Assembly: GCF_003931915.1 (NCBI RefSeq)
Contig: NZ_RSAA01000008.1
Location: 62,001 to 126,000, forward strand
Direction: 5' to 3'
Length of the DNA: 64,000 nucleotides
Origin: Saccharopolyspora rhizosphaerae
GTDB taxonomy: Bacteria; Actinomycetota; Actinomycetes; Mycobacteriales; Pseudonocardiaceae
The notes under the pieces were generated by a model. It did no database searches, was not told the origin of the DNA, and saw nothing but the letters and a program-made list of their open reading frames with translations. Position numbers and translations under genes: made by a program. The first letter of the stretch is position 1. Every line of letters starts with the position of its first letter. This document shows positions 1-64,000 of the stretch, piece after piece.

Positions 1-296
1 GCCACCCGCACATCCGCGAAGCCGCGGTCTACGCGGTGCCTGCCGAGGTGGGCGATGCGGTGATGGCGGCGATCACCACCACCGACGACTTCGACCCGGC
101 GGGCTTGGCCGGGTTCCTCGGCGCACAGGGCGATCTGGGCCCGAAGCAGTGGCCCCGCCACGTCCGGCTGGTGGCCGAACTGCCCCGGACGTCGACCCAC
201 AAGGTGCTCAAGCGGGAGTTGGCGGCCGAAGGGGTCCGCGCCTCGGACCCGGTCTGGTCGCGCTGCGGCGACACCTACGAGCCGCGTACCCTATAA
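1..296 (+). CDS. C-terminal fragment of a FadD17-like acyl-CoA synthetase
   Basis: The gene enters from outside the window and only about 97 residues are visible, ending at TAA 294-296. The piece has the C-terminal lid domain of AMP-forming acyl-CoA ligases, including the LPRTSTHKVLKREL stretch that carries the conserved catalytic lysine in a form typical of FadD17-type enzymes. Such enzymes load CoA on fatty or steroid side-chain acids. The stop codon lies inside the first KstR box, so the following kshA promoter begins at the end of this gene. The exact substrate cannot be inferred from the fragment. Confidence 0.75.
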   Translation, partial: HPHIREAAVYAVPAEVGDAVMAAITTTDDFDPAGLAGFLGAQGDLGPKQWPRHVRLVAELPRTSTHKVLKRELAAEGVRASDPVWSRCGDTYEPRTL

Positions 297-305
297 CATG
301 TTCTA
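292..305. promoter_or_regulatory. KstR box 1, upstream of kshA
   Basis: TATAACATGTTCTA fits the KstR consensus TNNAACNNGTTNNA at all defined positions. It overlaps the stop of the upstream FadD gene and lies 97 bp before the kshA start. Confidence 0.85.
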
Positions 306-358
306 CTTTGTGCACCGAATGGATGAGGCTATCAGATAGCACATCCGAACCGATTTCC

Positions 359-372
359 TATAACCTGTTTCA
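359..372. promoter_or_regulatory. KstR box 2, upstream of kshA
   Basis: TATAACCTGTTTCA is a full consensus match, 29 bp before the kshA ATG and 67 bp from box 1. Two full sites make kshA one of the best-marked KstR targets here. Confidence 0.85.
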
Positions 373-401
373 ACACGACTCGTGACTGATGGAGGGACGC
401 G

Positions 402-1559
402 ATGAGCGGGACGGAGCGTGAGCACGGGGTGCGCACGATCGATGCCGGTGCCCCGCCACAACGGTTCGCCCGGGGGTGGCACTGCCTGGGCCCCGTCGAG
501 GAGTTCCGAGACGGCAAGCCGCACGCCGTGCACGCCTTCGGAACCAAGCTGGTGGTCTTCGCCGACAGCCAGGGCGCGCTGCACGTGCTCGACGGCTACT
601 GCAGGCACATGGGCGGCGACCTCACCCAGGGCGAGATCAAGGGCGACTCGGTCGCGTGCCCGTTCCACGACTGGCGCTGGGGCGGCACCGGCCGCTGCAC
701 CTCCATCCCCTACGCCAAGCGGGTTCCCAGCCGCGCGCGGACCCGCTCCTGGCTGACCCTGGAGGAGAACAAGCAGCTGTTCGTCTACCACGACCCGCAG
801 GGCAACCCGCCTCCGCCGGAGGTCACGATCCCGCGGATCGACGAGGTCTTCACCAACGAGTGGTCGAACTGGACCTGGGACCGGGTGCAGATCGACAACT
901 CGAACTGCCGCGAGATCATCGACAACGTCGTGGACATGGCGCACTTCTTCTACGTGCACTTCGCGTTCCCGACCTACTTCAAGAACATCTTCGAAGGCCA
1001 CGTCGCCACCCAGTACCTGCACTCGCGCGGTCGCCCGGACGTGGGCGCCTCGCAGGGCAACTACGCCGGTGACGACACCACGCTGCGCTCCGAGGCCAGC
1101 TACTACGGGCCCTCGTACATGATCAACCGGCTGTGGACCGAGTTCAAGGGCACGCCGATCGACGCCTACCTCATCAACTGCCACTACCCGGTCTCCCCGA
1201 CGAGCTTCGTGCTGCAGTGGGGCGTGTCGGTGAAGAAGCTGCCCGGTCTCGACGACGAGCAGGCGGACATGGTCGCCGGGAAGTTCGCCAAGTCCTTCGG
1301 GGTCGGCTTCCTGCAGGACGTGGAGATCTGGAAGAACAAGACGCGGATCGACAACCCGCTGCTGGTCGAGGAGGACGGCCCGGTCTACCAGCTCCGGCGC
1401 TGGTACGACCAGTTCTACGTGGACGTCGAGGACGTCACCGAGGACATGGCCGCCCGCTTCGAGTTCGAGGTGGACACCACCCGCGCCGTGCAGGCCTGGG
1501 AGGCCGAGGTCGCCGAGAACCTCGCCCGCCGCGAAGCCGAAGAGGTCGGCAAGCCATGA
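402..1559 (+). CDS. kshA: 3-ketosteroid 9alpha-hydroxylase, oxygenase component KshA
   Basis: This 385-residue Rieske oxygenase hydroxylates C9 of 1,4-androstadienedione-type steroids, which together with KstD breaks ring B. The [2Fe-2S] Rieske ligands are visible as C67-x-H69 and C86-x2-H89. The mononuclear iron site shows H181 and H186 in the segment DNVVDMAHFFYVH, with D306 as the likely third ligand. These positions agree with M. tuberculosis KshA (Rv3526). A GGAGGG ribosome site precedes the ATG. Two KstR boxes lie upstream. Its reductase partner kshB is at 17.2 kb, separated from it as in M. tuberculosis. The stop overlaps the next start (ATGA). Confidence 0.96.
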   Translation: MSGTEREHGVRTIDAGAPPQRFARGWHCLGPVEEFRDGKPHAVHAFGTKLVVFADSQGALHVLDGYCRHMGGDLTQGEIKGDSVACPFHDWRWGGTGRCTSIPYAKRVPSRARTRSWLTLEENKQLFVYHDPQGNPPPPEVTIPRIDEVFTNEWSNWTWDRVQIDNSNCREIIDNVVDMAHFFYVHFAFPTYFKNIFEGHVATQYLHSRGRPDVGASQGNYAGDDTTLRSEASYYGPSYMINRLWTEFKGTPIDAYLINCHYPVSPTSFVLQWGVSVKKLPGLDDEQADMVAGKFAKSFGVGFLQDVEIWKNKTRIDNPLLVEEDGPVYQLRRWYDQFYVDVEDVTEDMAARFEFEVDTTRAVQAWEAEVAENLARREAEEVGKP

Positions 1560-1855
1560 CGGCCGCCCGCACCGACGTCCCGCCCAGCACCACCGCCGAC
1601 CAGCGGCTGTACCTGGAGGGAGGCCTGCGCCCGCTGCCCTGCACCACGTGCGGGGTGCGGGTGCTGGTCAAGAAGCTCAGCCCGGAGCAGACCAGCATCC
1701 AGTGGACCACCTCCACCGAGCAGTGCCCGGAGATCTCCGCGCGCATCGCCGAGGGCGAGCACCCAGCGCTGGTCGACACCTGCCCGCGGTTGCGCGCCAC
1801 CATCGAGCACGCCATCAGCGAAGGGCTCCTCGAAGTCCCGGATCCCGGTGAATGA
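1556..1855 (+). CDS. small conserved-looking protein with four cysteines, coupled to kshA
   Basis: The ATG overlaps the kshA stop by four bases, which implies translational coupling and reality as a gene. The product has 99 residues and no membrane segment or signal peptide. It contains C-T-T-C-G near residue 28 and two later cysteines, in EQCPEI and DTCPRL, so a small metal- or Fe-S-binding site is possible. I do not recognise the family. The coupling suggests a role with the KshA Rieske oxygenase, for example assembly or electron transfer, but this is inference only. Confidence 0.75.
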   Translation: MTAARTDVPPSTTADQRLYLEGGLRPLPCTTCGVRVLVKKLSPEQTSIQWTTSTEQCPEISARIAEGEHPALVDTCPRLRATIEHAISEGLLEVPDPGE

Positions 1856-1891
1856 CGTGCCACCGACACCAGCGTCCCGGGGTGCGGCGGA

Positions 1892-1997
1892 GCCGCTGTT
1901 CCCGGTGTGGGACTCAGCTCGCACCGCAGGTCCGGTGCGGCTTCGCGGCGAGCGCGCCGTGGCGCGTGCACCAGGAGGGGCGCGCGGAACCACGGAG
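1892..1997 (+). repeat. dispersed intergenic repeat, copy 1
   Basis: The core GTGTGGGACTC at 1905-1915, followed by CAGCTCGCACCGCAGGTC, is shared with copies near 11.5, 14.7 and 34.9 kb. It occupies the gap between the small kshA-linked gene and the KstR-like gene. Origin unknown; no transposase is seen. Confidence 0.7.
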
Positions 1998-2037
1998 CGA
2001 GTCCCGAACGAGGAGCGAGTCCCGAACGAGGAGCGAG
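1994..2037 (+). repeat. 18-bp direct repeat containing the ribosome site of the KstR-like gene
   Basis: GGAGCGAGTCCCGAACGA occurs exactly at 1994-2011 and 2012-2029, then a partial third unit GGAGCGA at 2030. The third unit and the following GGAG form the purine-rich ribosome site of the gene starting at 2051. Confidence 0.85.
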
Positions 2038-2050
2038 GAGCTCTACGTCG

Positions 2051-2677
2051 ATGACTTCTGCGGCCAACCGGAACGGCCAGGGCGGCAACGCGCTCAACGC
2101 GATGGCCGAGGACGAGCTCACCGCCGGGGCTCAGCGCGACCGCCGCAAGCGGATCATCGACGCGACGATGGCCCTGGCCGACAAGGGCGGGTTCGACGCG
2201 GTGCAGATGCGCGCCGTGGCCGAGCGCGCCGACGTCGCCCTGGGCACGCTGTACCGCTACTTCCCCTCCAAGGTCCACCTGCTGGTGGCCAGCCTGGTGC
2301 GCGAGCTCGAACGCATCCAGGAGCGCCTGGACCGGGCCCCGGTCCGCGGTGAATCACCTTACGAGCGGCTGCTGTTCGTGCTCGGCCGGCTCACCCGCGC
2401 CTTCCAGCGCAACCCCAACCTCTCCGAGGCGGTGACCCGCGCGCTGATGTCGGCCGACGCCTCGGCGGCGACCGAGGTCGACGCGGCGAACCGGATGATG
2501 GAGGGCATGTTCATCGCGGTGATGAGCGAGGGTGAGCCCAGCGACGAGCAGGTGGCGGTCGCCCGCGTGATCGGCGACGTGTGGCTGTCGAACCTCGTGG
2601 CCTGGGTGACCCGCCGGGCCTCCGCCACCGACGTCTCCCGCCGCCTGGAACTCACGGTCAGACTCCTCCTCCGCTGA
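2051..2677 (+). CDS. KstR-like TetR repressor (paralogue A)
   Basis: The 208-residue protein closely resembles KstR, the TetR-family repressor of cholesterol catabolism. The N-terminal helix-turn-helix region has AVQMRAVAERADVALGTLYR followed by YFPSKVHLLV. The ligand-binding half keeps the KstR-specific run RVIGDVWLSNLVAW and TRRASATDVSRRLEL. The ATG at 2051 was chosen because GAGGAG lies just upstream and the protein then has the KstR length; an upstream in-frame ATG at 1907 lies in the dispersed repeat. No consensus KstR box is found in its own upstream region. A second gene of the same family is at 56.1 kb, and which one is the functional KstR orthologue is unresolved. Confidence 0.9.
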   Translation: MTSAANRNGQGGNALNAMAEDELTAGAQRDRRKRIIDATMALADKGGFDAVQMRAVAERADVALGTLYRYFPSKVHLLVASLVRELERIQERLDRAPVRGESPYERLLFVLGRLTRAFQRNPNLSEAVTRALMSADASAATEVDAANRMMEGMFIAVMSEGEPSDEQVAVARVIGDVWLSNLVAWVTRRASATDVSRRLELTVRLLLR

Positions 2678-3211
2678 AACCCAGCGGGTGGACGCGTACG
2701 ACGCGCGCGCGTCGGCGGCGGTGGAACCGAAGTGGTTCCTGCAGGCTCCGCGACCCCTCAGCGGCCGCGAGCAGCGTGGTCAGACGCTCCTCCACGCCAC
2801 CACGGCGAGGAAGATCAGCCCTCCACGACAACGACATGTCGTGCCTCGCGGCGGAACTCCTCAGTGGAGCTCCGCTGCTCACGGCGAACCGAGGAGGTTC
2901 GGGTCTCGCGGTGGTCACTCCCGACCCGGGCAACCCGGCGATCAGGGCTGGAAAACGGGAGTGGACCCGGTGCTCCCACGACCCGGAAGCACACGGCACC
3001 GGTTCTTCTGCGGCGTGGGACGAGCGGTGAGCGGTTCGCCACGCCCCACCTCGGCGGTCGGTCCCGGCGCGGGTGTCGCGCGGCGTCGTGGCCGTGCACA
3101 CCACGACGCCGTTCGTGACAGGCGGCAGGAGCGGTGCGCGGAGGTGGTGCGGCTCGGGTTCCCAGCCCCGCACCGTCCAGGGAGACGACCGACAAGCGTT
3201 AGGCTCGAACC
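2678..3211. other. 534-bp gap with no recognised gene
   Basis: Reading frames here lack family resemblance and a convincing start. No KstR-type box is seen. The last bases hold TAGGCT at 3200-3205, a possible -10 element 6 bp before the next ATG. Confidence 0.5.
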
Positions 3212-3781
3212 ATGACCGAACCCGTCCGCCAGTTCGTCGAGGGCAGGCGCGCCGACACCGTTCGCCGGTTGCTGGACGCCACCGTCGAGGAGCTGGTGGA
3301 GCGCGGCTTCGGCTCGATGACCGTGCGGTCGGTGGCCGAACGTGCCGCGGTCTCCCGGGCGACCGCCTACTCCTACTTCTCCTCCAAGGAACACCTGGTC
3401 ACGGCCGTGTTCTGGAAGCGCGTCCAGGCGTTGCCGCCCAGCGGTGACGCCCGCACCGGCAAGCCGGGCGAGGACGTGGCCCGGGCGGTGGACACGATCG
3501 CGCAGATGCTGGCCGCCGAGTCCGCGCTGGTCCAGGCGTGCACGACGGCGCTGCTGGCCGACCAGCAGGAGGTCAAGCGGCTCCGCGACGAGATCGGTCG
3601 TGAGGTCTACCGCAGGCTCGCCGACGCCGTCGGTGACGCCGACCCGTCGGCGCTGGACGCCGTCATGACCGCGTTCGTCGGATCGCTGGTGCTGGCGGGC
3701 AGCGGCTACCTGCCGATGGAGCAGCTGGCCTCGCACCTGGCGGGCATCACCGACCGGGTGTTGCCGCCGGCTGGGAGTTGA
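3212..3781 (+). CDS. TetR-family transcriptional regulator, unknown target
   Basis: The 189-residue protein has a TetR helix-turn-helix (SMTVRSVAERAAVSRATAYSY then FSSKEHLV, about residues 34-60) and a variable effector domain. It is clearly different from the two KstR-like proteins. No ribosome site precedes the ATG, but a TANNNT -10-like element sits 6 bp upstream, so the mRNA may be leaderless. Its last 35 bp overlap the convergent mceG gene. A non-KstR palindrome occurs at the nearby CYP123 and aldA promoters, so this protein is a candidate for that operator; that link is speculative. Confidence 0.88.
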   Translation: MTEPVRQFVEGRRADTVRRLLDATVEELVERGFGSMTVRSVAERAAVSRATAYSYFSSKEHLVTAVFWKRVQALPPSGDARTGKPGEDVARAVDTIAQMLAAESALVQACTTALLADQQEVKRLRDEIGREVYRRLADAVGDADPSALDAVMTAFVGSLVLAGSGYLPMEQLASHLAGITDRVLPPAGS

Positions 3782-4745
3782 TGCTGCGCAGCACGCTGTC
3801 GCGTGCTGCGGGCGGGAGGTCGTCGAGCATCCCGAGCACCCGGTCCTGCCTGCGCCGCACCGCTCGGCGTTCCGGCAGTCCCTCGCTGACCGGCAGCTGC
3901 GGCGGCACGCCGGTGACCTGCTGCTCGGCGGCGATCCGGCCGCTGGCCAGCCACTGCTTCTCGCGGTCGATGCTGGCCTGGTCCTTCTCCTCGCTCATCC
4001 CGATCGGCCCGGTCCGGTGCCCACCGAGGAACTGCGACACCACGGGTTCTTCGCTGGTCAGCAGCACTTCGCGGGGCCCGAAGAGGACGAGTTCGCGGCG
4101 GAAGAGCATGCCGAGGTTGTCCGGAACGGTGCGCGCGACGTTGATGTTGTGGGTGACGATGAGGATCGTGGCGTCCAGCTGCGCGTTGATGTCGATGAGC
4201 AGCTGCGAGAGGTAGGCGGTGCGCACGGGGTCCAGCCCGGAGTCCGGCTCGTCGCAGAGGATGATCTCCGGGTCGAGGACGAGCGCGCGGGCCAGTCCGG
4301 CGCGCTTGCGCATGCCACCCGAGATCTCGCCGGGAAGCTTGTCCTCCGCGCCGCTCAGGCCGACCATCTCCATGCGTTCCAGCACGATCCGGCGGATCTC
4401 GGCCTCAGTCTTGCGGGTGTGCTCGCGCAGCGGGAAGGCGACGTTGTCGAACAGGTCCATCGATCCGAACAGCGCGCCGTCCTGGAACAGCACCCCGAAG
4501 AGCTTGCGGATCTCGTAGAGGTCGTGCTCGCTGCACGAGCAGATGTCCACCCCGTTGACCAGGCACCGCCCGGTCTCGGGCTTGAGCAGACCGATCATCG
4601 ACTTGAGGAACACGGACTTGCCGGTCCCCGACGGGCCGAGCAAGGCCGAGACCTCTCCCGGTGGCAGCGTGAAGTCCACGTCCCGCCAGATCGTCTGCGG
4701 CCCGAAGGACTTGCTCAACCCCTCGATCACCACTTCAGCACCCAT
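3747..4745 (-). CDS. mceG: Mce transport ATPase MceG (Mkl)
   Basis: This 332-residue ABC ATPase closely resembles M. tuberculosis MceG/Mkl (Rv0655), which powers Mce lipid importers including the Mce4 cholesterol system at the inner membrane. Walker A is GPSGTGKS (37-44), the signature SGGMRKRAG starts near 142, and Walker B is ILCDEPDSGLDP (162-173). The family-typical C-terminal extension with IGPIGMSEEKD is present. A GAGGAG site supports the start at 4745. No mce or yrbE genes are in the window, so it must serve transporters encoded elsewhere. It lies 155 bp downstream of an SDR on the same strand. Confidence 0.93.
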   Translation of the reverse strand: MGAEVVIEGLSKSFGPQTIWRDVDFTLPPGEVSALLGPSGTGKSVFLKSMIGLLKPETGRCLVNGVDICSCSEHDLYEIRKLFGVLFQDGALFGSMDLFDNVAFPLREHTRKTEAEIRRIVLERMEMVGLSGAEDKLPGEISGGMRKRAGLARALVLDPEIILCDEPDSGLDPVRTAYLSQLLIDINAQLDATILIVTHNINVARTVPDNLGMLFRRELVLFGPREVLLTSEEPVVSQFLGGHRTGPIGMSEEKDQASIDREKQWLASGRIAAEQQVTGVPPQLPVSEGLPERRAVRRRQDRVLGMLDDLPPAARDSVLRSINSQPAATPGR

Positions 4746-4900
4746 GCTGCCGCACTCCTCACGTCGACGTCGCTGTCGCCGGGCCGAGCACGTCCCGCGC
4801 GGGATGCCCTGCCCTCCTGGCTCCGATGCCGGGCTGCGCCTCGGCACGGTCGATCCTGGTCGGGGCTCTGCTCTGCAGACGGTGGAGTCGGACGGGGTGG

Positions 4901-5662
4901 TCAGCGGCGGTAGTAGGCGTGGGTGGCCGTGGCACCGCCGTCGGCGACGAACTCGGCGCCCGTGCAGTAACGGCTCTCGTCGCCGGCGAGGAAGACGACC
5001 AGCCCGACGATGTCCTCGGGTTGGCCGACGCGGCCCAGCGGGACCATCTCGCCGACCGGGGTGAGGTCGGTGTCCTCACCGGTGAACTGCCGCGTCATGC
5101 CGGTGTCGAACATGCCCGGGTGCACGGAGTTCACGCGGATGTTCCGCGGACCGAGCTCGGTGGCTGCGGCCTTGGTCATGCCCCGGATCGCGAACTTGCT
5201 CGCGGTGTAGGCGATGAGCTGCGGCATGCCGCCGAGGCCTTCGACCGAGGAGAAGTTGACGATCGACCCCCCGCCGGCCGCCGTCAGCGCCGGGGTCGCC
5301 GCGCGCATGCCCAGGAAGGTGCCGAACTGGTTGACCCGCACGATGCGCTCGTAGTCGGCCAGCGAGGTCTCCTCCAGCGCGGAGAACATCAGCACGCCGG
5401 CGTTGTTGACCAGGACGTCGAGCCGTCCGAAGCGTTCGGTGGCCCGGTCGACGGCGGCGCTCCAATCGTGCTCGTCGGAGACGTCGAGGTGGACGTAGCT
5501 GGCGGAGTCGCCGAGCTCGTCGGCGAGTTCCTTGCCCGGCGCGTCGAGGAGGTCCCCGATGACCACCGAGGCACCTTCGGCGACGAAGCCGCGCGCGATG
5601 GCCGCGCCCTGTCCTCGCGCCCCTCCGGTGACCAGCGCGACCTTTCCCGCGAGTCGTCCCAT
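4901..5662 (-). CDS. SDR, 3alpha/20beta-hydroxysteroid dehydrogenase-like
   Basis: The 253-residue short-chain dehydrogenase has the TGGARGQG cofactor loop near residue 12, NNAG, and the S-x12-Y-x3-K catalytic set (SSVEGLGGMPQLIAYTASK). It resembles M. tuberculosis FabG3 (Rv2002), a 3alpha,20beta-hydroxysteroid dehydrogenase. It probably oxidises or reduces a steroid hydroxyl/ketone with NAD(H). A KstR-type box at 5706 precedes it, 44 bp from the start. mceG follows on the same strand. The exact substrate position is not deducible. Confidence 0.85.
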   Translation of the reverse strand: MGRLAGKVALVTGGARGQGAAIARGFVAEGASVVIGDLLDAPGKELADELGDSASYVHLDVSDEHDWSAAVDRATERFGRLDVLVNNAGVLMFSALEETSLADYERIVRVNQFGTFLGMRAATPALTAAGGGSIVNFSSVEGLGGMPQLIAYTASKFAIRGMTKAAATELGPRNIRVNSVHPGMFDTGMTRQFTGEDTDLTPVGEMVPLGRVGQPEDIVGLVVFLAGDESRYCTGAEFVADGGATATHAYYRR

Positions 5663-5705
5663 TCGCCACCCTCCCTGCCGAGCCGAACCCGTCCACGCAC
5701 GAGAC

Positions 5706-5719
5706 TAGAACACGTTCTC
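5706..5719. promoter_or_regulatory. KstR box upstream of the SDR
   Basis: TAGAACACGTTCTC matches the KstR consensus except for the last base (13 of 14, counting free positions as matches). It lies between the SDR and the CYP123 gene, nearer the SDR. Confidence 0.75.
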
Positions 5720-5760
5720 GACAAAAGGGAACCCACCGCGCAGCACAGGCCGAAAACCGG

Positions 5761-5774
5761 ATGAACGTGTTCTC
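5761..5774. promoter_or_regulatory. weak KstR-like box
   Basis: ATGAACGTGTTCTC keeps the AACNNGTT core but has neither outer T nor outer A. With the box at 5706 it forms a pair 55 bp apart in the divergent promoter region. Confidence 0.5.
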
Positions 5775-5823
5775 GATTCAGCCGCGAGCAGGGTTGCCGG
5801 CCCGCACTGCGCCGTACTAGTGT

Positions 5824-5839
5824 CTGGACACATGTCCAG
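5824..5839. promoter_or_regulatory. non-KstR palindromic operator at the CYP123 start
   Basis: CTGGACACATGTCCAG has inverted arms CTGGAC/GTCCAG and overlaps the CYP123 start codon. Its centre GACACATGTC resembles GACACGTGTC at 16361. A promoter TTGCCG (5794-5799), 18 bp, TAGTGT (5818-5823) would start transcription near 5830, inside this palindrome. Confidence 0.6.
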
Positions 5840-7025
5840 TGGTGTCGTGTTCAGCCCGTACGACTACGCCGTGCACGCCGACCCGTACCCGGTCTACGCG
5901 CGGTTGCGCGACGAGGCACCGGTCTACCGCAACGACGAGCTCGACTTCTGGGCGCTGTCCCGGCACCAGGACGTCGCCGCGCTGTTCCGGGACAACACCC
6001 GGCTGTCCAACGCCAACGGCGTCTCGCTGGACCCCGCGGCCTGGGGCCCCTACGCGCACAAGACGATGTCGTTCCTCGCGATGGACGACCCCCGGCACAA
6101 CCGGCTGCGTTCGCTGGTCTCCCGCGGCTTCACGCCGCGCCGGGTCCGCGACCTGCAACCCCGCATCCTCGAACTCGCCCGCCACCACCTGCGTCCCGCG
6201 CTGGAGAGCGGCGAGTTCGACTTCGTGGCCGACTTCGCGGGCAAGTTCCCGATGGACGTCATCTCCGAGCTGATGGGCGTGCCGGAAGCCGACCGCGCGC
6301 GGTTGCGCGAGCTCGCAGACACCGTGATGCACCGCGAGGAAGGCGTCACCGACGTGCCGCAGGCGGCGATGGAGGCCTCGCTGCACCTGGTCGGCTACTA
6401 CGCCGACATGCTCGCCGAACGGCGCCGCGAGCGCACCGACGACCTCACCTCCGCGCTGCTGGAGGCCGAGGTCGACGGCGACCGGCTCAACGACGAGGAG
6501 ATCATCGCGTTCCTGTTCCTGATGGTCGTCGCGGGCAACGAGACGACCACGAAACTGCTGGCCAACGCCGTGTACTGGGCGCACCGCAACCCGCACGAGC
6601 AGGCCAAGCCGTTCGCCGACCCGGCCCGGGTCACCGACTGGATCGAGGAGACGCTGCGCTACGACACCTCCAGCCAGATGGTCGCCCGCACCGCCACCGA
6701 GGACCTCTTGCTGCACGGCACCACGGTCCCGGCCGGTTCCCGCGTGCTGCTGCTGATCGGGGCGGCCAACCGCGATCCGCGCGCCTTCGACGACGCCGAC
6801 CGCTACGACCTCGACCGCAGCACCGACACCCAGATCGTCAGCTTCGGCGGCGGCACGCACTTCTGCCTCGGCGCGCACTTGGCGCGGCTGGAAGCGCGCA
6901 TCGCGCTGACCGAGTTCGTCGAGCTGGTCAAGGCCTACGACGTCGACACCGACCGCGCGCAGCGGGTGCACTCCAGCAACGTGCGCGGTTTCGCGACCCT
7001 GCCCGTTCGCGTGGAAAGCAGGTAG
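5832..7025 (+). CDS. cyp123: cytochrome P450 of the CYP123 type
   Basis: The 397-residue P450 resembles M. tuberculosis CYP123 (Rv0766c), including the C-terminal phrase RVHSSNVRGFA. The I-helix carries AGNETTTK, the K-helix ExxR is EETLR, and the haem loop is FGGGTHFCLGAH with the cysteine ligand. The ATG at 5832 is preferred to GTG at 5820: neither has a ribosome site, but a promoter spaced for a leaderless message fits 5832. It heads a tightly packed operon with SDR, CYP51 and ferredoxin, the order known from Rv0766c-Rv0763c. The substrate of CYP123 is not established. Confidence 0.88.
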   Translation: MSSGVVFSPYDYAVHADPYPVYARLRDEAPVYRNDELDFWALSRHQDVAALFRDNTRLSNANGVSLDPAAWGPYAHKTMSFLAMDDPRHNRLRSLVSRGFTPRRVRDLQPRILELARHHLRPALESGEFDFVADFAGKFPMDVISELMGVPEADRARLRELADTVMHREEGVTDVPQAAMEASLHLVGYYADMLAERRRERTDDLTSALLEAEVDGDRLNDEEIIAFLFLMVVAGNETTTKLLANAVYWAHRNPHEQAKPFADPARVTDWIEETLRYDTSSQMVARTATEDLLLHGTTVPAGSRVLLLIGAANRDPRAFDDADRYDLDRSTDTQIVSFGGGTHFCLGAHLARLEARIALTEFVELVKAYDVDTDRAQRVHSSNVRGFATLPVRVESR

Positions 7026-7027
7026 CC

Positions 7028-7803
7028 ATGCCCAGGTTCGAGCCCCACCCGCAACGCAGGCCGACCGCGGTCGCCGGCGCGTCGGCCGGGATCGGCGCCG
7101 CCACCGCGCAGGCGCTCGCCGCCTCCGGGCACCCGGTGGCACTCGGTGCGCGCCGCGTCGACAAGTGCCGGGAGCTGGCCGAGAAGATCCGCGCCGACGG
7201 AGGTCACGCCCTCGCCGTGCCGCTGGACGTCACCGACGAGGGCTCCGTGGACGCCTTCGCCTCCACCGTCGCCGAGGAGTTCGGTGAGGTCGAGATCCTG
7301 GTCTACGGCGCGGGAGATCTCGACGCCGACCTGGTCCACGAGATGGACGGCGAGCGCTTCCACGCTCAGCTGGACGTGCACCTCGGCGGTGCGCACCGGC
7401 TGGTCTCGCGCATCGTGCCCGGCATGGTCGAACGACGGCGCGGCGACGTGGTGTTCATCGGCTCCGACGTGGTGCCCCAACCCCGACCGCGGATGGGCGC
7501 CTACGTGCCCGCCAAGGCCGGCTTGGAGGCGATGGCGCGCACGATGCGGATGGAGCTGGAGGGCACCGGGGTGCGCGCCAGCGTCGTGCGGCCCGGGCCG
7601 ACCGCGACCTCGATGGGCGTGAAGTGGGACGAGAAGACCACGGAAGCGGTGCTCAACGACTGGGTGAGGTGGGGACTGGCACGGCACCCGTACTTCCTGC
7701 GCGCCTCCGACATCGCCGACGCCGTGCACCACGTGGTGTCGGCACCGCGCGGCGTGCACCTGACCTTGATCGAGGTCGAGCCCGAAGCCCCGTTGGAGGA
7801 ACG

Positions 7804-7807
<4 letters not shown>
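7028..7807 (+). CDS. SDR-family oxidoreductase (Rv0765c-like)
   Basis: The 259-residue short-chain dehydrogenase has the cofactor loop AGASAGIGA near residue 18 and a Y-x3-K active pair in GAYVPAKAG. It starts two bases after the CYP123 stop and its stop overlaps the CYP51 start by four bases, so it is translated with both P450s. Position and sequence match Rv0765c, between CYP123 and CYP51 in mycobacteria. It may oxidise the P450 product, for example a sterol alcohol or aldehyde. That role is inference. Confidence 0.85.
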
Positions 7808-9353
<1,546 letters not shown>

Positions 9354-9354
9354 C

Positions 9355-9906
9355 ATGCCCGCATACCCTCGGGAAGAACTGGAGCGCATGGTCCAGCTCT
9401 GGCTGGACGAGAACGAGCGGTGCGAACGGCTCGGAGACTGGAAACCGTTGGCGCAGCTCTACACCGAGGACGCCACCTACGGGTGGAACACCGGGCCCAA
9501 CGAGGACTTCATGACGGTGGGCCGCGACGAGATCCGCGACATCGCGCTGGGCGTGGAGATGGAGGGGCTGCAGGGGTGGAGCTACCCGTACCAGCGGGTG
9601 CTCATCGACGACGAGCTGGGTGAGGTCATCGGGTTGTGGAAGCAGATCGCCGACGCGAAGCGATCGGACGGCACGCCGTACCAGGTCGCAGGCATCGGCG
9701 GCAGCTGGTTCCGCTACGGCGGGAACATGCGGTGGTCGTGGCAGCGGGACTTCTTCGACTTCGGCAACGCCGCGCACCTGTTCCTGGAGATGATCAAGGC
9801 GGACGTGCTCTCACCCGGCATGAAGAAGCGCATGGAGGTCGCCACGTCCGGCGTGCCGCAGCCCGGTCACTACCGCCGGGGCACGGCACCGGTCGAACTG
9901 TGGTGA
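9355..9906 (+). CDS. NTF2-like (SnoaL/ketosteroid-isomerase fold) protein
   Basis: The 183-residue protein has the start of an NTF2 fold: a helix with LERMVQLWLDENE, then a strand pair around YTEDATYGW, and several aromatic residues lining a cone-shaped pocket. It begins two bases after the ferredoxin stop, so it belongs to the CYP51 operon, and probably matches Rv0762c or a neighbour. A non-catalytic sterol-binding or isomerase role would fit. No clear catalytic Asp pair is recognised, so function stays open. Confidence 0.7.
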   Translation: MPAYPREELERMVQLWLDENERCERLGDWKPLAQLYTEDATYGWNTGPNEDFMTVGRDEIRDIALGVEMEGLQGWSYPYQRVLIDDELGEVIGLWKQIADAKRSDGTPYQVAGIGGSWFRYGGNMRWSWQRDFFDFGNAAHLFLEMIKADVLSPGMKKRMEVATSGVPQPGHYRRGTAPVELW

Positions 9907-9928
9907 CCCGCGACGAACGGGAGTACCG

Positions 9929-10117
9929 ATGAGGATCGTGGTCGACTTCGACCTGTGCGAGGCCAACGGCATGTGCGAGGCCGTGGCACCCGACGTCTTC
10001 GAGATCGACGAGGACGACAACCTGCACATCATCGCCGAACCCACTCCGGAGCTGCGAGACTCCATCGAGCAGGCGGTGCAGTCCTGCCCGAAGGCCGCCC
10101 TGTCGCTGGAGGACTGA
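9929..10117 (+). CDS. second 3Fe-4S ferredoxin (FdxD-like)
   Basis: This 62-residue protein has CEANGMC near residue 10 and SCP near residue 52. Asn at the +3 position of the motif (CEAN) replaces the His of the first ferredoxin, a change known to alter redox potential and partner choice in P450 ferredoxins. It probably feeds a different P450, such as CYP125, although it is encoded in the CYP51 operon. GGGAG precedes the ATG. The next gene starts four bases after its stop. Confidence 0.9.
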   Translation: MRIVVDFDLCEANGMCEAVAPDVFEIDEDDNLHIIAEPTPELRDSIEQAVQSCPKAALSLED

Positions 10118-10121
10118 GCGG

Positions 10122-10604
10122 ATGCCGAAACAACGCCCTCCGCAGTTGGATTCGCCGAAGGTCCGCACGGTCATCAAGGCGGCCTCGCGCGCCAACACCA
10201 GGCTCTACCGGCTCACCGGTGGACTGGTGGGCAGCACGTGGCGGATCGGCAGCGCGTTCCCCCGTGGCGTCCCGATGTGCCTGCTGACCACCACCGGCAA
10301 GCGCAGCGGTCAGCCCAGGACGGCTCCGCTGCTGCACATGCGCGACGGTGACCGGGTTGTCCTGGTCGCTTCCCAGGGCGGTCTGCCGCGCCACCCGGAC
10401 TGGTACCACAACGTGCGGACGAACCCGGAGGTCACGGTCCAGGTCAAGCGCGAGGTCCGCCGGATGAAGGCCCGCACGGCCACGCCGGAGGAGCGCGCCG
10501 AGCTCTGGCCCCGCCTGGTCGCGATGTACGCGGACTTCGACGACTACCAGTCCTGGACCGACCGCGAGATCCCGGTCGTCATCTGCGAACCCACTCCGAC
10601 CTGA
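10122..10604 (+). CDS. Ddn-like deazaflavin (F420)-dependent nitroreductase-family protein
   Basis: The 160-residue protein resembles M. tuberculosis Ddn (Rv3547), a split-barrel F420H2-dependent quinone reductase. Visible family features are LLTTTGKRSGQPR, a loop that binds the F420 phosphate tail, HPDWYHNV, and the C-terminal DDYQSWTDREIPVVICEP. Ddn-type enzymes reduce quinones. Rv3547 itself lies next to fadA5 and cyp125 in M. tuberculosis, while here it closes the CYP51 operon. A strong hairpin follows 7 bp after the stop, and decayed copies of its 3' end lie further downstream. Confidence 0.9.
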   Translation: MPKQRPPQLDSPKVRTVIKAASRANTRLYRLTGGLVGSTWRIGSAFPRGVPMCLLTTTGKRSGQPRTAPLLHMRDGDRVVLVASQGGLPRHPDWYHNVRTNPEVTVQVKREVRRMKARTATPEERAELWPRLVAMYADFDDYQSWTDREIPVVICEPTPT

Positions 10605-10610
10605 CCCACG

Positions 10611-10650
10611 AGCCGTGTTCCGCCACGGCACGACCAGGCGGAACACGGCT
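10611..10650 (+). terminator. hairpin terminator of the CYP123-CYP51-ddn operon
   Basis: A perfect 14-bp stem AGCCGTGTTCCGCC (10611-10624) pairs with 10637-10650 around a 12-base loop, 7 bp after the last stop. There is no U tract, as usual in this GC range. Confidence 0.8.
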
Positions 10651-10754
10651 CCGGGCGGAGCGGGCCACCAGAAGCCGCTCACCGCAGCGGAGGCCCCGTC
10701 CCAGGCCCCCGCGCCAAGCAGCAGCGCTCGAATCTCGCGCGAAGTTCGCCGGCC

Positions 10755-11460
10755 GAAGTTCCCCGTCGAACTTCGCGAGAACTTCGGACGTAGATCTCGA
10801 GCGGCACCGCCCCAGGTTCCGAGCGGCCGCCTCAACGGCCGAGCGCCGACCTCCGCCAAGCCCTGGTCGGGATCTGCACCGCCCCCGACGACTGCCAGCC
10901 GTGGACCACCCGCACGGACCCGCAGTTCCTCGGCAGCCCACCCCCGACGACCCGAGGCGTGAGCCATTCCCGCCGACAGCGAAGCACGTGCCTCACCACG
11001 GGCGAACCATCACGCCGGACCCGGTGCACCAGGCCCGCACCCAGGCAGGTGCGTCCACCACTCTTGCGAACATCGAGGGCGGGAAGTTCCCCGTCGAACT
11101 TCGCGAGAACTTCGACGGTGGTACCGAGCCCGCACGCCTCAGGCTCTGAGCGGCCCGCAACAGCCACGCGCCGCGCTCTGCCCGCCCTGGTCGACATGTG
11201 CGCCGCCCCTACTACTACCGGCCCTGGACCGACCGCGAGGACCCCGTGGTCATCCGCGGAGCCCGCCCTCCTGCGGGCCCGAGCCGTGAGCCGCTGTGCG
11301 CCGTGAGCGGAACACAGCGCCGTGCCTCACCAGGGCAGGCCATCACGCCGGACCCGCTGCACCGGCCCCCGCGGCCGCGCAGCTGTGTTCGACGTTCTCG
11401 CGGAGTTCGAGGGCCGAGGTTGGCCGTCGAACTTCGCGGAATCTCGAACGTCGGGCCCAG
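10755..11460 (+). repeat. decaying tandem copies of the ddn 3' end plus downstream palindrome
   Basis: The 32-bp string at 10755-10786 recurs exactly at 11083-11114, and in altered form near 11408-11440, with a period of about 325 bp. Preceding each later copy is a degraded version of the end of the ddn-like gene: 11223-11239 equals 10552-10568 base for base, and translation gives PWTDREDPVVIR against SWTDREIPVVIC in the gene. The copy near 10850-10930 is more eroded. The rest of 10605-11741 holds no gene I can support. Confidence 0.75.
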
Positions 11461-11479
11461 CCCACCACCGCAGGATCTG

Positions 11480-11700
11480 CGCGGCTCGCGCCGGCAGCCG
11501 CTGTTCCCGGTGTGGGACTCCGCTCGCACCGTTGCACGACCCAGGCGGCTCGCGCCGGCAGCCGCTGTTCCTGGTGTGGGACTCCGCCGGGACCGCCGCA
11601 GGTCCGAGCAGCTTCGTGGCGAGTACGCCGCGAAGCCGTGTACCGGACATCCACCAGGAGTGGCGCACGGAGTTGCCGAGCCGCAGTGGTCTCCCTTTTC
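11480..11700 (+). repeat. dispersed intergenic repeat, copies 2 and 3 in tandem
   Basis: A stretch of about 45 bp at 11480-11524 is repeated at 11543-11587 with few changes; each has the core TGTGGGACTCCGC. The second copy continues through GGCGAGTACGCCGCG and CAGGAGTGGCGCACGGAG, the full-length form also found inverted near 14.7 kb. Confidence 0.75.
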
Positions 11701-11741
11701 CAGGTGTTTCTGCTACCCCGCACGGCCGCGGAGCGGTGATA

Positions 11742-12590
11742 TCAACCCACACCGAGTTTGCCTGCGAGGCGGTGGAAGTACTCCTGGACCCACTCCTCCC
11801 CCTTCTCGGGGAACCCGAAGAGCGCTTCGGTGACGCCGAGGTCCTCCCAGCGGGCGAGGGTGTCCGGGTCCGGCTTGCCCGCGAGGGCGACGACCTGCGG
11901 ATCGCCCTCCCTGCCTGCCTCCTTCCAGATCCGCTTGAGCAGGGCGACCTTGTCGTCGATCTCGCCTTCGGTGGGAGTGGTGATCCAACCGTCGGCGGAG
12001 CGCGCGATCCAGGTGAAGGTCTTCTCCGTGCCGCCGGCCCCGACGAGGACCGGGGGCCGTGGCTGCTGGACCGGCTTCGGCCAGGCCCAGCTCGGGCCGA
12101 AGTCGACGTGGTCGCCGTGGTACTCGGCCTCTTCCTGCGACCACAACTGCTGCATGGCCTCCAGGTACTCCCGCAGCACCGTGCGCCGCTTGGCCTTGGG
12201 CACGCCGTGGTGGGTGAGCTCGTCGATGTTCCACCCGTACCCCGCCCCGAGGGTCACGCGGCCGCCCGAGAGGTGGTCGAGGGTGGCGATGGTCTTGGCC
12301 AGGGTGATCGGGTCGTGCTCGACCGGCAGCGCCACCGCCGTCGCGAGCCGGATCCGCGAGGTCACCGCGGCCACCATCGACAGCGCCACCCACGGGTCCA
12401 GGGTCCGCAGGTAGCGGTCGTCGGGGAGCTCCTCGGTCCCGGTGCCGGGGTGCGCAGCTTCGCGCTTGACCGGGATGTGGGTGTGCTCGGGCACCCAGAA
12501 GGAGTGAAAACCGGCCCCCTCGGCGGCCTTCGCGGCGACCGCGGGTGGGAGTCCGCGGTCGCTGGTGAACTGCACGATGCCGTACTTCAT
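11742..12590 (-). CDS. LLM-class F420-dependent oxidoreductase
   Basis: The 282-residue protein is a luciferase-like TIM barrel. Typical features are WVPEHTHIP near the N-terminus, LDHLSGGRVTLGAGYGWN around residue 105, and VLVGAGGTEKTF before the C-terminal part. Enzymes of this group generally use reduced F420 or FMN. Its ATG overlaps the stop of the carboxymuconolactone-decarboxylase-like gene (ATGA), so it ends a four-gene unit with that gene, a HIBADH and an SDR. The substrate is unknown; the operon suggests oxidation or ring-metabolite processing linked to the CYP123/CYP51 set. Confidence 0.87.
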   Translation of the reverse strand: MKYGIVQFTSDRGLPPAVAAKAAEGAGFHSFWVPEHTHIPVKREAAHPGTGTEELPDDRYLRTLDPWVALSMVAAVTSRIRLATAVALPVEHDPITLAKTIATLDHLSGGRVTLGAGYGWNIDELTHHGVPKAKRRTVLREYLEAMQQLWSQEEAEYHGDHVDFGPSWAWPKPVQQPRPPVLVGAGGTEKTFTWIARSADGWITTPTEGEIDDKVALLKRIWKEAGREGDPQVVALAGKPDPDTLARWEDLGVTEALFGFPEKGEEWVQEYFHRLAGKLGVG

Positions 12591-12946
12591 GATCGGTCCT
12601 CCTCGCCGAGGATCTTCTCGATGCGCATGGTGAACTTCGTGCCCAGCGGCCAGCCGACGTAGTGGGTCAGGAACAGCCCGATCTCGCGCAGCTGCTCGGC
12701 GTCGAGCTCCTCGTTGCCCAGAGCCGCCCGCACCTGGATGTCGGCCACGTCGTCGAGGCCTTGTGCCGCCAGAGCGCCCAGCAGCAACAACCGCCGGTCG
12801 CGCAGGCTCAAGCCGGGCCGGGACCAGATGTCGGCGAAGAGGTGGTCGACGGTGACGGCGAAGAAGTCCCCGGGCCCGTCGGAGACCTCCCAGCCGTAGA
12901 CCTCGCCCATCTTGGCCAGTCCGCGTTCGCGCCGCTCGTCCGTCAT
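12587..12946 (-). CDS. carboxymuconolactone decarboxylase-family protein (Rv0771-like)
   Basis: The 119-residue protein has the all-helical AhpD/CMD fold pattern, with LSLRDRRLLLLGALAAQG and RAALGNEELDAEQLREIGLFLTHYVGWP. There is no CxxC pair, so it is of the gamma-carboxymuconolactone decarboxylase type, not a peroxidase of the AhpD type. Both ends overlap its neighbours by four bases. Its position after HIBADH-like and SDR genes matches Rv0771 in M. tuberculosis. The reaction it catalyses there is not established. Confidence 0.85.
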   Translation of the reverse strand: MTDERRERGLAKMGEVYGWEVSDGPGDFFAVTVDHLFADIWSRPGLSLRDRRLLLLGALAAQGLDDVADIQVRAALGNEELDAEQLREIGLFLTHYVGWPLGTKFTMRIEKILGEEDRS

Positions 12947-13797
12947 CGTTCCTCCCGGGCCACGCCGAGACCGTCGGCCAGGTCGTGCAACGCCCGCTCC
13001 CCCAGCGGCAGCTCGACGCCGAGCCGCTCGCCGAGCCGCAGCGCGAGCGAGAGGTCCTTCTCGCCCAGGTCCCGGACGTTGCTGAAGATCGGGTACAAAC
13101 CGTCCGAAGTGGACAACTGGGCGGTGTCCCCGCGCAGCATGATCGCGCCGGGTCCGCCGGTGATCGCGTCGGTGTGCCGCACGACCTGACCGAGCTCCCT
13201 CAGGTCGAGCCCGGCTGCTTCGGCGAGCCGCTGGGCCTCGGCCGCAGCGGTGAACGCGACGAAGTGCAGCAGGTTGCGCGCCAGCTTGCAGCGGGTGCCG
13301 GCACCGACGCCCCCGGCGTGCAGGACGAGCCCGGCCCAGGGCTCGAACACCTCCCGGCAGCGGTCGAAGGCCTCCTCGGTGCCACCGACCATGACGGCCA
13401 GGTCGCCCTGCTCGGCCCCGACCGCTCCCCCGCTGACCGGGGCGTCGACCACCGCGACCCCGCGCAGTGCGGCCAGTTCGGCCAGCCGGGGAGCGGTGCT
13501 CTCGTCGATCGTGGAGTGGATCGCCAGGACCGTCCCCTCCGCGGCTCCGGCGAGCAGCCCGTCCGGGCCGCAGACCACCTCCTCGACCTGGGCGTCGTCG
13601 CGGACCATCACCGACACGACCTGGGCCTGCCGCGCCACCTCGGCGGGGGTCGTCGCCGAGGTGGCACCACGCTCGACGAACTCGTCGACCGCCCCGGGCC
13701 GCACGTCGTGCACGACGAGGCCGCCCGGCCGGCCCAGGAGCTTGCGCGCCATGGGGGCACCGATCTGCCCGAGGCCGAGGAAGCCGACCGCGCTCAC
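12943..13797 (-). CDS. 3-hydroxyisobutyrate-dehydrogenase-like oxidoreductase (Rv0770-like)
   Basis: The 284-residue protein starts at GTG 13797, which overlaps the SDR stop (GTGA). The N-terminal Rossmann motif is GFLGLGQIGAPMA, followed by the substrate-binding DAPVSGGAVGAEQGDL and the helix GAGTRCKLARNLLHF, in which the lysine is the usual catalytic base of beta-hydroxyacid dehydrogenases. It would oxidise a beta-hydroxy acid with NAD(P). Order and type match Rv0770. Another reading frame through this gene is longer, but lacks family resemblance. Confidence 0.88.
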   Translation of the reverse strand: MSAVGFLGLGQIGAPMARKLLGRPGGLVVHDVRPGAVDEFVERGATSATTPAEVARQAQVVSVMVRDDAQVEEVVCGPDGLLAGAAEGTVLAIHSTIDESTAPRLAELAALRGVAVVDAPVSGGAVGAEQGDLAVMVGGTEEAFDRCREVFEPWAGLVLHAGGVGAGTRCKLARNLLHFVAFTAAAEAQRLAEAAGLDLRELGQVVRHTDAITGGPGAIMLRGDTAQLSTSDGLYPIFSNVRDLGEKDLSLALRLGERLGVELPLGERALHDLADGLGVAREER

Positions 13798-14546
13798 GAG
13801 CGGATCACCTGCCCGCCATCGACGTTGAAGATCTGCCCGGTGACCCACGCGGCCTCGTCCGACAGCAGGAACAGGCACATGCCCACCAAGTCTTCGGGCT
13901 GGCCCATGCGCTTCAACGCCATGCCCTTGACGATCGCCTCGACCATGGAGGGCGGCGTCGTCTCGCGGGTGGCCTCGGTGTCGATCGGACCAGGCGCGAT
14001 GGCGTTGATGCGCACACCCATGCCGCCGATCTCGTGCGCGAGCTGCTGGGTGAGGCCGTTGACCGCGACCTTGGCCAGCCCGTAGAAGCCGGAGTACACC
14101 CAGGCTGCGGTGGAGGACTGGTTCACGACGGAACCGCCACCGCGCGCCTGCATGTGCGGCAAGCAAGCGCGGGTGCACAGCAGCGCCCCGTCCATGTTCA
14201 CGCTCAGGAACTTCTTGTAGTAGTCCCAGTCCACAGTGCACAACAGGTCGAGCTTCATGCCGCCGTAGATGGCGGCGTTGTTGACCAAGTGGTCGATCCC
14301 GCCGAAGCGCTCGACCGCGAACTCCGCCATGGCCGAGGTCGACTCCGGTGAGGAGACGTCGACCTCGACGAACGCGGCGCTGCCGCCCTCGGCGTTGATC
14401 CCCTCGGCGACCTCCTCGCCCGCGGTGGTGTTGAGGTCGGCGACCACGACGTGCGCGCCTTCGTCGGCCAGGGCACGCGCGTAGGACTCGCCGATTCCTT
14501 GCGCGGCGCCGGTGACGATGGCGACTCGACCTTCGAAACGCCCCAC
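13794..14546 (-). CDS. SDR-family oxidoreductase (Rv0769-like)
   Basis: The 250-residue short-chain dehydrogenase has TGAAQGIG near residue 12, NNAAIYGG, and a S-x12-Y-x3-K set in SSTAAWVYSGFYGLAKVAVN. The C-terminal Y-x-G-type lid is present. It leads the SDR-HIBADH-CMD-LLM unit and resembles Rv0769. The upstream gap to aldA is 331 bp and holds a dispersed repeat, so whether this unit shares the aldA promoter is not certain. Confidence 0.87.
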   Translation of the reverse strand: MGRFEGRVAIVTGAAQGIGESYARALADEGAHVVVADLNTTAGEEVAEGINAEGGSAAFVEVDVSSPESTSAMAEFAVERFGGIDHLVNNAAIYGGMKLDLLCTVDWDYYKKFLSVNMDGALLCTRACLPHMQARGGGSVVNQSSTAAWVYSGFYGLAKVAVNGLTQQLAHEIGGMGVRINAIAPGPIDTEATRETTPPSMVEAIVKGMALKRMGQPEDLVGMCLFLLSDEAAWVTGQIFNVDGGQVIRS

Positions 14547-14599
14547 TAGGCCTCCTCACGTTGTTGACCGATCGCTTTGCTGGGCGGAGCGGGCGGCAG

Positions 14600-14757
14600 A
14601 GACCCCGAACGGGGGAGCGCAGCGGCTCCGTGACTCCGTGCGCCACTCCTGATGTGTGTCCGGTACACGGCGTCGCGGCGTACTCGCCACGACGCCGCTC
14701 AGAACCTGCGGCGGTGTCGGATGAGTCCCACACCTGAAGGAGCGGCTGCGCCGCTGG
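14600..14757 (-). repeat. dispersed intergenic repeat, copy 4 (inverted)
   Basis: The reverse complement carries GTGTGGGACTC (14723-14733), then CACCGCCGCAGGTTCTGAG, GGCGAGTACGCCGCG and CAGGAGTGGCGCACGGAG, parallel to the copy at 11561-11700. It fills about half of the 331-bp gap between aldA and the SDR; nothing else is recognised in that gap. Confidence 0.75.
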
Positions 14758-14877
14758 CCGCCCTCGAACGCTTCGGCCGTGCAGGTTGGAACACACCCGT
14801 GCCAGCGGTTTTGCCGCACTCGTCCTTGAGATTGCTGTCCGCGCCGTCGTTGCGGGCTGCTTGGTGGGTGGTTCCTC

Positions 14878-16341
14878 CTAACCTGGCTCGGCGATCAGTT
14901 TGGTTTCGAGGTACTCCTCGAAACCGGCGATGCCCATCTCGCGGCCGTTGCCGGACTGCTTGTAGCCGCCGAAGGGGGCGTCGGCTCCGTACCAGACGCC
15001 GCCGTTGACGCTGATCGTGCCGGTGCGGATGCGCGAAGCCACGGCTCGCGCGCGGTCGAGGTCCTGCCCGTGCACCGCGCCCGAGAGCCCGTAGGGCGAG
15101 TCGTTGGCGATGCGCACCGCGTCGTCGTCGCCGTCGTGCGGGATGATCACCAGCACCGGGCCGAAGACCTCCTCCCGCGCCACCCGCGCGTCGTTGTCCA
15201 GTCCGGCGATGAGCGTGGGTTCGACGAAGAACCCGCGGTCCCGCTCGGCCCGGCCGCCGCCGGTGACGAACTCGCCGCCCTCCTCGCGGGCCAACGACAG
15301 GTAGCCCTCCACCCGGCCCCGCTGACGTGCGGAGATCAGCGGTCCGCACACGGTTCCGGGATCGTTCGGGTCGCCGACGCCGATGCCGCGCATCGCCTCG
15401 GCCGTGGCCTCCACGGCGTCGTCGTAGCGCGAGCGGGGCACCAGCAGGCGGGTCGTCAGCGCGCAACCCTGCCCGGCGTGGGTGCAGACGGTGAAGGCCG
15501 CCAGACCGCAGGCCGCGCCCAGGTCGGCGTCGTCGAGCACGACGAACGCCGACTTCCCGCCCAGTTCCAGGAACGTCCGCTTGATGCCAGGTGCTGCGGC
15601 CGCCATCACGGCCCGTCCGGTGTCGGTCGACCCGGTGAACGACACCAGGTCGACGCGGTCGTCGGCCGACAGCTGAGCGCCGACGGAGTGGTCGTCGGAG
15701 GTGACGATGTTGACCACGCCCGGCGGGATGTCGGTCTCCTCGAGCAGCACCTCCCCCACCGCCGCGGCGCACCACGGGGTGTCCGGCGCGGGTTTGAGCA
15801 CCACGGTGTTGCCCGCGGCCAGGGCCGGGCCGAGCTTGGCGAGGTTGATCTGGTGCGGGAAGTTCCACGGCGTGATCGCCCCGACCACGCCGACGGGTTC
15901 GCGCCTCGTCCAGCGCCTGCTGCGCACCCCCATCGGCTCGGCGACGCCGAGGTCGCGGGTCCACTCGTAGTCGGCGGCCAGGTCGGCGAAGTAGGCGAGG
16001 TCGGCGATCGGTGCGTCCAGCTGCGCGCCGTGGGTGAGGAACCGCGGTGCTCCGACCTCGGCGATGGTCAGCTCCCGCAACTCCTCGGCGCGGGCCTGCA
16101 GCGCCTCGCTCAGCTGCTTCAGGCAGTGCACGCGCAGCTCCACGTCGCGGGACCAGTCGGTCTCGTCGAAGGCCCGCCGTGCCGCGCCGATCGCACGGTC
16201 CACGTCCGCGGCGGTGGCGTTGGCCGCGGTGCCCAGGACCTCTTCGGTGGCGGGATCGGCGATGTCGAACCGTCCCCCCGAACCGGGGACGGGTGCGCCG
16301 TCGACCAGCAGGTTCGACGACTTGTCGGTCCAGACGCTCAT
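14878..16341 (-). CDS. aldA: aldehyde dehydrogenase (AldA, Rv0768-like)
   Basis: The 487-residue NAD(P)-dependent aldehyde dehydrogenase has the cofactor-binding FTGSTDTGRAV, the catalytic Glu in LELGGKSAF, and the nucleophilic Cys in HAGQGCALTTR. The C-terminal GGYKQSGNGRE is standard. Its place beside the SDR-HIBADH-CMD genes matches M. tuberculosis Rv0768. The ATG at 16341 lacks a ribosome site; a promoter with -35 TTGACA (16374-16369) and a weak TGTGTT -10 would give a leaderless message from it. GTG at 16350 is an alternative. It probably oxidises an aldehyde formed by the P450/SDR pair. Confidence 0.9.
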   Translation of the reverse strand: MSVWTDKSSNLLVDGAPVPGSGGRFDIADPATEEVLGTAANATAADVDRAIGAARRAFDETDWSRDVELRVHCLKQLSEALQARAEELRELTIAEVGAPRFLTHGAQLDAPIADLAYFADLAADYEWTRDLGVAEPMGVRSRRWTRREPVGVVGAITPWNFPHQINLAKLGPALAAGNTVVLKPAPDTPWCAAAVGEVLLEETDIPPGVVNIVTSDDHSVGAQLSADDRVDLVSFTGSTDTGRAVMAAAAPGIKRTFLELGGKSAFVVLDDADLGAACGLAAFTVCTHAGQGCALTTRLLVPRSRYDDAVEATAEAMRGIGVGDPNDPGTVCGPLISARQRGRVEGYLSLAREEGGEFVTGGGRAERDRGFFVEPTLIAGLDNDARVAREEVFGPVLVIIPHDGDDDAVRIANDSPYGLSGAVHGQDLDRARAVASRIRTGTISVNGGVWYGADAPFGGYKQSGNGREMGIAGFEEYLETKLIAEPG

Positions 16342-16360
16342 CGGCAACACATCCGGTTTC

Positions 16361-16374
16361 TAGACACGTGTCAA
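16361..16374. promoter_or_regulatory. non-KstR palindromic operator of aldA
   Basis: TAGACACGTGTCAA contains the perfect palindrome GACACGTGTC, matching GACACATGTC at the CYP123 start apart from one central base. It overlaps the proposed aldA -35 element. Confidence 0.6.
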
Positions 16375-16416
16375 GACTACGGTCCACATCTGGGCGCCCA
16401 CAAGGTCCGCTCGCAA

Positions 16417-16430
16417 TAGAACCGGTTGCC
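16417..16430. promoter_or_regulatory. KstR-like box between aldA and the thioesterase
   Basis: TAGAACCGGTTGCC keeps AACNNGTT and the outer T, lacking only the final A. It lies 43 bp from the full site at 16473. Confidence 0.65.
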
Positions 16431-16472
16431 CCTGCCGCGGCGACGTCCCGTTGACACAGCATAATCAAGCCG

Positions 16473-16486
16473 TAGAACATGTTCTA
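16473..16486. promoter_or_regulatory. KstR box of the thioesterase-kshB operon
   Basis: TAGAACATGTTCTA is a perfect palindrome and full match, 29 bp before the thioesterase start. A TTGACA at 16451-16456, 16 bp upstream of TAGAAC, suggests the box overlaps the -10 region and blocks RNA polymerase. Confidence 0.9.
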
Positions 16487-16514
16487 GATATTCGGCGCAC
16501 GAGGGGACCACCGG

Positions 16515-17144
16515 ATGACCGACACGACATCAGGCTCGACACCGCTGCCGGCGGCCGGACCGGTCCCGGTCATCCCGGAGATCCCAGGCGGGACGACGTT
16601 GCTGGCCGGACGGGTCCGCGAACTCGTCGAAGCCGGCGTGCTCACCGACGTCGGGGACGAAGACCTGCGACAGGCCGCCGAGCACGTCGCCGCCGCCACG
16701 GAGCTGCTGCGCGGTCGCACCCGGGAAGACCCGATGCTGCTGTCCTACCTGGACGGCAACCAGGTGAGCGTGCACAACCCGGTGGAAGGCCCCGGCAACC
16801 CGCTCGCGCCGCCGATGGTGGGGCTGGAGGTCGACGGCTCCGGGACGACGACCTCGACCGCGCTGCTCAGCGCCGCCTACGAGGGTCCGCCCGGGCGCGT
16901 GCACGGCGGTTGGGTGGCCTCGCTGCTCGACCACGCGGTGGGCCGGGCGGTGGCCGTGGCCGGGCACCCGGCGATGACGGTGTCGCTGACCGTGGACTAC
17001 CGGCGCGGCACCCCGCACGGGGTGCCGCTGACCATCAACGCGCGCTTCACCGGCGAGGAGGGCCGCAAGGTCTTCGCCACCGGTGAGGTCGTCGCCGACG
17101 GCGAGGTCACGGCCGAGGCCCGCGCGATCCTGGTGACCTACTGA
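16515..17144 (+). CDS. PaaI-type hotdog-fold thioesterase
   Basis: The 209-residue protein has a C-terminal hotdog domain with GPPGRVHGGWVASLLDHAVGRAV, the central helix and active-site region of PaaI/4HBT thioesterases. The roughly 90-residue N-terminal part lacks recognisable motifs. It would hydrolyse an acyl-CoA, perhaps to release CoA from stalled steroid-side-chain thioesters. It begins right after a perfect KstR box and is followed 18 bp later by kshB, so it should be induced with steroid degradation. Confidence 0.83.
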   Translation: MTDTTSGSTPLPAAGPVPVIPEIPGGTTLLAGRVRELVEAGVLTDVGDEDLRQAAEHVAAATELLRGRTREDPMLLSYLDGNQVSVHNPVEGPGNPLAPPMVGLEVDGSGTTTSTALLSAAYEGPPGRVHGGWVASLLDHAVGRAVAVAGHPAMTVSLTVDYRRGTPHGVPLTINARFTGEEGRKVFATGEVVADGEVTAEARAILVTY

Positions 17145-17162
17145 CCAGCGAGGAGAGTTGCG

Positions 17163-18215
17163 ATGCCTGAGTTCCACCGGCTGCGGGTGGCCGAAGTCGT
17201 CGAGGAGACGGCCGACGCCCGCTCAGTGGTCTTCGACGTCGACACCACCCGGCTGCCCTACCGGCCGGGCCAGTTCCTGACGCTGCGGATCCCCAGCGAC
17301 CGCTGCGGATCGGTCGCCCGGGCCTACTCGCTGTCGAGCTCGCCGGTCACCGACGGACGGCTCGCGGTCACGGTCAAGCGCACCGCCGACGGGTACGCCT
17401 CGAACTGGATCTGCGACAACGTCACCGCCGGGACCGAGATCGACGTGCTGGAACCGGCCGGGGTGTTCACCCCGAAGTCACTGGAGGAGGACCTGCTGCT
17501 GTTCGCGGCGGGCAGCGGCATCACGCCGATCATGTCGATCCTGAAGACGGCGCTGGCCACCGGCTCCGGGAAGGTCGTGCTGGTGTACGCCAACCGGGAC
17601 GAGAAGTCGGTCATCTTCGCGCGCGAGCTCACCGAGCTGACCGCCGCGCACCCCGGGCGACTGGTGGTGCTGCACTGGCTGGAATCGGTGCAAGGCCTCC
17701 CCACTCCGGAGGCACTCCAGTCCCTGGCCGGTGCGTTCCCGGACCGGGAGGCGTTCCTCTGCGGACCGAAGCCGTTCATGGACGCGACGCGACGAGCGCT
17801 GCGCGAAGCCGGGTTCGCGAAGTCCGCGATCCACCTGGAGCGCTTCGCGTCGCTGGCGGGCAACCCGTTCGACACCGCCACCCCCGCCGACGCCTCGACC
17901 GAGCAGAACGGGCCCGAGGACACCGAGTCCGACGCACCGGAGGATGCGGTGGTCGAGGTGACGATCGACGGGGAATCGCACACCTTCACCTGGCCCGCCG
18001 ACAAGCGGTTGCTGGACCTGTTGAAGGAGAACGGGATCCAGGCTCCGTCCTCGTGCTCGGAGGGCATCTGCGCGGCGTGCGAGTGCCGGGTGACCGAGGG
18101 CGAGGTGACGATGGTCAACAACCAGGTCCTGGAGCAGGAGGACCTCGACGACGGGTACCGCCTGGCCTGCCAGTCCCTGCCGAAGACCCCGAAGGTCAAG
18201 GTCGACTACGACTGA
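17163..18215 (+). CDS. kshB: 3-ketosteroid 9alpha-hydroxylase reductase KshB
   Basis: The 350-residue protein transfers electrons from NADH through FAD and a plant-type [2Fe-2S] cluster to KshA. The FAD motif is R53-A-Y55-S56, the nucleotide-binding region is AAGSGITPIMS (about 115-125), and the cluster ligands are C298-x4-C303-x2-C306-x29-C336. Domain order FAD-NAD-ferredoxin and length agree with Rv3571. An acidic, poorly conserved linker of about 30 residues joins the NAD and Fe-S domains. GAGGAG precedes the ATG. It is co-transcribed with the thioesterase. Confidence 0.95.
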   Translation: MPEFHRLRVAEVVEETADARSVVFDVDTTRLPYRPGQFLTLRIPSDRCGSVARAYSLSSSPVTDGRLAVTVKRTADGYASNWICDNVTAGTEIDVLEPAGVFTPKSLEEDLLLFAAGSGITPIMSILKTALATGSGKVVLVYANRDEKSVIFARELTELTAAHPGRLVVLHWLESVQGLPTPEALQSLAGAFPDREAFLCGPKPFMDATRRALREAGFAKSAIHLERFASLAGNPFDTATPADASTEQNGPEDTESDAPEDAVVEVTIDGESHTFTWPADKRLLDLLKENGIQAPSSCSEGICAACECRVTEGEVTMVNNQVLEQEDLDDGYRLACQSLPKTPKVKVDYD

Positions 18216-18224
18216 CCGGATTTG

Positions 18225-18238
18225 TGCAACATGTTCCT
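18225..18238. promoter_or_regulatory. KstR-like box upstream of kstD, distal
   Basis: TGCAACATGTTCCT lacks only the final A of the consensus. It lies just after the kshB stop and 65 bp before the proximal site. Confidence 0.7.
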
Positions 18239-18302
18239 GCACGCCGCCAACCGCTGTGACGTTGCATTCACGGTAGAACCGTAGCGCTGAGCGGACTAGA
18301 AC

Positions 18303-18316
18303 TATAACCTGTTCCA
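18303..18316. promoter_or_regulatory. KstR box upstream of kstD, proximal
   Basis: TATAACCTGTTCCA is a full match, 29 bp before the kstD ATG, the same spacing as at kshA and the thioesterase. Confidence 0.87.
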
Positions 18317-18344
18317 GTACCGCGAGGCCCACCTGGAGGTGCCC

Positions 18345-20018
18345 ATGGCAGAAGCGACCTTCGATGTCGTCGTGGTCGGCTCCGGCGCCGCCGGCATGAC
18401 CGCCGCGATCGCCGCGGCGGACCGGGGGCTGTCGGCGGTGGTCGTGGAGAAGGACCGCTACTTCGGCGGTTCCACCGCACGCTCCGGCGGTGCCGTCTGG
18501 GCCCCGTACAACGAGGTGTTGCGGCGCGCGAAGTCCGGCGACAGCCCGGACAAGGCCGCGGCGTACCTGCAGAACCTGATCGGCGACGAGATCGCCGAAG
18601 ACCGCCGAGCAACGCTGCTGTCCTACGGACCCGAGATGGTCTCGCTGGTGCTGCGCCGCACCCCGATGAAGCTGAAGTGGATCCCCGGCTACTCCGACTA
18701 CTACCCGGAAACACCCGGTGGACTTCCGAGGGGTCGTTCGCTGGAACCGAAGCCGTTCAACGGCAAGCTGCTCGGGGACGAACTGGCCAACCTGCAACCG
18801 CCGTACCTGCCCGCGCCGGCCGGGATCACGGTGACCGCGGCCGAGTACAAGTGGATGAACCTCATCGCCCGCCACCCGCGCGGCGTGTTCACCTCCGCCA
18901 AGGTCGGGTTGCGCCGGGTGATCTCGCTGGCGACCAAGCGCCCGCTGCTGGCACTGGGCCAAGCGCTGGCCGCGGGTCTGCGGGCGGGGCTGCTGCGCGC
19001 CGACGTGCCGGTGTGGCTCAACACCCCGCTGACCGAGCTGCACGTCGAGGACGGCGCGGTCACCGGTGTCCTCGTGCAGCGCGGCGACGAGGAGGTGCTC
19101 GTCCGCGCGCGGCACGGCGTCATCATGGCGGCCGGCGGTTTCGAGAAGAACGAGCGGATGCGCAAGCAGTTCCAGCGCGAACCGATCGGCACCGACTGGA
19201 CCGTGGGCGCCGAGTCCAACACCGGCGACGGCATCGAAGCCGGTCAGCGCGCGGGCGCCGACGTGGACCTGATGGACGACGCGTGGTGGGGGCCCTCGAT
19301 CCCGCTGCCCCGCGGCCCGTACTTCTGCCTGTCGGAGCGCAACCTCCCCGGTTCGATCATCGTCAACGCCGCCGGTGAGCGGTACGTCAACGAGGCGACC
19401 CCGTACGTCGACGCGGTGCACGCGATGTACCGCGGGCACGAGACCGGCGTCTCGCACATCCCGTCGTGGCTGGTCGCCGATCAGCGGTACCGCAACAACT
19501 ACACCTTCGCGGGCCTGCCGCCGCGGCAGCGCTTCCCCGGCCGCTGGTACAAGGCCGGGATCGTGCACAGCGCGAGCACGCTCGAAGAACTCGCCGCCAA
19601 GATCGAGGTCCCGGCCGACCAGCTGCGCGCGACCGTGCAGCGCTTCAACGGTTTCGCGGAGAACGGTGTCGACGAGGACTTCCACCGCGGCGACAGCGCC
19701 TACGACCGCTACTACGGCGATCCCCGGTTGCCGAACCCGAGCCTGGCACCGCTCGAGGTCGCGCCCTTCCACGCGGTGCAGATCGTGCCCGGGGACCTGG
19801 GCACGAAGGGCGGGCTGCGCACCGACGCCCGGGCCCGGGTGCTGCGCGAGGACGGCACGACCATCCCCGGCCTGTACGCGGCGGGGAACGCGAGCGCGGC
19901 GGTGATGGGGTCGACCTACGCCGGCGCGGGCGCGACGATCGGACCGGCGATGACCTTCGGGTACGTGGCCGTCCTGGACATCGCGGACCGGGCGGAGGAC
20001 CGGGCTGCCTCGAACTGA
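18345..20018 (+). CDS. kstD: 3-ketosteroid Delta1-dehydrogenase KstD
   Basis: The 557-residue flavoenzyme introduces the 1,2 double bond into ring A of 3-ketosteroids. The FAD motif is G12-S-G-A-A-G17 and the second FAD site is GLYAAGNASAAVMGSTYAGA near the C-terminus, carrying the tyrosine that assists keto-enol catalysis. Further family tyrosines lie in SDYYPETPGG and TPYVDAVHAMY. GGAGG five bases upstream selects ATG 18345 over GTG 18339. It heads kstD-echA19-unknown-fadD on the plus strand, behind two KstR boxes. Confidence 0.95.
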   Translation: MAEATFDVVVVGSGAAGMTAAIAAADRGLSAVVVEKDRYFGGSTARSGGAVWAPYNEVLRRAKSGDSPDKAAAYLQNLIGDEIAEDRRATLLSYGPEMVSLVLRRTPMKLKWIPGYSDYYPETPGGLPRGRSLEPKPFNGKLLGDELANLQPPYLPAPAGITVTAAEYKWMNLIARHPRGVFTSAKVGLRRVISLATKRPLLALGQALAAGLRAGLLRADVPVWLNTPLTELHVEDGAVTGVLVQRGDEEVLVRARHGVIMAAGGFEKNERMRKQFQREPIGTDWTVGAESNTGDGIEAGQRAGADVDLMDDAWWGPSIPLPRGPYFCLSERNLPGSIIVNAAGERYVNEATPYVDAVHAMYRGHETGVSHIPSWLVADQRYRNNYTFAGLPPRQRFPGRWYKAGIVHSASTLEELAAKIEVPADQLRATVQRFNGFAENGVDEDFHRGDSAYDRYYGDPRLPNPSLAPLEVAPFHAVQIVPGDLGTKGGLRTDARARVLREDGTTIPGLYAAGNASAAVMGSTYAGAGATIGPAMTFGYVAVLDIADRAEDRAASN

Positions 20019-20072
20019 CCTACGGATGTCGATCACGGGCGGTCCCGCGGCCGCCCCGAGTGTGGAGGCGGG

Positions 20073-20876
20073 ATGACCTCGACGGAGACCGAGCAGCCGC
20101 ATTGCCTCGTGGAACAGCGGGGTGGCGTGCTGGTGGTGACGATGAACCGCCCGGAGGCCAAGAACGCGCTGTCCGGCGAGATGATCAAGATCATGGTCGA
20201 GGCCTGGGACCGGGTCGACAACGACCCGGACATCCGGGCCTGCGTGCTCACCGGGGCGGGCGGGGCGTTCTGCGCCGGCGCGGACCTGAAGAGCATGAGC
20301 AACAACCACCCCGGCGACCAGCACTCGCAGGGGTCGTTCAACCCCGCCAAGATCGAGGGCCTGCTCAAGGGCCGTCGGCTGACCAAACCGCTGATCGCCG
20401 CCGTGGAGGGACCCGCCATCGCGGGCGGCACCGAGATCCTGCAGGCCACCGACATCCGCGTCGCCGGGGAGAGCGCCCGCTTCGGCGTCTCCGAACCGCG
20501 CTGGGGCCTGTTCCCGCTGGGCGGCTCGGCGGTGCGGCTGACGCGCCAGATCCCCTACACCGTGGCCGCCGACCTGCTGCTGACCGGACGTCACATCAAG
20601 GCACCCGAAGCCAAGGAGCTCGGGCTCGTCGGCCACGTCGTGCCGGACGGGACCGCGCTGGACAAGGCGCTGGAGCTCGGCGAGATGATCGCCGCCAACG
20701 GGCCGCTGGCCGTGCAGGCGATCCTGCGCACCATCCGGGAGACCGAGGCGATCCCGGAGGAAGAGGCGTTCGCCATCGAAGCCCAGCACGGCATCGGGGT
20801 CTTCATGAGCGACGACGCCAAGGAAGGCCCGCGGGCCTTCGCGGAGAAGCGCAAGCCGAACTTCCAGGGCAAGTGA
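20073..20876 (+). CDS. echA19: steroid enoyl-CoA hydratase EchA19
   Basis: The 267-residue crotonase-family protein closely follows M. tuberculosis EchA19 (Rv3516), for example in [19 protein letters not shown] and [16 protein letters not shown]. The oxyanion-hole segments are AFCAGADLK and [11 protein letters not shown], and the catalytic Glu is expected in EPRWGLFP. EchA19 hydrates long steroid side-chain enoyl-CoA intermediates. GGAGG precedes the ATG. The 54-bp gap after kstD suggests a shared transcript. Confidence 0.93.
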
Positions 20877-20959
20877 TCGCCTGATCGGTCCAGCAGCACC
20901 GGGACCGGCCACCCGTCGTTGCAGAGTCGGACGTCCCCGCACTGTCGCGAGGTGCACGC

Positions 20960-22177
20960 ATGTCGAATCGGTACGCAACACTGCCCCGGTCCCGGTTGGC
21001 CGCGCTGTTGCCGGAACTGCTGCTGGCGGGCCAGCTCATCGACCGGTCCGCGATGGCGTGGTGCATCTCGTCGTTCGGGCGCGAGGAGATGACCCGGATC
21101 GCCATCGAGGAGTGGATGGCGGCCAGCCCGATCTACACCCGCCGGATGCAGCGCGCGCTGGGCTACACCGGCGACGACGTGGTGACGATCTTCAAGGGCC
21201 TGCAGCTCGACATCGGCGCTCCGCCGCAGTTCATGGACTTCCGCTACACCGTGCACGACCGGTGGCGCGGCGAGTTCCACCTGGACCACTGCGGTGCGCT
21301 GATGGACGTCGAGCCGATGGGCGAGCGCTACGTGCGGGCGATGTGCCACGACATCGAGGACCCGACCTTCGACGCCACCGCGGTGGCCACCAACCCGAAG
21401 GCGCAGGTGCGGCCGGTGCACCGCCCGCCGCGGACGCCGGCCGACCGGCACCCGCACTGCGCGTGGACGGTGGTCATCGACGACGCCCACCCCCCGGTCT
21501 CACCAAGCGAGGACTGCGTGGCGCTGCAGGAGTCGCGCGCGGCCAGCCTGCCTCTCGCCGAGATCGACCCGTCCGAGGGCGGGCGTGGCGACTACTCCGG
21601 GCCGCTGCTCAGCGACCTGGACTTCGCGGACTTCAGCCGGTCGGCCCTGGTGCGGATGGCCGACGAGGTCTGCCTGCAGATGCACCTGCTCAACCTCGGT
21701 TTCGTGCGAGCGGTCTCGCGGCGGACCGCTGATCCGCGGGAGATCTGCACCAAGCAGCTGGTCGGCATCGCCGGCGTGGCGGCCGAACGCATCCACCGCG
21801 CGCTCGAGCTGCCCGGCGGGGTGGAAGGCGCGCTGCGGGTGCTGGAGCTGCACCCGCTGCTGAACCCGGCGAACTACGTCCTCGCGTCCCGGGAGCGTGA
21901 TGCGCTCACCGTGCGGCCCGGCCCGGCGCACGAGGACGGGGCCTGGATCTCGTTGTGCGGTCCCGGTTCGACCGCTCCGCTGCAAGCCGCGGTCCGTGCG
22001 GTCGACCCGCGGCTCGACGTCGTCGTCGACGGCACCTCGGACGCCTGGACCGCGCGTGTGGTGGCCGGTGCCGAGCCCGCCGAGGAGTTCGACGAGGTCG
22101 CCGTGACGCGGATCAGCACCGGGTCGACCTTCACCTTCCAGCCGAGGAAGTCCCTCCCCATCACGCCCGTCCGCTGA
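20960..22177 (+). CDS. uncharacterised 405-residue protein
   Basis: I do not recognise this with certainty. The first 170 residues contain FHLDHCGAL, VRAMCHDIEDPTFDATA and RPVHRPPR, a pattern I associate with proteins distantly like L-2-amino-thiazoline-4-carboxylate hydrolases, with conserved His and Cys. The rest has no clear motif. There is no signal peptide or membrane segment. GAGGTG precedes the ATG. It sits between echA19 and a FadD, the place held by Rv3517 in M. tuberculosis, so it may be part of side-chain degradation. Confidence 0.75.
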   Translation: MSNRYATLPRSRLAALLPELLLAGQLIDRSAMAWCISSFGREEMTRIAIEEWMAASPIYTRRMQRALGYTGDDVVTIFKGLQLDIGAPPQFMDFRYTVHDRWRGEFHLDHCGALMDVEPMGERYVRAMCHDIEDPTFDATAVATNPKAQVRPVHRPPRTPADRHPHCAWTVVIDDAHPPVSPSEDCVALQESRAASLPLAEIDPSEGGRGDYSGPLLSDLDFADFSRSALVRMADEVCLQMHLLNLGFVRAVSRRTADPREICTKQLVGIAGVAAERIHRALELPGGVEGALRVLELHPLLNPANYVLASRERDALTVRPGPAHEDGAWISLCGPGSTAPLQAAVRAVDPRLDVVVDGTSDAWTARVVAGAEPAEEFDEVAVTRISTGSTFTFQPRKSLPITPVR

Positions 22178-22188
22178 GGAGCTCACAC

Positions 22189-23844
22189 ATGCCGCGAACG
22201 AGCTTCACCCTCTCCACCGTCTTCCGGACCGTCGCCCGGGCGGTTCCCGACCAGGAGGTCCTGGTCTGGGGCGATCGGCGGTTCAGCTACGCCGAGCTCG
22301 ACCAGCGCATCGACGGCGTCGCGCACCACCTCACCGCGCAGGGCCTGGGCTGCCACACCCCGCGCGACCGCCTCGCCGGGCACGAGTCCGGTCAGCACCA
22401 CGTGGGCCTGTACCTGCACAACTGCAACGAGTACTTGGAAGCGCTGGTCGGCGCGCTGCGCGCTCGCGCGGTGCCGTTCAACGTCAACTACCGGTACGTG
22501 GCCGAGGAGCTGCTGCACCTGTTCCTGGACGCCGGCACCGAAGCGCTGGTGTTCCACTCCGCCTTCGCCCCGCAGGTCGCCCAGATCCGCGACCGGTTGC
22601 CGAGGCTGCGGGTGCTCATCCAGGTGGCCGACGACAGCGGCAACGCGCTGCTGCCCGGCGCGGTGCCCTACGGGTCCATCGTGGACACATCGGTTCCCGC
22701 CGTGGTCCCCGAACCCAGCGGTGACGACGTGTACATGCTCTACACCGGCGGCACGACCGGCATGCCGAAGGGCGTGCTGTGGCGGCAGCACGACGCCTAC
22801 GTCAGCGCCATGGGCGGCACGCCGTTCGGCAGCTCTGAGCCTTACCGCTCCTACGACCAGATCGCCGAGGCCGCGGCGGCCGGTGGCGGCGGCATGCGGC
22901 TGATCATGACCGCGCCGTTCATGCACGGCGCCGCGCAGTGGTCGACCTTCCACATGATCACCCAGGGCGGGGCGATCGTGCTGCCCCGGGACGCCACCCG
23001 CCTGGACTGGCCGGACGTCCTGCGGACCGTCGAGCGGGAGCGGGTGGTGAGCATCCCGGTCGTCGGTGATGCGATGGCCAGGCCGTTGGCGGCGGAGCTG
23101 GAGCGCGGTGACTACGACCTCTCCGGTGTCTTCGCGGTGCAGAACGGTGGCGCTCCGCTGAGCCCGGCGGTGCGCGCCCGGCTGCAGGAACAGCTGCCGC
23201 ACGTGCTGTTCGTCGACACCGTGGGGTCCTCGGAGACGGGCATCCAGATGAGCCAGGTCGCCGACGGCGACGCCGCTGAGCCCGGCGTGTTCACCCCGGA
23301 CGCCGACACCACGGTCCTCGACGACGACCTCACCCGTGAGCTCTCACCCGGCGACGGGCAGGGCTGGCTGGCCCGGCACGGCCTGGTGCCGCTGGGCTAC
23401 CTCGGTGACGCCGACAAGACCGCCCGCACCTTCCCGGTCGTCGACGGGAAGCGGTACAGCGTCCCCGGCGACCGCGCGATCCGCCTGGAGGACGGGCGCA
23501 TCCAGCTGCTCGGCCGGCAGAGCATCACCATCAACTCCGGCGGCGAGAAGATCTTCGCCGAGGAGGTCGAGCGCGCCGTCGCCGCACACCCCGCGATCGC
23601 CGACGTCATCGTCACCGGCCGACCTTCCGAACGCTGGGGCAGCGAAGTGGTCGCCATCGTGGAACTCCTGGAACAGCACGAGGTCTCGGACGAGGAGCTG
23701 CTCGTCGAGGCCGCGCGCCACGTGGCCCGCTACAAGCTCCCCAAGGCCATCATCCGGGTCCCCCAGGTCCAGCGCTCCCCCAGCGGCAAAGCCGACTACC
23801 GCTGGGCCCGCGACCAAGCCACCACCCCCACCCCCACAACCTGA
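22189..23844 (+). CDS. FadD19-like acyl-CoA synthetase
   Basis: The 551-residue AMP-forming ligase has the P-loop YTGGTTGMPKGVLWR, the adenylate motif GSSETG, and the C-terminal lid with SPSGKADYRW carrying the catalytic lysine. It resembles FadD19 but is clearly a separate paralogue of the gene at 25.7 kb. An unusual extra segment of about 16 residues (HTPRDRLAGHESGQHHV) interrupts the normal GVGPGDHVG region near residue 50. GAGGAG precedes the ATG 11 bp after the previous stop. A sterol side-chain acid is the likely substrate type. Confidence 0.9.
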   Translation: MPRTSFTLSTVFRTVARAVPDQEVLVWGDRRFSYAELDQRIDGVAHHLTAQGLGCHTPRDRLAGHESGQHHVGLYLHNCNEYLEALVGALRARAVPFNVNYRYVAEELLHLFLDAGTEALVFHSAFAPQVAQIRDRLPRLRVLIQVADDSGNALLPGAVPYGSIVDTSVPAVVPEPSGDDVYMLYTGGTTGMPKGVLWRQHDAYVSAMGGTPFGSSEPYRSYDQIAEAAAAGGGGMRLIMTAPFMHGAAQWSTFHMITQGGAIVLPRDATRLDWPDVLRTVERERVVSIPVVGDAMARPLAAELERGDYDLSGVFAVQNGGAPLSPAVRARLQEQLPHVLFVDTVGSSETGIQMSQVADGDAAEPGVFTPDADTTVLDDDLTRELSPGDGQGWLARHGLVPLGYLGDADKTARTFPVVDGKRYSVPGDRAIRLEDGRIQLLGRQSITINSGGEKIFAEEVERAVAAHPAIADVIVTGRPSERWGSEVVAIVELLEQHEVSDEELLVEAARHVARYKLPKAIIRVPQVQRSPSGKADYRWARDQATTPTPTT

Positions 23845-24021
23845 CCCACGGAAACCCCACTCAGCCCCTTCCACCGAGCTTCCCCACCACTGACCACTGG
23901 CCTCTCGTCACTGGCCGCCAACCTCTTCCCACTGGACCTCCCCACCTCCTAGCCCGGCATCCGGACCAGCACCGAAACCCCCGGCACCCCTGCTGGCCCT
24001 CACCCAACTCGGCAGCCACCT

Positions 24022-24081
24022 CCGAACTCCCGCGAAGTTCGATCCCCAAGAAAACCTTCGAACTTCCCGCGAAGTTCGACG
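24022..24081. repeat. two palindromic REP-like units
   Basis: CCGAACTCCCGCGAAGTTCG and TTCGAACTTCCCGCGAAGTT lie 35 bp apart. Both belong to the GAACTTCGCGCGAAGTTC family seen at several intergenic places here. The rest of the 640-bp gap 23845-24484 holds only the tandem repeat and terminator listed next. Confidence 0.75.
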
Positions 24082-24198
24082 TTCTCCGCCGCGGGTCGCA
24101 GGAATCGGAGTGCGGGCTCGAGGTCTTGGGGACTCGAGGTCTTGAGTTCTCGAGAGGCGTGGCTCGGGGGAGGGGCTCAGGGCCTCGGGTGGTCCGGC

Positions 24199-24302
24199 TC
24201 GGGTGAGGTGCGCGGGGCCGCGGGTTGGTGCGAATCGGGTGAGGTGCGCGGGGCCGCGGGTTGGTGCGAATCGGGTGAGGTGCGCGGGGCCGCGGGTTGG
24301 TC
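24199..24302 (+). repeat. 36-bp tandem repeat, almost three units
   Basis: The unit beginning TCGGGTGAGGTGCGCGGGGC occurs exactly at 24199-24234 and 24235-24270, then partially at 24271-24301. The period is a multiple of three, which keeps frames open, but no real gene is seen. Suitable as a variable-number locus. Confidence 0.9.
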
Positions 24303-24442
24303 GCCCACTCGGGAGTCCCGGGTGGTGCGGCTCGGGGGTGGGGCTTCGTGAGGTGTTGCTCGGGTGGGGCCTTCGATGGGTGTGGTCAGGGCTGTCGGCC
24401 TTGTTCCAGTGGCTTGCGGTCCGTGGTGTGGGCGCGCGTGTC

Positions 24443-24474
24443 GGAGCCCTCTCCCGGGTGTGGGAGAGGGCTCC
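24443..24474 (-). terminator. hairpin terminator after the nitronate monooxygenase-like gene
   Basis: GGAGCCCTCTCCC (24443-24455) pairs perfectly with 24462-24474 around a 6-base loop, 11 bp past the stop of the minus-strand gene. Confidence 0.8.
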
Positions 24475-24484
24475 TGGGGGGGAC

Positions 24485-25588
24485 TCAGCGGAGCTTGTCG
24501 AGGCGGGTGAAGGTGTCGTCGACCTCTCGGAGGAGGTCGTTGAAGACCTCGGCGACCGGACGGACCTCGTTCATGCGGCCGACGATCTGGCCGACCGGCA
24601 TCGACACCGCCTGCGGGTCGTGGGCGCGCATCATCCGCTGGTGGGCCTCGCTGACGAGGATGTTCTGCAGCGGCATCGGAAGCGGTTGCGGCGCGTCGGG
24701 CTCGGCCCAGGCCTCGGTCCACTTGGTCTTGAGCAACCGGGCCGGCTTGCCGGTGTAGATGCGGGAGCGGACGGTGTCACTGGAATCGGCTGCCAGCAGC
24801 GCTTCTTGGGTCACCGAGTCGCCCATCGTCATGGCGTACTCCGCCGTGGTCAGCCAGTACGAGCCCATCCACGCGCCCGAGGCGCCCAGCGCGAGCGCAG
24901 CGGCGATCTGCCGGCCGCTGCCGATGCCGCCGGCCGCGAGGACCGGGGCGCGGGAACCGATCGCGTCCACGATCTCCGGAACCAGCACCATCGTCGCGAT
25001 CTCACCGGTGTGCCCACCGGCTTCGTGGCCCTGGGCCACGACGATGTCCACGCCGTTGTCGACGTGCCGCACAGCGTGCTCGGCCTTGCCCGCCAGCGCC
25101 GCGACCAGCACGTCGTGCGAGTGGGCCTGCTCGATGATGTCCACCGGCGGCGAACCCAGCGCGTTGGCGATCAGCGAGATGCGGTGCCGCAGCGCCACGT
25201 CGACGTGCGAGCGGGCGACCGAGTGCAGCCACCCCAGCACGCCGCCCCGCTCCTGCTCGTCCTCGGGCAGCTCCGGGACGCCGAGGTCGTCGAGCGTGCG
25301 ATTGACGAACTCCCGGTGCTCGGCGGGGATCAGCGAGTCCAGGTCGACCTGGGAGCCCTCGGTCGGGATCTTGGCCGGCATCACGACGTCGACGCCGTAG
25401 GGCTTGCCGTCGGTGTTGGCGTCCATCCAGTCCAGCACGCGGTCGAGCTCGTCGGGGTCGTTGAAGCGCACGCACCCCAGCACGCCGAGCCCACCGGCCT
25501 TGCTCACCGCAGCCGCGACGTGCTCGGACGGGGTGAAGGCGACGACCGGGTGCTCGATCCCGAGCGTGTCGCACAGCGGAGTTCGCAT
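24485..25588 (-). CDS. nitronate monooxygenase/2-nitropropane dioxygenase-like flavoprotein
   Basis: The 367-residue TIM-barrel flavoprotein begins MRTPLCDTLGIEHPVV and has the FMN-binding GVDIVVAQGHEAGGHTG and VLAAGGIGSGRQIAAALALGA. The same family includes IpdC at 62 kb, which starts similarly (LRTPLCDLTGVRHPVV), but this protein lacks the IpdC C-terminal sequence. It lies 119 bp downstream of fadD19 on the same strand and ends at a hairpin, so it is probably in the fadD19 transcript. Possible roles are double-bond reduction or oxidation of a sterol intermediate. Confidence 0.83.
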   Translation of the reverse strand: MRTPLCDTLGIEHPVVAFTPSEHVAAAVSKAGGLGVLGCVRFNDPDELDRVLDWMDANTDGKPYGVDVVMPAKIPTEGSQVDLDSLIPAEHREFVNRTLDDLGVPELPEDEQERGGVLGWLHSVARSHVDVALRHRISLIANALGSPPVDIIEQAHSHDVLVAALAGKAEHAVRHVDNGVDIVVAQGHEAGGHTGEIATMVLVPEIVDAIGSRAPVLAAGGIGSGRQIAAALALGASGAWMGSYWLTTAEYAMTMGDSVTQEALLAADSSDTVRSRIYTGKPARLLKTKWTEAWAEPDAPQPLPMPLQNILVSEAHQRMMRAHDPQAVSMPVGQIVGRMNEVRPVAEVFNDLLREVDDTFTRLDKLR

Positions 25589-25707
25589 CTCTTTCCTCTC
25601 GGAGGTTCGGGTGACTCGTCTTGCGTGGCGGGGTAGCGGACCCGCAGCGGTGCCGGTTGTTCAGGCGCGAAGACGAAGGCCCCGCCACTCGCGCACGGCG
25701 ATGGCGC

Positions 25708-27348
25708 TCAGCGGGCGGCGGACTTGCGCGTGGGGTCGTTGACTTCCGCGGGCGCGTGGGTCTCGGTGTGCTTGCGGGCCCACGGGTAGTCGGGCTTGCC
25801 GCTGGGCGACCGGGTGATCTGCTCGACGATCCACAGGCTGCGCGGCACCTTGTAGCCGGCGATGGAGTTGCGGGCGTGGGTGTCCAGGTCGGCGAGACTC
25901 GGCGTGGCTCCTTCGCGGGGCTGCACGAGCGCGGCGACCCGCTGGCCCATGCGCTCGTCGGGCACTCCGACGACGAGCACGTCGAAGACGTCCGGGTGCG
26001 ATTTGAGCGCGCTCTCCACCTCTTCGGGGAAGACCTTCTCGCCTCCGGTGTTGATGGACATGTTGCCGCGTCCGAGCAGGGTGACCGTGCCGTCGGCCTC
26101 CAGCCGCGCGTAGTCACCGGGCACGACGTAGCGCGTGCCGTTGACCTCGACGAACACCGAGGCGGACTTCTCCGGGTCCTTGTAGTAGCCCAGCGGCACG
26201 TGCCCGGACTTGGCCAGCCAGCCGACCTGCTCGGAACCCGGCTCGAGCGGGTTGTTGTCGTCGTCGATGACGATGAGCTTGCGGTCGGCGGTGACCCGCG
26301 GGCCTTCGCTCTGCACGCCGTCCTTGGTGACGATGCCGATACCGCCGAAACCGGTCTCCGAGGAGCCGATCGCGTCGGTGATCACCACGTTGGGCAGCGC
26401 GTCGAGGTACTGGTGCTTGACCGAGGTCGAGAACAGCGCGGCCGTCGAGGAGATCGCGATCACCGCCGAGGCGTCGTACCCGCCCTCGTGCAGGGCTTCG
26501 ATGAGCGGCCGGGCCATCGCGTCGCCGACGATCGCCAGCACGTTGACCTTGTTTCGCTCGACGGCCCGCCACACCTCGTGCGGGTCGAACTCGGGCACGA
26601 ACACCGTGGTGGCGCAGGCGAAGAGGTTGCCGAAGGTGGCCCACTGCGCCGCACCGTGGATGAACGGAGCCGCGGGGAGCCGGATCAGCCCGCCCTGCTC
26701 GGCACCCGTGCGCGCCAGTTCCCACTCGTCCTTGACGTACTCGCCGGTCATGAAGTCGATGCCACCGCCGAGGACGCGCCACACGTCCTCCTGCCGCCAC
26801 ATGACGCCCTTGGGCATGCCGGTGGTGCCGCCGGTGTAGAGCAGGTAGAGGTCGTCGGCGCTGCGCTCGGGGAAGTCGCGGTCGGCCCGCTGCGCGGCGA
26901 GCGCGGACTCGTACTCCACCCCGCCGTAGCGGGTGTGGTCGGCGTCCGAGCCGTCCTCGATCACTAGAACATGATTCAAATCGGGGACGTGCGGCAGCAC
27001 TTCGGCGACGTGGTCGCTGTAGCGCCTCTCGTGCACCAGCGCGACCATGTCCGCGTTGGAGAAGATGTACTGCAACTCGGCGGGCACGTACCGGTAGTTC
27101 ACGTTGATCGCGACCGCCCGCAGCTTGTACGCCGCGAGCATCGCCTCCAGCGCCTCGATGGAGTTCCTGGAGTACACGCCGATGTGCGCACCCGGCCCCA
27201 CGCCGTGGGCGGCGAGGTGGTGCGCCAGCCGGTTGGACCGCTCCTCCAGTTCCGAGAACGTCACCTGGCGTTCGCCGCAGACCACTGCGACGCGCTCAGG
27301 GACCAGGTCGACTGCGTGCTCGAAGAGATCTGCGATGTTGAGTGCCAC
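25708..27348 (-). CDS. fadD19: steroid-CoA ligase FadD19
   Basis: The 546-residue ligase follows M. tuberculosis FadD19 (Rv3515c) closely: MALNIADLFEHAVD at the N-terminus, LVHERRYSDHVAEVLP, the P-loop YTGGTTGMPKGVMWR, GSSETGFGG, and SPSGKPDYPWA at the catalytic lysine. FadD19 activates C26 acids of sterols and in Rhodococcus is needed for C24-branched side chains such as those of sitosterol and campesterol. A KstR box lies 11 bp upstream of the start, and another near-match is inside the gene at 26965. Confidence 0.93.
   Translation of the reverse strand: MALNIADLFEHAVDLVPERVAVVCGERQVTFSELEERSNRLAHHLAAHGVGPGAHIGVYSRNSIEALEAMLAAYKLRAVAINVNYRYVPAELQYIFSNADMVALVHERRYSDHVAEVLPHVPDLNHVLVIEDGSDADHTRYGGVEYESALAAQRADRDFPERSADDLYLLYTGGTTGMPKGVMWRQEDVWRVLGGGIDFMTGEYVKDEWELARTGAEQGGLIRLPAAPFIHGAAQWATFGNLFACATTVFVPEFDPHEVWRAVERNKVNVLAIVGDAMARPLIEALHEGGYDASAVIAISSTAALFSTSVKHQYLDALPNVVITDAIGSSETGFGGIGIVTKDGVQSEGPRVTADRKLIVIDDDNNPLEPGSEQVGWLAKSGHVPLGYYKDPEKSASVFVEVNGTRYVVPGDYARLEADGTVTLLGRGNMSINTGGEKVFPEEVESALKSHPDVFDVLVVGVPDERMGQRVAALVQPREGATPSLADLDTHARNSIAGYKVPRSLWIVEQITRSPSGKPDYPWARKHTETHAPAEVNDPTRKSAAR
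26965..26978. promoter_or_regulatory. possible intragenic KstR box in fadD19
   Basis: TAGAACATGATTCA differs from the consensus at one defined base (GAT for GTT). It lies about 125 codons into fadD19. The codons there are GAT TTG AAT CAT GTT CTA, unusually AT-rich for this genome. Confidence 0.45.
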
Positions 27349-27358
27349 TCGAAAAAAG

Positions 27359-27372
27359 TAGAACGTGTTATC
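27359..27372. promoter_or_regulatory. KstR box upstream of fadD19
   Basis: TAGAACGTGTTATC lacks only the final A of the consensus and lies 11 bp before the fadD19 start. Confidence 0.75.
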
Positions 27373-27448
27373 GCTTAAGACAAGGGTTGCGGAACGCGAC
27401 CGCGAAATGGGCGGTCCGCCATCCGGATCCCCCCGTGGGCAGCACGGA

Positions 27449-27487
27449 ACCGCGTGCGGCGGAGGGTGATCCGCCGCCGCACGCGGT
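27449..27487 (-). terminator. hairpin terminator of the second FadD gene
   Basis: ACCGCGTGCGGCGG (27449-27462) pairs perfectly with 27474-27487, 19 bp past the stop of the gene at 27506. It separates that gene from fadD19, both on the minus strand. Confidence 0.8.
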
Positions 27488-27505
27488 CGTGCGCGTCTGC
27501 GCAGC

Positions 27506-29056
27506 TCAGATGGCCTTCTCCCGACCCTCCCAGTACGGGTCGCGCAGCTTGCGCTTGTAGAGCTTGCCGTTGGGGTCGCGCGGCAGTTCGTCGACGTAGT
27601 CGATGCTGCGCGGCACCTTGAACTTCGCCAGCCGTTCCCGCGCGTAGGCCAGCAGTTCCTCGGTGAGCGCGTCGCCCGCCGAGGTACCGGCCGCCGGCTG
27701 GACGACCGCCTTGACCTCTTCGCCCCAGTCGTCGTGCGGCACGCCGAACACGGCCACGTCGGCGACCTTGTCGTGCACCGAGAGCGCGTTCTCGATCTCG
27801 GCCGGGTAGATGTTCACCCCGCCGGAGATGATCATGTCGTTGCGCCGGTCGCACAGGTAGAGGTAGCCGTCCTCGTCGAGGTAGCCGACGTCGCCGAGGG
27901 TGAACAGCTCGCCCACCCGCGCTTCACGGGTCTTCTTCTCGTCGTTGTGGTACTCGAAGGTCGAGCCACCCATCTGCATGTAGACAGTGCCGATCTCGCC
28001 CGCGGGCAGCTCCTCGCCGTCCTCGCCGAGCACCCGCACCACCGAACCCGGCCAGGGCTTGCCGACCGAACCGGGCTTGCGCAGCCACTCGTCGGCCATG
28101 ATGACCGTGCCTCCGCCCTCCGTGGCCGCGTAGTACTCCACGACGACCGGGCCCCACCAGTCGAGCATCGCGCGCTTGACCTCCTGCGGGCACGGAGCCG
28201 CGCCGTGGATCATGGTGCGCAGCGAGGAGACGTCGTACCGGGCGCGGGTTTCGTCCGGCAGCCCCAGCAGCCGGTGGAACTGGGTGGGGACCATGTGGCT
28301 GTGGGTGACGCGGTGCCGCTCGATCAGCCGCAACATCTCCTCGGCTCCCCAACGGTCCATGAGCACCGCGGTGTGCCCGAACTGGATGGAGATGCTGACG
28401 AAGTTGAGGACCGCCGTGTGGTAGAGCGGCGACCCGCACAGGTGCACGTGGTCGTCGAAGGGTTTCAACCCGAAGATCCCGAAGAACCACGCGTTGGCGG
28501 CCGGCACGTCGTCCGGGTCCGCGCCGGTCAACGGCCGGCGCACGCCCTTGGGACGACCGGTGGTCCCGGAGGTGTAGAGCATCGGCGAGCCGGTGGTGCG
28601 CACGTCCGGTCGCGCGGCGGGTTCGTCGGCGCCCAGGTTGGCCAGCGGCTGGAACCCCGGCACGTCACCGACGGCGAAGCGCGCCTGGCTCGGCAACCCG
28701 CTGCGCGCAGCGGCGTCGGAGGCGGCTTCGGCGAAGCGCTCGTGCGCGATGAAGGCCTTGGCGCCGCTGTCCTCGACGATGTAGGCGACCTCGGCTCCGA
28801 CCAGGTGCCAGTTCACGGTCACCACGTACAGGCCGCTCTGCACGGCTGCGAAGTAGGCGGCGAGCAGGTCGGCTCCGTTGGGCAGCATCAGCACGATGCT
28901 GTCGCCCGGTTCCAGTCCCATGCTCTGCAGACCGCGGCCGTACCGGTTGGCAGCGGCGGCGAGTTCGGCGTAGGTCACCGAACCGCCGTCCGGCGTGATG
29001 ACGGCCGTGCGGTCCGGCTGCTGGTCGGCGATGTTCCACAGTCCTATGTCGGCCAC
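27506..29056 (-). CDS. acyl-CoA synthetase, FadD family
   Basis: The 516-residue AMP-forming ligase has the P-loop YTSGTTGRPKGVRRP, YAATEGGG, the hinge region DRRNDMIISGGVNIYP and the lysine motif PRDPNGKLYKRK. It is not FadD19-like and shows MCS/benzoate-ligase style features. GTG at 29056 was chosen because AGGAG lies five bases upstream; a longer in-frame extension exists but lacks family resemblance. A full KstR box lies 46 bp upstream, so it should be part of sterol catabolism. Which acid it activates is not known. Confidence 0.88.
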   Translation of the reverse strand: MADIGLWNIADQQPDRTAVITPDGGSVTYAELAAAANRYGRGLQSMGLEPGDSIVLMLPNGADLLAAYFAAVQSGLYVVTVNWHLVGAEVAYIVEDSGAKAFIAHERFAEAASDAAARSGLPSQARFAVGDVPGFQPLANLGADEPAARPDVRTTGSPMLYTSGTTGRPKGVRRPLTGADPDDVPAANAWFFGIFGLKPFDDHVHLCGSPLYHTAVLNFVSISIQFGHTAVLMDRWGAEEMLRLIERHRVTHSHMVPTQFHRLLGLPDETRARYDVSSLRTMIHGAAPCPQEVKRAMLDWWGPVVVEYYAATEGGGTVIMADEWLRKPGSVGKPWPGSVVRVLGEDGEELPAGEIGTVYMQMGGSTFEYHNDEKKTREARVGELFTLGDVGYLDEDGYLYLCDRRNDMIISGGVNIYPAEIENALSVHDKVADVAVFGVPHDDWGEEVKAVVQPAAGTSAGDALTEELLAYARERLAKFKVPRSIDYVDELPRDPNGKLYKRKLRDPYWEGREKAI

Positions 29057-29101
29057 GGCGACTCCTGTCGACGGCGAGAGCTTTCCCCAGCCGAACAAAC
29101 C

Positions 29102-29115
29102 TAGAACGTGTTGCA
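29102..29115. promoter_or_regulatory. KstR box upstream of the FadD gene at 27.5 kb
   Basis: TAGAACGTGTTGCA fits the consensus fully and lies 46 bp before the GTG start. Confidence 0.85.
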
Positions 29116-29190
29116 GTTGTAGGGCAAGGTCGCGGACCGAACCGGCGGCGAGCAGTCCGGCCCGCGACCGAGCGGAAGGGAGAACAGATT

Positions 29191-30228
29191 TCAGTCGCGC
29201 ACCGCGTCGGCGACCGATCGGACGTGCTCGGCGTCCCGGCAGCCGACCAGCAGCACGTCGACGCCGGACTTCTCCCACACCGCGATCCGCTCCCGCACGT
29301 GGTCGCGGTCGCCGATGATGGCCACGTCGTCGACAGCCTCGTCCGGGACCGCCGCCACGGCCTCCTCGCGCCGACCTGCGGCGAAGAGCCGCTCGATGTC
29401 CGACACCGCCTCGTCGTAGCCCATCCGGCGGAAGAGCTCGGCGTGGAAGTTCATCCCCGGCGCGCCCATACCACCGATGTAGAGCGCCACGGACGGTTTG
29501 AGCTTCGCCCGCTCCGCCTCGGGGTCGTCGGTGATGACGACCTGACAGGTCGCCGCCACCTCGAACTCCTCGCGGGTGCGGCGCGCCCCCTCGCGGGCGA
29601 AACCCTCGGACAGCCACTCCTCGTACATCCCGCCGACCCGCGGCGAGTAGTACACCGCGATCCAGCCGTCGGCGATCTCAGCGGTCTGCGCCACGTTCTT
29701 CGGGCCCTCGGCACCCAGCCAGATCGGCAGGTCCGCGCGCAGCGGGTGGGTGATCGGCTTGAGCGGCTTGCCCAGGCCCAGCGAGCCCGGACCGTCGTAG
29801 GGCAGCCGGTGGTGCACGCCGTCGTTGCGGATCGGTGCTTCGCGCGCGAGCACCTGCCGCACGATCGAGACGTAATCCCTGGTCCTGGCCAGCGGTTTGG
29901 CGAAGGGTTGGCCGTACCAGCCCTCCACCACCTGCGGTCCGGACACGCCGAGGCCGAGGATCGCCCGCCCGCCGGAGAGGTGGTCGAGGGTCAGCGCGTG
30001 CATCGCGCACGAGGCCGGCGAGCGGGCCGACATCTGCGCGACGGAGGTCCCCAACCGCACGTTCTCGGTGTCCGAGCCCCACCACGCCAGCGGCGTGAAG
30101 GCGTCGGAACCCCACGACTCGGCGGCGAAGACCGCGTCGAGCCCGGCCCGATCGGCTTCGAGAACGAGTTCCTGCGCGTTCGGCGGCGGGGCCGCGCCCC
30201 AGTACCCCAGCTGCAGTCCTACTTTCAC
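29191..30228 (-). CDS. LLM-class F420-dependent oxidoreductase (Rv3520c-like)
   Basis: The 345-residue TIM-barrel protein matches Rv3520c closely: VGLQLGYWGAAPP, AESWGSDAFTPLAWWGS, TLDHLSGGRAILGLGVSGPQ and PIWLGAEGPKNVA. Enzymes of this group use coenzyme F420; the steroid-related substrate of Rv3520c is not established. It starts at GTG 30228 with GGAGG upstream. It is divergent from the DUF35-ltp4-ltp3 operon, as Rv3520c is from Rv3521-Rv3523 in M. tuberculosis, with a KstR-like box between them. Confidence 0.92.
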   Translation of the reverse strand: MKVGLQLGYWGAAPPPNAQELVLEADRAGLDAVFAAESWGSDAFTPLAWWGSDTENVRLGTSVAQMSARSPASCAMHALTLDHLSGGRAILGLGVSGPQVVEGWYGQPFAKPLARTRDYVSIVRQVLAREAPIRNDGVHHRLPYDGPGSLGLGKPLKPITHPLRADLPIWLGAEGPKNVAQTAEIADGWIAVYYSPRVGGMYEEWLSEGFAREGARRTREEFEVAATCQVVITDDPEAERAKLKPSVALYIGGMGAPGMNFHAELFRRMGYDEAVSDIERLFAAGRREEAVAAVPDEAVDDVAIIGDRDHVRERIAVWEKSGVDVLLVGCRDAEHVRSVADAVRD

Positions 30229-30296
30229 TTGTGAGCCTCCCTTTCCCGACCGCACGCGGACTTCGCCCATACTGCACCGGATGTTGCCGCGATGGC

Positions 30297-30310
30297 GAGA
30301 ACATGTTTCA
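30297..30310. promoter_or_regulatory. KstR box between the F420 enzyme and the DUF35-ltp operon
   Basis: GAGAACATGTTTCA lacks only the first T. It lies 69 bp from the F420-enzyme start and 10 bp before the GTG of the DUF35 gene, so it can serve both directions. Confidence 0.75.
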
Positions 30311-30319
30311 CTTCGCTGT

Positions 30320-31276
30320 GTGACTGGGATCTCCGAACCGCTCAGCGCCCCGCTCAACATCGGCTTCGACTACACCCGTTCGCTCGGGACCGTGCACAGC
30401 CGATTCGCCACCGCGCTGCGCGACGGCGGCATCGTCGGCGTGCGCGGCAGCGACGGCAGGGTGCACGTTCCTCCCCTCGAGTACGACCCGGACACCGCTG
30501 CGCCGTTGGACGACTTCGTCGAGGTCGGCACCCAGGGCACGGTGGTGAGCTGGACGTGGATGCCCGATCCGCTGCCCGGCCAGCCGCTCGACCGGCCCTT
30601 CGCCTGGGCGTTGGTACGCCTCGACGGCGCAGACACCCCGATGCTGCACGCCGTGGACGTGTCCGGACCGGAAGCTCTCTCCACCGGGATGCGGGTGCAG
30701 GTCCGCTGGGCCGCCGAGCGCGGCAACGGGATCCGCGACATCGCCTGCTTCGAGCCCGTCGGCCACGCGGACGTCCCGCAGCCCGTCGGCGGCGACCCGG
30801 TGACGATGGTGACCACGCCGGTGCGCCTGGAGTACACGCACTCCGCCTCACCCGAGGAGAGCCGCTACCTCGAAGGGCTCGCCGAAGGTCGGCTGCTGGG
30901 CCAGCGCTGCCCCGCCTGCTCGAAGGTCTACATCCCGCCGCGCGGCGCCTGCCCCACCGACGGCGTGCCCACGGTCGAGGAGGTGGAGCTGCCCGACACC
31001 GGGATCGTGACCACCTTCTGCATCGTCAACGTCCCGTTCCTGGGCCAGCGCATCAAGCCCCCGTACGTCGGCGCCTACGTCCTGCTCGACGGCGCCGACA
31101 TCGCGTTCCTGCACCTGGTGCTCGGCTGCGAGGCCTCCGAGGTGCGGATGGGCATGCGGGTCAAGGCGTCGTGGAAGCCGCGCGACCAGTGGGGCCACAC
31201 GCTGGAGAACATCGACCACTTCGAACCGACCGGGGAGCCGGACGCGCCGTTCGAAACCTACGCCCACCACCTGTGA
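30320..31276 (+). CDS. tandem DUF35 (OB-fold) protein, aldolase partner (Rv3521-like)
   Basis: The 318-residue protein holds two DUF35-type halves. The C-terminal half (about 168-318) has the zinc-ribbon cysteines in QRCPACSKVYIPPRGACPTDG and an OB-fold. The N-terminal half (about 10-155) has a similar OB-fold outline with VHVPPLEYDP but no ribbon cysteines. DUF35 proteins bind SCP2-thiolase-like aldolases, as in ChsH2-Ltp2. It precedes ltp4 and ltp3 by 10 bp and likely forms a complex with them. GTG 30320 has no ribosome site; the KstR box is 10 bp upstream, so a leaderless message is possible. Confidence 0.85.
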   Translation: MTGISEPLSAPLNIGFDYTRSLGTVHSRFATALRDGGIVGVRGSDGRVHVPPLEYDPDTAAPLDDFVEVGTQGTVVSWTWMPDPLPGQPLDRPFAWALVRLDGADTPMLHAVDVSGPEALSTGMRVQVRWAAERGNGIRDIACFEPVGHADVPQPVGGDPVTMVTTPVRLEYTHSASPEESRYLEGLAEGRLLGQRCPACSKVYIPPRGACPTDGVPTVEEVELPDTGIVTTFCIVNVPFLGQRIKPPYVGAYVLLDGADIAFLHLVLGCEASEVRMGMRVKASWKPRDQWGHTLENIDHFEPTGEPDAPFETYAHHL

Positions 31277-31286
31277 AGGAGCTGCC

Positions 31287-32342
31287 ATGACTGACGTCGC
31301 CGTCGTCGGCTTCGCACAGGCACCGAACGTGCGCGCCACCAACGGCACCACGAACGGTGTCGAGATGCTCGTCCCGATCTTCCAGGAGGTCTTCGCCCAG
31401 ACCGGGTTGACCAAGACCGACATCGGCTTCTGGTGCTCGGGCTCCTCGGACTACCTCGCCGGACGCGCCTTCTCGTTCATCGCCGCGGTCGACGCGATCG
31501 GCGCGTTCCCGCCGATCAACGAGTCGCACGTGGAGATGGACGCCGCGTGGGCGCTGTTCGAGGCCTGGGTGAAGATCCAGACCGGTGAGGTGGACACCGC
31601 GCTGGTCTACGGCTTCGGCAAGTCCTCGGCCGGCGACCTCCGCCGCACGCTGGCCCTGCAGCTGGACCCGTACTCGGTCGCGCCGCTGTGGCCGGACTCG
31701 GTGAGCATCGCCGGCCTGCAGGCACGGACGGGGCTCGACGCCGGGGACTACACCGAGAGCGACATGGCCGAGGTCGCGGTGCGGAACCGCGCTGCCGCCA
31801 AGGGAAACCCCAGCGCACAGGTCTCCGGGGCGTTCGACGCGCAGGAGCTGCTGGCCGAGCCCTACCTCGCCGATCCGCTGCGCGCTCACGACTGCGCACC
31901 GATCACCGACGGGGCTTCGGTGGTCGTGCTGGCCTCCGCCGAACGAGCGCGGGAGATCCGCGACAGGCCCGCCTACATCGGCGGCATCCAGCACCGCGTC
32001 GAGTCCGGCAGCCTCGGCGCCCGCGACCTGCGGCGATCCCGGTCCACCGAGGCCGCGGCCGGCGCGCTGGACCTCGACGGCGTCGAGGTCGCCGAGCTGC
32101 ACGCGCCGTTCACCCACCAGGAGCTCCTGCTGCGCCGGGCGCTCGGCCTCGGCGACGCGGTGTCGGTGAACCCCTCGGGCGGGGCGCTGTGCGGGAACCC
32201 GATGTTCGCGGCCGGGCTCTCGCGCATCGGCGAGGCGGCCACGCAGGTCTTCGACGGGCGCGCCGGCAAGGTGCTGGCGCACGCGACCAGCGGCCCCGCG
32301 CTGCAGCAGAACCTGGTGTGCGTGATGGAGGGACGAGCCTGA
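31287..32342 (+). CDS. ltp4: SCP2-thiolase-like protein Ltp4
   Basis: The 351-residue thiolase-fold protein resembles Rv3522 (Ltp4). It has IADGASVVV-like PITDGASVVVLAS and SVNPSGGALCGNPMFAAG. The normal nucleophilic Cys region reads ESHVEMDAAWAL, with no cysteine, which argues against thiolytic cleavage. In Rhodococcus, ltp3 and ltp4 encode aldol-lyases required for C24-branched sterol side chains, and this fits. Its stop and the ltp3 start share a base (TGATG). The DUF35 protein just upstream is the expected partner. Confidence 0.9.
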   Translation: MTDVAVVGFAQAPNVRATNGTTNGVEMLVPIFQEVFAQTGLTKTDIGFWCSGSSDYLAGRAFSFIAAVDAIGAFPPINESHVEMDAAWALFEAWVKIQTGEVDTALVYGFGKSSAGDLRRTLALQLDPYSVAPLWPDSVSIAGLQARTGLDAGDYTESDMAEVAVRNRAAAKGNPSAQVSGAFDAQELLAEPYLADPLRAHDCAPITDGASVVVLASAERAREIRDRPAYIGGIQHRVESGSLGARDLRRSRSTEAAAGALDLDGVEVAELHAPFTHQELLLRRALGLGDAVSVNPSGGALCGNPMFAAGLSRIGEAATQVFDGRAGKVLAHATSGPALQQNLVCVMEGRA

Positions 32343-33502
32343 TGGGCAAGCAGTTGGCGGCCGTGCTGGGAACCGGTCAGACCCACCACACCAGCAAGCG
32401 GCTGGACGTCTCGATGGCCGGGCTGTGCCGCGAGGCGATCGACCGCGCGATGGCCGACGCCGGGGTCGACTGGCCGGACATCGACGCCGTGGTCGTCGGC
32501 AAGGCACCCGACCTGTTCGAGGGCGTGATGATGCCCGAGCTGCACCTGGCCGACGCGCTGGGCGCCACCGGGAAACCGCTCCTGCGGGTGCACACCGCGG
32601 GTTCGGTGGGTGGCTCCACCGGCAACGTGGCCGCGAGCATGGTGCAGAGCGGCGTGCACCGGCGCGTGCTGGCGGTGGCCTTCGAGAAGCAGTCCGAGTC
32701 CAACGCGATGTGGGCGCTGTCGATCGTCCCGCCCTTCACCATGCCGGTGGGTGCCGGCGCGGGCGGCTACTTCGCGCCGCACGTGCGCTCCTACATCCGG
32801 CGCTCCGGCGCACCGACGCACACCGGCGCGGTGGTGGCGGCCAAGGACCGCCGCAACGGCGCTCGGAACCCCTACGCGCACGTGAAGCAGCCCGACATCA
32901 CGGTGGATTCGGTGATGTCCTCGCAGATGCTCTGGGACCCGATCCGCTACGACGAGACCTGCCCGTCCTCCGACGGCGCGTGCGCGGTGGTGATCGGCGA
33001 CGAGGCCAGCGCGAGCAGCCGCAAGGCGGCCTGGATCCACGCGACAGCGATGCGCACCGAGCCGACCACCTTCGCCGGTCGTGACCAGGTCAACCCGCAG
33101 GCCGGCAAGGACGCGGCCGCGGCGCTGTGGAAGCAGGCCGGGATCACCGACCCTCTGTCCGAAGTGGACTGCGCCGAGATCTACGTGCCGTTCTCCTGGT
33201 TCGAGCCGATGTGGCTGGAGAACCTCGGTTTCGCGCCCGAAGGCGAGGGCTGGAAGCTCACCGAAGCCGGCGAGACCGCGATCGGCGGTCGGCTGCCGGT
33301 CAACCCCTCCGGCGGCGTGCTCTCGTCGAACCCGATCGGCGCGAGCGGTTTGCTGCGCTTCGCCGAAGCCGCGCGGCAGGTCACCGGCGACTCCGGGGAC
33401 AACCAGGTCGACGGGGCCCGCGTCGCGCTCGGCCACGCCTACGGCGGTGGCTCGCAGTACTTCTCCACGTGGGTCGTCGGATCGGACAAACCGGGAGCCT
33501 AG
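32342..33502 (+). CDS. ltp3: SCP2-thiolase-like protein Ltp3
   Basis: The 386-residue thiolase-fold protein resembles Rv3523 (Ltp3). Features are VHTAGSVGGSTGNVAASMV where a thiolase would have its active Cys, CPSSDGACAVV, and PVNPSGGVLSSNPIGASG. The missing nucleophile supports an aldolase reaction. It is coupled to ltp4 by a one-base overlap. Together they should release the branched C24 unit of phytosterol side chains as a propionyl-CoA or ketone-type fragment. The F420-enzyme gene follows directly. Confidence 0.9.
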   Translation: MGKQLAAVLGTGQTHHTSKRLDVSMAGLCREAIDRAMADAGVDWPDIDAVVVGKAPDLFEGVMMPELHLADALGATGKPLLRVHTAGSVGGSTGNVAASMVQSGVHRRVLAVAFEKQSESNAMWALSIVPPFTMPVGAGAGGYFAPHVRSYIRRSGAPTHTGAVVAAKDRRNGARNPYAHVKQPDITVDSVMSSQMLWDPIRYDETCPSSDGACAVVIGDEASASSRKAAWIHATAMRTEPTTFAGRDQVNPQAGKDAAAALWKQAGITDPLSEVDCAEIYVPFSWFEPMWLENLGFAPEGEGWKLTEAGETAIGGRLPVNPSGGVLSSNPIGASGLLRFAEAARQVTGDSGDNQVDGARVALGHAYGGGSQYFSTWVVGSDKPGA

Positions 33503-34372
33503 ATGAAGTTCACGATGTCGGTGGCGATGACGCCGCTGGACCAGCTCACCGAGCTCGCCCGCACCGCCGAGGAGTGCGGCTTCACCTCGATCGCGCTGCC
33601 GGACTCGCTGTTCTACTCCGAGCACGTCTCGGCGGAGTACCCCTACACGCCCGACGGGACGCGGATGTGGGACGCCGAGACCCCGTGGGTGGACCCGCTG
33701 ATCGCCGCCGCCGCGATGGGCGCGGTGACCACGCGGCTGCGGTTCTACACCTCGGTGCTCAAGCTGGGCCCGCGCAACCCGGTCCTGCTGGCCCGGCAAC
33801 TGGCCTCGGTCGCCTCGATGACCGGTGACCGCTTCGGGCTCGGGCTCGGCTTGGGCTGGGCACCGGAGGAGTTCGAGTGGTGCGGTGCGCCGTACGCCAA
33901 GCGCGGGGCCCGCGTCGACGAGATGATCGAGATCCTCCGCCTCGTCTTGGGCGGTGGCATGGTCGAGTACCACGGGAAGTTCTTCGACTTCGACAAGCTC
34001 CAGATCTCCCCCGCCCCCGCCAAGCCGGTGCCGTTCTACGTGGGCGGGCACACCGAGCCGGCGCTCAAGCGCGCCGCGCGGGTCGGTGACGGATGGGCCT
34101 CGGCGATGATGGGGATCGCGGAGCTGCGCGAGACCATCGACCGGCTGGGCGAGCTGCGCGCCTCCTACGACCGGGCCGACGAGCCGTTCGAGATCCAGGC
34201 GGTGTGCGTCGACCGGTTCGGCGTCGACGGCTACCGCGAGCAGGCCGAAGTGGGCGTCACCGATGCGATCGTGGTGCCGTGGGTCTTCGACGGCCACGGC
34301 TTCGACGCGCCCCTGGAGGCCAAGCTGGACTCGATCCGCAAGTTCGCCGCCGACGTCATCGAGAAGGTCTGA
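33503..34372 (+). CDS. LLM-class F420-dependent oxidoreductase
   Basis: The 289-residue protein starts at the base after the ltp3 stop, so it is in the DUF35-ltp operon. It has the luciferase-like barrel with IALPDSLFYSEHVSAEYPY, GDRFGLGLGLGWAPEEFEW and PFYVGGHTEPALKRAARVGDGW. It differs from the Rv3520c-like enzyme at 29.2 kb. Such enzymes commonly reduce or oxidise ketones or enones with F420. A role on a C24-branched side-chain intermediate is inferred from the operon only. Confidence 0.88.
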   Translation: MKFTMSVAMTPLDQLTELARTAEECGFTSIALPDSLFYSEHVSAEYPYTPDGTRMWDAETPWVDPLIAAAAMGAVTTRLRFYTSVLKLGPRNPVLLARQLASVASMTGDRFGLGLGLGWAPEEFEWCGAPYAKRGARVDEMIEILRLVLGGGMVEYHGKFFDFDKLQISPAPAKPVPFYVGGHTEPALKRAARVGDGWASAMMGIAELRETIDRLGELRASYDRADEPFEIQAVCVDRFGVDGYREQAEVGVTDAIVVPWVFDGHGFDAPLEAKLDSIRKFAADVIEKV

Positions 34373-34383
34373 GGAGGCCGCAG

Positions 34384-34815
34384 ATGAGCGGAGTGCACTG
34401 GAAGGCCACCCGCGACTCGCACCCCGCCCGCGACGCCGCCCTGGCGTCGATGGACGCGGTGTCCCGCGCGGCCAAGGACGAGTGGCTGTCGCTGTTCGCC
34501 GCGGACGCGGTCGTCGAGGACCCGGTGGGCCCCTCGGCCTTCGACCCCGACGGCAAGGGGCACCACGGCCGCGAGGCGATCTCGGCCTTCTGGGAGACCG
34601 CCATCGCGCAGGCCGAGCGCATCGAGTTCTCCATCGACGACTCCTTCGCCTGCGGCAACGAGGTCGCCAACGTCGGCACGATCACCACCCACCTGCCCGA
34701 CGGCTCGACGATGGACGCCGAAGGCGTGTTCTCCTACCGCGTCGACGACGAAGGCCGCATCAAGGCCCTCCGGGCCTTCTGGGAGTTCGACCGAGCAGTG
34801 GCCACGCTGCGCTGA
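34384..34815 (+). CDS. NTF2-like, SnoaL/ketosteroid-isomerase-fold protein
   Basis: The 143-residue protein shows the NTF2 outline: a long first helix, LFAADAVVEDPVGPSAFDPDGKGHHGREAI, and a sheet ending ALRAFWEFDRA. Asp in the ADAVVEDP strand is at the place used by ketosteroid isomerases. GAGGAGG precedes the ATG, 12 bp after the F420 enzyme. It is the last gene before a strong hairpin. It could isomerise a steroid double bond or only bind the ligand. Confidence 0.8.
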   Translation: MSGVHWKATRDSHPARDAALASMDAVSRAAKDEWLSLFAADAVVEDPVGPSAFDPDGKGHHGREAISAFWETAIAQAERIEFSIDDSFACGNEVANVGTITTHLPDGSTMDAEGVFSYRVDDEGRIKALRAFWEFDRAVATLR

Positions 34816-34827
34816 GCCCCCGCGATC

Positions 34828-34867
34828 GCACGACGGCGCCGCCCCGGACAGGGCGGCGCCGTCGTGC
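34828..34867 (+). terminator. hairpin terminator of the DUF35-ltp4-ltp3 operon
   Basis: GCACGACGGCGCCGCCC (34828-34844) pairs perfectly over 17 bp with 34851-34867 around a 6-base loop, 13 bp after the last stop. It is the strongest hairpin in the window. Confidence 0.9.
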
Positions 34868-34880
34868 GTTCGGGAGGCGG

Positions 34881-34985
34881 GTGTTCCGAGTGTGGGACTC
34901 AGCTCGCACCGCCGCGGGTTCTGAGGCGGTTCTCCTGCGAGGACGCGCCGACGTCGTGCACGAGTCGGCGCGTCCGGAGCGGGAG
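34881..34985 (+). repeat. dispersed intergenic repeat, copy 5 (partial)
   Basis: GAGTGTGGGACTCAGCTCGC, then CACCGCCGCGGGTTCTGAG, parallels the other copies; the distal part is more diverged. Confidence 0.65.
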
Positions 34986-35039
34986 GACCGCCTCAGGTTC
35001 CGCCACCCGCACCGCCTAAGACGATGCGTGCCATCCCCC

Positions 35040-36266
35040 TCAGCGGTACTGGACCTTGTACTCCTTGATCCCGTTGAGCCAGCCGGAGCGCAGCCGGCGG
35101 GGCTCTTCGAGCTGGCGGATGTCGGGCATGTGGTCGGCGATCGCGTTGAAGATCAGGTCGATCTCCAGCCGCGCCAGGCTCGCGCCCAGGCAGTAGTGCG
35201 CGCCCGTGCCACCGAAGCCGACGTGCGGGTTCGGGTCACGGGTGATGTCGAAGCGCTCGGGCCGGTCGAAGACCTCCGGGTCGAAGTTCGCCGAGCTGTA
35301 GAACATCCCGACCCGCTCGCCCTTCTTGATCTGCACGCCCGACAACTCGGTGTCGGCCAGCGCCGTGCGCTGGAAGGACACCACCGGGGTCGCCCAGCGG
35401 ACGATCTCGTCGGCGGTCGTCTCCGGCCGCTCCCGCTTGTAGAGCTCCCACTGGTCGGGGTGCTGCATGAACGCGTGCATGCCGTGGCTGATCGCGTTGC
35501 GCGTGGTCTCGTTGCCCGCCACCGCCAACAGGATCGTGAAGAAGCCGAACTCGTCGTCGCTGAGCGCGCTGCCGTCGACATCGGCCTCGACGAGCTTGGT
35601 GACGATGTCGTCCATCGGGCACTTGCGCTTCTGGTCGGCCACGCCCATGAAGTAGCCGAGCATCTCCGCCGCGGCGGTCTGCGGGTCGATGTCGTACTCG
35701 GGGTCGTCGTAGGCGACCATCTGGTTGGACCAGTCGAAGATCTCCTTGCGGTGCTCCTGCGGCACGCCCAGCAGCTCCGCGATGGCCTGCAGCGGCAGCT
35801 CGCAGGCGATGTCGGTGACGAAGTCACCGGTGCCCGACTCCACCGCGCCGGTCGCGATCGCCTCCGCCCGCTGGTGCAGCACGTCCTTGAGGCTGTTGAC
35901 CGCGCGCGGGGTGAACCCGCGGGCGACCAGGCGACGCACCTTGGTGTGCTCCGGCGGGTCGATGTTGAGCATGACGAACCGCTGCATCTCGATCTGCTCC
36001 CGCGTCATCTCCTCGTTGAAGCGGATGATCGCAGTGTTCTCGTAGGTGGAGAACACGTCGGTGCGGCGGGAGATCTCCTTGACGTCCTCGTGCCGGGTGA
36101 CGACCCAGTACCCCTCGTCGTCGAACCCCGACTTCCGGAACGGCTGCTTGTTCCACCAGATCGGCGCGGTGCGCCGGAGCTCCGCGAATTCCTCCAGCGG
36201 CACCCGCTCGGAGTAGAGGTCGGGGTCGGTGAAGTCGAAGCCCTCCGGAAGGCTCGGTGCTACCAC
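35040..36266 (-). CDS. cyp125: steroid C26-monooxygenase CYP125
   Basis: The 408-residue P450 follows M. tuberculosis CYP125A1 (Rv3545c), for example WWNKQPF, YSSANFDPEVFD and FGGTGAHYCLGASLARLE with the haem cysteine. The I-helix is AGNETTRN. CYP125 oxidises the terminal C26 methyl of cholesterol or cholestenone to the acid, the first side-chain step. GTG at 36266 has AGGAGG upstream; longer frames are open but unlike the family. It is divergent from fadA5, with two KstR boxes between. Confidence 0.95.
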   Translation of the reverse strand: MVAPSLPEGFDFTDPDLYSERVPLEEFAELRRTAPIWWNKQPFRKSGFDDEGYWVVTRHEDVKEISRRTDVFSTYENTAIIRFNEEMTREQIEMQRFVMLNIDPPEHTKVRRLVARGFTPRAVNSLKDVLHQRAEAIATGAVESGTGDFVTDIACELPLQAIAELLGVPQEHRKEIFDWSNQMVAYDDPEYDIDPQTAAAEMLGYFMGVADQKRKCPMDDIVTKLVEADVDGSALSDDEFGFFTILLAVAGNETTRNAISHGMHAFMQHPDQWELYKRERPETTADEIVRWATPVVSFQRTALADTELSGVQIKKGERVGMFYSSANFDPEVFDRPERFDITRDPNPHVGFGGTGAHYCLGASLARLEIDLIFNAIADHMPDIRQLEEPRRLRSGWLNGIKEYKVQYR

Positions 36267-36290
36267 GGCTACCTCCTGCGCTGCACGAAC

Positions 36291-36304
36291 TGAAACGAGT
36301 TCTA
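36291..36304. promoter_or_regulatory. KstR box upstream of cyp125
   Basis: TGAAACGAGTTCTA fits the consensus fully, 25 bp before the cyp125 start. Confidence 0.85.
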
Positions 36305-36412
36305 TGTGAAGCGAACCACAAGATTCGGGCTCGGTAAACCCTTTAACCGCACTTGAATCGTGCAAGCCAAGGGACAGATCGTTCCGCTGCGGAACCGACC
36401 GTGGCATAGAGG

Positions 36413-36426
36413 GATAACATGTTCTA
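36413..36426. promoter_or_regulatory. KstR box upstream of fadA5
   Basis: GATAACATGTTCTA lacks only the first T and lies 40 bp before the fadA5 start. It forms a divergent pair with the box at 36291. Confidence 0.8.
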
Positions 36427-36453
36427 GATTCGACTGGGTAGTGATCGCGGTGA

Positions 36454-37596
<1,143 letters not shown>

Positions 37597-37776
37597 CCCT
37601 GCTCGGAGGGTGCGCGCCAACGCGGCTTCCTCACCCCCCGCCGGCGCGCACCCCTCACTCCCCACTCGCGCACTCCCTCACTCCCGACACGCGAGCACCA
37701 GGCCCTCCCCGTCCCCCACCGAAGGCCTACGACCTGCCACAACACACCCGACCGCAGCGGCCGACGCACCCTCGCG

Positions 37777-37812
37777 CGAGGTTCGAGTCCAGAAGTCCGG
37801 ACTCGAACCTCG
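37777..37812. terminator. 14-bp hairpin in the fadA5-hsaB gap
   Basis: CGAGGTTCGAGTCC (37777-37790) pairs with 37799-37812. It is 180 bp after fadA5 and may instead be a REP-type palindrome. The rest of 37597-38110 has no gene; 37880-38020 is a degenerate run of GTCAGAGC/TGTCAGGG units. Confidence 0.55.
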
Positions 37813-38110
37813 GCGAACTTCGGATGCCTCACCCGGACGGGTGCTCGTGAGGCGTTCAGAGCGAGTGGGGTCGCCCGGGCAGTCATCAGAGCCCGAGGCG
37901 TGTCAGGGGCGTGAGCGCTTGTGGGGGGTGTCAGAGCCCGTCAGGGTGTCAGAGCCTGTCGACGTCAGAGCGTGTCAGGGCCTGAGAACTTCTGGGCGCT
38001 GTCGGGCGTCAGAGCTCCGGGCCCTTGCCGTCGATCATGGCCTTGCCATCACCGGGTGAGGGTGTGCGCGTGGGAGGTGGTCTGAAGACCTCGCGGAGCC
38101 GCCGGTGGTC

Positions 38111-38665
38111 TTAGAGCCAGTCGTCGGGGGTTCCGGTGAGGAAGTCCTCCGGCCAGTACTGGGCGGGCGTGGTGGGCCGGGTGATGCCGGTGTAGGCGCC
38201 CTTGTAGAACAGCAACGGGTCTTCGCCGGTCGCTTCACCGAGGGTGCGGACCCGGCCGACGACGATGTGGTGGTCACCGCCGTCGAGCACCGACTCCACC
38301 GCGCAGTCCAGCCAGGTGAGGGCGCCGTCGAGGACCGGGGCTCCCGACGGCGCAGGAGTCCAGTCGAGGCCGGCGAACTTGTCCTCACCCCTGCGGCCGA
38401 AGACGGCGGAGACCTCGCGCTGCCCGGCCGCCAGGACGTTGACGCAGAAGTGCCCGGCCCTCTCGATCAACGGCCACGTCCGGGACGTCCTGCCCGGGCA
38501 GAACAGCACCAGCGGCGGGTCGAGGGACAGCGCTGAGAAGGACTGGCAGGCGAACCCCACCGGCTCGCCGTCGCACTCGGCGGTCACGACCGCGACGCCG
38601 GTGCAGAAGTGCCCGAGCGTGCGCCGGAACGCGGCGCCGTCGACCTCGGTGACCACGGCTTCCAC
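38111..38665 (-). CDS. hsaB: flavin reductase HsaB
   Basis: The 184-residue protein is the NADH:flavin reductase that supplies reduced FMN to HsaA. It has FRRTLGHFCTGVAVVTA, the flavin-binding SFSALSLDPPLVLFC and HFCVNVLAAGQ, resembling Rv3567c. GTG at 38665 was chosen because a GAGGGGG run lies 9 bp upstream, and length matches HsaB. It is the last gene of the seven-gene hsa operon, 11 bp after hsaC. Confidence 0.93.
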   Translation of the reverse strand: MEAVVTEVDGAAFRRTLGHFCTGVAVVTAECDGEPVGFACQSFSALSLDPPLVLFCPGRTSRTWPLIERAGHFCVNVLAAGQREVSAVFGRRGEDKFAGLDWTPAPSGAPVLDGALTWLDCAVESVLDGGDHHIVVGRVRTLGEATGEDPLLFYKGAYTGITRPTTPAQYWPEDFLTGTPDDWL

Positions 38666-38676
38666 CTCGTTCCCCC

Positions 38677-41634
<2,958 letters not shown>

Positions 41635-41647
41635 GCAGCGCTCCTAC

Positions 41648-42691
41648 TCACTCGGCCTTCTCGCGCTGCAGTTCCAGCGCGATGTCGATCAGCTGGTCCT
41701 CCTGGCCGCCGACGAGCTTGCGCTCCCCGGCCCGGACCAGCAGTTGCGCCTGGCTCACGCCGTAGCGTTCGGCCTGGTTCGCGGCGTGCTTGAGGAAGCT
41801 GGAGTACACCCCGGCGTAGCCCATCATCAGCGCGGAGCGGTCGAGCAGGCACTCCTCCGGCATCGCCGGGCGCACCACGTCCTCCGCGGCGTCGGCGATG
41901 GCGAAGAAGTCCACGCCGGTGCGGAACCCGAGCTTGTCGCACACCCCGACGAACGCCTCCACCGGCGTGTTGCCGGCCCCGGCCCCGAACCGCCGTGCGC
42001 TGCCGTCGATCTGGACGGCACCGGCGCGGGCGGCGGCGACGGAGTTGGCCACGCTCACCCCGAGGTTCTCGTGCCCGTGGAAGCCGATCTGCGCCTCGCC
42101 ACCGATCTCGGCGTCGATGGCCGCGACCCGCTCGGTGACCTGCTCGAGCACCAGCGCTCCGGCGGAGTCGACGACGTGAACGCACTGGCAGCCGGCGTCG
42201 ACCATGATCCGCGCCTGCTTGGCCAGCACCTCCGGCGGCTGGGAGTGGGCCATCATGAGGAACCCGACGGTCTCCATGCCCTGCTCGCGCGCCAGCCCGA
42301 AGTGCTGCACCGACACGTCGGCCTCGGTGCAGTGGGTGGCGATCCGGCACACCGACGCGCCGTTGTCGCGCGAGATGACGATGTCGTCGGTGACGCCCAC
42401 GCCGGGCAGCATGAGCACCGCGATCTTGGCGTGGCGCGCGGTCTCCGCCGCGAGGGTGATCAGCTCTTGCTCGGGCGTGCGCGAGAAGCCGTAGTTGAAC
42501 GAGGACCCGCCGAGCCCGTCGCCGTGGGTCACCTCGATCACCGGGACCCCGGCGCCGTCGAGCGCCGTGACGATGTCGCGCACCTCGTCGGCGGTGAACT
42601 GGTGGCGCTTGTGGTGCGAGCCGTCGCGCAACGAGGTGTCGGTGATGCGCAGGTCCAGCTCGTCGCTGTAGGTCTTGGGCAGTCCGGTCAC
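41648..42691 (-). CDS. hsaF: 4-hydroxy-2-oxoacid aldolase HsaF
   Basis: The 347-residue DRE-TIM-type aldolase cleaves 4-hydroxy-2-oxohexanoate to pyruvate and propanal. The metal site is in [15 protein letters not shown] near residue 17 and GFHGHENLG near residue 205. The C-terminal communication domain that pairs with HsaG is present, so substrate channelling is expected. The ATG overlaps the hsaG stop by four bases. Resembles Rv3534c. Confidence 0.95.
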
Positions 42692-43593
42692 CGCGCGGCC
42701 TCCTTCTGCAGCGCCCCGGTGCGGGCGAGTCCTTCGCCGACCCGCACGGCGGCGGCGGTCATGATGTCGAGGTTCCCGGAGTACTTGGGCAGGAAGTCGC
42801 CCGCGCCTTCAACTTCGACGAACACCGCCACGCGGGCCTGACCACCGGTGACGGCCGAGGGCGGGTCGAACTGCGGCTCGGAGAGCAGCCGGTACCCGGG
42901 GACGTACTCGGCGATGTCGCGGGCCATCCTCGTGATCGACTCACCGATGGCGTCGGTGTCGGCGTCGGGCGGGATGGCGCAGAAGATGGTGTCCCGCATG
43001 ATCATCGGCGGGTCGGCGGGGTTGAGCACGATGATGGCCTTCCCGCGCTCAGCTCCGCCGATGACCTCGATGCCCTTGGAGGTGGTGCGGGTGAACTCGT
43101 CGATGTTCGACCGCGTTCCGGGCCCGGCCGACACCGAGGCCACGGAGGCGACGATCTCGGCGTAGGCGACCGGGACCACCCGCGACACGGCGTGCACGAT
43201 CGGGATGGTGGCCTGCCCGCCGCAGGTGATGAGGTTGATGTTGGGCGCGTCGAGGTGCTCGTCGATGTTGACCGGTGGCACCACGTAGGGCCCGACCGCG
43301 GCCGGGGTGAGGTCGATGGCGCGGATGCCGCGCTCGGCGTAGCGCGGGGCGTTGGCCTTGTGCACGTAGGCCGAGGTCGCCTCGAAGACCAGGTCCGGAG
43401 TTCCGTTGTCCAACAACCAGCCCACGCCTTGGGAGCTGGTCGCCACGCCCAGGTCGGCGGCTCGGCGCAGACCGTCGCTGTCCGGGTCGATGCCGATCAT
43501 CCAGGCCGGTTCGACGTCCTTCGAGCGGCTGAGCTTGTAGAGCAGGTCGGTGCCGATGTTGCCCGACCCGACGATGGCCGCCTTCGCGGTCAT
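42688..43593 (-). CDS. hsaG: acylating propanal/acetaldehyde dehydrogenase HsaG
   Basis: The 301-residue enzyme converts propanal to propionyl-CoA with NAD and CoA. The Rossmann motif is [13 protein letters not shown] at the N-terminus and the nucleophilic Cys is in [12 protein letters not shown]. It forms a complex with HsaF, to which it is coupled by an ATGA overlap. The ATG at 43593 fits the family length. Resembles Rv3535c. Confidence 0.95.
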
Positions 43594-43684
43594 GACGCCC
43601 CTCCTGTGATGAGTAGAAGTCGTTGTGCACACCGGTCTTTCGCGCGACCGGAAGCGGCGGTGACTGCGCTGTCCACAACACCCC

Positions 43685-44461
43685 CTAGGGTTTCGCGGTG
43701 AGGCCGACGGTGCCGAGACCGGAGAACTCGGCCTGGAAGGTGTCCCCCGGCCGCAGGTCGATGGCGCGGGTGCAGGAGCCGGGCAGCACGACGTTGCCCG
43801 CCTGCAGCCGCACCCCGAAGCCGGCGACCTTGTTGGCCAGCCAGGCCACGGCGGTCGCGGGGTTGCCCAGCACCGCGTCCGAGCGGCCCTCCGCGACGAC
43901 CTCGCCGTTGCGGTGCAGCACGGCTTCGATGCCGCGCGGGTCGAGCTCGCCGGGAGCCACGCGTGCCGCACCGAGCACGAAGCCGGCGGAGGAGGCGTTG
44001 TCGGCGATGGTGTCGGCGATCCCGATGCGCCAGTCCTGGATGCGGCTGTCGATCAGCTCGATCGAGGGGATCAGCGCCTCGGTGCGCTCCAGCACGCCTT
44101 GCTCGTCACAACCCGGTGGGACGTCCTCGGCCAGCAGGAACCCGACCTCGACCTCCACCCGCGGGTAGCAGTAGGCGCGCGCGTCGATCGGCACGTCCTC
44201 GGCCAGCCGCATGTCGGTCAGCAGGTGCCCGTAGTCCGGTTCGTCGACGCCCATCATCTGCTGCATCGCCGGCGAGGACAGCCCCACCTTGTGCCCGGCG
44301 ACCGGACTGCCGCGGCGGCGGATGTTGATCAGCTGGATCTGGTAGGCGTCGACCACGTCGATGTCCGGGTGCGACTCGACCAGCGGCGGGACCGGTTCCC
44401 GCTCGCGCTCCGCCCGCCACAACCGCTCGGCGAGCCCTTCCCGGGTCTCGGCGCTGAGCAT
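43685..44461 (-). CDS. hsaE: 2-hydroxypentadienoate hydratase HsaE
   Basis: The 258-residue hydratase adds water to 2-hydroxyhexa-2,4-dienoate. It has [12 protein letters not shown], the metal-binding [10 protein letters not shown] and [25 protein letters not shown] near the C-terminus. GGAGGTCGC in front selects the ATG at 44461 over an upstream in-frame ATG at 44530. It is the first gene of hsaEGFADCB, 91 bp before hsaG, behind three KstR-type boxes. Resembles Rv3536c. Confidence 0.94.
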
Positions 44462-44482
44462 GCGACCTCCACGAACACCGAC

Positions 44483-44496
44483 TGGAACAGGTTCCC
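44483..44496. promoter_or_regulatory. KstR-like box of the hsa operon, proximal
   Basis: TGGAACAGGTTCCC lacks only the final A; it lies 22 bp before hsaE. Confidence 0.7.
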
Positions 44497-44504
44497 ATTC
44501 GCAG

Positions 44505-44518
44505 AGGAACCGGTTCAC
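44505..44518. promoter_or_regulatory. KstR-like box of the hsa operon, middle
   Basis: AGGAACCGGTTCAC keeps the AACNNGTT core; both outer bases differ. It is 22 bp, two helical turns, from the proximal box. Confidence 0.55.
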
Positions 44519-44561
44519 GTGCAACTTCACGCCACATCATACCGCCCGAAGCGGGAAAATC

Positions 44562-44575
44562 TATAACATGTTTCA
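44562..44575. promoter_or_regulatory. KstR box of the hsa operon, distal
   Basis: TATAACATGTTTCA is a full match. It overlaps the ltp2 stop codon, 101 bp before hsaE. Confidence 0.85.
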
Positions 44576-45739
44576 GTTGGTTGTCAGCACGAGGCCGCTG
44601 GTGGGGACGCCGGTGCCCGCGGTCACCAGGACGTTGTCGACCTCGTCGACCTGGTTGACCGCCGTGCCGCGGACCTGGCGGACCGCTTCGGCGATGCCGT
44701 TCATCCCGTGGACGTAGGCCTCCCCCAGCTGCCCGCCGTGGGTGTTGAGCGGCAACCGCCCGCCGTGCTCGATCGCGCCGTCGGCGATGAAGTCCTTGGC
44801 CTCACCCCGCCCGCAGAAACCCAGCTCCTCGAGCTGGACCAGCACGAACGGCGTGAAGTGGTCGTAGAGGACCCCCACCTGCACGTCCTGCGGCCCGAGG
44901 CCGGACTGCTCCCACAGCTGCCGCGCCACCACGCCCATCTCGGGCAGGCCGGTGAGCTCGTCGCGGTAGTAGCTGGTCATGGTGAACTGGTCCGGTCCGC
45001 TGCCCTGCGCCGCCGCGGCCACGACCGCGGGTGGCTGCGCGAGGTCCCGGGCCCGCTCCAGGCTGGTGACCACCAGCGCCACACCGCCGTCGCTCTCCTG
45101 GCAGCAGTCCAGCAACCGCAGCGGTTCGGTGATCCACCGCGAGTTCTGGTGGTCCTCCAGCGTGATCGGCCGCTCGTAGAACCAGGCGTTCGGGTTGGTG
45201 GCGGCGTGCTTGCGGTCGGCGACCGCGATGCGGCCGAAGTCCTCGCTGGTCGCGCCGTACTCGTGCATGTACCGGCGGGCGAACATGGCCACCTGCGCGC
45301 CCGGCGTGCCCAGGCCCATCGGGTAGGACCAGCTGTTGTCCAGGCCCGTCGAGGTGGCTTGCCCGGACAAGCCGGCGTTGAACTGGCCGAACCGCTGCCC
45401 CGAGCGCTCGTTGAACGCCCGGTAGCAGACCACGACCTCGGCCATCCCGGTCGCCACGGCCATGGCCGCCTGCTGCACGGTGGCGCAGGCGGCGCCGCCG
45501 CCGTAGTGGATGCGGCTGAAGTAGCTCAAGTGCGGGATGCCGACCTCTCGGGCCACCGCCACCTCGGTGTTGGTGTCCATCGTGAAGGTGACCAGCCCGT
45601 CCACGTCGGACGGTTCCAGCCCGGCGTCGGCGAGCGCGCCGCGCACGCACTCGGCGGCCAGCTGCAGCTCGCTGCGCCCGGAGTCCTTGGAGAACTCGGT
45701 CGCGCCGATGCCGGCGATCGCGGTCGTACCTGAGATCAT
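44573..45739 (-). CDS. ltp2: steroid side-chain aldolase Ltp2
   Basis: The 388-residue thiolase-fold protein follows Ltp2 (Rv3540c), which with the DUF35 domain of ChsH2 performs the retro-aldol step releasing propionyl-CoA from the last side-chain unit. Features include RIHYGGGAACATVQQA, DCCQESDGGVALVV and LPLNTHGGQLGEAYVHGMNG. It ends the chsE1-chsE2-chsH2-chsH1-ltp2 operon. Its ATG overlaps the chsH1 stop. Confidence 0.94.
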   Translation of the reverse strand: MISGTTAIAGIGATEFSKDSGRSELQLAAECVRGALADAGLEPSDVDGLVTFTMDTNTEVAVAREVGIPHLSYFSRIHYGGGAACATVQQAAMAVATGMAEVVVCYRAFNERSGQRFGQFNAGLSGQATSTGLDNSWSYPMGLGTPGAQVAMFARRYMHEYGATSEDFGRIAVADRKHAATNPNAWFYERPITLEDHQNSRWITEPLRLLDCCQESDGGVALVVTSLERARDLAQPPAVVAAAAQGSGPDQFTMTSYYRDELTGLPEMGVVARQLWEQSGLGPQDVQVGVLYDHFTPFVLVQLEELGFCGRGEAKDFIADGAIEHGGRLPLNTHGGQLGEAYVHGMNGIAEAVRQVRGTAVNQVDEVDNVLVTAGTGVPTSGLVLTTN

Positions 45740-46161
45740 CGGGTCACCTCCGGCAGCTCCAGCCGCACGCGGCCGGTGACGTGCGTGCCGAGCTGGTTTC
45801 GGCCCAGCACCTCGACGACGAACACGTCGTCGCTCCGTTCGAGCACCTGGCCGTGCAGGGTCAGCGTGTCGTAGGCGTAGCAGGGCACGCCGAGCTTGAT
45901 CGACACCCCGCGCACCAGCGCCTCCGGGCCCGCCCAGTCGGTGACGTAGCGCTGCACCAGTCCCGTCGTGGTGAGGATGTTGAGGAAGATGTCCTGAGAC
46001 CCCTTGGCCTGCGCCAGGTCCCGGTCGTGGTGCACGTCCTGGAAGTCCCGGGTTGCGATCGCCGTGCTGACGATGAAGGTCGGGGTCGCCTCGATGCGCT
46101 CCTCGGGCAGCGCGTCGCCGATGGCGACCTCGTCCGCCCGACGTGTCCGTGTCAGGGTCAT
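45736..46161 (-). CDS. chsH1: MaoC-type enoyl-CoA hydratase subunit ChsH1
   Basis: The 141-residue hotdog-fold protein has ATRDFQDVHHDRDLAQAKG, the MaoC hydratase motif with D and H, and SQDIFLNILTTTGLVQRYV. ChsH1 forms a heterotetramer with ChsH2 to hydrate the 3-oxo-pregna-diene-20-carboxyl-CoA side chain. GGAGAAGG selects ATG 46161 over an upstream ATG at 46194. Resembles Rv3541c. Confidence 0.92.
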   Translation of the reverse strand: MTLTRTRRADEVAIGDALPEERIEATPTFIVSTAIATRDFQDVHHDRDLAQAKGSQDIFLNILTTTGLVQRYVTDWAGPEALVRGVSIKLGVPCYAYDTLTLHGQVLERSDDVFVVEVLGRNQLGTHVTGRVRLELPEVTR

Positions 46162-46231
46162 GCCTTCTCCAGTGCTCTGCGGGGGCACCCGCACCGGTCG
46201 GACGGAAGAGCGGTCGCTGCGCGGTGGCCGC

Positions 46232-47197
46232 TCACAGGTCCTCCGCAGGGGTCCAGTACGGCAGGGTCAGTTCGTCGTCGACGCGCTGGTAGGCCACCCG
46301 GACGCGCTGCCCGACCTCCACCGCCTCGGGGTCGACGTCGTGCAGTTCGCCGAGGACCCGCACGCCCTCGTCGAGTTCGACCAGGGCGATCACCAGCGGG
46401 AGCTGCTTGCCGGGGATCGCCGGCCGGTGGTGCACGACGTAGCTGTAGACCTCGCCGAGGCCGCCGGAGACCAGGTGGGTCCGCTTGGTGGCCCCGCACT
46501 CCGGGCACATCGGACCCGGCGGGTGCCGCAGCAACCCGCACCCGCCGCAGCGCTGGATGCGCAGTTCGCCGACCGCAGTGCCCTCCCAGAAGTAGGCCGT
46601 GTCGCGGTTGATCGCGGGGCGGATGACCTCGGCCGGCGGTTCCGGTTCAGGCGAGGGCCCCGGGTTCTCGGCTTCAGCGGGCCGGAACTTCAGGACCCGG
46701 AACATCATCTCGGCGACCGGCTCGTCGCCGACGTACCAGGTGTTGCGGGTGGTGACGAACCAGCCCTCGCCGAGCCCGGTCTTCTTCGGGCCCACCACCG
46801 AGTCGAGCTTGGTGGTGACCGTGACGTGCTCGTCGTGCCGCAGGTAGCGGTGGTAGGTCTGGTCGCAGTTGGTGGCCACGACCGAGACGTAGCCGGCCTC
46901 GTCGAGCGCGCCCATCATGGCGTAGAGCGGGTCATCGGGATCGCGCTGCGGGTTCAGCCCGCCCATCGTCCACACCTGGGCCATCGCCGGCGGCGCCACG
47001 AGTCCACCGTGGACGGACTGCGCCGCGGCCTCGGGGTCGGTGTAGACCGGGTTGGCGTCGCGCATCGCCTCGACCCAGTTGTTGATCATCGGCAGGTTCA
47101 CCGGATCGCGGGCAGGGCGCGGCGCGCTGGAACCGCCCTCGGCGATCCGCTTCGCCTCCGCCCGGATCTCGTCGGCTTCGGTGGCGGTACTGGTCAT
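46232..47197 (-). CDS. chsH2: MaoC-DUF35 fusion subunit ChsH2
   Basis: The 321-residue protein has an N-terminal MaoC-like domain (about 20-175, with VHGGLVAPPAMAQVW) and a C-terminal DUF35 domain with zinc ribbon QRCGGCGLLRHPPGPMCPEC near residue 225. The first half pairs with ChsH1 in hydration; the second half binds Ltp2. An acidic-proline linker joins them. Resembles Rv3542c. The 70-bp gap to chsH1 is the largest inside this operon. Confidence 0.94.
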   Translation of the reverse strand: MTSTATEADEIRAEAKRIAEGGSSAPRPARDPVNLPMINNWVEAMRDANPVYTDPEAAAQSVHGGLVAPPAMAQVWTMGGLNPQRDPDDPLYAMMGALDEAGYVSVVATNCDQTYHRYLRHDEHVTVTTKLDSVVGPKKTGLGEGWFVTTRNTWYVGDEPVAEMMFRVLKFRPAEAENPGPSPEPEPPAEVIRPAINRDTAYFWEGTAVGELRIQRCGGCGLLRHPPGPMCPECGATKRTHLVSGGLGEVYSYVVHHRPAIPGKQLPLVIALVELDEGVRVLGELHDVDPEAVEVGQRVRVAYQRVDDELTLPYWTPAEDL

Positions 47198-47211
47198 GTC
47201 ACTCCCATTCC

Positions 47212-48366
47212 TCAGCGCGGGACCCGCGGCAGTCCCAGACCTGCCGTGGCGATCAGCTCCCGCTGGACCTCGCTGACGCCGCCGCCGAACGTCAGCACGA
47301 GGTTCCGCTTGGCCTGAACGTCCAGCCAGTGCAGTAGTTCTGCGGTTTCCTCATCGGACGGGTCGCCGTGGCGACCGACGATCTCCTCCAGCTCACGACC
47401 CAGCGCCTGCACGGTCTCGGACGAGAACACCTTGGTCGCCGAGGCGTCGGCGACCTCCACCGGGCCGAGCGAGGCCGACGCGGCGACCTGCCAGTTGAGC
47501 AGCTCGTTGACCCGTTCGAAGGCCCGCACCCGCGCGAGGGCCCGGCGCACGTCGTCGTGTTCGAGCAGTCCGCGTTCGCGCGCCCACGCGTGCACGCGCT
47601 CGCGCAACCCGCCGGTGCGGCCCGAGGGGCCGAGCATGACGCGCTCGTGGTTGAGCTGGGTCGTGATCAGCTTCCAGCCCTGGTCCTGCTCCCCGACCAG
47701 CATCGAGGCCGGAACGCGCACGTCGTTGTAGTAGGTGGCGTTGACGTGGTGCGACCCGTCGGCGGTGATGATCGGCGTCCACGAGTACCCGGGATCGCTG
47801 GTGTCGACGATGAGGATCGAGATGCCCTTGTGCTTGGGCGCGTCGGGGTTGGTGCGGCAGGCCAGCCAGAGGTAGTCGGCGTCGTGGCCGCCGGTGGTGA
47901 AGATCTTCTGGCCGTTCACCACGTAGTCGTCGCCGTCGCGGACGGCGGTGGTGCGCAACGAGGCGAGGTCGGTGCCCGCTTCGGGTTCGCTGTAGCCGAT
48001 GGCGAAGTGCACGTCCCCGGCGAGGATCTTGGGCAGGAAGAAGGACTTCTGCTCCTCGGTGCCGTAGGTCTGCAGCGTCGGCCCGACGGTCTGCAAGGTC
48101 ACCGACGGCAGCTGCACGTCCGCCCGGGCGGCCTCGTTGGCGAAGATGTACTGCTCGACGTCGCCGAAGCCCCGACCGCCGTACTCCTCGGGCCATCCCA
48201 CACCGAGCCAGCCGTCCCGCCCCATCCTGCGCACCACCGCGCGGTGCGCCTCGTCGTGGCGGTCGACCGCGAGCGCGGCGCGCTCTTCGGCGGTGACGAG
48301 GTTGGTGAAGTACTCGCGCAGCTCGGCCTGCAACGCCCGCTGCTCCTCGGTGAGTTCGATGAACAC
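47212..48366 (-). CDS. chsE2: acyl-CoA dehydrogenase subunit ChsE2 (FadE29)
   Basis: The 384-residue protein follows FadE29 (Rv3543c) almost throughout: MFIELTEEQRALQAELREYF, HFAIGYSEPEAGTDLASLRTT, GISILIVDTSDPGYSW. With ChsE1 it makes an alpha2beta2 FAD enzyme that dehydrogenates the three-carbon steroid side-chain CoA thioester. It lies 9 bp after chsE1. Confidence 0.95.
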   Translation of the reverse strand: MFIELTEEQRALQAELREYFTNLVTAEERAALAVDRHDEAHRAVVRRMGRDGWLGVGWPEEYGGRGFGDVEQYIFANEAARADVQLPSVTLQTVGPTLQTYGTEEQKSFFLPKILAGDVHFAIGYSEPEAGTDLASLRTTAVRDGDDYVVNGQKIFTTGGHDADYLWLACRTNPDAPKHKGISILIVDTSDPGYSWTPIITADGSHHVNATYYNDVRVPASMLVGEQDQGWKLITTQLNHERVMLGPSGRTGGLRERVHAWARERGLLEHDDVRRALARVRAFERVNELLNWQVAASASLGPVEVADASATKVFSSETVQALGRELEEIVGRHGDPSDEETAELLHWLDVQAKRNLVLTFGGGVSEVQRELIATAGLGLPRVPR

Positions 48367-48375
48367 GACCCCTCC

Positions 48376-49431
48376 TCAGGCGTGTCGGGCGAGGACGTCG
48401 ACGCGGTGGGCGGCCCCACCTGCGAGCCGCGCGAGGTCCTTGACCTGCGAGTAGTAGCGGTGCATCGGGTAGGTGATGTCCACGCCGAGCCCGCCGTGCA
48501 GGTGGTGGCAGGTGTGCATCGCCGCGGGCGCCTGGTCGGCGAGCCAGAACGCCGCGACGTCGAGGTCCTCGCCGGCGTCGCGTCCGGTCCCCAACCGCCA
48601 GCACGCCGACAGCGCGGCCAGGTGCAGGGTGCGGTTGACGACGTAGACGTCGGCGATCTGCTGCGCGACGGCCTGGAACGCGGCGAGCGGTTTGCCGAAC
48701 TGGTGACGGGTGCGCAGGTGCTCGGCGGTGAGCTCGAGCGCCCCGGCCACGACACCGTCGCCCAACGCGCACATGCCCGCGAGCGCGCAGGCGTGCACGT
48801 CTGCCAGCAGCGCTTCCCCTGGGGCACCGAGGAGTTCGCAGTCGACGTCGTCGAGCCCGACCACCCACTCGGTGCCCGCCGAGGACGTGACCGAGTGCAG
48901 CGTGACACCGTCGGCGTGCGGGTCCACGAGCACGATCGCCGGCCCGTCCCCGGTGCTCGCCGAGACGAGCAGGCGGTGCGCGGTGTCGGCGTGCAGCACC
49001 CCGGTCTTGCGCCCGGTCACGCGCGAGTTCCGCAGCACCGCCCCGGGTTGCGCGGGCAGCGGCTTCGAGGGCTCGTTGAGCGCGGCGCTGAAGACGCGGT
49101 CCGGTTCGGCGAGCAGCCGGTCCTGCTGGGCCTCGTCGGCGTGCCGCGCGAGGGGCAGCACCCCGAAGGCCAGGGTGGCCAACGCCGGGACGGCGACGCC
49201 GGCCTTGCCGATCTCGGTGAGCACCAGGCCGACCTCCAGGGGGCCGAGCCCCGCGCCGCCCAGCCGCTCGGGGACCGGCAGCGACAGCAGGCCCGCTTCT
49301 CCCAGCGCCTTCCACACCGAATCGTCGAAACCGATTCCAGTTGAGGCGGATGCCCGCTCGGTCTCCCGCGTCAGCACTTCAGCCGCGAGATCCCGCACTG
49401 CCTGCTGCGTCTCTCCGAGCGTGAACTCCAT
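48376..49431 (-). CDS. chsE1: acyl-CoA dehydrogenase subunit ChsE1 (FadE28)
   Basis: The 351-residue protein is the diverged partner of ChsE2, resembling FadE28 (Rv3544c): LPVPERLGGAGLGPLEVGLVLTE, RHQFGKPLAAFQAVAQQIADVYV and HHLHGGLGVDITYPMHRYYS. It leads the five-gene operon for the last beta-oxidation cycle. A full KstR box is 32 bp upstream. Confidence 0.94.
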   Translation of the reverse strand: MEFTLGETQQAVRDLAAEVLTRETERASASTGIGFDDSVWKALGEAGLLSLPVPERLGGAGLGPLEVGLVLTEIGKAGVAVPALATLAFGVLPLARHADEAQQDRLLAEPDRVFSAALNEPSKPLPAQPGAVLRNSRVTGRKTGVLHADTAHRLLVSASTGDGPAIVLVDPHADGVTLHSVTSSAGTEWVVGLDDVDCELLGAPGEALLADVHACALAGMCALGDGVVAGALELTAEHLRTRHQFGKPLAAFQAVAQQIADVYVVNRTLHLAALSACWRLGTGRDAGEDLDVAAFWLADQAPAAMHTCHHLHGGLGVDITYPMHRYYSQVKDLARLAGGAAHRVDVLARHA

Positions 49432-49462
49432 CCCGCCCCCTCGACCGACCCCGGTCTCGTTG

Positions 49463-49476
49463 TGAAACTTGTTCTA
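49463..49476. promoter_or_regulatory. KstR box upstream of chsE1
   Basis: TGAAACTTGTTCTA is a full match, 32 bp before the chsE1 start. Confidence 0.87.
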
Positions 49477-49556
49477 GTTCTACCGCCTCGGCGTCCTCCC
49501 GCGCAAGACGCCGGAACCGGCTCTCCCGGGCGCCTCGGCGACACGCCGCGCCTGCG

Positions 49557-51653
49557 TCAGCGAGGGAGTCCCAGGATCCGTTCGGCGATGACGTTGAGCA
49601 GGATCTGAGTCGTGCCCCCGGCGATCGACAGGGCGCGGGTGAGCAGCACCTCGTGCACCGGTTCGGCTTCCACCACCAGCGCCTCGATGCCGAGCACCTC
49701 GGTGCCGAGCTCGGCGACGCTCTGGCGGTGCCAGACGCCCAGCAGCTTCTCGACGCTGGACTCCGCGCCCGGTCCCCGCCCCTGCAGGCTGCGCAGCGTG
49801 GCGCGCAACCGCAGCAGCGATCCGGTCAGGCCCTCGACGACGGCGGCGCCGAGGCGTTCGCGCATCGACGGGTCGGCGTCGCCGGAGGCGGCCAGCAGCC
49901 GCTCGACCTCCTGCCCGATGCTGGACCCGCCGCCGAGCGCGACGCGCTCGTTGGCCAGTGTGGTGCGCGCGAGCTTCCAGCCCTGACCGGGTTCAGCGAC
50001 CAGGCACTCGTCGGGGACGAAGACCTCGTCGAGGAACACCTCGTTGAACCGCTCCACGCCGGTGATCTCGCGCAACGGGCGGACCGTGACGCCCTCGGAG
50101 CGCATGTCGACCAGGAAGTAGCTGATGCCGCGGTGCTTCGGCGCGTCCGGGTCGGTGCGGGCCAGGCAGATCCCCCAGTCGGCCTCCTGCGCCAGCGAAG
50201 TCCACACCTTCTGGCCGGTGAGCCTCCACCCGCCGTCGACGCGCTCGGCCTTGGTGCGCAAGCCGGCGAGGTCGGAACCGGCGCCGGGCTCGGAGAACAG
50301 CTGGCACCACGTGATCTCGCCGCGCAAGGTCGGCCAGACGAACCGCTCGCGCTGGGCGTCCGTGCCGTGCTCGACGATGGTCGGCACGGCCCAGTTGCCC
50401 ACCACCATGTCGGGTCGGCTCACACCCGCGCGGTCGAGCTCGTCGTCGATGAGCAGTTGCTCGTGGGGACTCGCGCCGCAGCCGTAAGGGCGGGGCCAGT
50501 GCGGGGCGAGGTAACCGGTCTCGGCGAGCCGGATCCGCTGCTGTTGAGGGGGAAGCGCGGCGATCTCCTCGACCGCGCTGCGGATCTCACCACGCCGCGC
50601 CTCGGGAAGTTCGGCCGACAGGCTCAGCCGCCGGCGCGCTCCGGAGGCCGACAGCTCCGCGACGCGGCGGCGCCAGCCGGCGGGCCCGCCGACGGTCTGC
50701 CGCAGCGCCAGCGCACGGCGGAGGTAGAGGTGGGCGTCGTGCTCCCAGGTGAAACCGATGCCGCCGAGCACCTGGATGCAGTCCTTGGCGACCTCGACCG
50801 CGGAGTCGAAGACGGCGGCCGCGGCCACGGCGGCGGCCAGCGGGTGCTCGTCGGGGGCGTCCTCGGCCGCGCGGGCGGCGTCCCACGCCAACGCGGTTGC
50901 CTTCTCCACCTCGCAGAGCATCCGGGCGCAGAGGTGCTTGACGGCTTGGAACGAGCCGATGACCTGGCCGAACTGCTCGCGAGTGCCCGCGTAGTCGACC
51001 GCCGTGCGCAGGCACCAGCCCGCGATCCCGGCGGCTTCGGCGGCGGCGAGCGTGACGGCGAGGTTCCGCACGTCGCGCTCCACCACGGCCGCCGCGGGCA
51101 CGGTGACCTCGTGCAGCACGACCTCGGCGACCGGCCGGGACAGGTCCAGCGACGGGCGCGGGGTGCGCTCGGCCTGGTCAGCGGGCAGCAGGAACCAGAC
51201 CTCGCGGTCACCGGCGCGCGCCGGCAGCAGCAGGTGGGTCACCCCCACCGCCCCCGGGACGGCCGCGATGCGGCCGGACACCACCAGCCCGTCGGCAGTG
51301 TCGGTGGCCACCAGCTCACCGGGGTCCAAGGAAACAGCGGCGGTGGCCCGACCTTCGGCGAAGTCGGCATCGCCGAGCAGCGCCACGGCCACGGCGGTGG
51401 ACCACACCGGTCCGGGCACCAACGCGTCGGCGGCCTGCTCCACGCCCGCGGCGAGGTCGGCCAGCGTGCCGATCCGCTCGGTGATCAGGGAGAACAGTCC
51501 GATCTCGGTCAGGCTGACCCAGGACTCCTGCTCGTGCCAGATCGGGGCCTCGGCGCCCTCCAGCTTGCGCACCGCACCGGTGCCCAGCCCTTCGGCCCAA
51601 GACCGGATGGACTCCTGCAGGGCCCGCTGCTCCTCGGTGATCGCGATCGGCAC
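49557..51653 (-). CDS. fadE34: double-length acyl-CoA dehydrogenase FadE34 (ChsE3)
   Basis: The 698-residue protein holds two fused acyl-CoA dehydrogenase halves: residues 1-330 (LQVLGGIGFTWEHDAHLYLRR at its end) and 345-698 (WCQLFSEPGAGSDLAGLRTKAE, KVWTSLAQEADWG). The fold, length and gene context match FadE34 (Rv3573c, 711 residues), which oxidises five-carbon side-chain thioesters. GTG 51653 has GAGGAGG upstream. A perfect KstR box lies 35 bp before it. Confidence 0.93.
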   Translation of the reverse strand: MPIAITEEQRALQESIRSWAEGLGTGAVRKLEGAEAPIWHEQESWVSLTEIGLFSLITERIGTLADLAAGVEQAADALVPGPVWSTAVAVALLGDADFAEGRATAAVSLDPGELVATDTADGLVVSGRIAAVPGAVGVTHLLLPARAGDREVWFLLPADQAERTPRPSLDLSRPVAEVVLHEVTVPAAAVVERDVRNLAVTLAAAEAAGIAGWCLRTAVDYAGTREQFGQVIGSFQAVKHLCARMLCEVEKATALAWDAARAAEDAPDEHPLAAAVAAAAVFDSAVEVAKDCIQVLGGIGFTWEHDAHLYLRRALALRQTVGGPAGWRRRVAELSASGARRRLSLSAELPEARRGEIRSAVEEIAALPPQQQRIRLAETGYLAPHWPRPYGCGASPHEQLLIDDELDRAGVSRPDMVVGNWAVPTIVEHGTDAQRERFVWPTLRGEITWCQLFSEPGAGSDLAGLRTKAERVDGGWRLTGQKVWTSLAQEADWGICLARTDPDAPKHRGISYFLVDMRSEGVTVRPLREITGVERFNEVFLDEVFVPDECLVAEPGQGWKLARTTLANERVALGGGSSIGQEVERLLAASGDADPSMRERLGAAVVEGLTGSLLRLRATLRSLQGRGPGAESSVEKLLGVWHRQSVAELGTEVLGIEALVVEAEPVHEVLLTRALSIAGGTTQILLNVIAERILGLPR

Positions 51654-51687
51654 AACGCCTCCTCGTCCGCGCCCGCACTGCGAGAAT

Positions 51688-51701
51688 TAGAACATGTTCT
51701 A
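51688..51701. promoter_or_regulatory. KstR box between fadE34 and the methyltransferase
   Basis: TAGAACATGTTCTA is a perfect palindrome, 35 bp before fadE34 and 69 bp before the divergent methyltransferase. Confidence 0.88.
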
Positions 51702-51754
51702 ACAAGCTAGCGGGTGGACCGGGTACCCTGCAACGCGCACCAGCAGCGACGTGA

Positions 51755-52453
<699 letters not shown>

Positions 52454-52501
52454 CAACGCCGCGGACCTCCAGCCGTGCCGTGCCCCCACTGACCCCGAAC
52501 G

Positions 52502-52780
52502 GTCGAACTTCGCGAGAAGCTCGACCGTGCAGCGCACCCCTCGAACTTCGCGAGAACTTCGAGACCCCACCCTCACGACCAGGCACTACACGCCCGAGCA
52601 CGGGCGAAGGATCCAACTTCGCGAGAAGTTCGACGGTGCGGCGCGCCCCTCGAAAATCGCGCGAAGTTCGAGGTTCCGCCCCTCTGACCACGTGATGCGC
52701 GGCCGGATGCGGGGAAGGGTGCGGGGTCCACGCGGGGGGTGGGGTGTTGTGGACGTTCGAAATCCGCGCGAAGTTCGAGG
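52502..52780. repeat. cluster of five REP-like palindromes
   Basis: Units of the type TCGAACTTCGCGAGAAGCTC occur near 52502, 52541, 52611, 52649 and 52757. They fill the 444-bp gap 52454-52897 between convergent genes, with the hairpin at 52846. No gene is seen there. Confidence 0.8.
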
Positions 52781-52845
52781 GGTGGCGCCCTGCGCAGGGG
52801 AGGCACGACCGAGCGCGGGGTGTCCGGTGCGGTCCTCGGACGGCG

Positions 52846-52889
52846 CAACCCCACTCGACCAGGTGGGGTCCGCTGGTCGAGTGGGGTTG
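52846..52889 (-). terminator. hairpin terminator of the glycosyltransferase operon
   Basis: CAACCCCACTCGACCA (52846-52861) pairs perfectly over 16 bp with 52874-52889 around a 12-base loop, 9 bp past the stop of the minus-strand operon. Confidence 0.88.
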
Positions 52890-52897
52890 TCGGCGTG

Positions 52898-53962
52898 TCA
52901 GCGGGTGCGCTCGTACTCGCAGCAGGAGGCGTTCTCCACCGGGAGGCCGGTGGGGAGGTCGTCACCCCGGAAGACGCCGTTGCCCCGACTGGTCCGGGTC
53001 ACGGCGTCGGCGGCGAGGATGACCGCCGCGGCGGTCCAGGACGACTGCTCCTCCGGCCAGCGCTTCCCGTCCGCGAAGACGTAGCCCGTCCAGTAGGAGC
53101 CGTCGGGATCGCGCAGGTGCTGCATCGCGGCGAGCTGCTGCACCGCGCGGTCGTGCTCGCCCAGGGCGTCGAGGGACAGCACCAGCTCGCAGGTCTCGGC
53201 CCCGGTGACCCACGGGTGGTCGTCGACGCAGCGGATGCCGAGGCCCTCGACGACGAAGTCGTCCCAGCGCTCGTCGATGCGCCGCCGACCGTCCTCGCCT
53301 CGGACCGCACCGCCCAGGATCGGGTAGTACCAGTCCATCGAGTACCGCGTCTTCGGCGTGAACGCCTCCGGGTGCTGGCGCAGCGCGTGCCCGAGGTGGC
53401 CGACGGCCACCTCCCAGCTCGGCTGCGGCACCCCGACGTGCTCGGCCAGCGCCAGCGCGCACCGCAGGCTCTGGTGGACGCTGGAGCTGCCCGACAGCAG
53501 AGCCTCCCCGGTGGGGCCGGCTTCGCCGATGCCCCAGTCGATCTCGCCCCGCGGGTGCTGCGCGGTGAGCACGAAGTCGACGGCGTCGCGCACCACCGGC
53601 CACATCCGCTCGGCGAACGAGTCGTCACCGGTGATCAGCACGTGGTGCCACACGCCCACGGCCGGGTAGGCGCAGTAGTTGGTGTCGGCACCGGCGTCCT
53701 CCACGACGCCGTCGCGCACCTGCAGCGGCCAGGAACCGTCGGCGCGCTGGGTGCGGCGCAGCCACTCGTAGGCGCGTTCGGCTTCGGTGAGCTGGCCGAC
53801 CACGGACAACGCCATCGCGCACTCGACGTGGTCCCACGGGTCGGTGTGACCGCCCGGGAACCACGGGATCTCCCCGGAAGGGAGCTGCACGGAGGCGATG
53901 GCCTTGCCGGTCTGGACGAGCGCTTCAGCGGAGACGACACCCGGCAGCTCAGGCGCGGGCAC
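52898..53962 (-). CDS. prenyltransferase/terpene-cyclase-like alpha-barrel protein
   Basis: The 354-residue protein shows the helical-repeat pattern of the (alpha/alpha)6 squalene-cyclase or prenyltransferase toroid: YEWLRRTQRADGSWPLQ near residue 66 resembles a QW repeat, with later TNYCAYPAVGVWHHVLI and WTGYVFADGKRWPEEQSSWT. No DxDD protonation motif is obvious, so classical cyclase activity is doubtful; glycoside hydrolase-like barrels share this fold. Its start overlaps the methyltransferase stop by 14 bp. It is the last gene of a three-gene unit. Confidence 0.78.
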   Translation of the reverse strand: MPAPELPGVVSAEALVQTGKAIASVQLPSGEIPWFPGGHTDPWDHVECAMALSVVGQLTEAERAYEWLRRTQRADGSWPLQVRDGVVEDAGADTNYCAYPAVGVWHHVLITGDDSFAERMWPVVRDAVDFVLTAQHPRGEIDWGIGEAGPTGEALLSGSSSVHQSLRCALALAEHVGVPQPSWEVAVGHLGHALRQHPEAFTPKTRYSMDWYYPILGGAVRGEDGRRRIDERWDDFVVEGLGIRCVDDHPWVTGAETCELVLSLDALGEHDRAVQQLAAMQHLRDPDGSYWTGYVFADGKRWPEEQSSWTAAAVILAADAVTRTSRGNGVFRGDDLPTGLPVENASCCEYERTR

Positions 53963-54680
53963 TGGCCGCTCCCGGCTTGCCCAGGTAGATCGCGATGCTC
54001 TTGCCCGCGACGGGGTTGAGCAGCTTCTCGGCGGTCCGCGAGATCCACGGCGCCTTCATCATGTCCCACACCAGGAACGCGTGGTAGGCCTTGGCCAACG
54101 GGTGGTCGTCGTTGTCGGTTCCCACCGCGCACTTGATCCACCAGTACGGCGAGTGCAGCGCGTGCGCGTAGTCGCGGAAGGCGTAGCGCAGCCCGGCGTC
54201 GGTGAGCTTGCCGATGAGCTCCTGGGCGGAGTAGATCCGCACGTGCCCGCCCTCGACCTGGTGGTACTCGTCCGACAGCGCCCAGCAGATCCGCTCCGGC
54301 CAGGCGCGCGGGACGGTGACCACGACGCGCCCGCCGGGCTTGACCACCCGGACGAGCTCGCGCATCGCCTTCTCGTCCTCGGGGATGTGCTCCAGGATCT
54401 CCGAGGCGATGACGACGTCGAACTCGCCGTCGGCGAACGGCAGGGCCAGCGCGTCACCGGAGACGGTCTGGGCCTTGGCGCCCTCGGGCACCTCGCCCTC
54501 GTCCTTCATGGCGGCGAACATCGCAGCCACGTTCTCCAGCTCCTCGACGTCCTGGTCGAAGGCGGTGACGTCGGTGCCGCGCCGGTACAGCTCGAAAGCG
54601 TGCCGACCGCCGCCGCAGCCGAGGTCCAGCACCCGCTGTCCCGGCCCCACACCGAGCCTGTCGAAGTCCACCGTCAGCAA
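53949..54680 (-). CDS. class I SAM methyltransferase (UbiE/Methyltransf_11 type)
   Basis: The 243-residue protein has the SAM motif VLDLGCGGGRHAFEL near residue 18, VTAFDQD, FDVVIASEILEHIP and RVVKPGGRVVVTVP. It lies between a glycosyltransferase and the cyclase-fold gene, overlapping both (7 bp and 14 bp), which implies obligate co-expression. A lipid, sugar or polyprenyl acceptor is likely by association. Start at ATG 54680. Confidence 0.87.
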   Translation of the reverse strand: MLTVDFDRLGVGPGQRVLDLGCGGGRHAFELYRRGTDVTAFDQDVEELENVAAMFAAMKDEGEVPEGAKAQTVSGDALALPFADGEFDVVIASEILEHIPEDEKAMRELVRVVKPGGRVVVTVPRAWPERICWALSDEYHQVEGGHVRIYSAQELIGKLTDAGLRYAFRDYAHALHSPYWWIKCAVGTDNDDHPLAKAYHAFLVWDMMKAPWISRTAEKLLNPVAGKSIAIYLGKPGAASARA

Positions 54681-55930
54681 CGCGTTGCTCCCTTCCCAGC
54701 GCGCGAGCTGCGCGCGATCGCTTCGGCGTAGCAGTCGACGGTCGCCGCTGCCACGGATTTCCAGCTGTAGCGCGCGAGCACCCGCTCGCGCCCGTTGGCG
54801 CCGAGCCGCGCGCGGCGCTCCGGCGAGTCCAGCAGCCGCACCAGCGCGTCGGCCAGCGCTTCGGCATCACCTGGCGGCACCAGGTCGGCGCACTCCCCGT
54901 CCGGCCCGGCGACCTCGGGGATGGCTCCGGCACGGCTGGCGACCAGCGGGGTGCCGCAAGCCATCGCCTCCACCGTCGGGAGCGAGAACCCTTCGTAGAG
55001 CGAGGGAACGCAGGCGACCTCGGCGGACCCGAACAGCTCGGCCAGCTCCTCGTCGCTGATGCCCTTGACGGTGCGCACCACGTCGCCGATGGCCAGTTCC
55101 TCGATGCGCTGCTCGGTCGGTCCACCGGGGGTCAGCTTGCTGACGAGCACCAGCTCGACCTCGCGCTCGGTGCGCAGCTTCGCGACCGCCTCCAGCAGCG
55201 TCCCGACACCCTTCATCGGGGTGTCGGCGCTGGCCATGGCCACGATCCGGCCGGGAACCCGCGGCTTCGCGGGCGGGGTGAACACCTCGGCGTCCACGCC
55301 CAGCGGCACCACGCGCAGCTGCTCGGGGCTGACGCCGAAGTCGTCACGGATGTCGTCGGCGGAGTTCTGCGAGACCGTCAGCAGCTGCGGGATCTGCCGG
55401 GCGACCCTGGCCTGCATGCGGGTGAAGCCGTACCAGCGGCGCACGGTCAGCTTGCGCCACCCCGTGGCGTCGGCGAGGTCCACGCGGCGGTCGTGGGTGA
55501 TCGGGTGGTGGACGGTCGCGACGAGTGGGACCCCGGCGCGCTGCAACGAGAGCAGGCCGGTGCCCAGGCACTGGTTGTCGTGGACGACGTCGAACTCGTG
55601 CGCCCGGGCCTTGAGCAGCCGCGCCGCGCGCATGCTGAAGGTCCTCGGCTCGGGGAAGCCCGCGGTCCACATGGTTCCGACCTCCAGCAGGTCGATGTGG
55701 TCGCGCAGCTCGCGCCAGTGCGGGGTGCGGAACGGGTCGTCGTCGTTGTAGAGGTCGAGGCTGTCGATCTTCGTGAGGTCGACCCCGGCGTCCAGGTCCG
55801 GGTAGGGCTGCCCGGAGAAGACCTCGACGTGGTGTCCCAGCTCGGCGAGGCCGCGGCTGAGGTAGCGCACGTAGACGCCCTGTCCACCGCAATGCGGTTT
55901 GCTCCGATAGGAAAGCAGCGCGATCCGCAC
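54674..55930 (-). CDS. GT4-family glycosyltransferase
   Basis: The 418-residue GT-B enzyme has the N-terminal SKPHCGGQGVYVRYLSRGLA acceptor loop, the central TVSQNSADDIRDDFGV and RVVPLGVDAEVF, and the nucleotide-sugar EGFSLPTVEAMACGTPLVAS with the E-x7-E pair of GT4. It leads the glycosyltransferase-methyltransferase-cyclase-fold operon. A KstR-like box lies 41 bp upstream, shared with the divergent KstR-like gene. It is likely retaining and cytoplasmic or membrane-peripheral. Confidence 0.87.
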   Translation of the reverse strand: MRIALLSYRSKPHCGGQGVYVRYLSRGLAELGHHVEVFSGQPYPDLDAGVDLTKIDSLDLYNDDDPFRTPHWRELRDHIDLLEVGTMWTAGFPEPRTFSMRAARLLKARAHEFDVVHDNQCLGTGLLSLQRAGVPLVATVHHPITHDRRVDLADATGWRKLTVRRWYGFTRMQARVARQIPQLLTVSQNSADDIRDDFGVSPEQLRVVPLGVDAEVFTPPAKPRVPGRIVAMASADTPMKGVGTLLEAVAKLRTEREVELVLVSKLTPGGPTEQRIEELAIGDVVRTVKGISDEELAELFGSAEVACVPSLYEGFSLPTVEAMACGTPLVASRAGAIPEVAGPDGECADLVPPGDAEALADALVRLLDSPERRARLGANGRERVLARYSWKSVAAATVDCYAEAIARSSRAGKGATRC

Positions 55931-55971
55931 GATTCACCTCACACTGCCCGGGGGCCGCGGGCTGGGTAGAC

Positions 55972-55985
55972 TGGAACATGTTTCG
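55972..55985. promoter_or_regulatory. KstR-like box between the glycosyltransferase operon and the KstR-like gene
   Basis: TGGAACATGTTTCG lacks only the final A. It is 41 bp from the glycosyltransferase start and 117 bp from the KstR-like start. Confidence 0.7.
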
Positions 55986-56101
55986 GTCGAGGTAACCCGC
56001 TTACCTTAACCCGTGAGTAGCCCCGGACGAGGAGTCGCGTGGCGACGAACACGCTTCGCCGCCACCTGATGTCCGTCGAGTGTTCAAGGAGAGCCCGCCC
56101 C

Positions 56102-56707
56102 ATGGATAGCCCGCAGAACGTGCTGGAGGCACTCCGGGGCAACGCCACCGGCACCACGGCGCAGGCGGAACGCCGCAAGCGCATCATCGACGCCACCCTC
56201 GCGCTGGCGAGCAAGGGCGGCTACGACGCCGTCCAGATGCGCGCGGTCGCGGAGAAGGCCGACGTCGCGCTGGGAACGTTGTACCGGTACTTCCCGTCGA
56301 AGATCCACCTGCTGGTGGTCGGCTTGGCGCGGGAGTTCGCCCGCGAGCAGGAGAAGCTGGACCGGTCGAAGATCCCGGGCGACACCGCCTACGAGCGGGT
56401 GCTGCACGTGCTCAACCGCACGACCCGCCAGCTGCAGCGCAACCCCGAGCTGACCGAGGCGATGACGAGGGCGTTCATGTTCGCCGACACCTCGGTGGCC
56501 AACGAGGTCGACACCGTGGCGCTGCTGATGGAGCACCTGTTCACCCGGGCCATGACGCCCGACGAACCCACCGAGGAGCAGAAGGCGATCGCCCGGGTGA
56601 TCGGCGACGTCTGGCTGTCCAACCTGGTCGCGTGGGTGACCCGGCGGGCCTCGGCGAGCGACGTGTCCAACCGGCTCGAGCTGACCGTCCGGCTACTGCT
56701 GGCGTGA
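56102..56707 (+). CDS. kstR: KstR-like TetR repressor (paralogue B, likely kstR)
   Basis: The 201-residue protein resembles KstR (Rv3574) throughout: AVQMRAVAEKADVALGTLYR, YFPSKIHLLVVGLAREFARE, LTEAMTRAFMFADTSVANEV and RVIGDVWLSNLVAW. The recognition-helix segment is identical to that of paralogue A at 2.05 kb. Its location five genes from fadE34 recalls Rv3573c-Rv3574, so this copy is the better orthologue candidate. ATG 56102 has AAGGAGA 9 bp upstream. A KstR-like box in its promoter suggests autoregulation. The last 15 bp overlap the convergent MBL gene. Confidence 0.92.
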   Translation: MDSPQNVLEALRGNATGTTAQAERRKRIIDATLALASKGGYDAVQMRAVAEKADVALGTLYRYFPSKIHLLVVGLAREFAREQEKLDRSKIPGDTAYERVLHVLNRTTRQLQRNPELTEAMTRAFMFADTSVANEVDTVALLMEHLFTRAMTPDEPTEEQKAIARVIGDVWLSNLVAWVTRRASASDVSNRLELTVRLLLA

Positions 56708-57721
56708 GTACTCCACCGCGTCGCCGTTCTGGGTGGCGGTGAGCTCGCCCCGCCGCACCAGCAGGTCGAGGTGCGCGCTGGTCTCGCCGACGGCCAGCAC
56801 CTGGTTGAACAGGTCGAGCTCGGTGAAGTGCTTGCCGCGCCGGGTCCAGCTCAGCTTCAGCGCGGCTTCGTAGGCGGTTCCGGCGCCGTCGCGGACGACC
56901 TCGGCGGTCTGCATCAGGCGTTCCTCGTGGTGGTCCAGCAGTTCCGCGATGCGCTGGTGCGAGCTCCCGCCGACGGGCCCGTGCGCCGGCAGCAGGCGCA
57001 GGTCGGGGTAGGTCTGCATGAGCCGCAGCGAGTCCAGGAAGTCCCCGAGCGGCAGCTCCGGGCGGGCCGATTCGACGCCGATCGAGGGCGTGATGTGCGG
57101 CAGGACGTGGTCGCCGGAGAACAGCACCTGCGAGTCGGCGTCGACGAAGACGACGTGCCCGCGGGTGTGCCCGGGAGTGGGCACGGCCAGCAGGGTGCGG
57201 GAGCCGAGCGGGATCTCGACCTTGCCGTGCAGCCACTCGTCCGGCGGCTCGTAGGGGTTCTCGCCCCGGGGCTCCGGCGGTTTCCCGCCGTAGGCCTCGG
57301 CGAGCTTGCCGATCAGCTCGTCGGCGCCCCAGCGCTGCAATCGCCGCAGCTCGGCGAGTTCGGTGCCCCCGGCGAGGATCGCCTCCATCGTGGGCTGCTC
57401 GCCCGCCCCGAGGCTGATCTTGGAGCCGAAGGTGCGGCGCAGCTGCACGGCGAGCGTGTAGTGGTCGCGGTGCACGTGCGTGACCAGGAACCGCTGCACG
57501 TCGGCGAAGTCGTGGCCGATCTCGCCGAGCCCCTTCTCCAGTTGGGTGCGGGCCTCCTCCAGCGCCCACCCGGAGTCGATGAGCACCAGCCCGTCGGAGT
57601 CCTCGATGGCGTAGACGTTGACCGCGCGCAGCCCGTCGTTGGGCAGCGGCAGCGGGATCCGGTGCACGCCGAGACCTACCTGCTCGACCCCAGGCTCGAT
57701 CCACGCGTGCCGATCGCTCAC
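56693..57721 (-). CDS. metallo-beta-lactamase-fold hydrolase
   Basis: The 342-residue protein has the zinc motif VTHVHRDHYT (HxHxDH), TPGHTRGHVVF and FSGDHVL, with a helical C-terminal domain like those of LACTB2-type hydrolases. GTG 57721 has GGAGGACAG upstream. Such proteins often act as thioesterases or lactonases. It is transcribed toward kstR B and away from two SDRs, 56 bp from the closer one, so it may be in their operon. A lactonase or CoA-thioesterase role in ring catabolism is inference. Confidence 0.85.
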   Translation of the reverse strand: MSDRHAWIEPGVEQVGLGVHRIPLPLPNDGLRAVNVYAIEDSDGLVLIDSGWALEEARTQLEKGLGEIGHDFADVQRFLVTHVHRDHYTLAVQLRRTFGSKISLGAGEQPTMEAILAGGTELAELRRLQRWGADELIGKLAEAYGGKPPEPRGENPYEPPDEWLHGKVEIPLGSRTLLAVPTPGHTRGHVVFVDADSQVLFSGDHVLPHITPSIGVESARPELPLGDFLDSLRLMQTYPDLRLLPAHGPVGGSSHQRIAELLDHHEERLMQTAEVVRDGAGTAYEAALKLSWTRRGKHFTELDLFNQVLAVGETSAHLDLLVRRGELTATQNGDAVEYSRQQ

Positions 57722-57777
57722 CGCTGTCCTCCGAGGCTCGACGTAACTCCGAAGAAGAGGTGTACCACCCCGCTCGA

Positions 57778-58677
57778 TCAGGTGCCGTGCACGGGGTCCG
57801 GAACCGGAGCCTTGGCCAGCAGTTCGGAGACGACGGGTCCGAGTTCCCCGGCCTCCCACCGCCGGCCCGCGTCGCGGGAAGGCCCGCGGGTCCAGCCCGT
57901 GGCGAGGGTGATGTCCCCGCCGGCGACCTCGAAGACCCGGCCGGTGACCTCGCCGGACTCGACGCTGCCGAGCCAGGCGACCAGCGGCGACACGTTCTCC
58001 GGCGCCATCTCGTCGAAGCCCTGCTCGGGCTGGGCCATCATGTCGGCGAAGACGGTCTCGGTCATGCGGGTGCGCGCCGAGGGGGCGATGGCGTTGACGG
58101 TGACCCCGTAGCGGGCGAGTTCGGCGGCGGTGTTGAGGGTGAGCGCGATGATGCCCGCCTTGGCCGCCGCGTAGTTGCTCTGCCCGACGCTGCCCAGCAG
58201 CCCCGCCCCGGACGTCGTGTTGATGATCCGCGCCTGCACGGGCTCGCCCGCCTTCGACCGGTCCCGCCAGTGCTGCGCGGCGTGCCGCATCGTCGCGGCG
58301 TGGCCCTTCAGGTGCACCCGGATGACTTGGTCCCACTCCTCCTCGGCGAGGTTGACGAACATCCGGTCGCGCACGAACCCGGCGTTGTTCACCAGCACGT
58401 CGAGGCGGCCGAACCGCTGCACGGCGAACTGCACGAGCTCCTGCGCCTGCTCCCAGTCGGCGACGTCGGCGCCGTGCACCTCGGCCTGACCGCCCAGCTC
58501 CCGGATCTCGGCCGCGACCTCCGCGGCCGCGGACCCGTCGCCACCGCTGCCGTCCAGCTGCACCCCGATGTCGTTGACGACGACGGCCGCCCCTTGCCGC
58601 GCGAACTCCCACGCGTGCGCCCGCCCGAGCCCGCGCGCACCTCCGGTCACGATCACGACCCGGTCTTCACAAATCAC
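57778..58677 (-). CDS. SDR of the Rv3548c type
   Basis: The 299-residue short-chain dehydrogenase starts at GTG 58677 with AGGAGG upstream. It has TGGARGLG, the insertion NDIGVQLDGSGGDGSAA characteristic of multifunctional-enzyme-type SDRs, NNAGFVRD and SNYAAAKAGI. Resembles Rv3548c beside echA20 and the ipd genes. It likely oxidises a beta-hydroxyacyl-CoA of the C/D ring pathway. Confidence 0.88.
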   Translation of the reverse strand: MICEDRVVIVTGGARGLGRAHAWEFARQGAAVVVNDIGVQLDGSGGDGSAAAEVAAEIRELGGQAEVHGADVADWEQAQELVQFAVQRFGRLDVLVNNAGFVRDRMFVNLAEEEWDQVIRVHLKGHAATMRHAAQHWRDRSKAGEPVQARIINTTSGAGLLGSVGQSNYAAAKAGIIALTLNTAAELARYGVTVNAIAPSARTRMTETVFADMMAQPEQGFDEMAPENVSPLVAWLGSVESGEVTGRVFEVAGGDITLATGWTRGPSRDAGRRWEAGELGPVVSELLAKAPVPDPVHGT

Positions 58678-58863
58678 GTGCTACCTCCTGGAAGTACTTG
58701 CGGACACCCGAGTCCGCTGGCCCCTGCACCCCCGGAACCCGAACCGCAGGCCATGACTCGGTTCGGAGCTCGATCACCGCGGTCTTCCGAGTCGCGTTGC
58801 GACTACCGGAGTTGTCCGGGCTCTCGGGTGAGGAACGGCAGGGGTGGCCGGGTGGACGTTCGA

Positions 58864-59616
58864 TCACGAGCGGACTGCGTTGAGGTAAGCCGTTCGCTCG
58901 CCGCCACCGTCGACGGTGAGCGTCGAGCCGCTGACGTAGGACGCCAGTGGCGAGGCCAGGAAGAGGCTGGCGTTGCCCACGTCGGACGGTTCGGCCAAGC
59001 GCCCCAAGGGGACGATCGAGGACAGGTCGGCGTCGCCGTAGTGGTCGGCCTGGTCGTCCGAGCGCACCAGGCCGACGACGACGCCGTTGACGCGGACGTC
59101 CGGGGCGAACTCCTGGGCCAGCGTGGCGGTGAGGTTGTCCAACCCCGCCTTGGCCGCGCCGTAAGCCGCGGTGCCCGGTGAGGGACGGTGTCCGGAGACG
59201 CTGCTGATGTTGACGATCGAGCCGCGCGAGGCCGCCAGCGCTTCCCGCGCGTGCTGGGCCAGCAGCAGCGGCGCGAGTAGGTTGAGCTCGAGGACCTTGC
59301 GGTGCAACCGGATCGACGCGCTCGCCGTGTCGGCGACGGGCGTGCCGCCGGCGTTGTTGACCAGCACGTCCAGCCGCCCGGAACGCTGCAGGACACCACT
59401 GACGAGGTCGGCGACCTGGTCGTTCTCGCGGACGTCGACCTGCGTGAAGTGCGCCGTGGCCGGACCGTGCGCGGGCAGCACCTCGACCGATTTCCGGGCG
59501 CAGACGTGAACTTCCGCGCCTGCGCGCAGGAACGTCTCGGCGATGCCCGCGCCGATGCCGCGCGTTCCGCCGGTCACCAGCACGACCTTGCCGGTCAGGT
59601 CGATCTCGATGCCCAT
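58864..59616 (-). CDS. SDR of the Rv3549c type
   Basis: The 250-residue short-chain dehydrogenase has TGGTRGIGAGI near residue 15, NNAGGTPVAD and the S-x12-Y-x3-K set in SSVSGHRPSPGTAAYGAAKAG. It is divergent from echA20 across a KstR2-type box, as Rv3549c is from Rv3550. It precedes the Rv3548c-like SDR by 186 bp. The likely role is an alcohol oxidation on a HIP-derived CoA thioester. Confidence 0.88.
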   Translation of the reverse strand: MGIEIDLTGKVVLVTGGTRGIGAGIAETFLRAGAEVHVCARKSVEVLPAHGPATAHFTQVDVRENDQVADLVSGVLQRSGRLDVLVNNAGGTPVADTASASIRLHRKVLELNLLAPLLLAQHAREALAASRGSIVNISSVSGHRPSPGTAAYGAAKAGLDNLTATLAQEFAPDVRVNGVVVGLVRSDDQADHYGDADLSSIVPLGRLAEPSDVGNASLFLASPLASYVSGSTLTVDGGGERTAYLNAVRS

Positions 59617-59684
59617 CCGCCGCTCCCTGCGTGTTCGCCCCTGGCGGGGTGTCCTGCGGTGTTGCTACGGTAACAACCCAACCA

Positions 59685-59698
59685 AACAAGTGCTAGGT
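59685..59698. promoter_or_regulatory. KstR2-type operator upstream of echA20
   Basis: AACAAGTGCTAGGT fits the KstR2 consensus AnCAAGnnCTTGnT at all but one defined base. The flanks extend it to CCAAAC...GTTTGG (59682-59702). It lies 69 bp from the SDR start and 13 bp before echA20, so it can control both directions. Confidence 0.8.
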
Positions 59699-59710
59699 TT
59701 GGCAGGTGGC

Positions 59711-60460
59711 ATGGGCACGCACATCGAACGGCGGGGCGGCGGGATCGTCGTCCTCACCGTCGACCACCCCCCGGTGAACGCACTGCCGGTCGAGGGTTGG
59801 TTCGAGCTCGCCGAGGCGCTGCGCGACAGCGGTGCCGATCCGCAGACCCGGGTCGTGGTGCTGCGCGCCGAAGGGCGCGGCTTCAACGCGGGTGTCGACA
59901 TCAAGGAACTGGCCGCCGATCCCGGCCACGACAAGCTCGTCGCCGTCAACAACGGTTGCTACGAGGCGTTCAAGGCCGTCTACGAGTGCCCGGTGCCGGT
60001 GATCAGCGCGGTGCACGGCTTCTGCGTCGGCGGCGGCATCGGGTTGGTCGGCAACTCCGACGTGATCGTCGCCAGCGACGACGCCACCTTCGGCCTGCCC
60101 GAGGTCGACCGGGGCGCGCTGGGGGCGGCCACGCACCTGTCCCGGCTGGTGCCGCAGCACATGATGCGCGCGATGTTCTACACCGGGCAGACCGCCACCG
60201 CGCAGCAGCTGGCCGAGTTCGGCTCGGTGCACGACGTCGTTGCGCGCGAAGGACTCCTGGACGCGGCGCTGGCGGTGGCCGCCGACATCGCGGCGAAGGA
60301 CCCGCTGGTGATCCGCAAGGCCAAGGCCGCGCTCAACGGCATCGACCCGGTCGACGTCAACCGCAGCTACCGGTTCGAGCAGGGCTTCACCTTCGAGCTC
60401 AACCTCACCGGGGTGTCGGACGCGATCCGCGCCGAGTTCGGCCGCGAGAAGGAGGCGTAG
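59711..60460 (+). CDS. echA20: ring-opening enoyl-CoA hydratase-family hydrolase EchA20
   Basis: The 249-residue crotonase-fold protein resembles Rv3550, which hydrolyses the last ring of the HIP pathway. Features are VDHPPVNALPVEGW, GRGFNAGVDIKEL, VHGFCVGGGIGLVGN and EVDRGALGAATHL. The AGGTGG before the ATG is weak. The start lies 13 bp from a KstR2-type box, and ipdA follows at once. Confidence 0.93.
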   Translation: MGTHIERRGGGIVVLTVDHPPVNALPVEGWFELAEALRDSGADPQTRVVVLRAEGRGFNAGVDIKELAADPGHDKLVAVNNGCYEAFKAVYECPVPVISAVHGFCVGGGIGLVGNSDVIVASDDATFGLPEVDRGALGAATHLSRLVPQHMMRAMFYTGQTATAQQLAEFGSVHDVVAREGLLDAALAVAADIAAKDPLVIRKAKAALNGIDPVDVNRSYRFEQGFTFELNLTGVSDAIRAEFGREKEA

Positions 60461-61330
60461 GTGCAGGACAAGCAGCTGACCGTCGACGAGGTGGTCTCCC
60501 ACCTGCGCGACGGCATGACGATCGGCATCGGTGGCTGGGGCTCCCGGCGCAAACCGATGGCCCTGGTGCGCGCGATCCTTCGCTCGGACGTGAAGGACCT
60601 GACGCTGGTGTCCTACGGCGGGCCCGACGTCGGACTGCTGTGCGCCGCGGGCAAGCTCCGCAAGCTCGTGCACGGGTTCGTCTCGCTCGACTCGGTCCCG
60701 CTCGACCCGCACTTCCGCGCGGCCCGCCAGCGGGGTGAGCTCGAGGTCGCCGAGTACGACGAGGGGATGGTGCTCGCCGGGTTGCGCGCCGCAGCGGCGC
60801 GCCTGCCGTTCCTGCCCACCCGCGCGGGGCTCGGTTCCGACGTGATGGCGCTCAACCCCGGTCTGCGCACCGTCCGATCCCCCTACGCCGACGGTGAAGA
60901 GCTGGTCGCGATGCCAGCGCTGCACCTCGACGTCGCGCTGGTGCACATGAACCGCGCGGACCGCTACGGCAACGGCCAGTACCTCGGGCCCGACCCGTTC
61001 TTCGACGACCTGATGTGCGCGGCCGCTGAGCGCAGCTTCCTCAGCTGCGAGCGGCTCGTGCCCACTGAAGAGCTCACCGAGACCGCTCCCCCGCAGTCGC
61101 TGCTGATCAACCGGCTCTACCCGCAGGGTGTGGTGGAAACGCCGAACGGCGCCCACTTCACCAGCTGCACGCCGGACTACGGCCGCGACGAGGCGTTCCA
61201 GCGCCACTACGTCGCCAGCGCGAAACCCGGCCAGTGGGACGCGTTCCGCGCCGAGTTCCTCGACGGCGACGAGGCGGACTACCAGGCGGCGGTCGAGAAG
61301 TTCCACGCGCGCGCGGAGGTGCCGGCATGA
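60461..61330 (+). CDS. ipdA: CoA-transferase-like ring hydrolase, alpha subunit IpdA
   Basis: The 289-residue protein resembles Rv3551. It has GMTIGIGGWGSRRKPMALVRA, SYGGPDVGLLC and RTVRSPYADGEELVAMPAL. IpdA and IpdB form a heterodimer that hydrolytically opens ring C of COCHEA-CoA. The GTG start directly follows the echA20 stop, with GAAGGAGG inside the echA20 end. Confidence 0.94.
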   Translation: MQDKQLTVDEVVSHLRDGMTIGIGGWGSRRKPMALVRAILRSDVKDLTLVSYGGPDVGLLCAAGKLRKLVHGFVSLDSVPLDPHFRAARQRGELEVAEYDEGMVLAGLRAAAARLPFLPTRAGLGSDVMALNPGLRTVRSPYADGEELVAMPALHLDVALVHMNRADRYGNGQYLGPDPFFDDLMCAAAERSFLSCERLVPTEELTETAPPQSLLINRLYPQGVVETPNGAHFTSCTPDYGRDEAFQRHYVASAKPGQWDAFRAEFLDGDEADYQAAVEKFHARAEVPA

Positions 61331-62070
61331 CGATCACCAGGGCCGAGGTCTGCGCGGTGGCCTGCGCGGACAGCTTCGCCGACGCCGGGACGGTCATCGC
61401 CTCCCCGTTCGGCACGATCCCCTCGATCGGAGCCAGGCTGGCGAGGCTGACCAGCGCGCCGGAGCTGCTGCTCACCGACGGCGAAGCGATGCTCATGGCC
61501 GAAACCCCGCCGCTGGGCGAGGAATCCACCGCCACGGTCGAGGGATGGCTGCCCTACGGCAGGGTCCTCGACCTGCTCGCCGGTGGCAAGCGCCGGGTGA
61601 TGATGGGCGCGTCGCAAGTGGACCGGTTCGGCAACCAGAACATCTCCCGCATCGGCGACTGGGCGCAGCCCAAGGTGCAGCTGATCGGCGTGCGCGGGGC
61701 GCCGGGCAACTCGGTCAACCACACCACGAACTACTGGATCCCCAACCACAGCACCAAGATCTTCGTGGAAACCGTCGACCTGGTGGCCGGTGTTGGCCAC
61801 GACCGGGCGCGCCAGTCCGGAGCGAAGTACCACGACGTGCAGGTGGTGGTGACCGACCTGGCCGTGCTGGACTTCCAGGGGCCCGAGGGCGCGATGCGGC
61901 TGCGCTCGGTGCACCCGGGGGTGAGCGTGGCGGAGGTCCAGGAGAAGACCGGCTTCGAGCTCGTCGTCGAGGAGGTCGCCGAAACCCGGCTGCCCACCGA
62001 CGAGGAACTGGCCCTGGTCCGCGACCGGATCGACCCGAAGTCGTTGCGGGACAAGGAGGTCCCGGCGTGA
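61327..62070 (+). CDS. ipdB: CoA-transferase-like ring hydrolase, beta subunit IpdB
   Basis: The 247-residue subunit resembles Rv3552: VIASPFGTIPSIGARLARLT, DGEAMLMAETPPLG, VDRFGNQNISRIGDW and RLRSVHPGVSVAEVQEKTGF. The ATG overlaps the ipdA stop by four bases, and its own stop overlaps the ipdC start, so subunit amounts should be matched. Confidence 0.94.
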   Translation: MTITRAEVCAVACADSFADAGTVIASPFGTIPSIGARLARLTSAPELLLTDGEAMLMAETPPLGEESTATVEGWLPYGRVLDLLAGGKRRVMMGASQVDRFGNQNISRIGDWAQPKVQLIGVRGAPGNSVNHTTNYWIPNHSTKIFVETVDLVAGVGHDRARQSGAKYHDVQVVVTDLAVLDFQGPEGAMRLRSVHPGVSVAEVQEKTGFELVVEEVAETRLPTDEELALVRDRIDPKSLRDKEVPA

Positions 62071-63134
62071 TCGAGCAACAGCTGCGCACGCCGCTGTGCG
62101 ACCTGACCGGCGTGCGCCACCCGGTCGTGCAGACCGGCATGGGCTGGGTCGCCGGGCCGAGCCTGGTCTCGGCGACCGCCAACGCGGGCGGGCTCGGTGT
62201 GCTCGCCTCGGCGACGATGACGCTGGAGCAGCTCACCGACGCGGTCCGCGAGGTCAAGGAGCGCACCGGCGAGCCGTTCGGGGTGAACCTGCGCGCCGAC
62301 GCCGGTGACGCCGAGGAGCGTGTCGACCTGCTCATCCGCGAGGGCGTGAAGGTGGCCTCGTTCGCCCTGGCACCCTCGCAACGGCTGATCGGCAAGCTCA
62401 AGGACGCCGGAGTCGTGGTGGTGCCGTCCATCGGCGCTCGACGGCACGCCGAGAAGGTCGCCGCGTGGGGTGCCGACGCGGTGCTGGTGCAGGGCGGCGA
62501 GGGCGGTGGGCACACCGGGGCGGTAGCGACCACGTTGCTGGTCCCGCAGGTGGTGGACGCGGTGGACATCCCGGTGATCGCCGCGGGCGGCTTCTTCGAC
62601 GGCCGCGGGCTGGCCGCCGCGCTGTGCTACGGCGCGGCCGGCGTGGCGATGGGCACCCGCTTCCTGCTCACCACCGACAGCCGCGTTCCCGACGAGGTCA
62701 AGCAGTCCTACCTGCGCGCGCAGGTCGGCGACACGGTCGTGACGTCCAAGGTGGACGGTCTTCCGCACCGGATGCTGCGCACCGAGCTCACCGAGTCCAC
62801 CGAGTCCCAGGGCCTGCTCCGGCGGCTTCCCCAGGCGCTGCGGCGAGCGGTCGCGTTCAAGGCGCTCACCGGGATGAGCTGGCGGCAGCTCATCGCCGAC
62901 GGCCTCGCCATGCGCAAGGCGCAGCAGCTCCCGCTCCACCGGGTCCTGCTGGCCGCCAACACCCCGATGCTCATCAAGTCGGCCCTCGTCGAAGGCCACC
63001 CCGAGGCGGGCGTCCTCCCGGCGGGCCAGGTCGTCGGCATGATCGACGAGCTCCCGAGCTGCGAGAAGCTCATCGACACCCTCGTCACCGAAGCCCGCGA
63101 CACCCTCCGCAGAACAAGCTCCCTCACACCCTGA
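62067..63134 (+). CDS. ipdC: IpdC, nitronate-monooxygenase-family flavoprotein
   Basis: The 355-residue TIM-barrel FMN enzyme resembles Rv3553, which removes hydrogen in ring D of HIEC-CoA in the HIP pathway. It has RHPVVQTGMGWVAGPSLVS, GADAVLVQGGEGGGHTG and VIAAGGFFDGRGLAAALCYG. The GTG start overlaps the ipdB stop, with AAGGAGG upstream. A 12-bp hairpin follows 35 bp downstream. Confidence 0.94.
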   Translation: MIEQQLRTPLCDLTGVRHPVVQTGMGWVAGPSLVSATANAGGLGVLASATMTLEQLTDAVREVKERTGEPFGVNLRADAGDAEERVDLLIREGVKVASFALAPSQRLIGKLKDAGVVVVPSIGARRHAEKVAAWGADAVLVQGGEGGGHTGAVATTLLVPQVVDAVDIPVIAAGGFFDGRGLAAALCYGAAGVAMGTRFLLTTDSRVPDEVKQSYLRAQVGDTVVTSKVDGLPHRMLRTELTESTESQGLLRRLPQALRRAVAFKALTGMSWRQLIADGLAMRKAQQLPLHRVLLAANTPMLIKSALVEGHPEAGVLPAGQVVGMIDELPSCEKLIDTLVTEARDTLRRTSSLTP

Positions 63135-63139
63135 CCCCA

Positions 63140-63560
63140 ACTCCGCGCGAAGTCCGACCCCCGAGCCCCGAGCCCCCGGCCGAGAGGCGCGAGGTTTCGG
63201 GCCGGGGGCTCTCGGCCGGCTGCGAGGCGAGGCCCAGCCCCGCGACAAGGCCGGCCCGAGGCCCACCCGAGCACCAGGCTCGTCATGAAGGCGAGCACGC
63301 CGAGCCCGCTCGGAGGCACCTTCCCACTTCGCGCGAAGTTCAACGCTCGAGGTTCAGGCTCCCACTTCGCGCGAAGTTCGACGTGCGAAGTGGGGGCGTG
63401 GACTTCGGACTCGAACCTCGCGCGGAGTTCGAGGCACCCCCCGCCAGGGCGATCACGGAGCACACCCGCCCGACCGGAGCGGGCACAGCACGCTCGGGTG
63501 AAGAATTCGAACTTCGCGCGAGATTCGACCTCCGAAGTCTCCCCTCGAACCTCGCGCGAC
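63140..63560. repeat. cluster of REP-like palindromes downstream of ipdC
   Basis: Several units built on CTTCGCGCGAAGTTC occur, for example at about 63330, 63363, 63505 and, less exact, 63145, 63415 and 63541. The gap 63135-63873 otherwise holds no gene I can support. Confidence 0.75.
63170..63211 (+). terminator. hairpin terminator of the echA20-ipdABC operon
   Basis: GAGCCCCCGGCC (63170-63181) pairs perfectly with 63200-63211 around an 18-base loop, 35 bp after the ipdC stop. Confidence 0.7.
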
Positions 63561-63873
63561 ATGGGAACTCCTCCCACCCAGCCCGGCGAGTCGGGACTCC
63601 CGTCACCTGGGGGGAAGCGTCGGGGCTCTCCTCGCCTGGCGGCTCGGCGCGTCGGAACTGCCCCATGTCGCGGGGGCGAGCTGGGAGTCCCGCGGCCTCA
63701 CCCGTTGAGTCGGAACTCCCCATGTGACCCGGGGTCTCGTTTCCGAGGCGGCCAGGTGCGTGTGGGACTGGTTCAGGTGAGCGGGTGTGCCCACGTGGTT
63801 CCCGAGGGGACGGGGTGGTGAACGCTTCAGGCGCCGGGTGCTCGTCGAACTCCCCGCCGCAGGCGGGGGCGGG

Positions 63874-64000
63874 TCAGCGGGTGACGATGCCGTCGCAGAG
63901 GATGTTGATGTACTGGTCCGCGATGGACTTGATGCTGAGCTTCCCGTTCGGGTTGTACCAGTGGACGGTCGTCCAGACCGTGTCGCGGATGAAGCGGTAG
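63874..64000 (-). CDS. 3' end of a TetR-family gene, possibly kstR2
   Basis: Only 41 C-terminal residues are visible, read leftward from the window edge to TGA at 63874-63876. The segment RDTVWTTVHWYNPNGKLSI and KSIADQYINILCDGI looks like the last helices of a TetR effector domain. The gene lies next to the ipd operon, which carries a KstR2-type box, so KstR2 (Rv3557c) is the natural guess. The identity is not certain from so short a piece. Confidence 0.6.
   Translation of the reverse strand, partial: YRFIRDTVWTTVHWYNPNGKLSIKSIADQYINILCDGIVTR

Follow-up and report, generated by a model that had tools for sequence, protein, structure and literature searches.

The gene set and its flanks

We analysed a stretch of 64,000 nucleotides of Saccharopolyspora rhizosphaerae DNA (the window). 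At positions 52898-55930 it carries three minus-strand open reading frames that overlap by 14 and 7 bp (Table 1). The initial annotation had recognised this arrangement, as well as a divergent KstR-like gene across a near-consensus box and a second methyltransferase gene that faces fadE34 across a perfect box; our analysis confirms all three. What changes is the identity of the genes. Judged by homology, the operon corresponds to manT-meT3-mmpH from the gene cluster for methylmannose polysaccharide (MMP), whereas the second methyltransferase gene is meT1. The set most likely makes MMP, a polysaccharide that is soluble and resides in the cytoplasm.

Table 1. Features of the locus in the window, and dedicated boxes before manT at loci elsewhere
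Feature	Position or locus	Strand	Evidence or remark
fadE34-type two-domain acyl-CoA dehydrogenase, other flank	49557..51653	-	acyl-CoA dehydrogenase matches; name from kstR adjacency
perfect KstR box between meT1 and fadE34-type gene	51688-51701		score 26.7
meT1, 1-O-methyltransferase of MMP, convergent with operon	51770..52453	+	PDB 6g7d, E 3.4e-94
mmpH, MMP endomannosidase, (alpha/alpha)6 barrel, operon gene 3	52898..53962	-	PDB 7qsj, E 7.5e-156
meT3, putative MMP 3-O-methyltransferase, operon middle gene	53949..54680	-	PF08241 SAM methyltransferase; name from position
manT, alpha-(1->4)-mannosyltransferase of MMP, operon gene 1	54674..55930	-	PDB 7qsg, E 7.2e-176
near-consensus KstR-type box between manT and kstR	55972-55985		one mismatch; score 17.6; 55 bp before manT start
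kstR, TetR-type repressor, divergent from manT	ORF 56039-56707, likely start ATG 56102 (56102..56707)	+	NF033703
dedicated box between same-strand neighbour and manT	L163		neighbour hsaB
dedicated box between same-strand neighbour and manT	L063		neighbour Mce
dedicated box between same-strand neighbour and manT	L162		neighbour P450
dedicated box between same-strand neighbour and manT	L203		neighbour LLM
dedicated box between same-strand neighbour and manT	L095 and L204		neighbour tRNA

The PDB entry matched by the convergent methyltransferase is one that we take to be MeT1, the title of the entry being generic. Orthologues of ManT, MmpH and MeT1 are thus present together in one cluster. The meT3 product matches only generic methyltransferases in the PDB, and a gene in this position accompanies mmpH in 80/80 named MMP loci. 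The entry matched by the first gene of the operon, 7QSG, is ManT, and for mycobacterial ManT and MmpH both activity assays and solved structures are already available (PMC9883506). Together with the match to 6g7d, this rules out the initial view of the operon as an uncharacterised triplet.

The same annotation had taken the product of the third gene for a toroid of squalene-cyclase or prenyltransferase type, which, with a glycosyltransferase and a methyltransferase, could make or modify a methylated glycolipid or isoprenoid-linked sugar, or tailor a sterol. An all-helical toroid and the gene order fit this reading superficially. The only PDB match of the protein at E 0.001, however, is MmpH, its NCBIfam matches are of the glucosidase type, and no cyclase or prenyltransferase family appears at the same threshold in Pfam or NCBIfam. 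In the alignment to 7qsj, residues D47, W49, D50, E262, E265 and W315 are all identical in the window protein; these include the catalytic residues D47, D50, E262 and W315, whose roles are described in PMC9883506. Hence the protein is a glycoside hydrolase, an endomannosidase, and the cyclase reading, already contradicted by the sequence, is extremely improbable. Of the initial idea, the part that fits the evidence is a methylated sugar produced in response to sterols; this sugar is most likely neither a glycolipid nor linked to an isoprenoid, and a tailored sterol is equally improbable as the product.

All four genes of the mycobacterial MMP cluster (meT1, mmpH, pmeT3, manT; PMC9883506) are shared with the window. 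The mycobacterial loci that we fetched have the same manT-meT3-mmpH order and convergent meT1, and the MmpH active site is conserved. A related product is the acetylated MMP of Streptomyces griseus, whose ManT homologue shares 53% identity with ManT of M. hassiacum (PMC9883506). Unlike the mycobacterial cluster, the MMP set of the window lies inside a sterol locus and is associated with KstR-type boxes.

The product of the divergent gene reaches 326.5 bits against NCBIfam NF033703, above the equivalog cut-off of 280, and in the PDB it matches best to a KstR structure, 5ua2 (E 2.2e-74). It had been called a KstR paralogue; it is in fact the kstR of the conserved kstR/fadE34 locus, and the additional paralogue lies at 1907-2677 of the window. 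The fadE34-type protein has no PDB match at E 1e-60. In mycobacteria the fadE34/kstR neighbours are Rv3573c/Rv3574 (PMC1995591). The window resembles the mycobacterial KstR regulon described there in its kstR adjoining a fadE34-type gene, in the palindrome TnnAACnnGTTnnA and in a KstR member above the curated cut-off.

KstR-type boxes and sterol-gene neighbours

The KstR motif, allowing up to one mismatch, occurs 24 times in the window versus 3.14 expected matches, and 0/100 shuffles reached 24. In 22/22 Saccharopolyspora genomes kstR adjoins manT and a KstR-type box lies upstream of manT; in the 21/21 loci besides the window the box stands 55 or 56 bp before the manT start. Inside this genus, the two boxes may serve kstR and fadE34 only. 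The alignment of the Saccharopolyspora loci gave no firm reading of promoter elements.

Five Saccharopolyspora genomes without HsaC, IpdA and the FadE34-type protein still carry kstR, the box and manT; S. rectivirgula is an example of a species that lacks these three proteins. The strict core RRAACATGTTYY occurs at 8, 8, 3, 8 and 3 sites in these marker-poor genomes (G351, G359, G360, G364 and G365). We scored 15 of the 30 site loci, three per genome, which covers all three sites in G360 and G365: the two manT/kstR sites among them reach 17.6, another three reach 15.2, and at the remaining ten no box attains 14. Because the pattern misses other box forms, these counts do not lead us to conclude that MMP is all that is left of the regulon.

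Beyond Saccharopolyspora, MMP loci can be found in the company of sterol genes. In a test with 43 queries, 49 of 118 MMP loci have flanking homologues of sterol-cluster genes from the window, versus none of 20 hand-picked control regions, the tested set excluding Saccharopolyspora, the order loci L205-L222 and the named loci L055, L058, L059, L061, L063, L065, L072, L074, L078, L087 and L100. These neighbours recur in several different arrangements, for example with MMP genes immediately following hsaADCB or next to genes of the Mce4 type. A universal link between MMP and sterol genes is ruled out by the zero counts of such homologues in Mycobacterium (0/38), Actinopolyspora-type g7 (0/10), distant copies (0/15), g31 (0/2) and g34 (0/3).

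Among 61 fetched family loci, a set without the window, a box scoring at least 16 precedes manT or meT1 in 43/49 KstR-positive versus 1/12 KstR-negative genomes. Where KstR is present and kstR is not adjacent, 13/18 family loci carry a site of 14 or higher in front of manT. At six loci from other genera, where kstR is likewise no neighbour, a box precedes manT and no divergent gene is confirmed (Table 1, dedicated boxes). Of these, the KstR search covered the genomes of L163 and L162, and L063 matches the KstR-bearing G259. In KstR-less Actinopolyspora the box site shows graded decay. The two g31 genomes have KstR and lack the box, no box in front of manT or meT1 reaches 16 at the scored Mycobacterium and Nocardia loci, and the 15 distant family copies examined (about 50% identity) have no meT1 match and no box before manT.

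The initial annotation had proposed to search for the triplet elsewhere and to check its adjacency to kstR. The triplet turns out to be common without kstR, which is adjacent in only 9/80 named MMP loci. The regulatory idea survives this low adjacency, since KstR-type boxes lie before manT in several genera that have kstR elsewhere. Prauserella salsuginis and Rhodococcus are among those with a box ahead of manT.

Probable regulation by KstR, and alternatives

A complete MMP set thus lies between kstR and the fadE34-type gene, with a box before each of its outward-facing ends, and is probably part of the KstR regulon. What is new is this predicted regulatory link between KstR and MMP, which we infer for Saccharopolyspora. 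Both boxes of the window are shared with kstR and fadE34, so that their ownership by MMP is deduced from other genera. The MMP module was probably inserted between the two boxes that the kstR/fadE34 promoter region had ancestrally. One could also argue that the MMP genes are mere passengers whose place between kstR and fadE34 is a matter of chance; the boxes would then act on kstR and fadE34 alone, and MMP would be transcribed from an unregulated promoter of its own. In relatives with an uninterrupted kstR/fadE34 region, two boxes already lie between the two genes in 7/9 regions, so that the Saccharopolyspora boxes need no link to MMP. We nevertheless consider a pure passenger unlikely, given the boxes before manT at loci with non-adjacent kstR, the repeated and varied association with sterol neighbours, and the decay of the box site where KstR has been lost. 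Autoregulation of kstR as the whole cause of the manT box fails similarly: it explains the origin of the Saccharopolyspora boxes, not the manT boxes with kstR elsewhere.

Co-regulation of MMP with sterol genes may, on the other hand, have membrane or stress reasons (fluidity, cold, the load of fatty acid synthesis) and no connection to carrying steroid intermediates. An M. smegmatis mutant without MmpH and MMP shows slower growth at 15 C, a defect that is not seen when the temperature is optimal or above (PMC9883506), and KstR has been proposed as a broader lipid regulator (PMC3388012). The close association of MMP genes with hsaADCB or with genes of the Mce4 type points to a direct link in metabolism, though a membrane or stress role would be compatible with it. 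We regard a membrane or stress role as a serious possibility, though short of probable.

A possible role for MMP in sterol catabolism

Under regulation by KstR, the following sequence of events can be proposed. In the absence of sterol, both boxes would be occupied by KstR, as their positions suggest, and manT-meT3-mmpH and meT1 would stay low. With sterol, a steroid-acyl-CoA ligand would free KstR, by analogy with mycobacterial KstR, and the four genes would rise. Old MMP would then be cut by MmpH into primers that ManT extends, with MeT1 capping and the putative MeT3 methylating, as published for the mycobacterial homologues. The extra MMP might bind bulky acyl-CoA, perhaps CoA thioesters of the steroid side chain, and keep them soluble and protected. 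Acyl-CoA binding by polymethylated polysaccharides in vitro is described in PMC2674218, where fatty acids are also stated not to change significantly in mutants with altered methylglucose polysaccharides. Against the proposed sequence, kstR and mce4 of S. hirsuta are reported not to be induced after 24 h on cholesterol (PMC9782250).

Our more far-reaching proposal is that actinomycetes other than mycobacteria use MMP inside the cell as a carrier dedicated to sterol catabolism, co-induced with the degradation enzymes through KstR and sequestering bulky steroid-acyl-CoA, and that in Saccharopolyspora species that have lost steroid-ring degradation KstR has been repurposed as an MMP regulator that senses another acyl-CoA. 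This proposal is speculative, and we hold it to be rather unlikely as a whole.

The open-access literature that we searched yielded no paper on KstR and methylmannose, and open-access papers on KstR with glycosyltransferases and methyltransferases include none on MMP by title or abstract. MSMEG_6482 to 6484 are absent from the main text of PMC1995591; membership of the MMP genes would extend the regulon described there. Work on the MMP enzymes has been done in mycobacteria, whose examined loci have neither sterol neighbours nor a strong box, and this may explain how the link escaped notice.

The function of polymethylated polysaccharides in the cell is still poorly defined. If Saccharopolyspora, Prauserella and Rhodococcus indeed make MMP under the KstR regulon, growth and intermediate profiles on cholesterol would give a direct test of what it does. 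Sterol catabolism would gain a carrier or sequestration step, and the persistence of KstR in genomes without markers of sterol degradation could be explained.

Identity and distribution of the gene set

The initial annotation described the layout of the operon correctly: the window holds the ORFs with overlaps of 14 and 7 bp, a KstR gene divergent from them, and the two palindromic boxes. Its proposal of a squalene-cyclase/prenyltransferase-type toroid has to be replaced, since the only solved protein that the toroid matches at E 0.001 is MmpH. In the alignment with MmpH (7qsj) the positions D47, W49, D50, M215, Y219, E262, E265 and W315 are identical, while F102 is replaced by Y and T163 by S; the roles of these residues are taken from the available text of PMC9883506. 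The same text identifies 7qsg as ManT, treats meT3 as only putative and describes a methylmannose polysaccharide (MMP) cycle, in which MmpH cuts old MMP to primers, ManT extends them and MeT1 caps them. For the methyltransferase in the middle all matches are generic, and its position makes it a putative meT3. Within the stretches fetched for 80 named MMP loci, we found MeT3 in 80, ManT in 77 and MeT1 in 71.

Features of the window (boxes with matrix scores)
Feature	Position	Strand	Match or score
Second KstR-family gene	1907-2677		about 303 bits, over curated cut-off
Neighbour query	11742-12590		
Neighbour query	12587-12946		
fadE34-side box	51688-51701		26.7
meT1	51770-52453	+	PDB 6g7d (presumably MeT1), E 3.4e-94
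mmpH (toroid)	52898-53962	-	PDB 7qsj, E 7.5e-156
meT3 (putative)		-	generic
manT (GT4)	54674-55930	-	PDB 7qsg, E 7.2e-176
kstR-side box	55972-55985		17.6
Two CoA-transferase subunit ORFs	60461-62070		first: PDB 6co6, E 4.4e-114

The mmpH gene is present in 95 of 390 Pseudonocardiaceae genomes, including all 22 labelled Saccharopolyspora, and its closest named relatives (92% identity) are in S. flava, S. endophytica and S. ipomoeae. A manT-meT3-mmpH triplet (63-68% identity) also occurs on CAMDFY010000151.1 (5855 bases), labelled as a Bifidobacterium breve MAG and possibly misbinned actinomycete DNA. In Saccharomonospora halophila (locus L065, 7830-9221) an Mce-type gene stands immediately ahead of meT3, where manT would be expected; the stretch examined holds no ManT match.

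Boxes beside kstR and beyond it

Adjacency of the triplet to kstR, to which the annotation pointed, is real but restricted: it is seen in nine of the 80 named loci (eight Saccharopolyspora, one Halopolyspora) and not in the other 71. By genome, manT adjoins kstR in 22/22 Saccharopolyspora, window included, in 1/2 Halopolyspora and in two genera with the handles g36 (6/6) and g10 (1/1). The fadE34-type gene remains adjacent in 7/22 Saccharopolyspora. In nine regions of relatives kstR adjoins the fadE34-type gene with no MMP genes there; seven of these carry a pair of boxes scoring 14 or more in the gap and two a single box. One box of each pair scores 22.1-27.1 and the other 14.5-16.3, with a spacing of 76-79 bp in six regions and 57 bp in one. 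A palindrome in the corresponding M. tuberculosis region is bound by KstR according to the available text of PMC1995591. The window's two boxes therefore look like an ancestral kstR/fadE34 pair, separated by insertion of the MMP module. A second KstR copy, as in the window, is limited to six S. flava-type Saccharopolyspora among 62 genomes searched. The first CoA-transferase ORF is IpdA-like, which places C/D-ring degradation genes near the MMP set.

Within Saccharopolyspora, ownership of the manT box is inseparable from kstR/fadE34 control, and we therefore turned to other genera. The scoring matrix was built from eight perfect window boxes, excluding the two under test. Scores of at least 16 arise in 0.09% of 2280 trials with shuffled upstream regions and in 0.7% of 4946 real 280-bp tiles from 71 named loci, true boxes counted in. 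Among 61 family loci, such a box precedes manT or meT1 in 43/49 KstR-positive but only 1/12 KstR-negative genomes (Fisher p 3e-7, relatedness ignored). At a threshold of 14 the counts are 45/49 and 3/12 (p 7e-6, likewise ignoring relatedness), and two of these three KstR-negative loci have other sites, about 310 bp upstream. Where KstR is present and kstR is not adjacent, a box of at least 14 precedes either gene in 16/20 loci and manT in 13/18.

Six loci have their box between manT and a same-strand neighbour upstream: hsaB (L163), an Mce gene group (L063), a P450 (L162), an LLM oxidoreductase (L203) or tRNA-Asp (L095, L204); of these, the KstR search covered the genomes of L163, L063 and L162. 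Box ownership is less sure in L063, because the opposite strand there has an open ORF too (6753-7880), and only possible for manT in L081, which has a divergent ORF. In Nocardia no box of 16 was found before manT or meT1; mapping of L097, L110 and L112 placed the strong boxes of these three loci several kilobases off.

The curated KstR cut-off is passed in 50 of 62 family genomes, whereas the available text of PMC3388012 places the origin of KstR at the Mycobacterium/Rhodococcus ancestor. KstR is absent at E 1e-40 from 10/10 Actinopolyspora-type genomes, whose sites near -55 score 18.0 (one), 12.2 (three), 9.1 (three) and 2.8 (one), with no clear site in two. Within another genus, genome G203 without KstR scores 7.9 versus 19.5 for G204 with KstR; in G211, also without KstR, no box was found. 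This weakening fits relaxed selection on a predicted KstR site.

Sterol-gene neighbours and losses

As queries we used 43 ORFs of the window that are not MMP genes, some called sterol genes by position only; a homologue had to cover 60% or more of the query with an identity of 50% or more. At least one lies near 49/118 MMP loci versus 0/20 hand-picked control regions from family genomes, and removing the kstR and fadE34 queries leaves these counts unchanged. Every locus has one in g36 (6/6), Prauserella (6/6), Haloechinothrix (3/3), g19 and g35 (2/2 each), Nocardia (16/16), Rhodococcus plus the f8 genera (4/4) and the single loci of g10, G204, G203, g16, g12 and Halosaccharopolyspora, as do 4/5 in Williamsia. 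None was found in Mycobacterium (0/38), distant copies (0/15), Actinopolyspora (0/10), Saccharomonospora (0/3) or g31 (0/2). The sole homologue is the gene next to kstR in G203 and Halosaccharopolyspora, and an LLM oxidoreductase in Williamsia. L163 is the strongest case: HsaA, HsaD, HsaC and HsaB, all over curated cut-offs, read same-strand into manT. In Nocardia loci such as L097, L110 and L112, an LLM F420-type oxidoreductase lies directly upstream of manT, with homologues of both tabulated neighbour queries close by.

HsaC is missing at E 1e-60 in 6/22 Saccharopolyspora. Five of these (G351, G359, G364, G365 and S. rectivirgula G360; completeness 97-100%) also lack IpdA at E 1e-40, and among the best 18 candidates scored per genome none reaches E 1e-100 as a FadE34-type match. 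From these three markers we infer pathway loss. All five retain kstR over the curated cut-off, together with boxes before manT (17.6-23.4) and on the meT1 side (13.7-22.1).

A possible role of MMP in sterol growth

We propose that KstR represses the four MMP genes and that steroid-acyl-CoA would free it, so that they rise together with the degradation enzymes. The main rival explanation is a role of MMP in membrane or cold stress. In S. hirsuta, the available text of PMC9782250 reports kstR and mce4 uninduced after 24 h on cholesterol. The main text of the S. hirsuta genome paper (PMC8708139) lacks the word 'glycosyltransferase', and M. smegmatis MSMEG_6482-6484 are absent from the main text of PMC1995591 and from that of PMC4881515. 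The enzymes are already known; what appears new is their regulatory setting, as predicted from the boxes. Under KstR control, MMP would be recycled and extended, and the extra MMP may buffer bulky steroid or fatty acyl-CoA during sterol growth.
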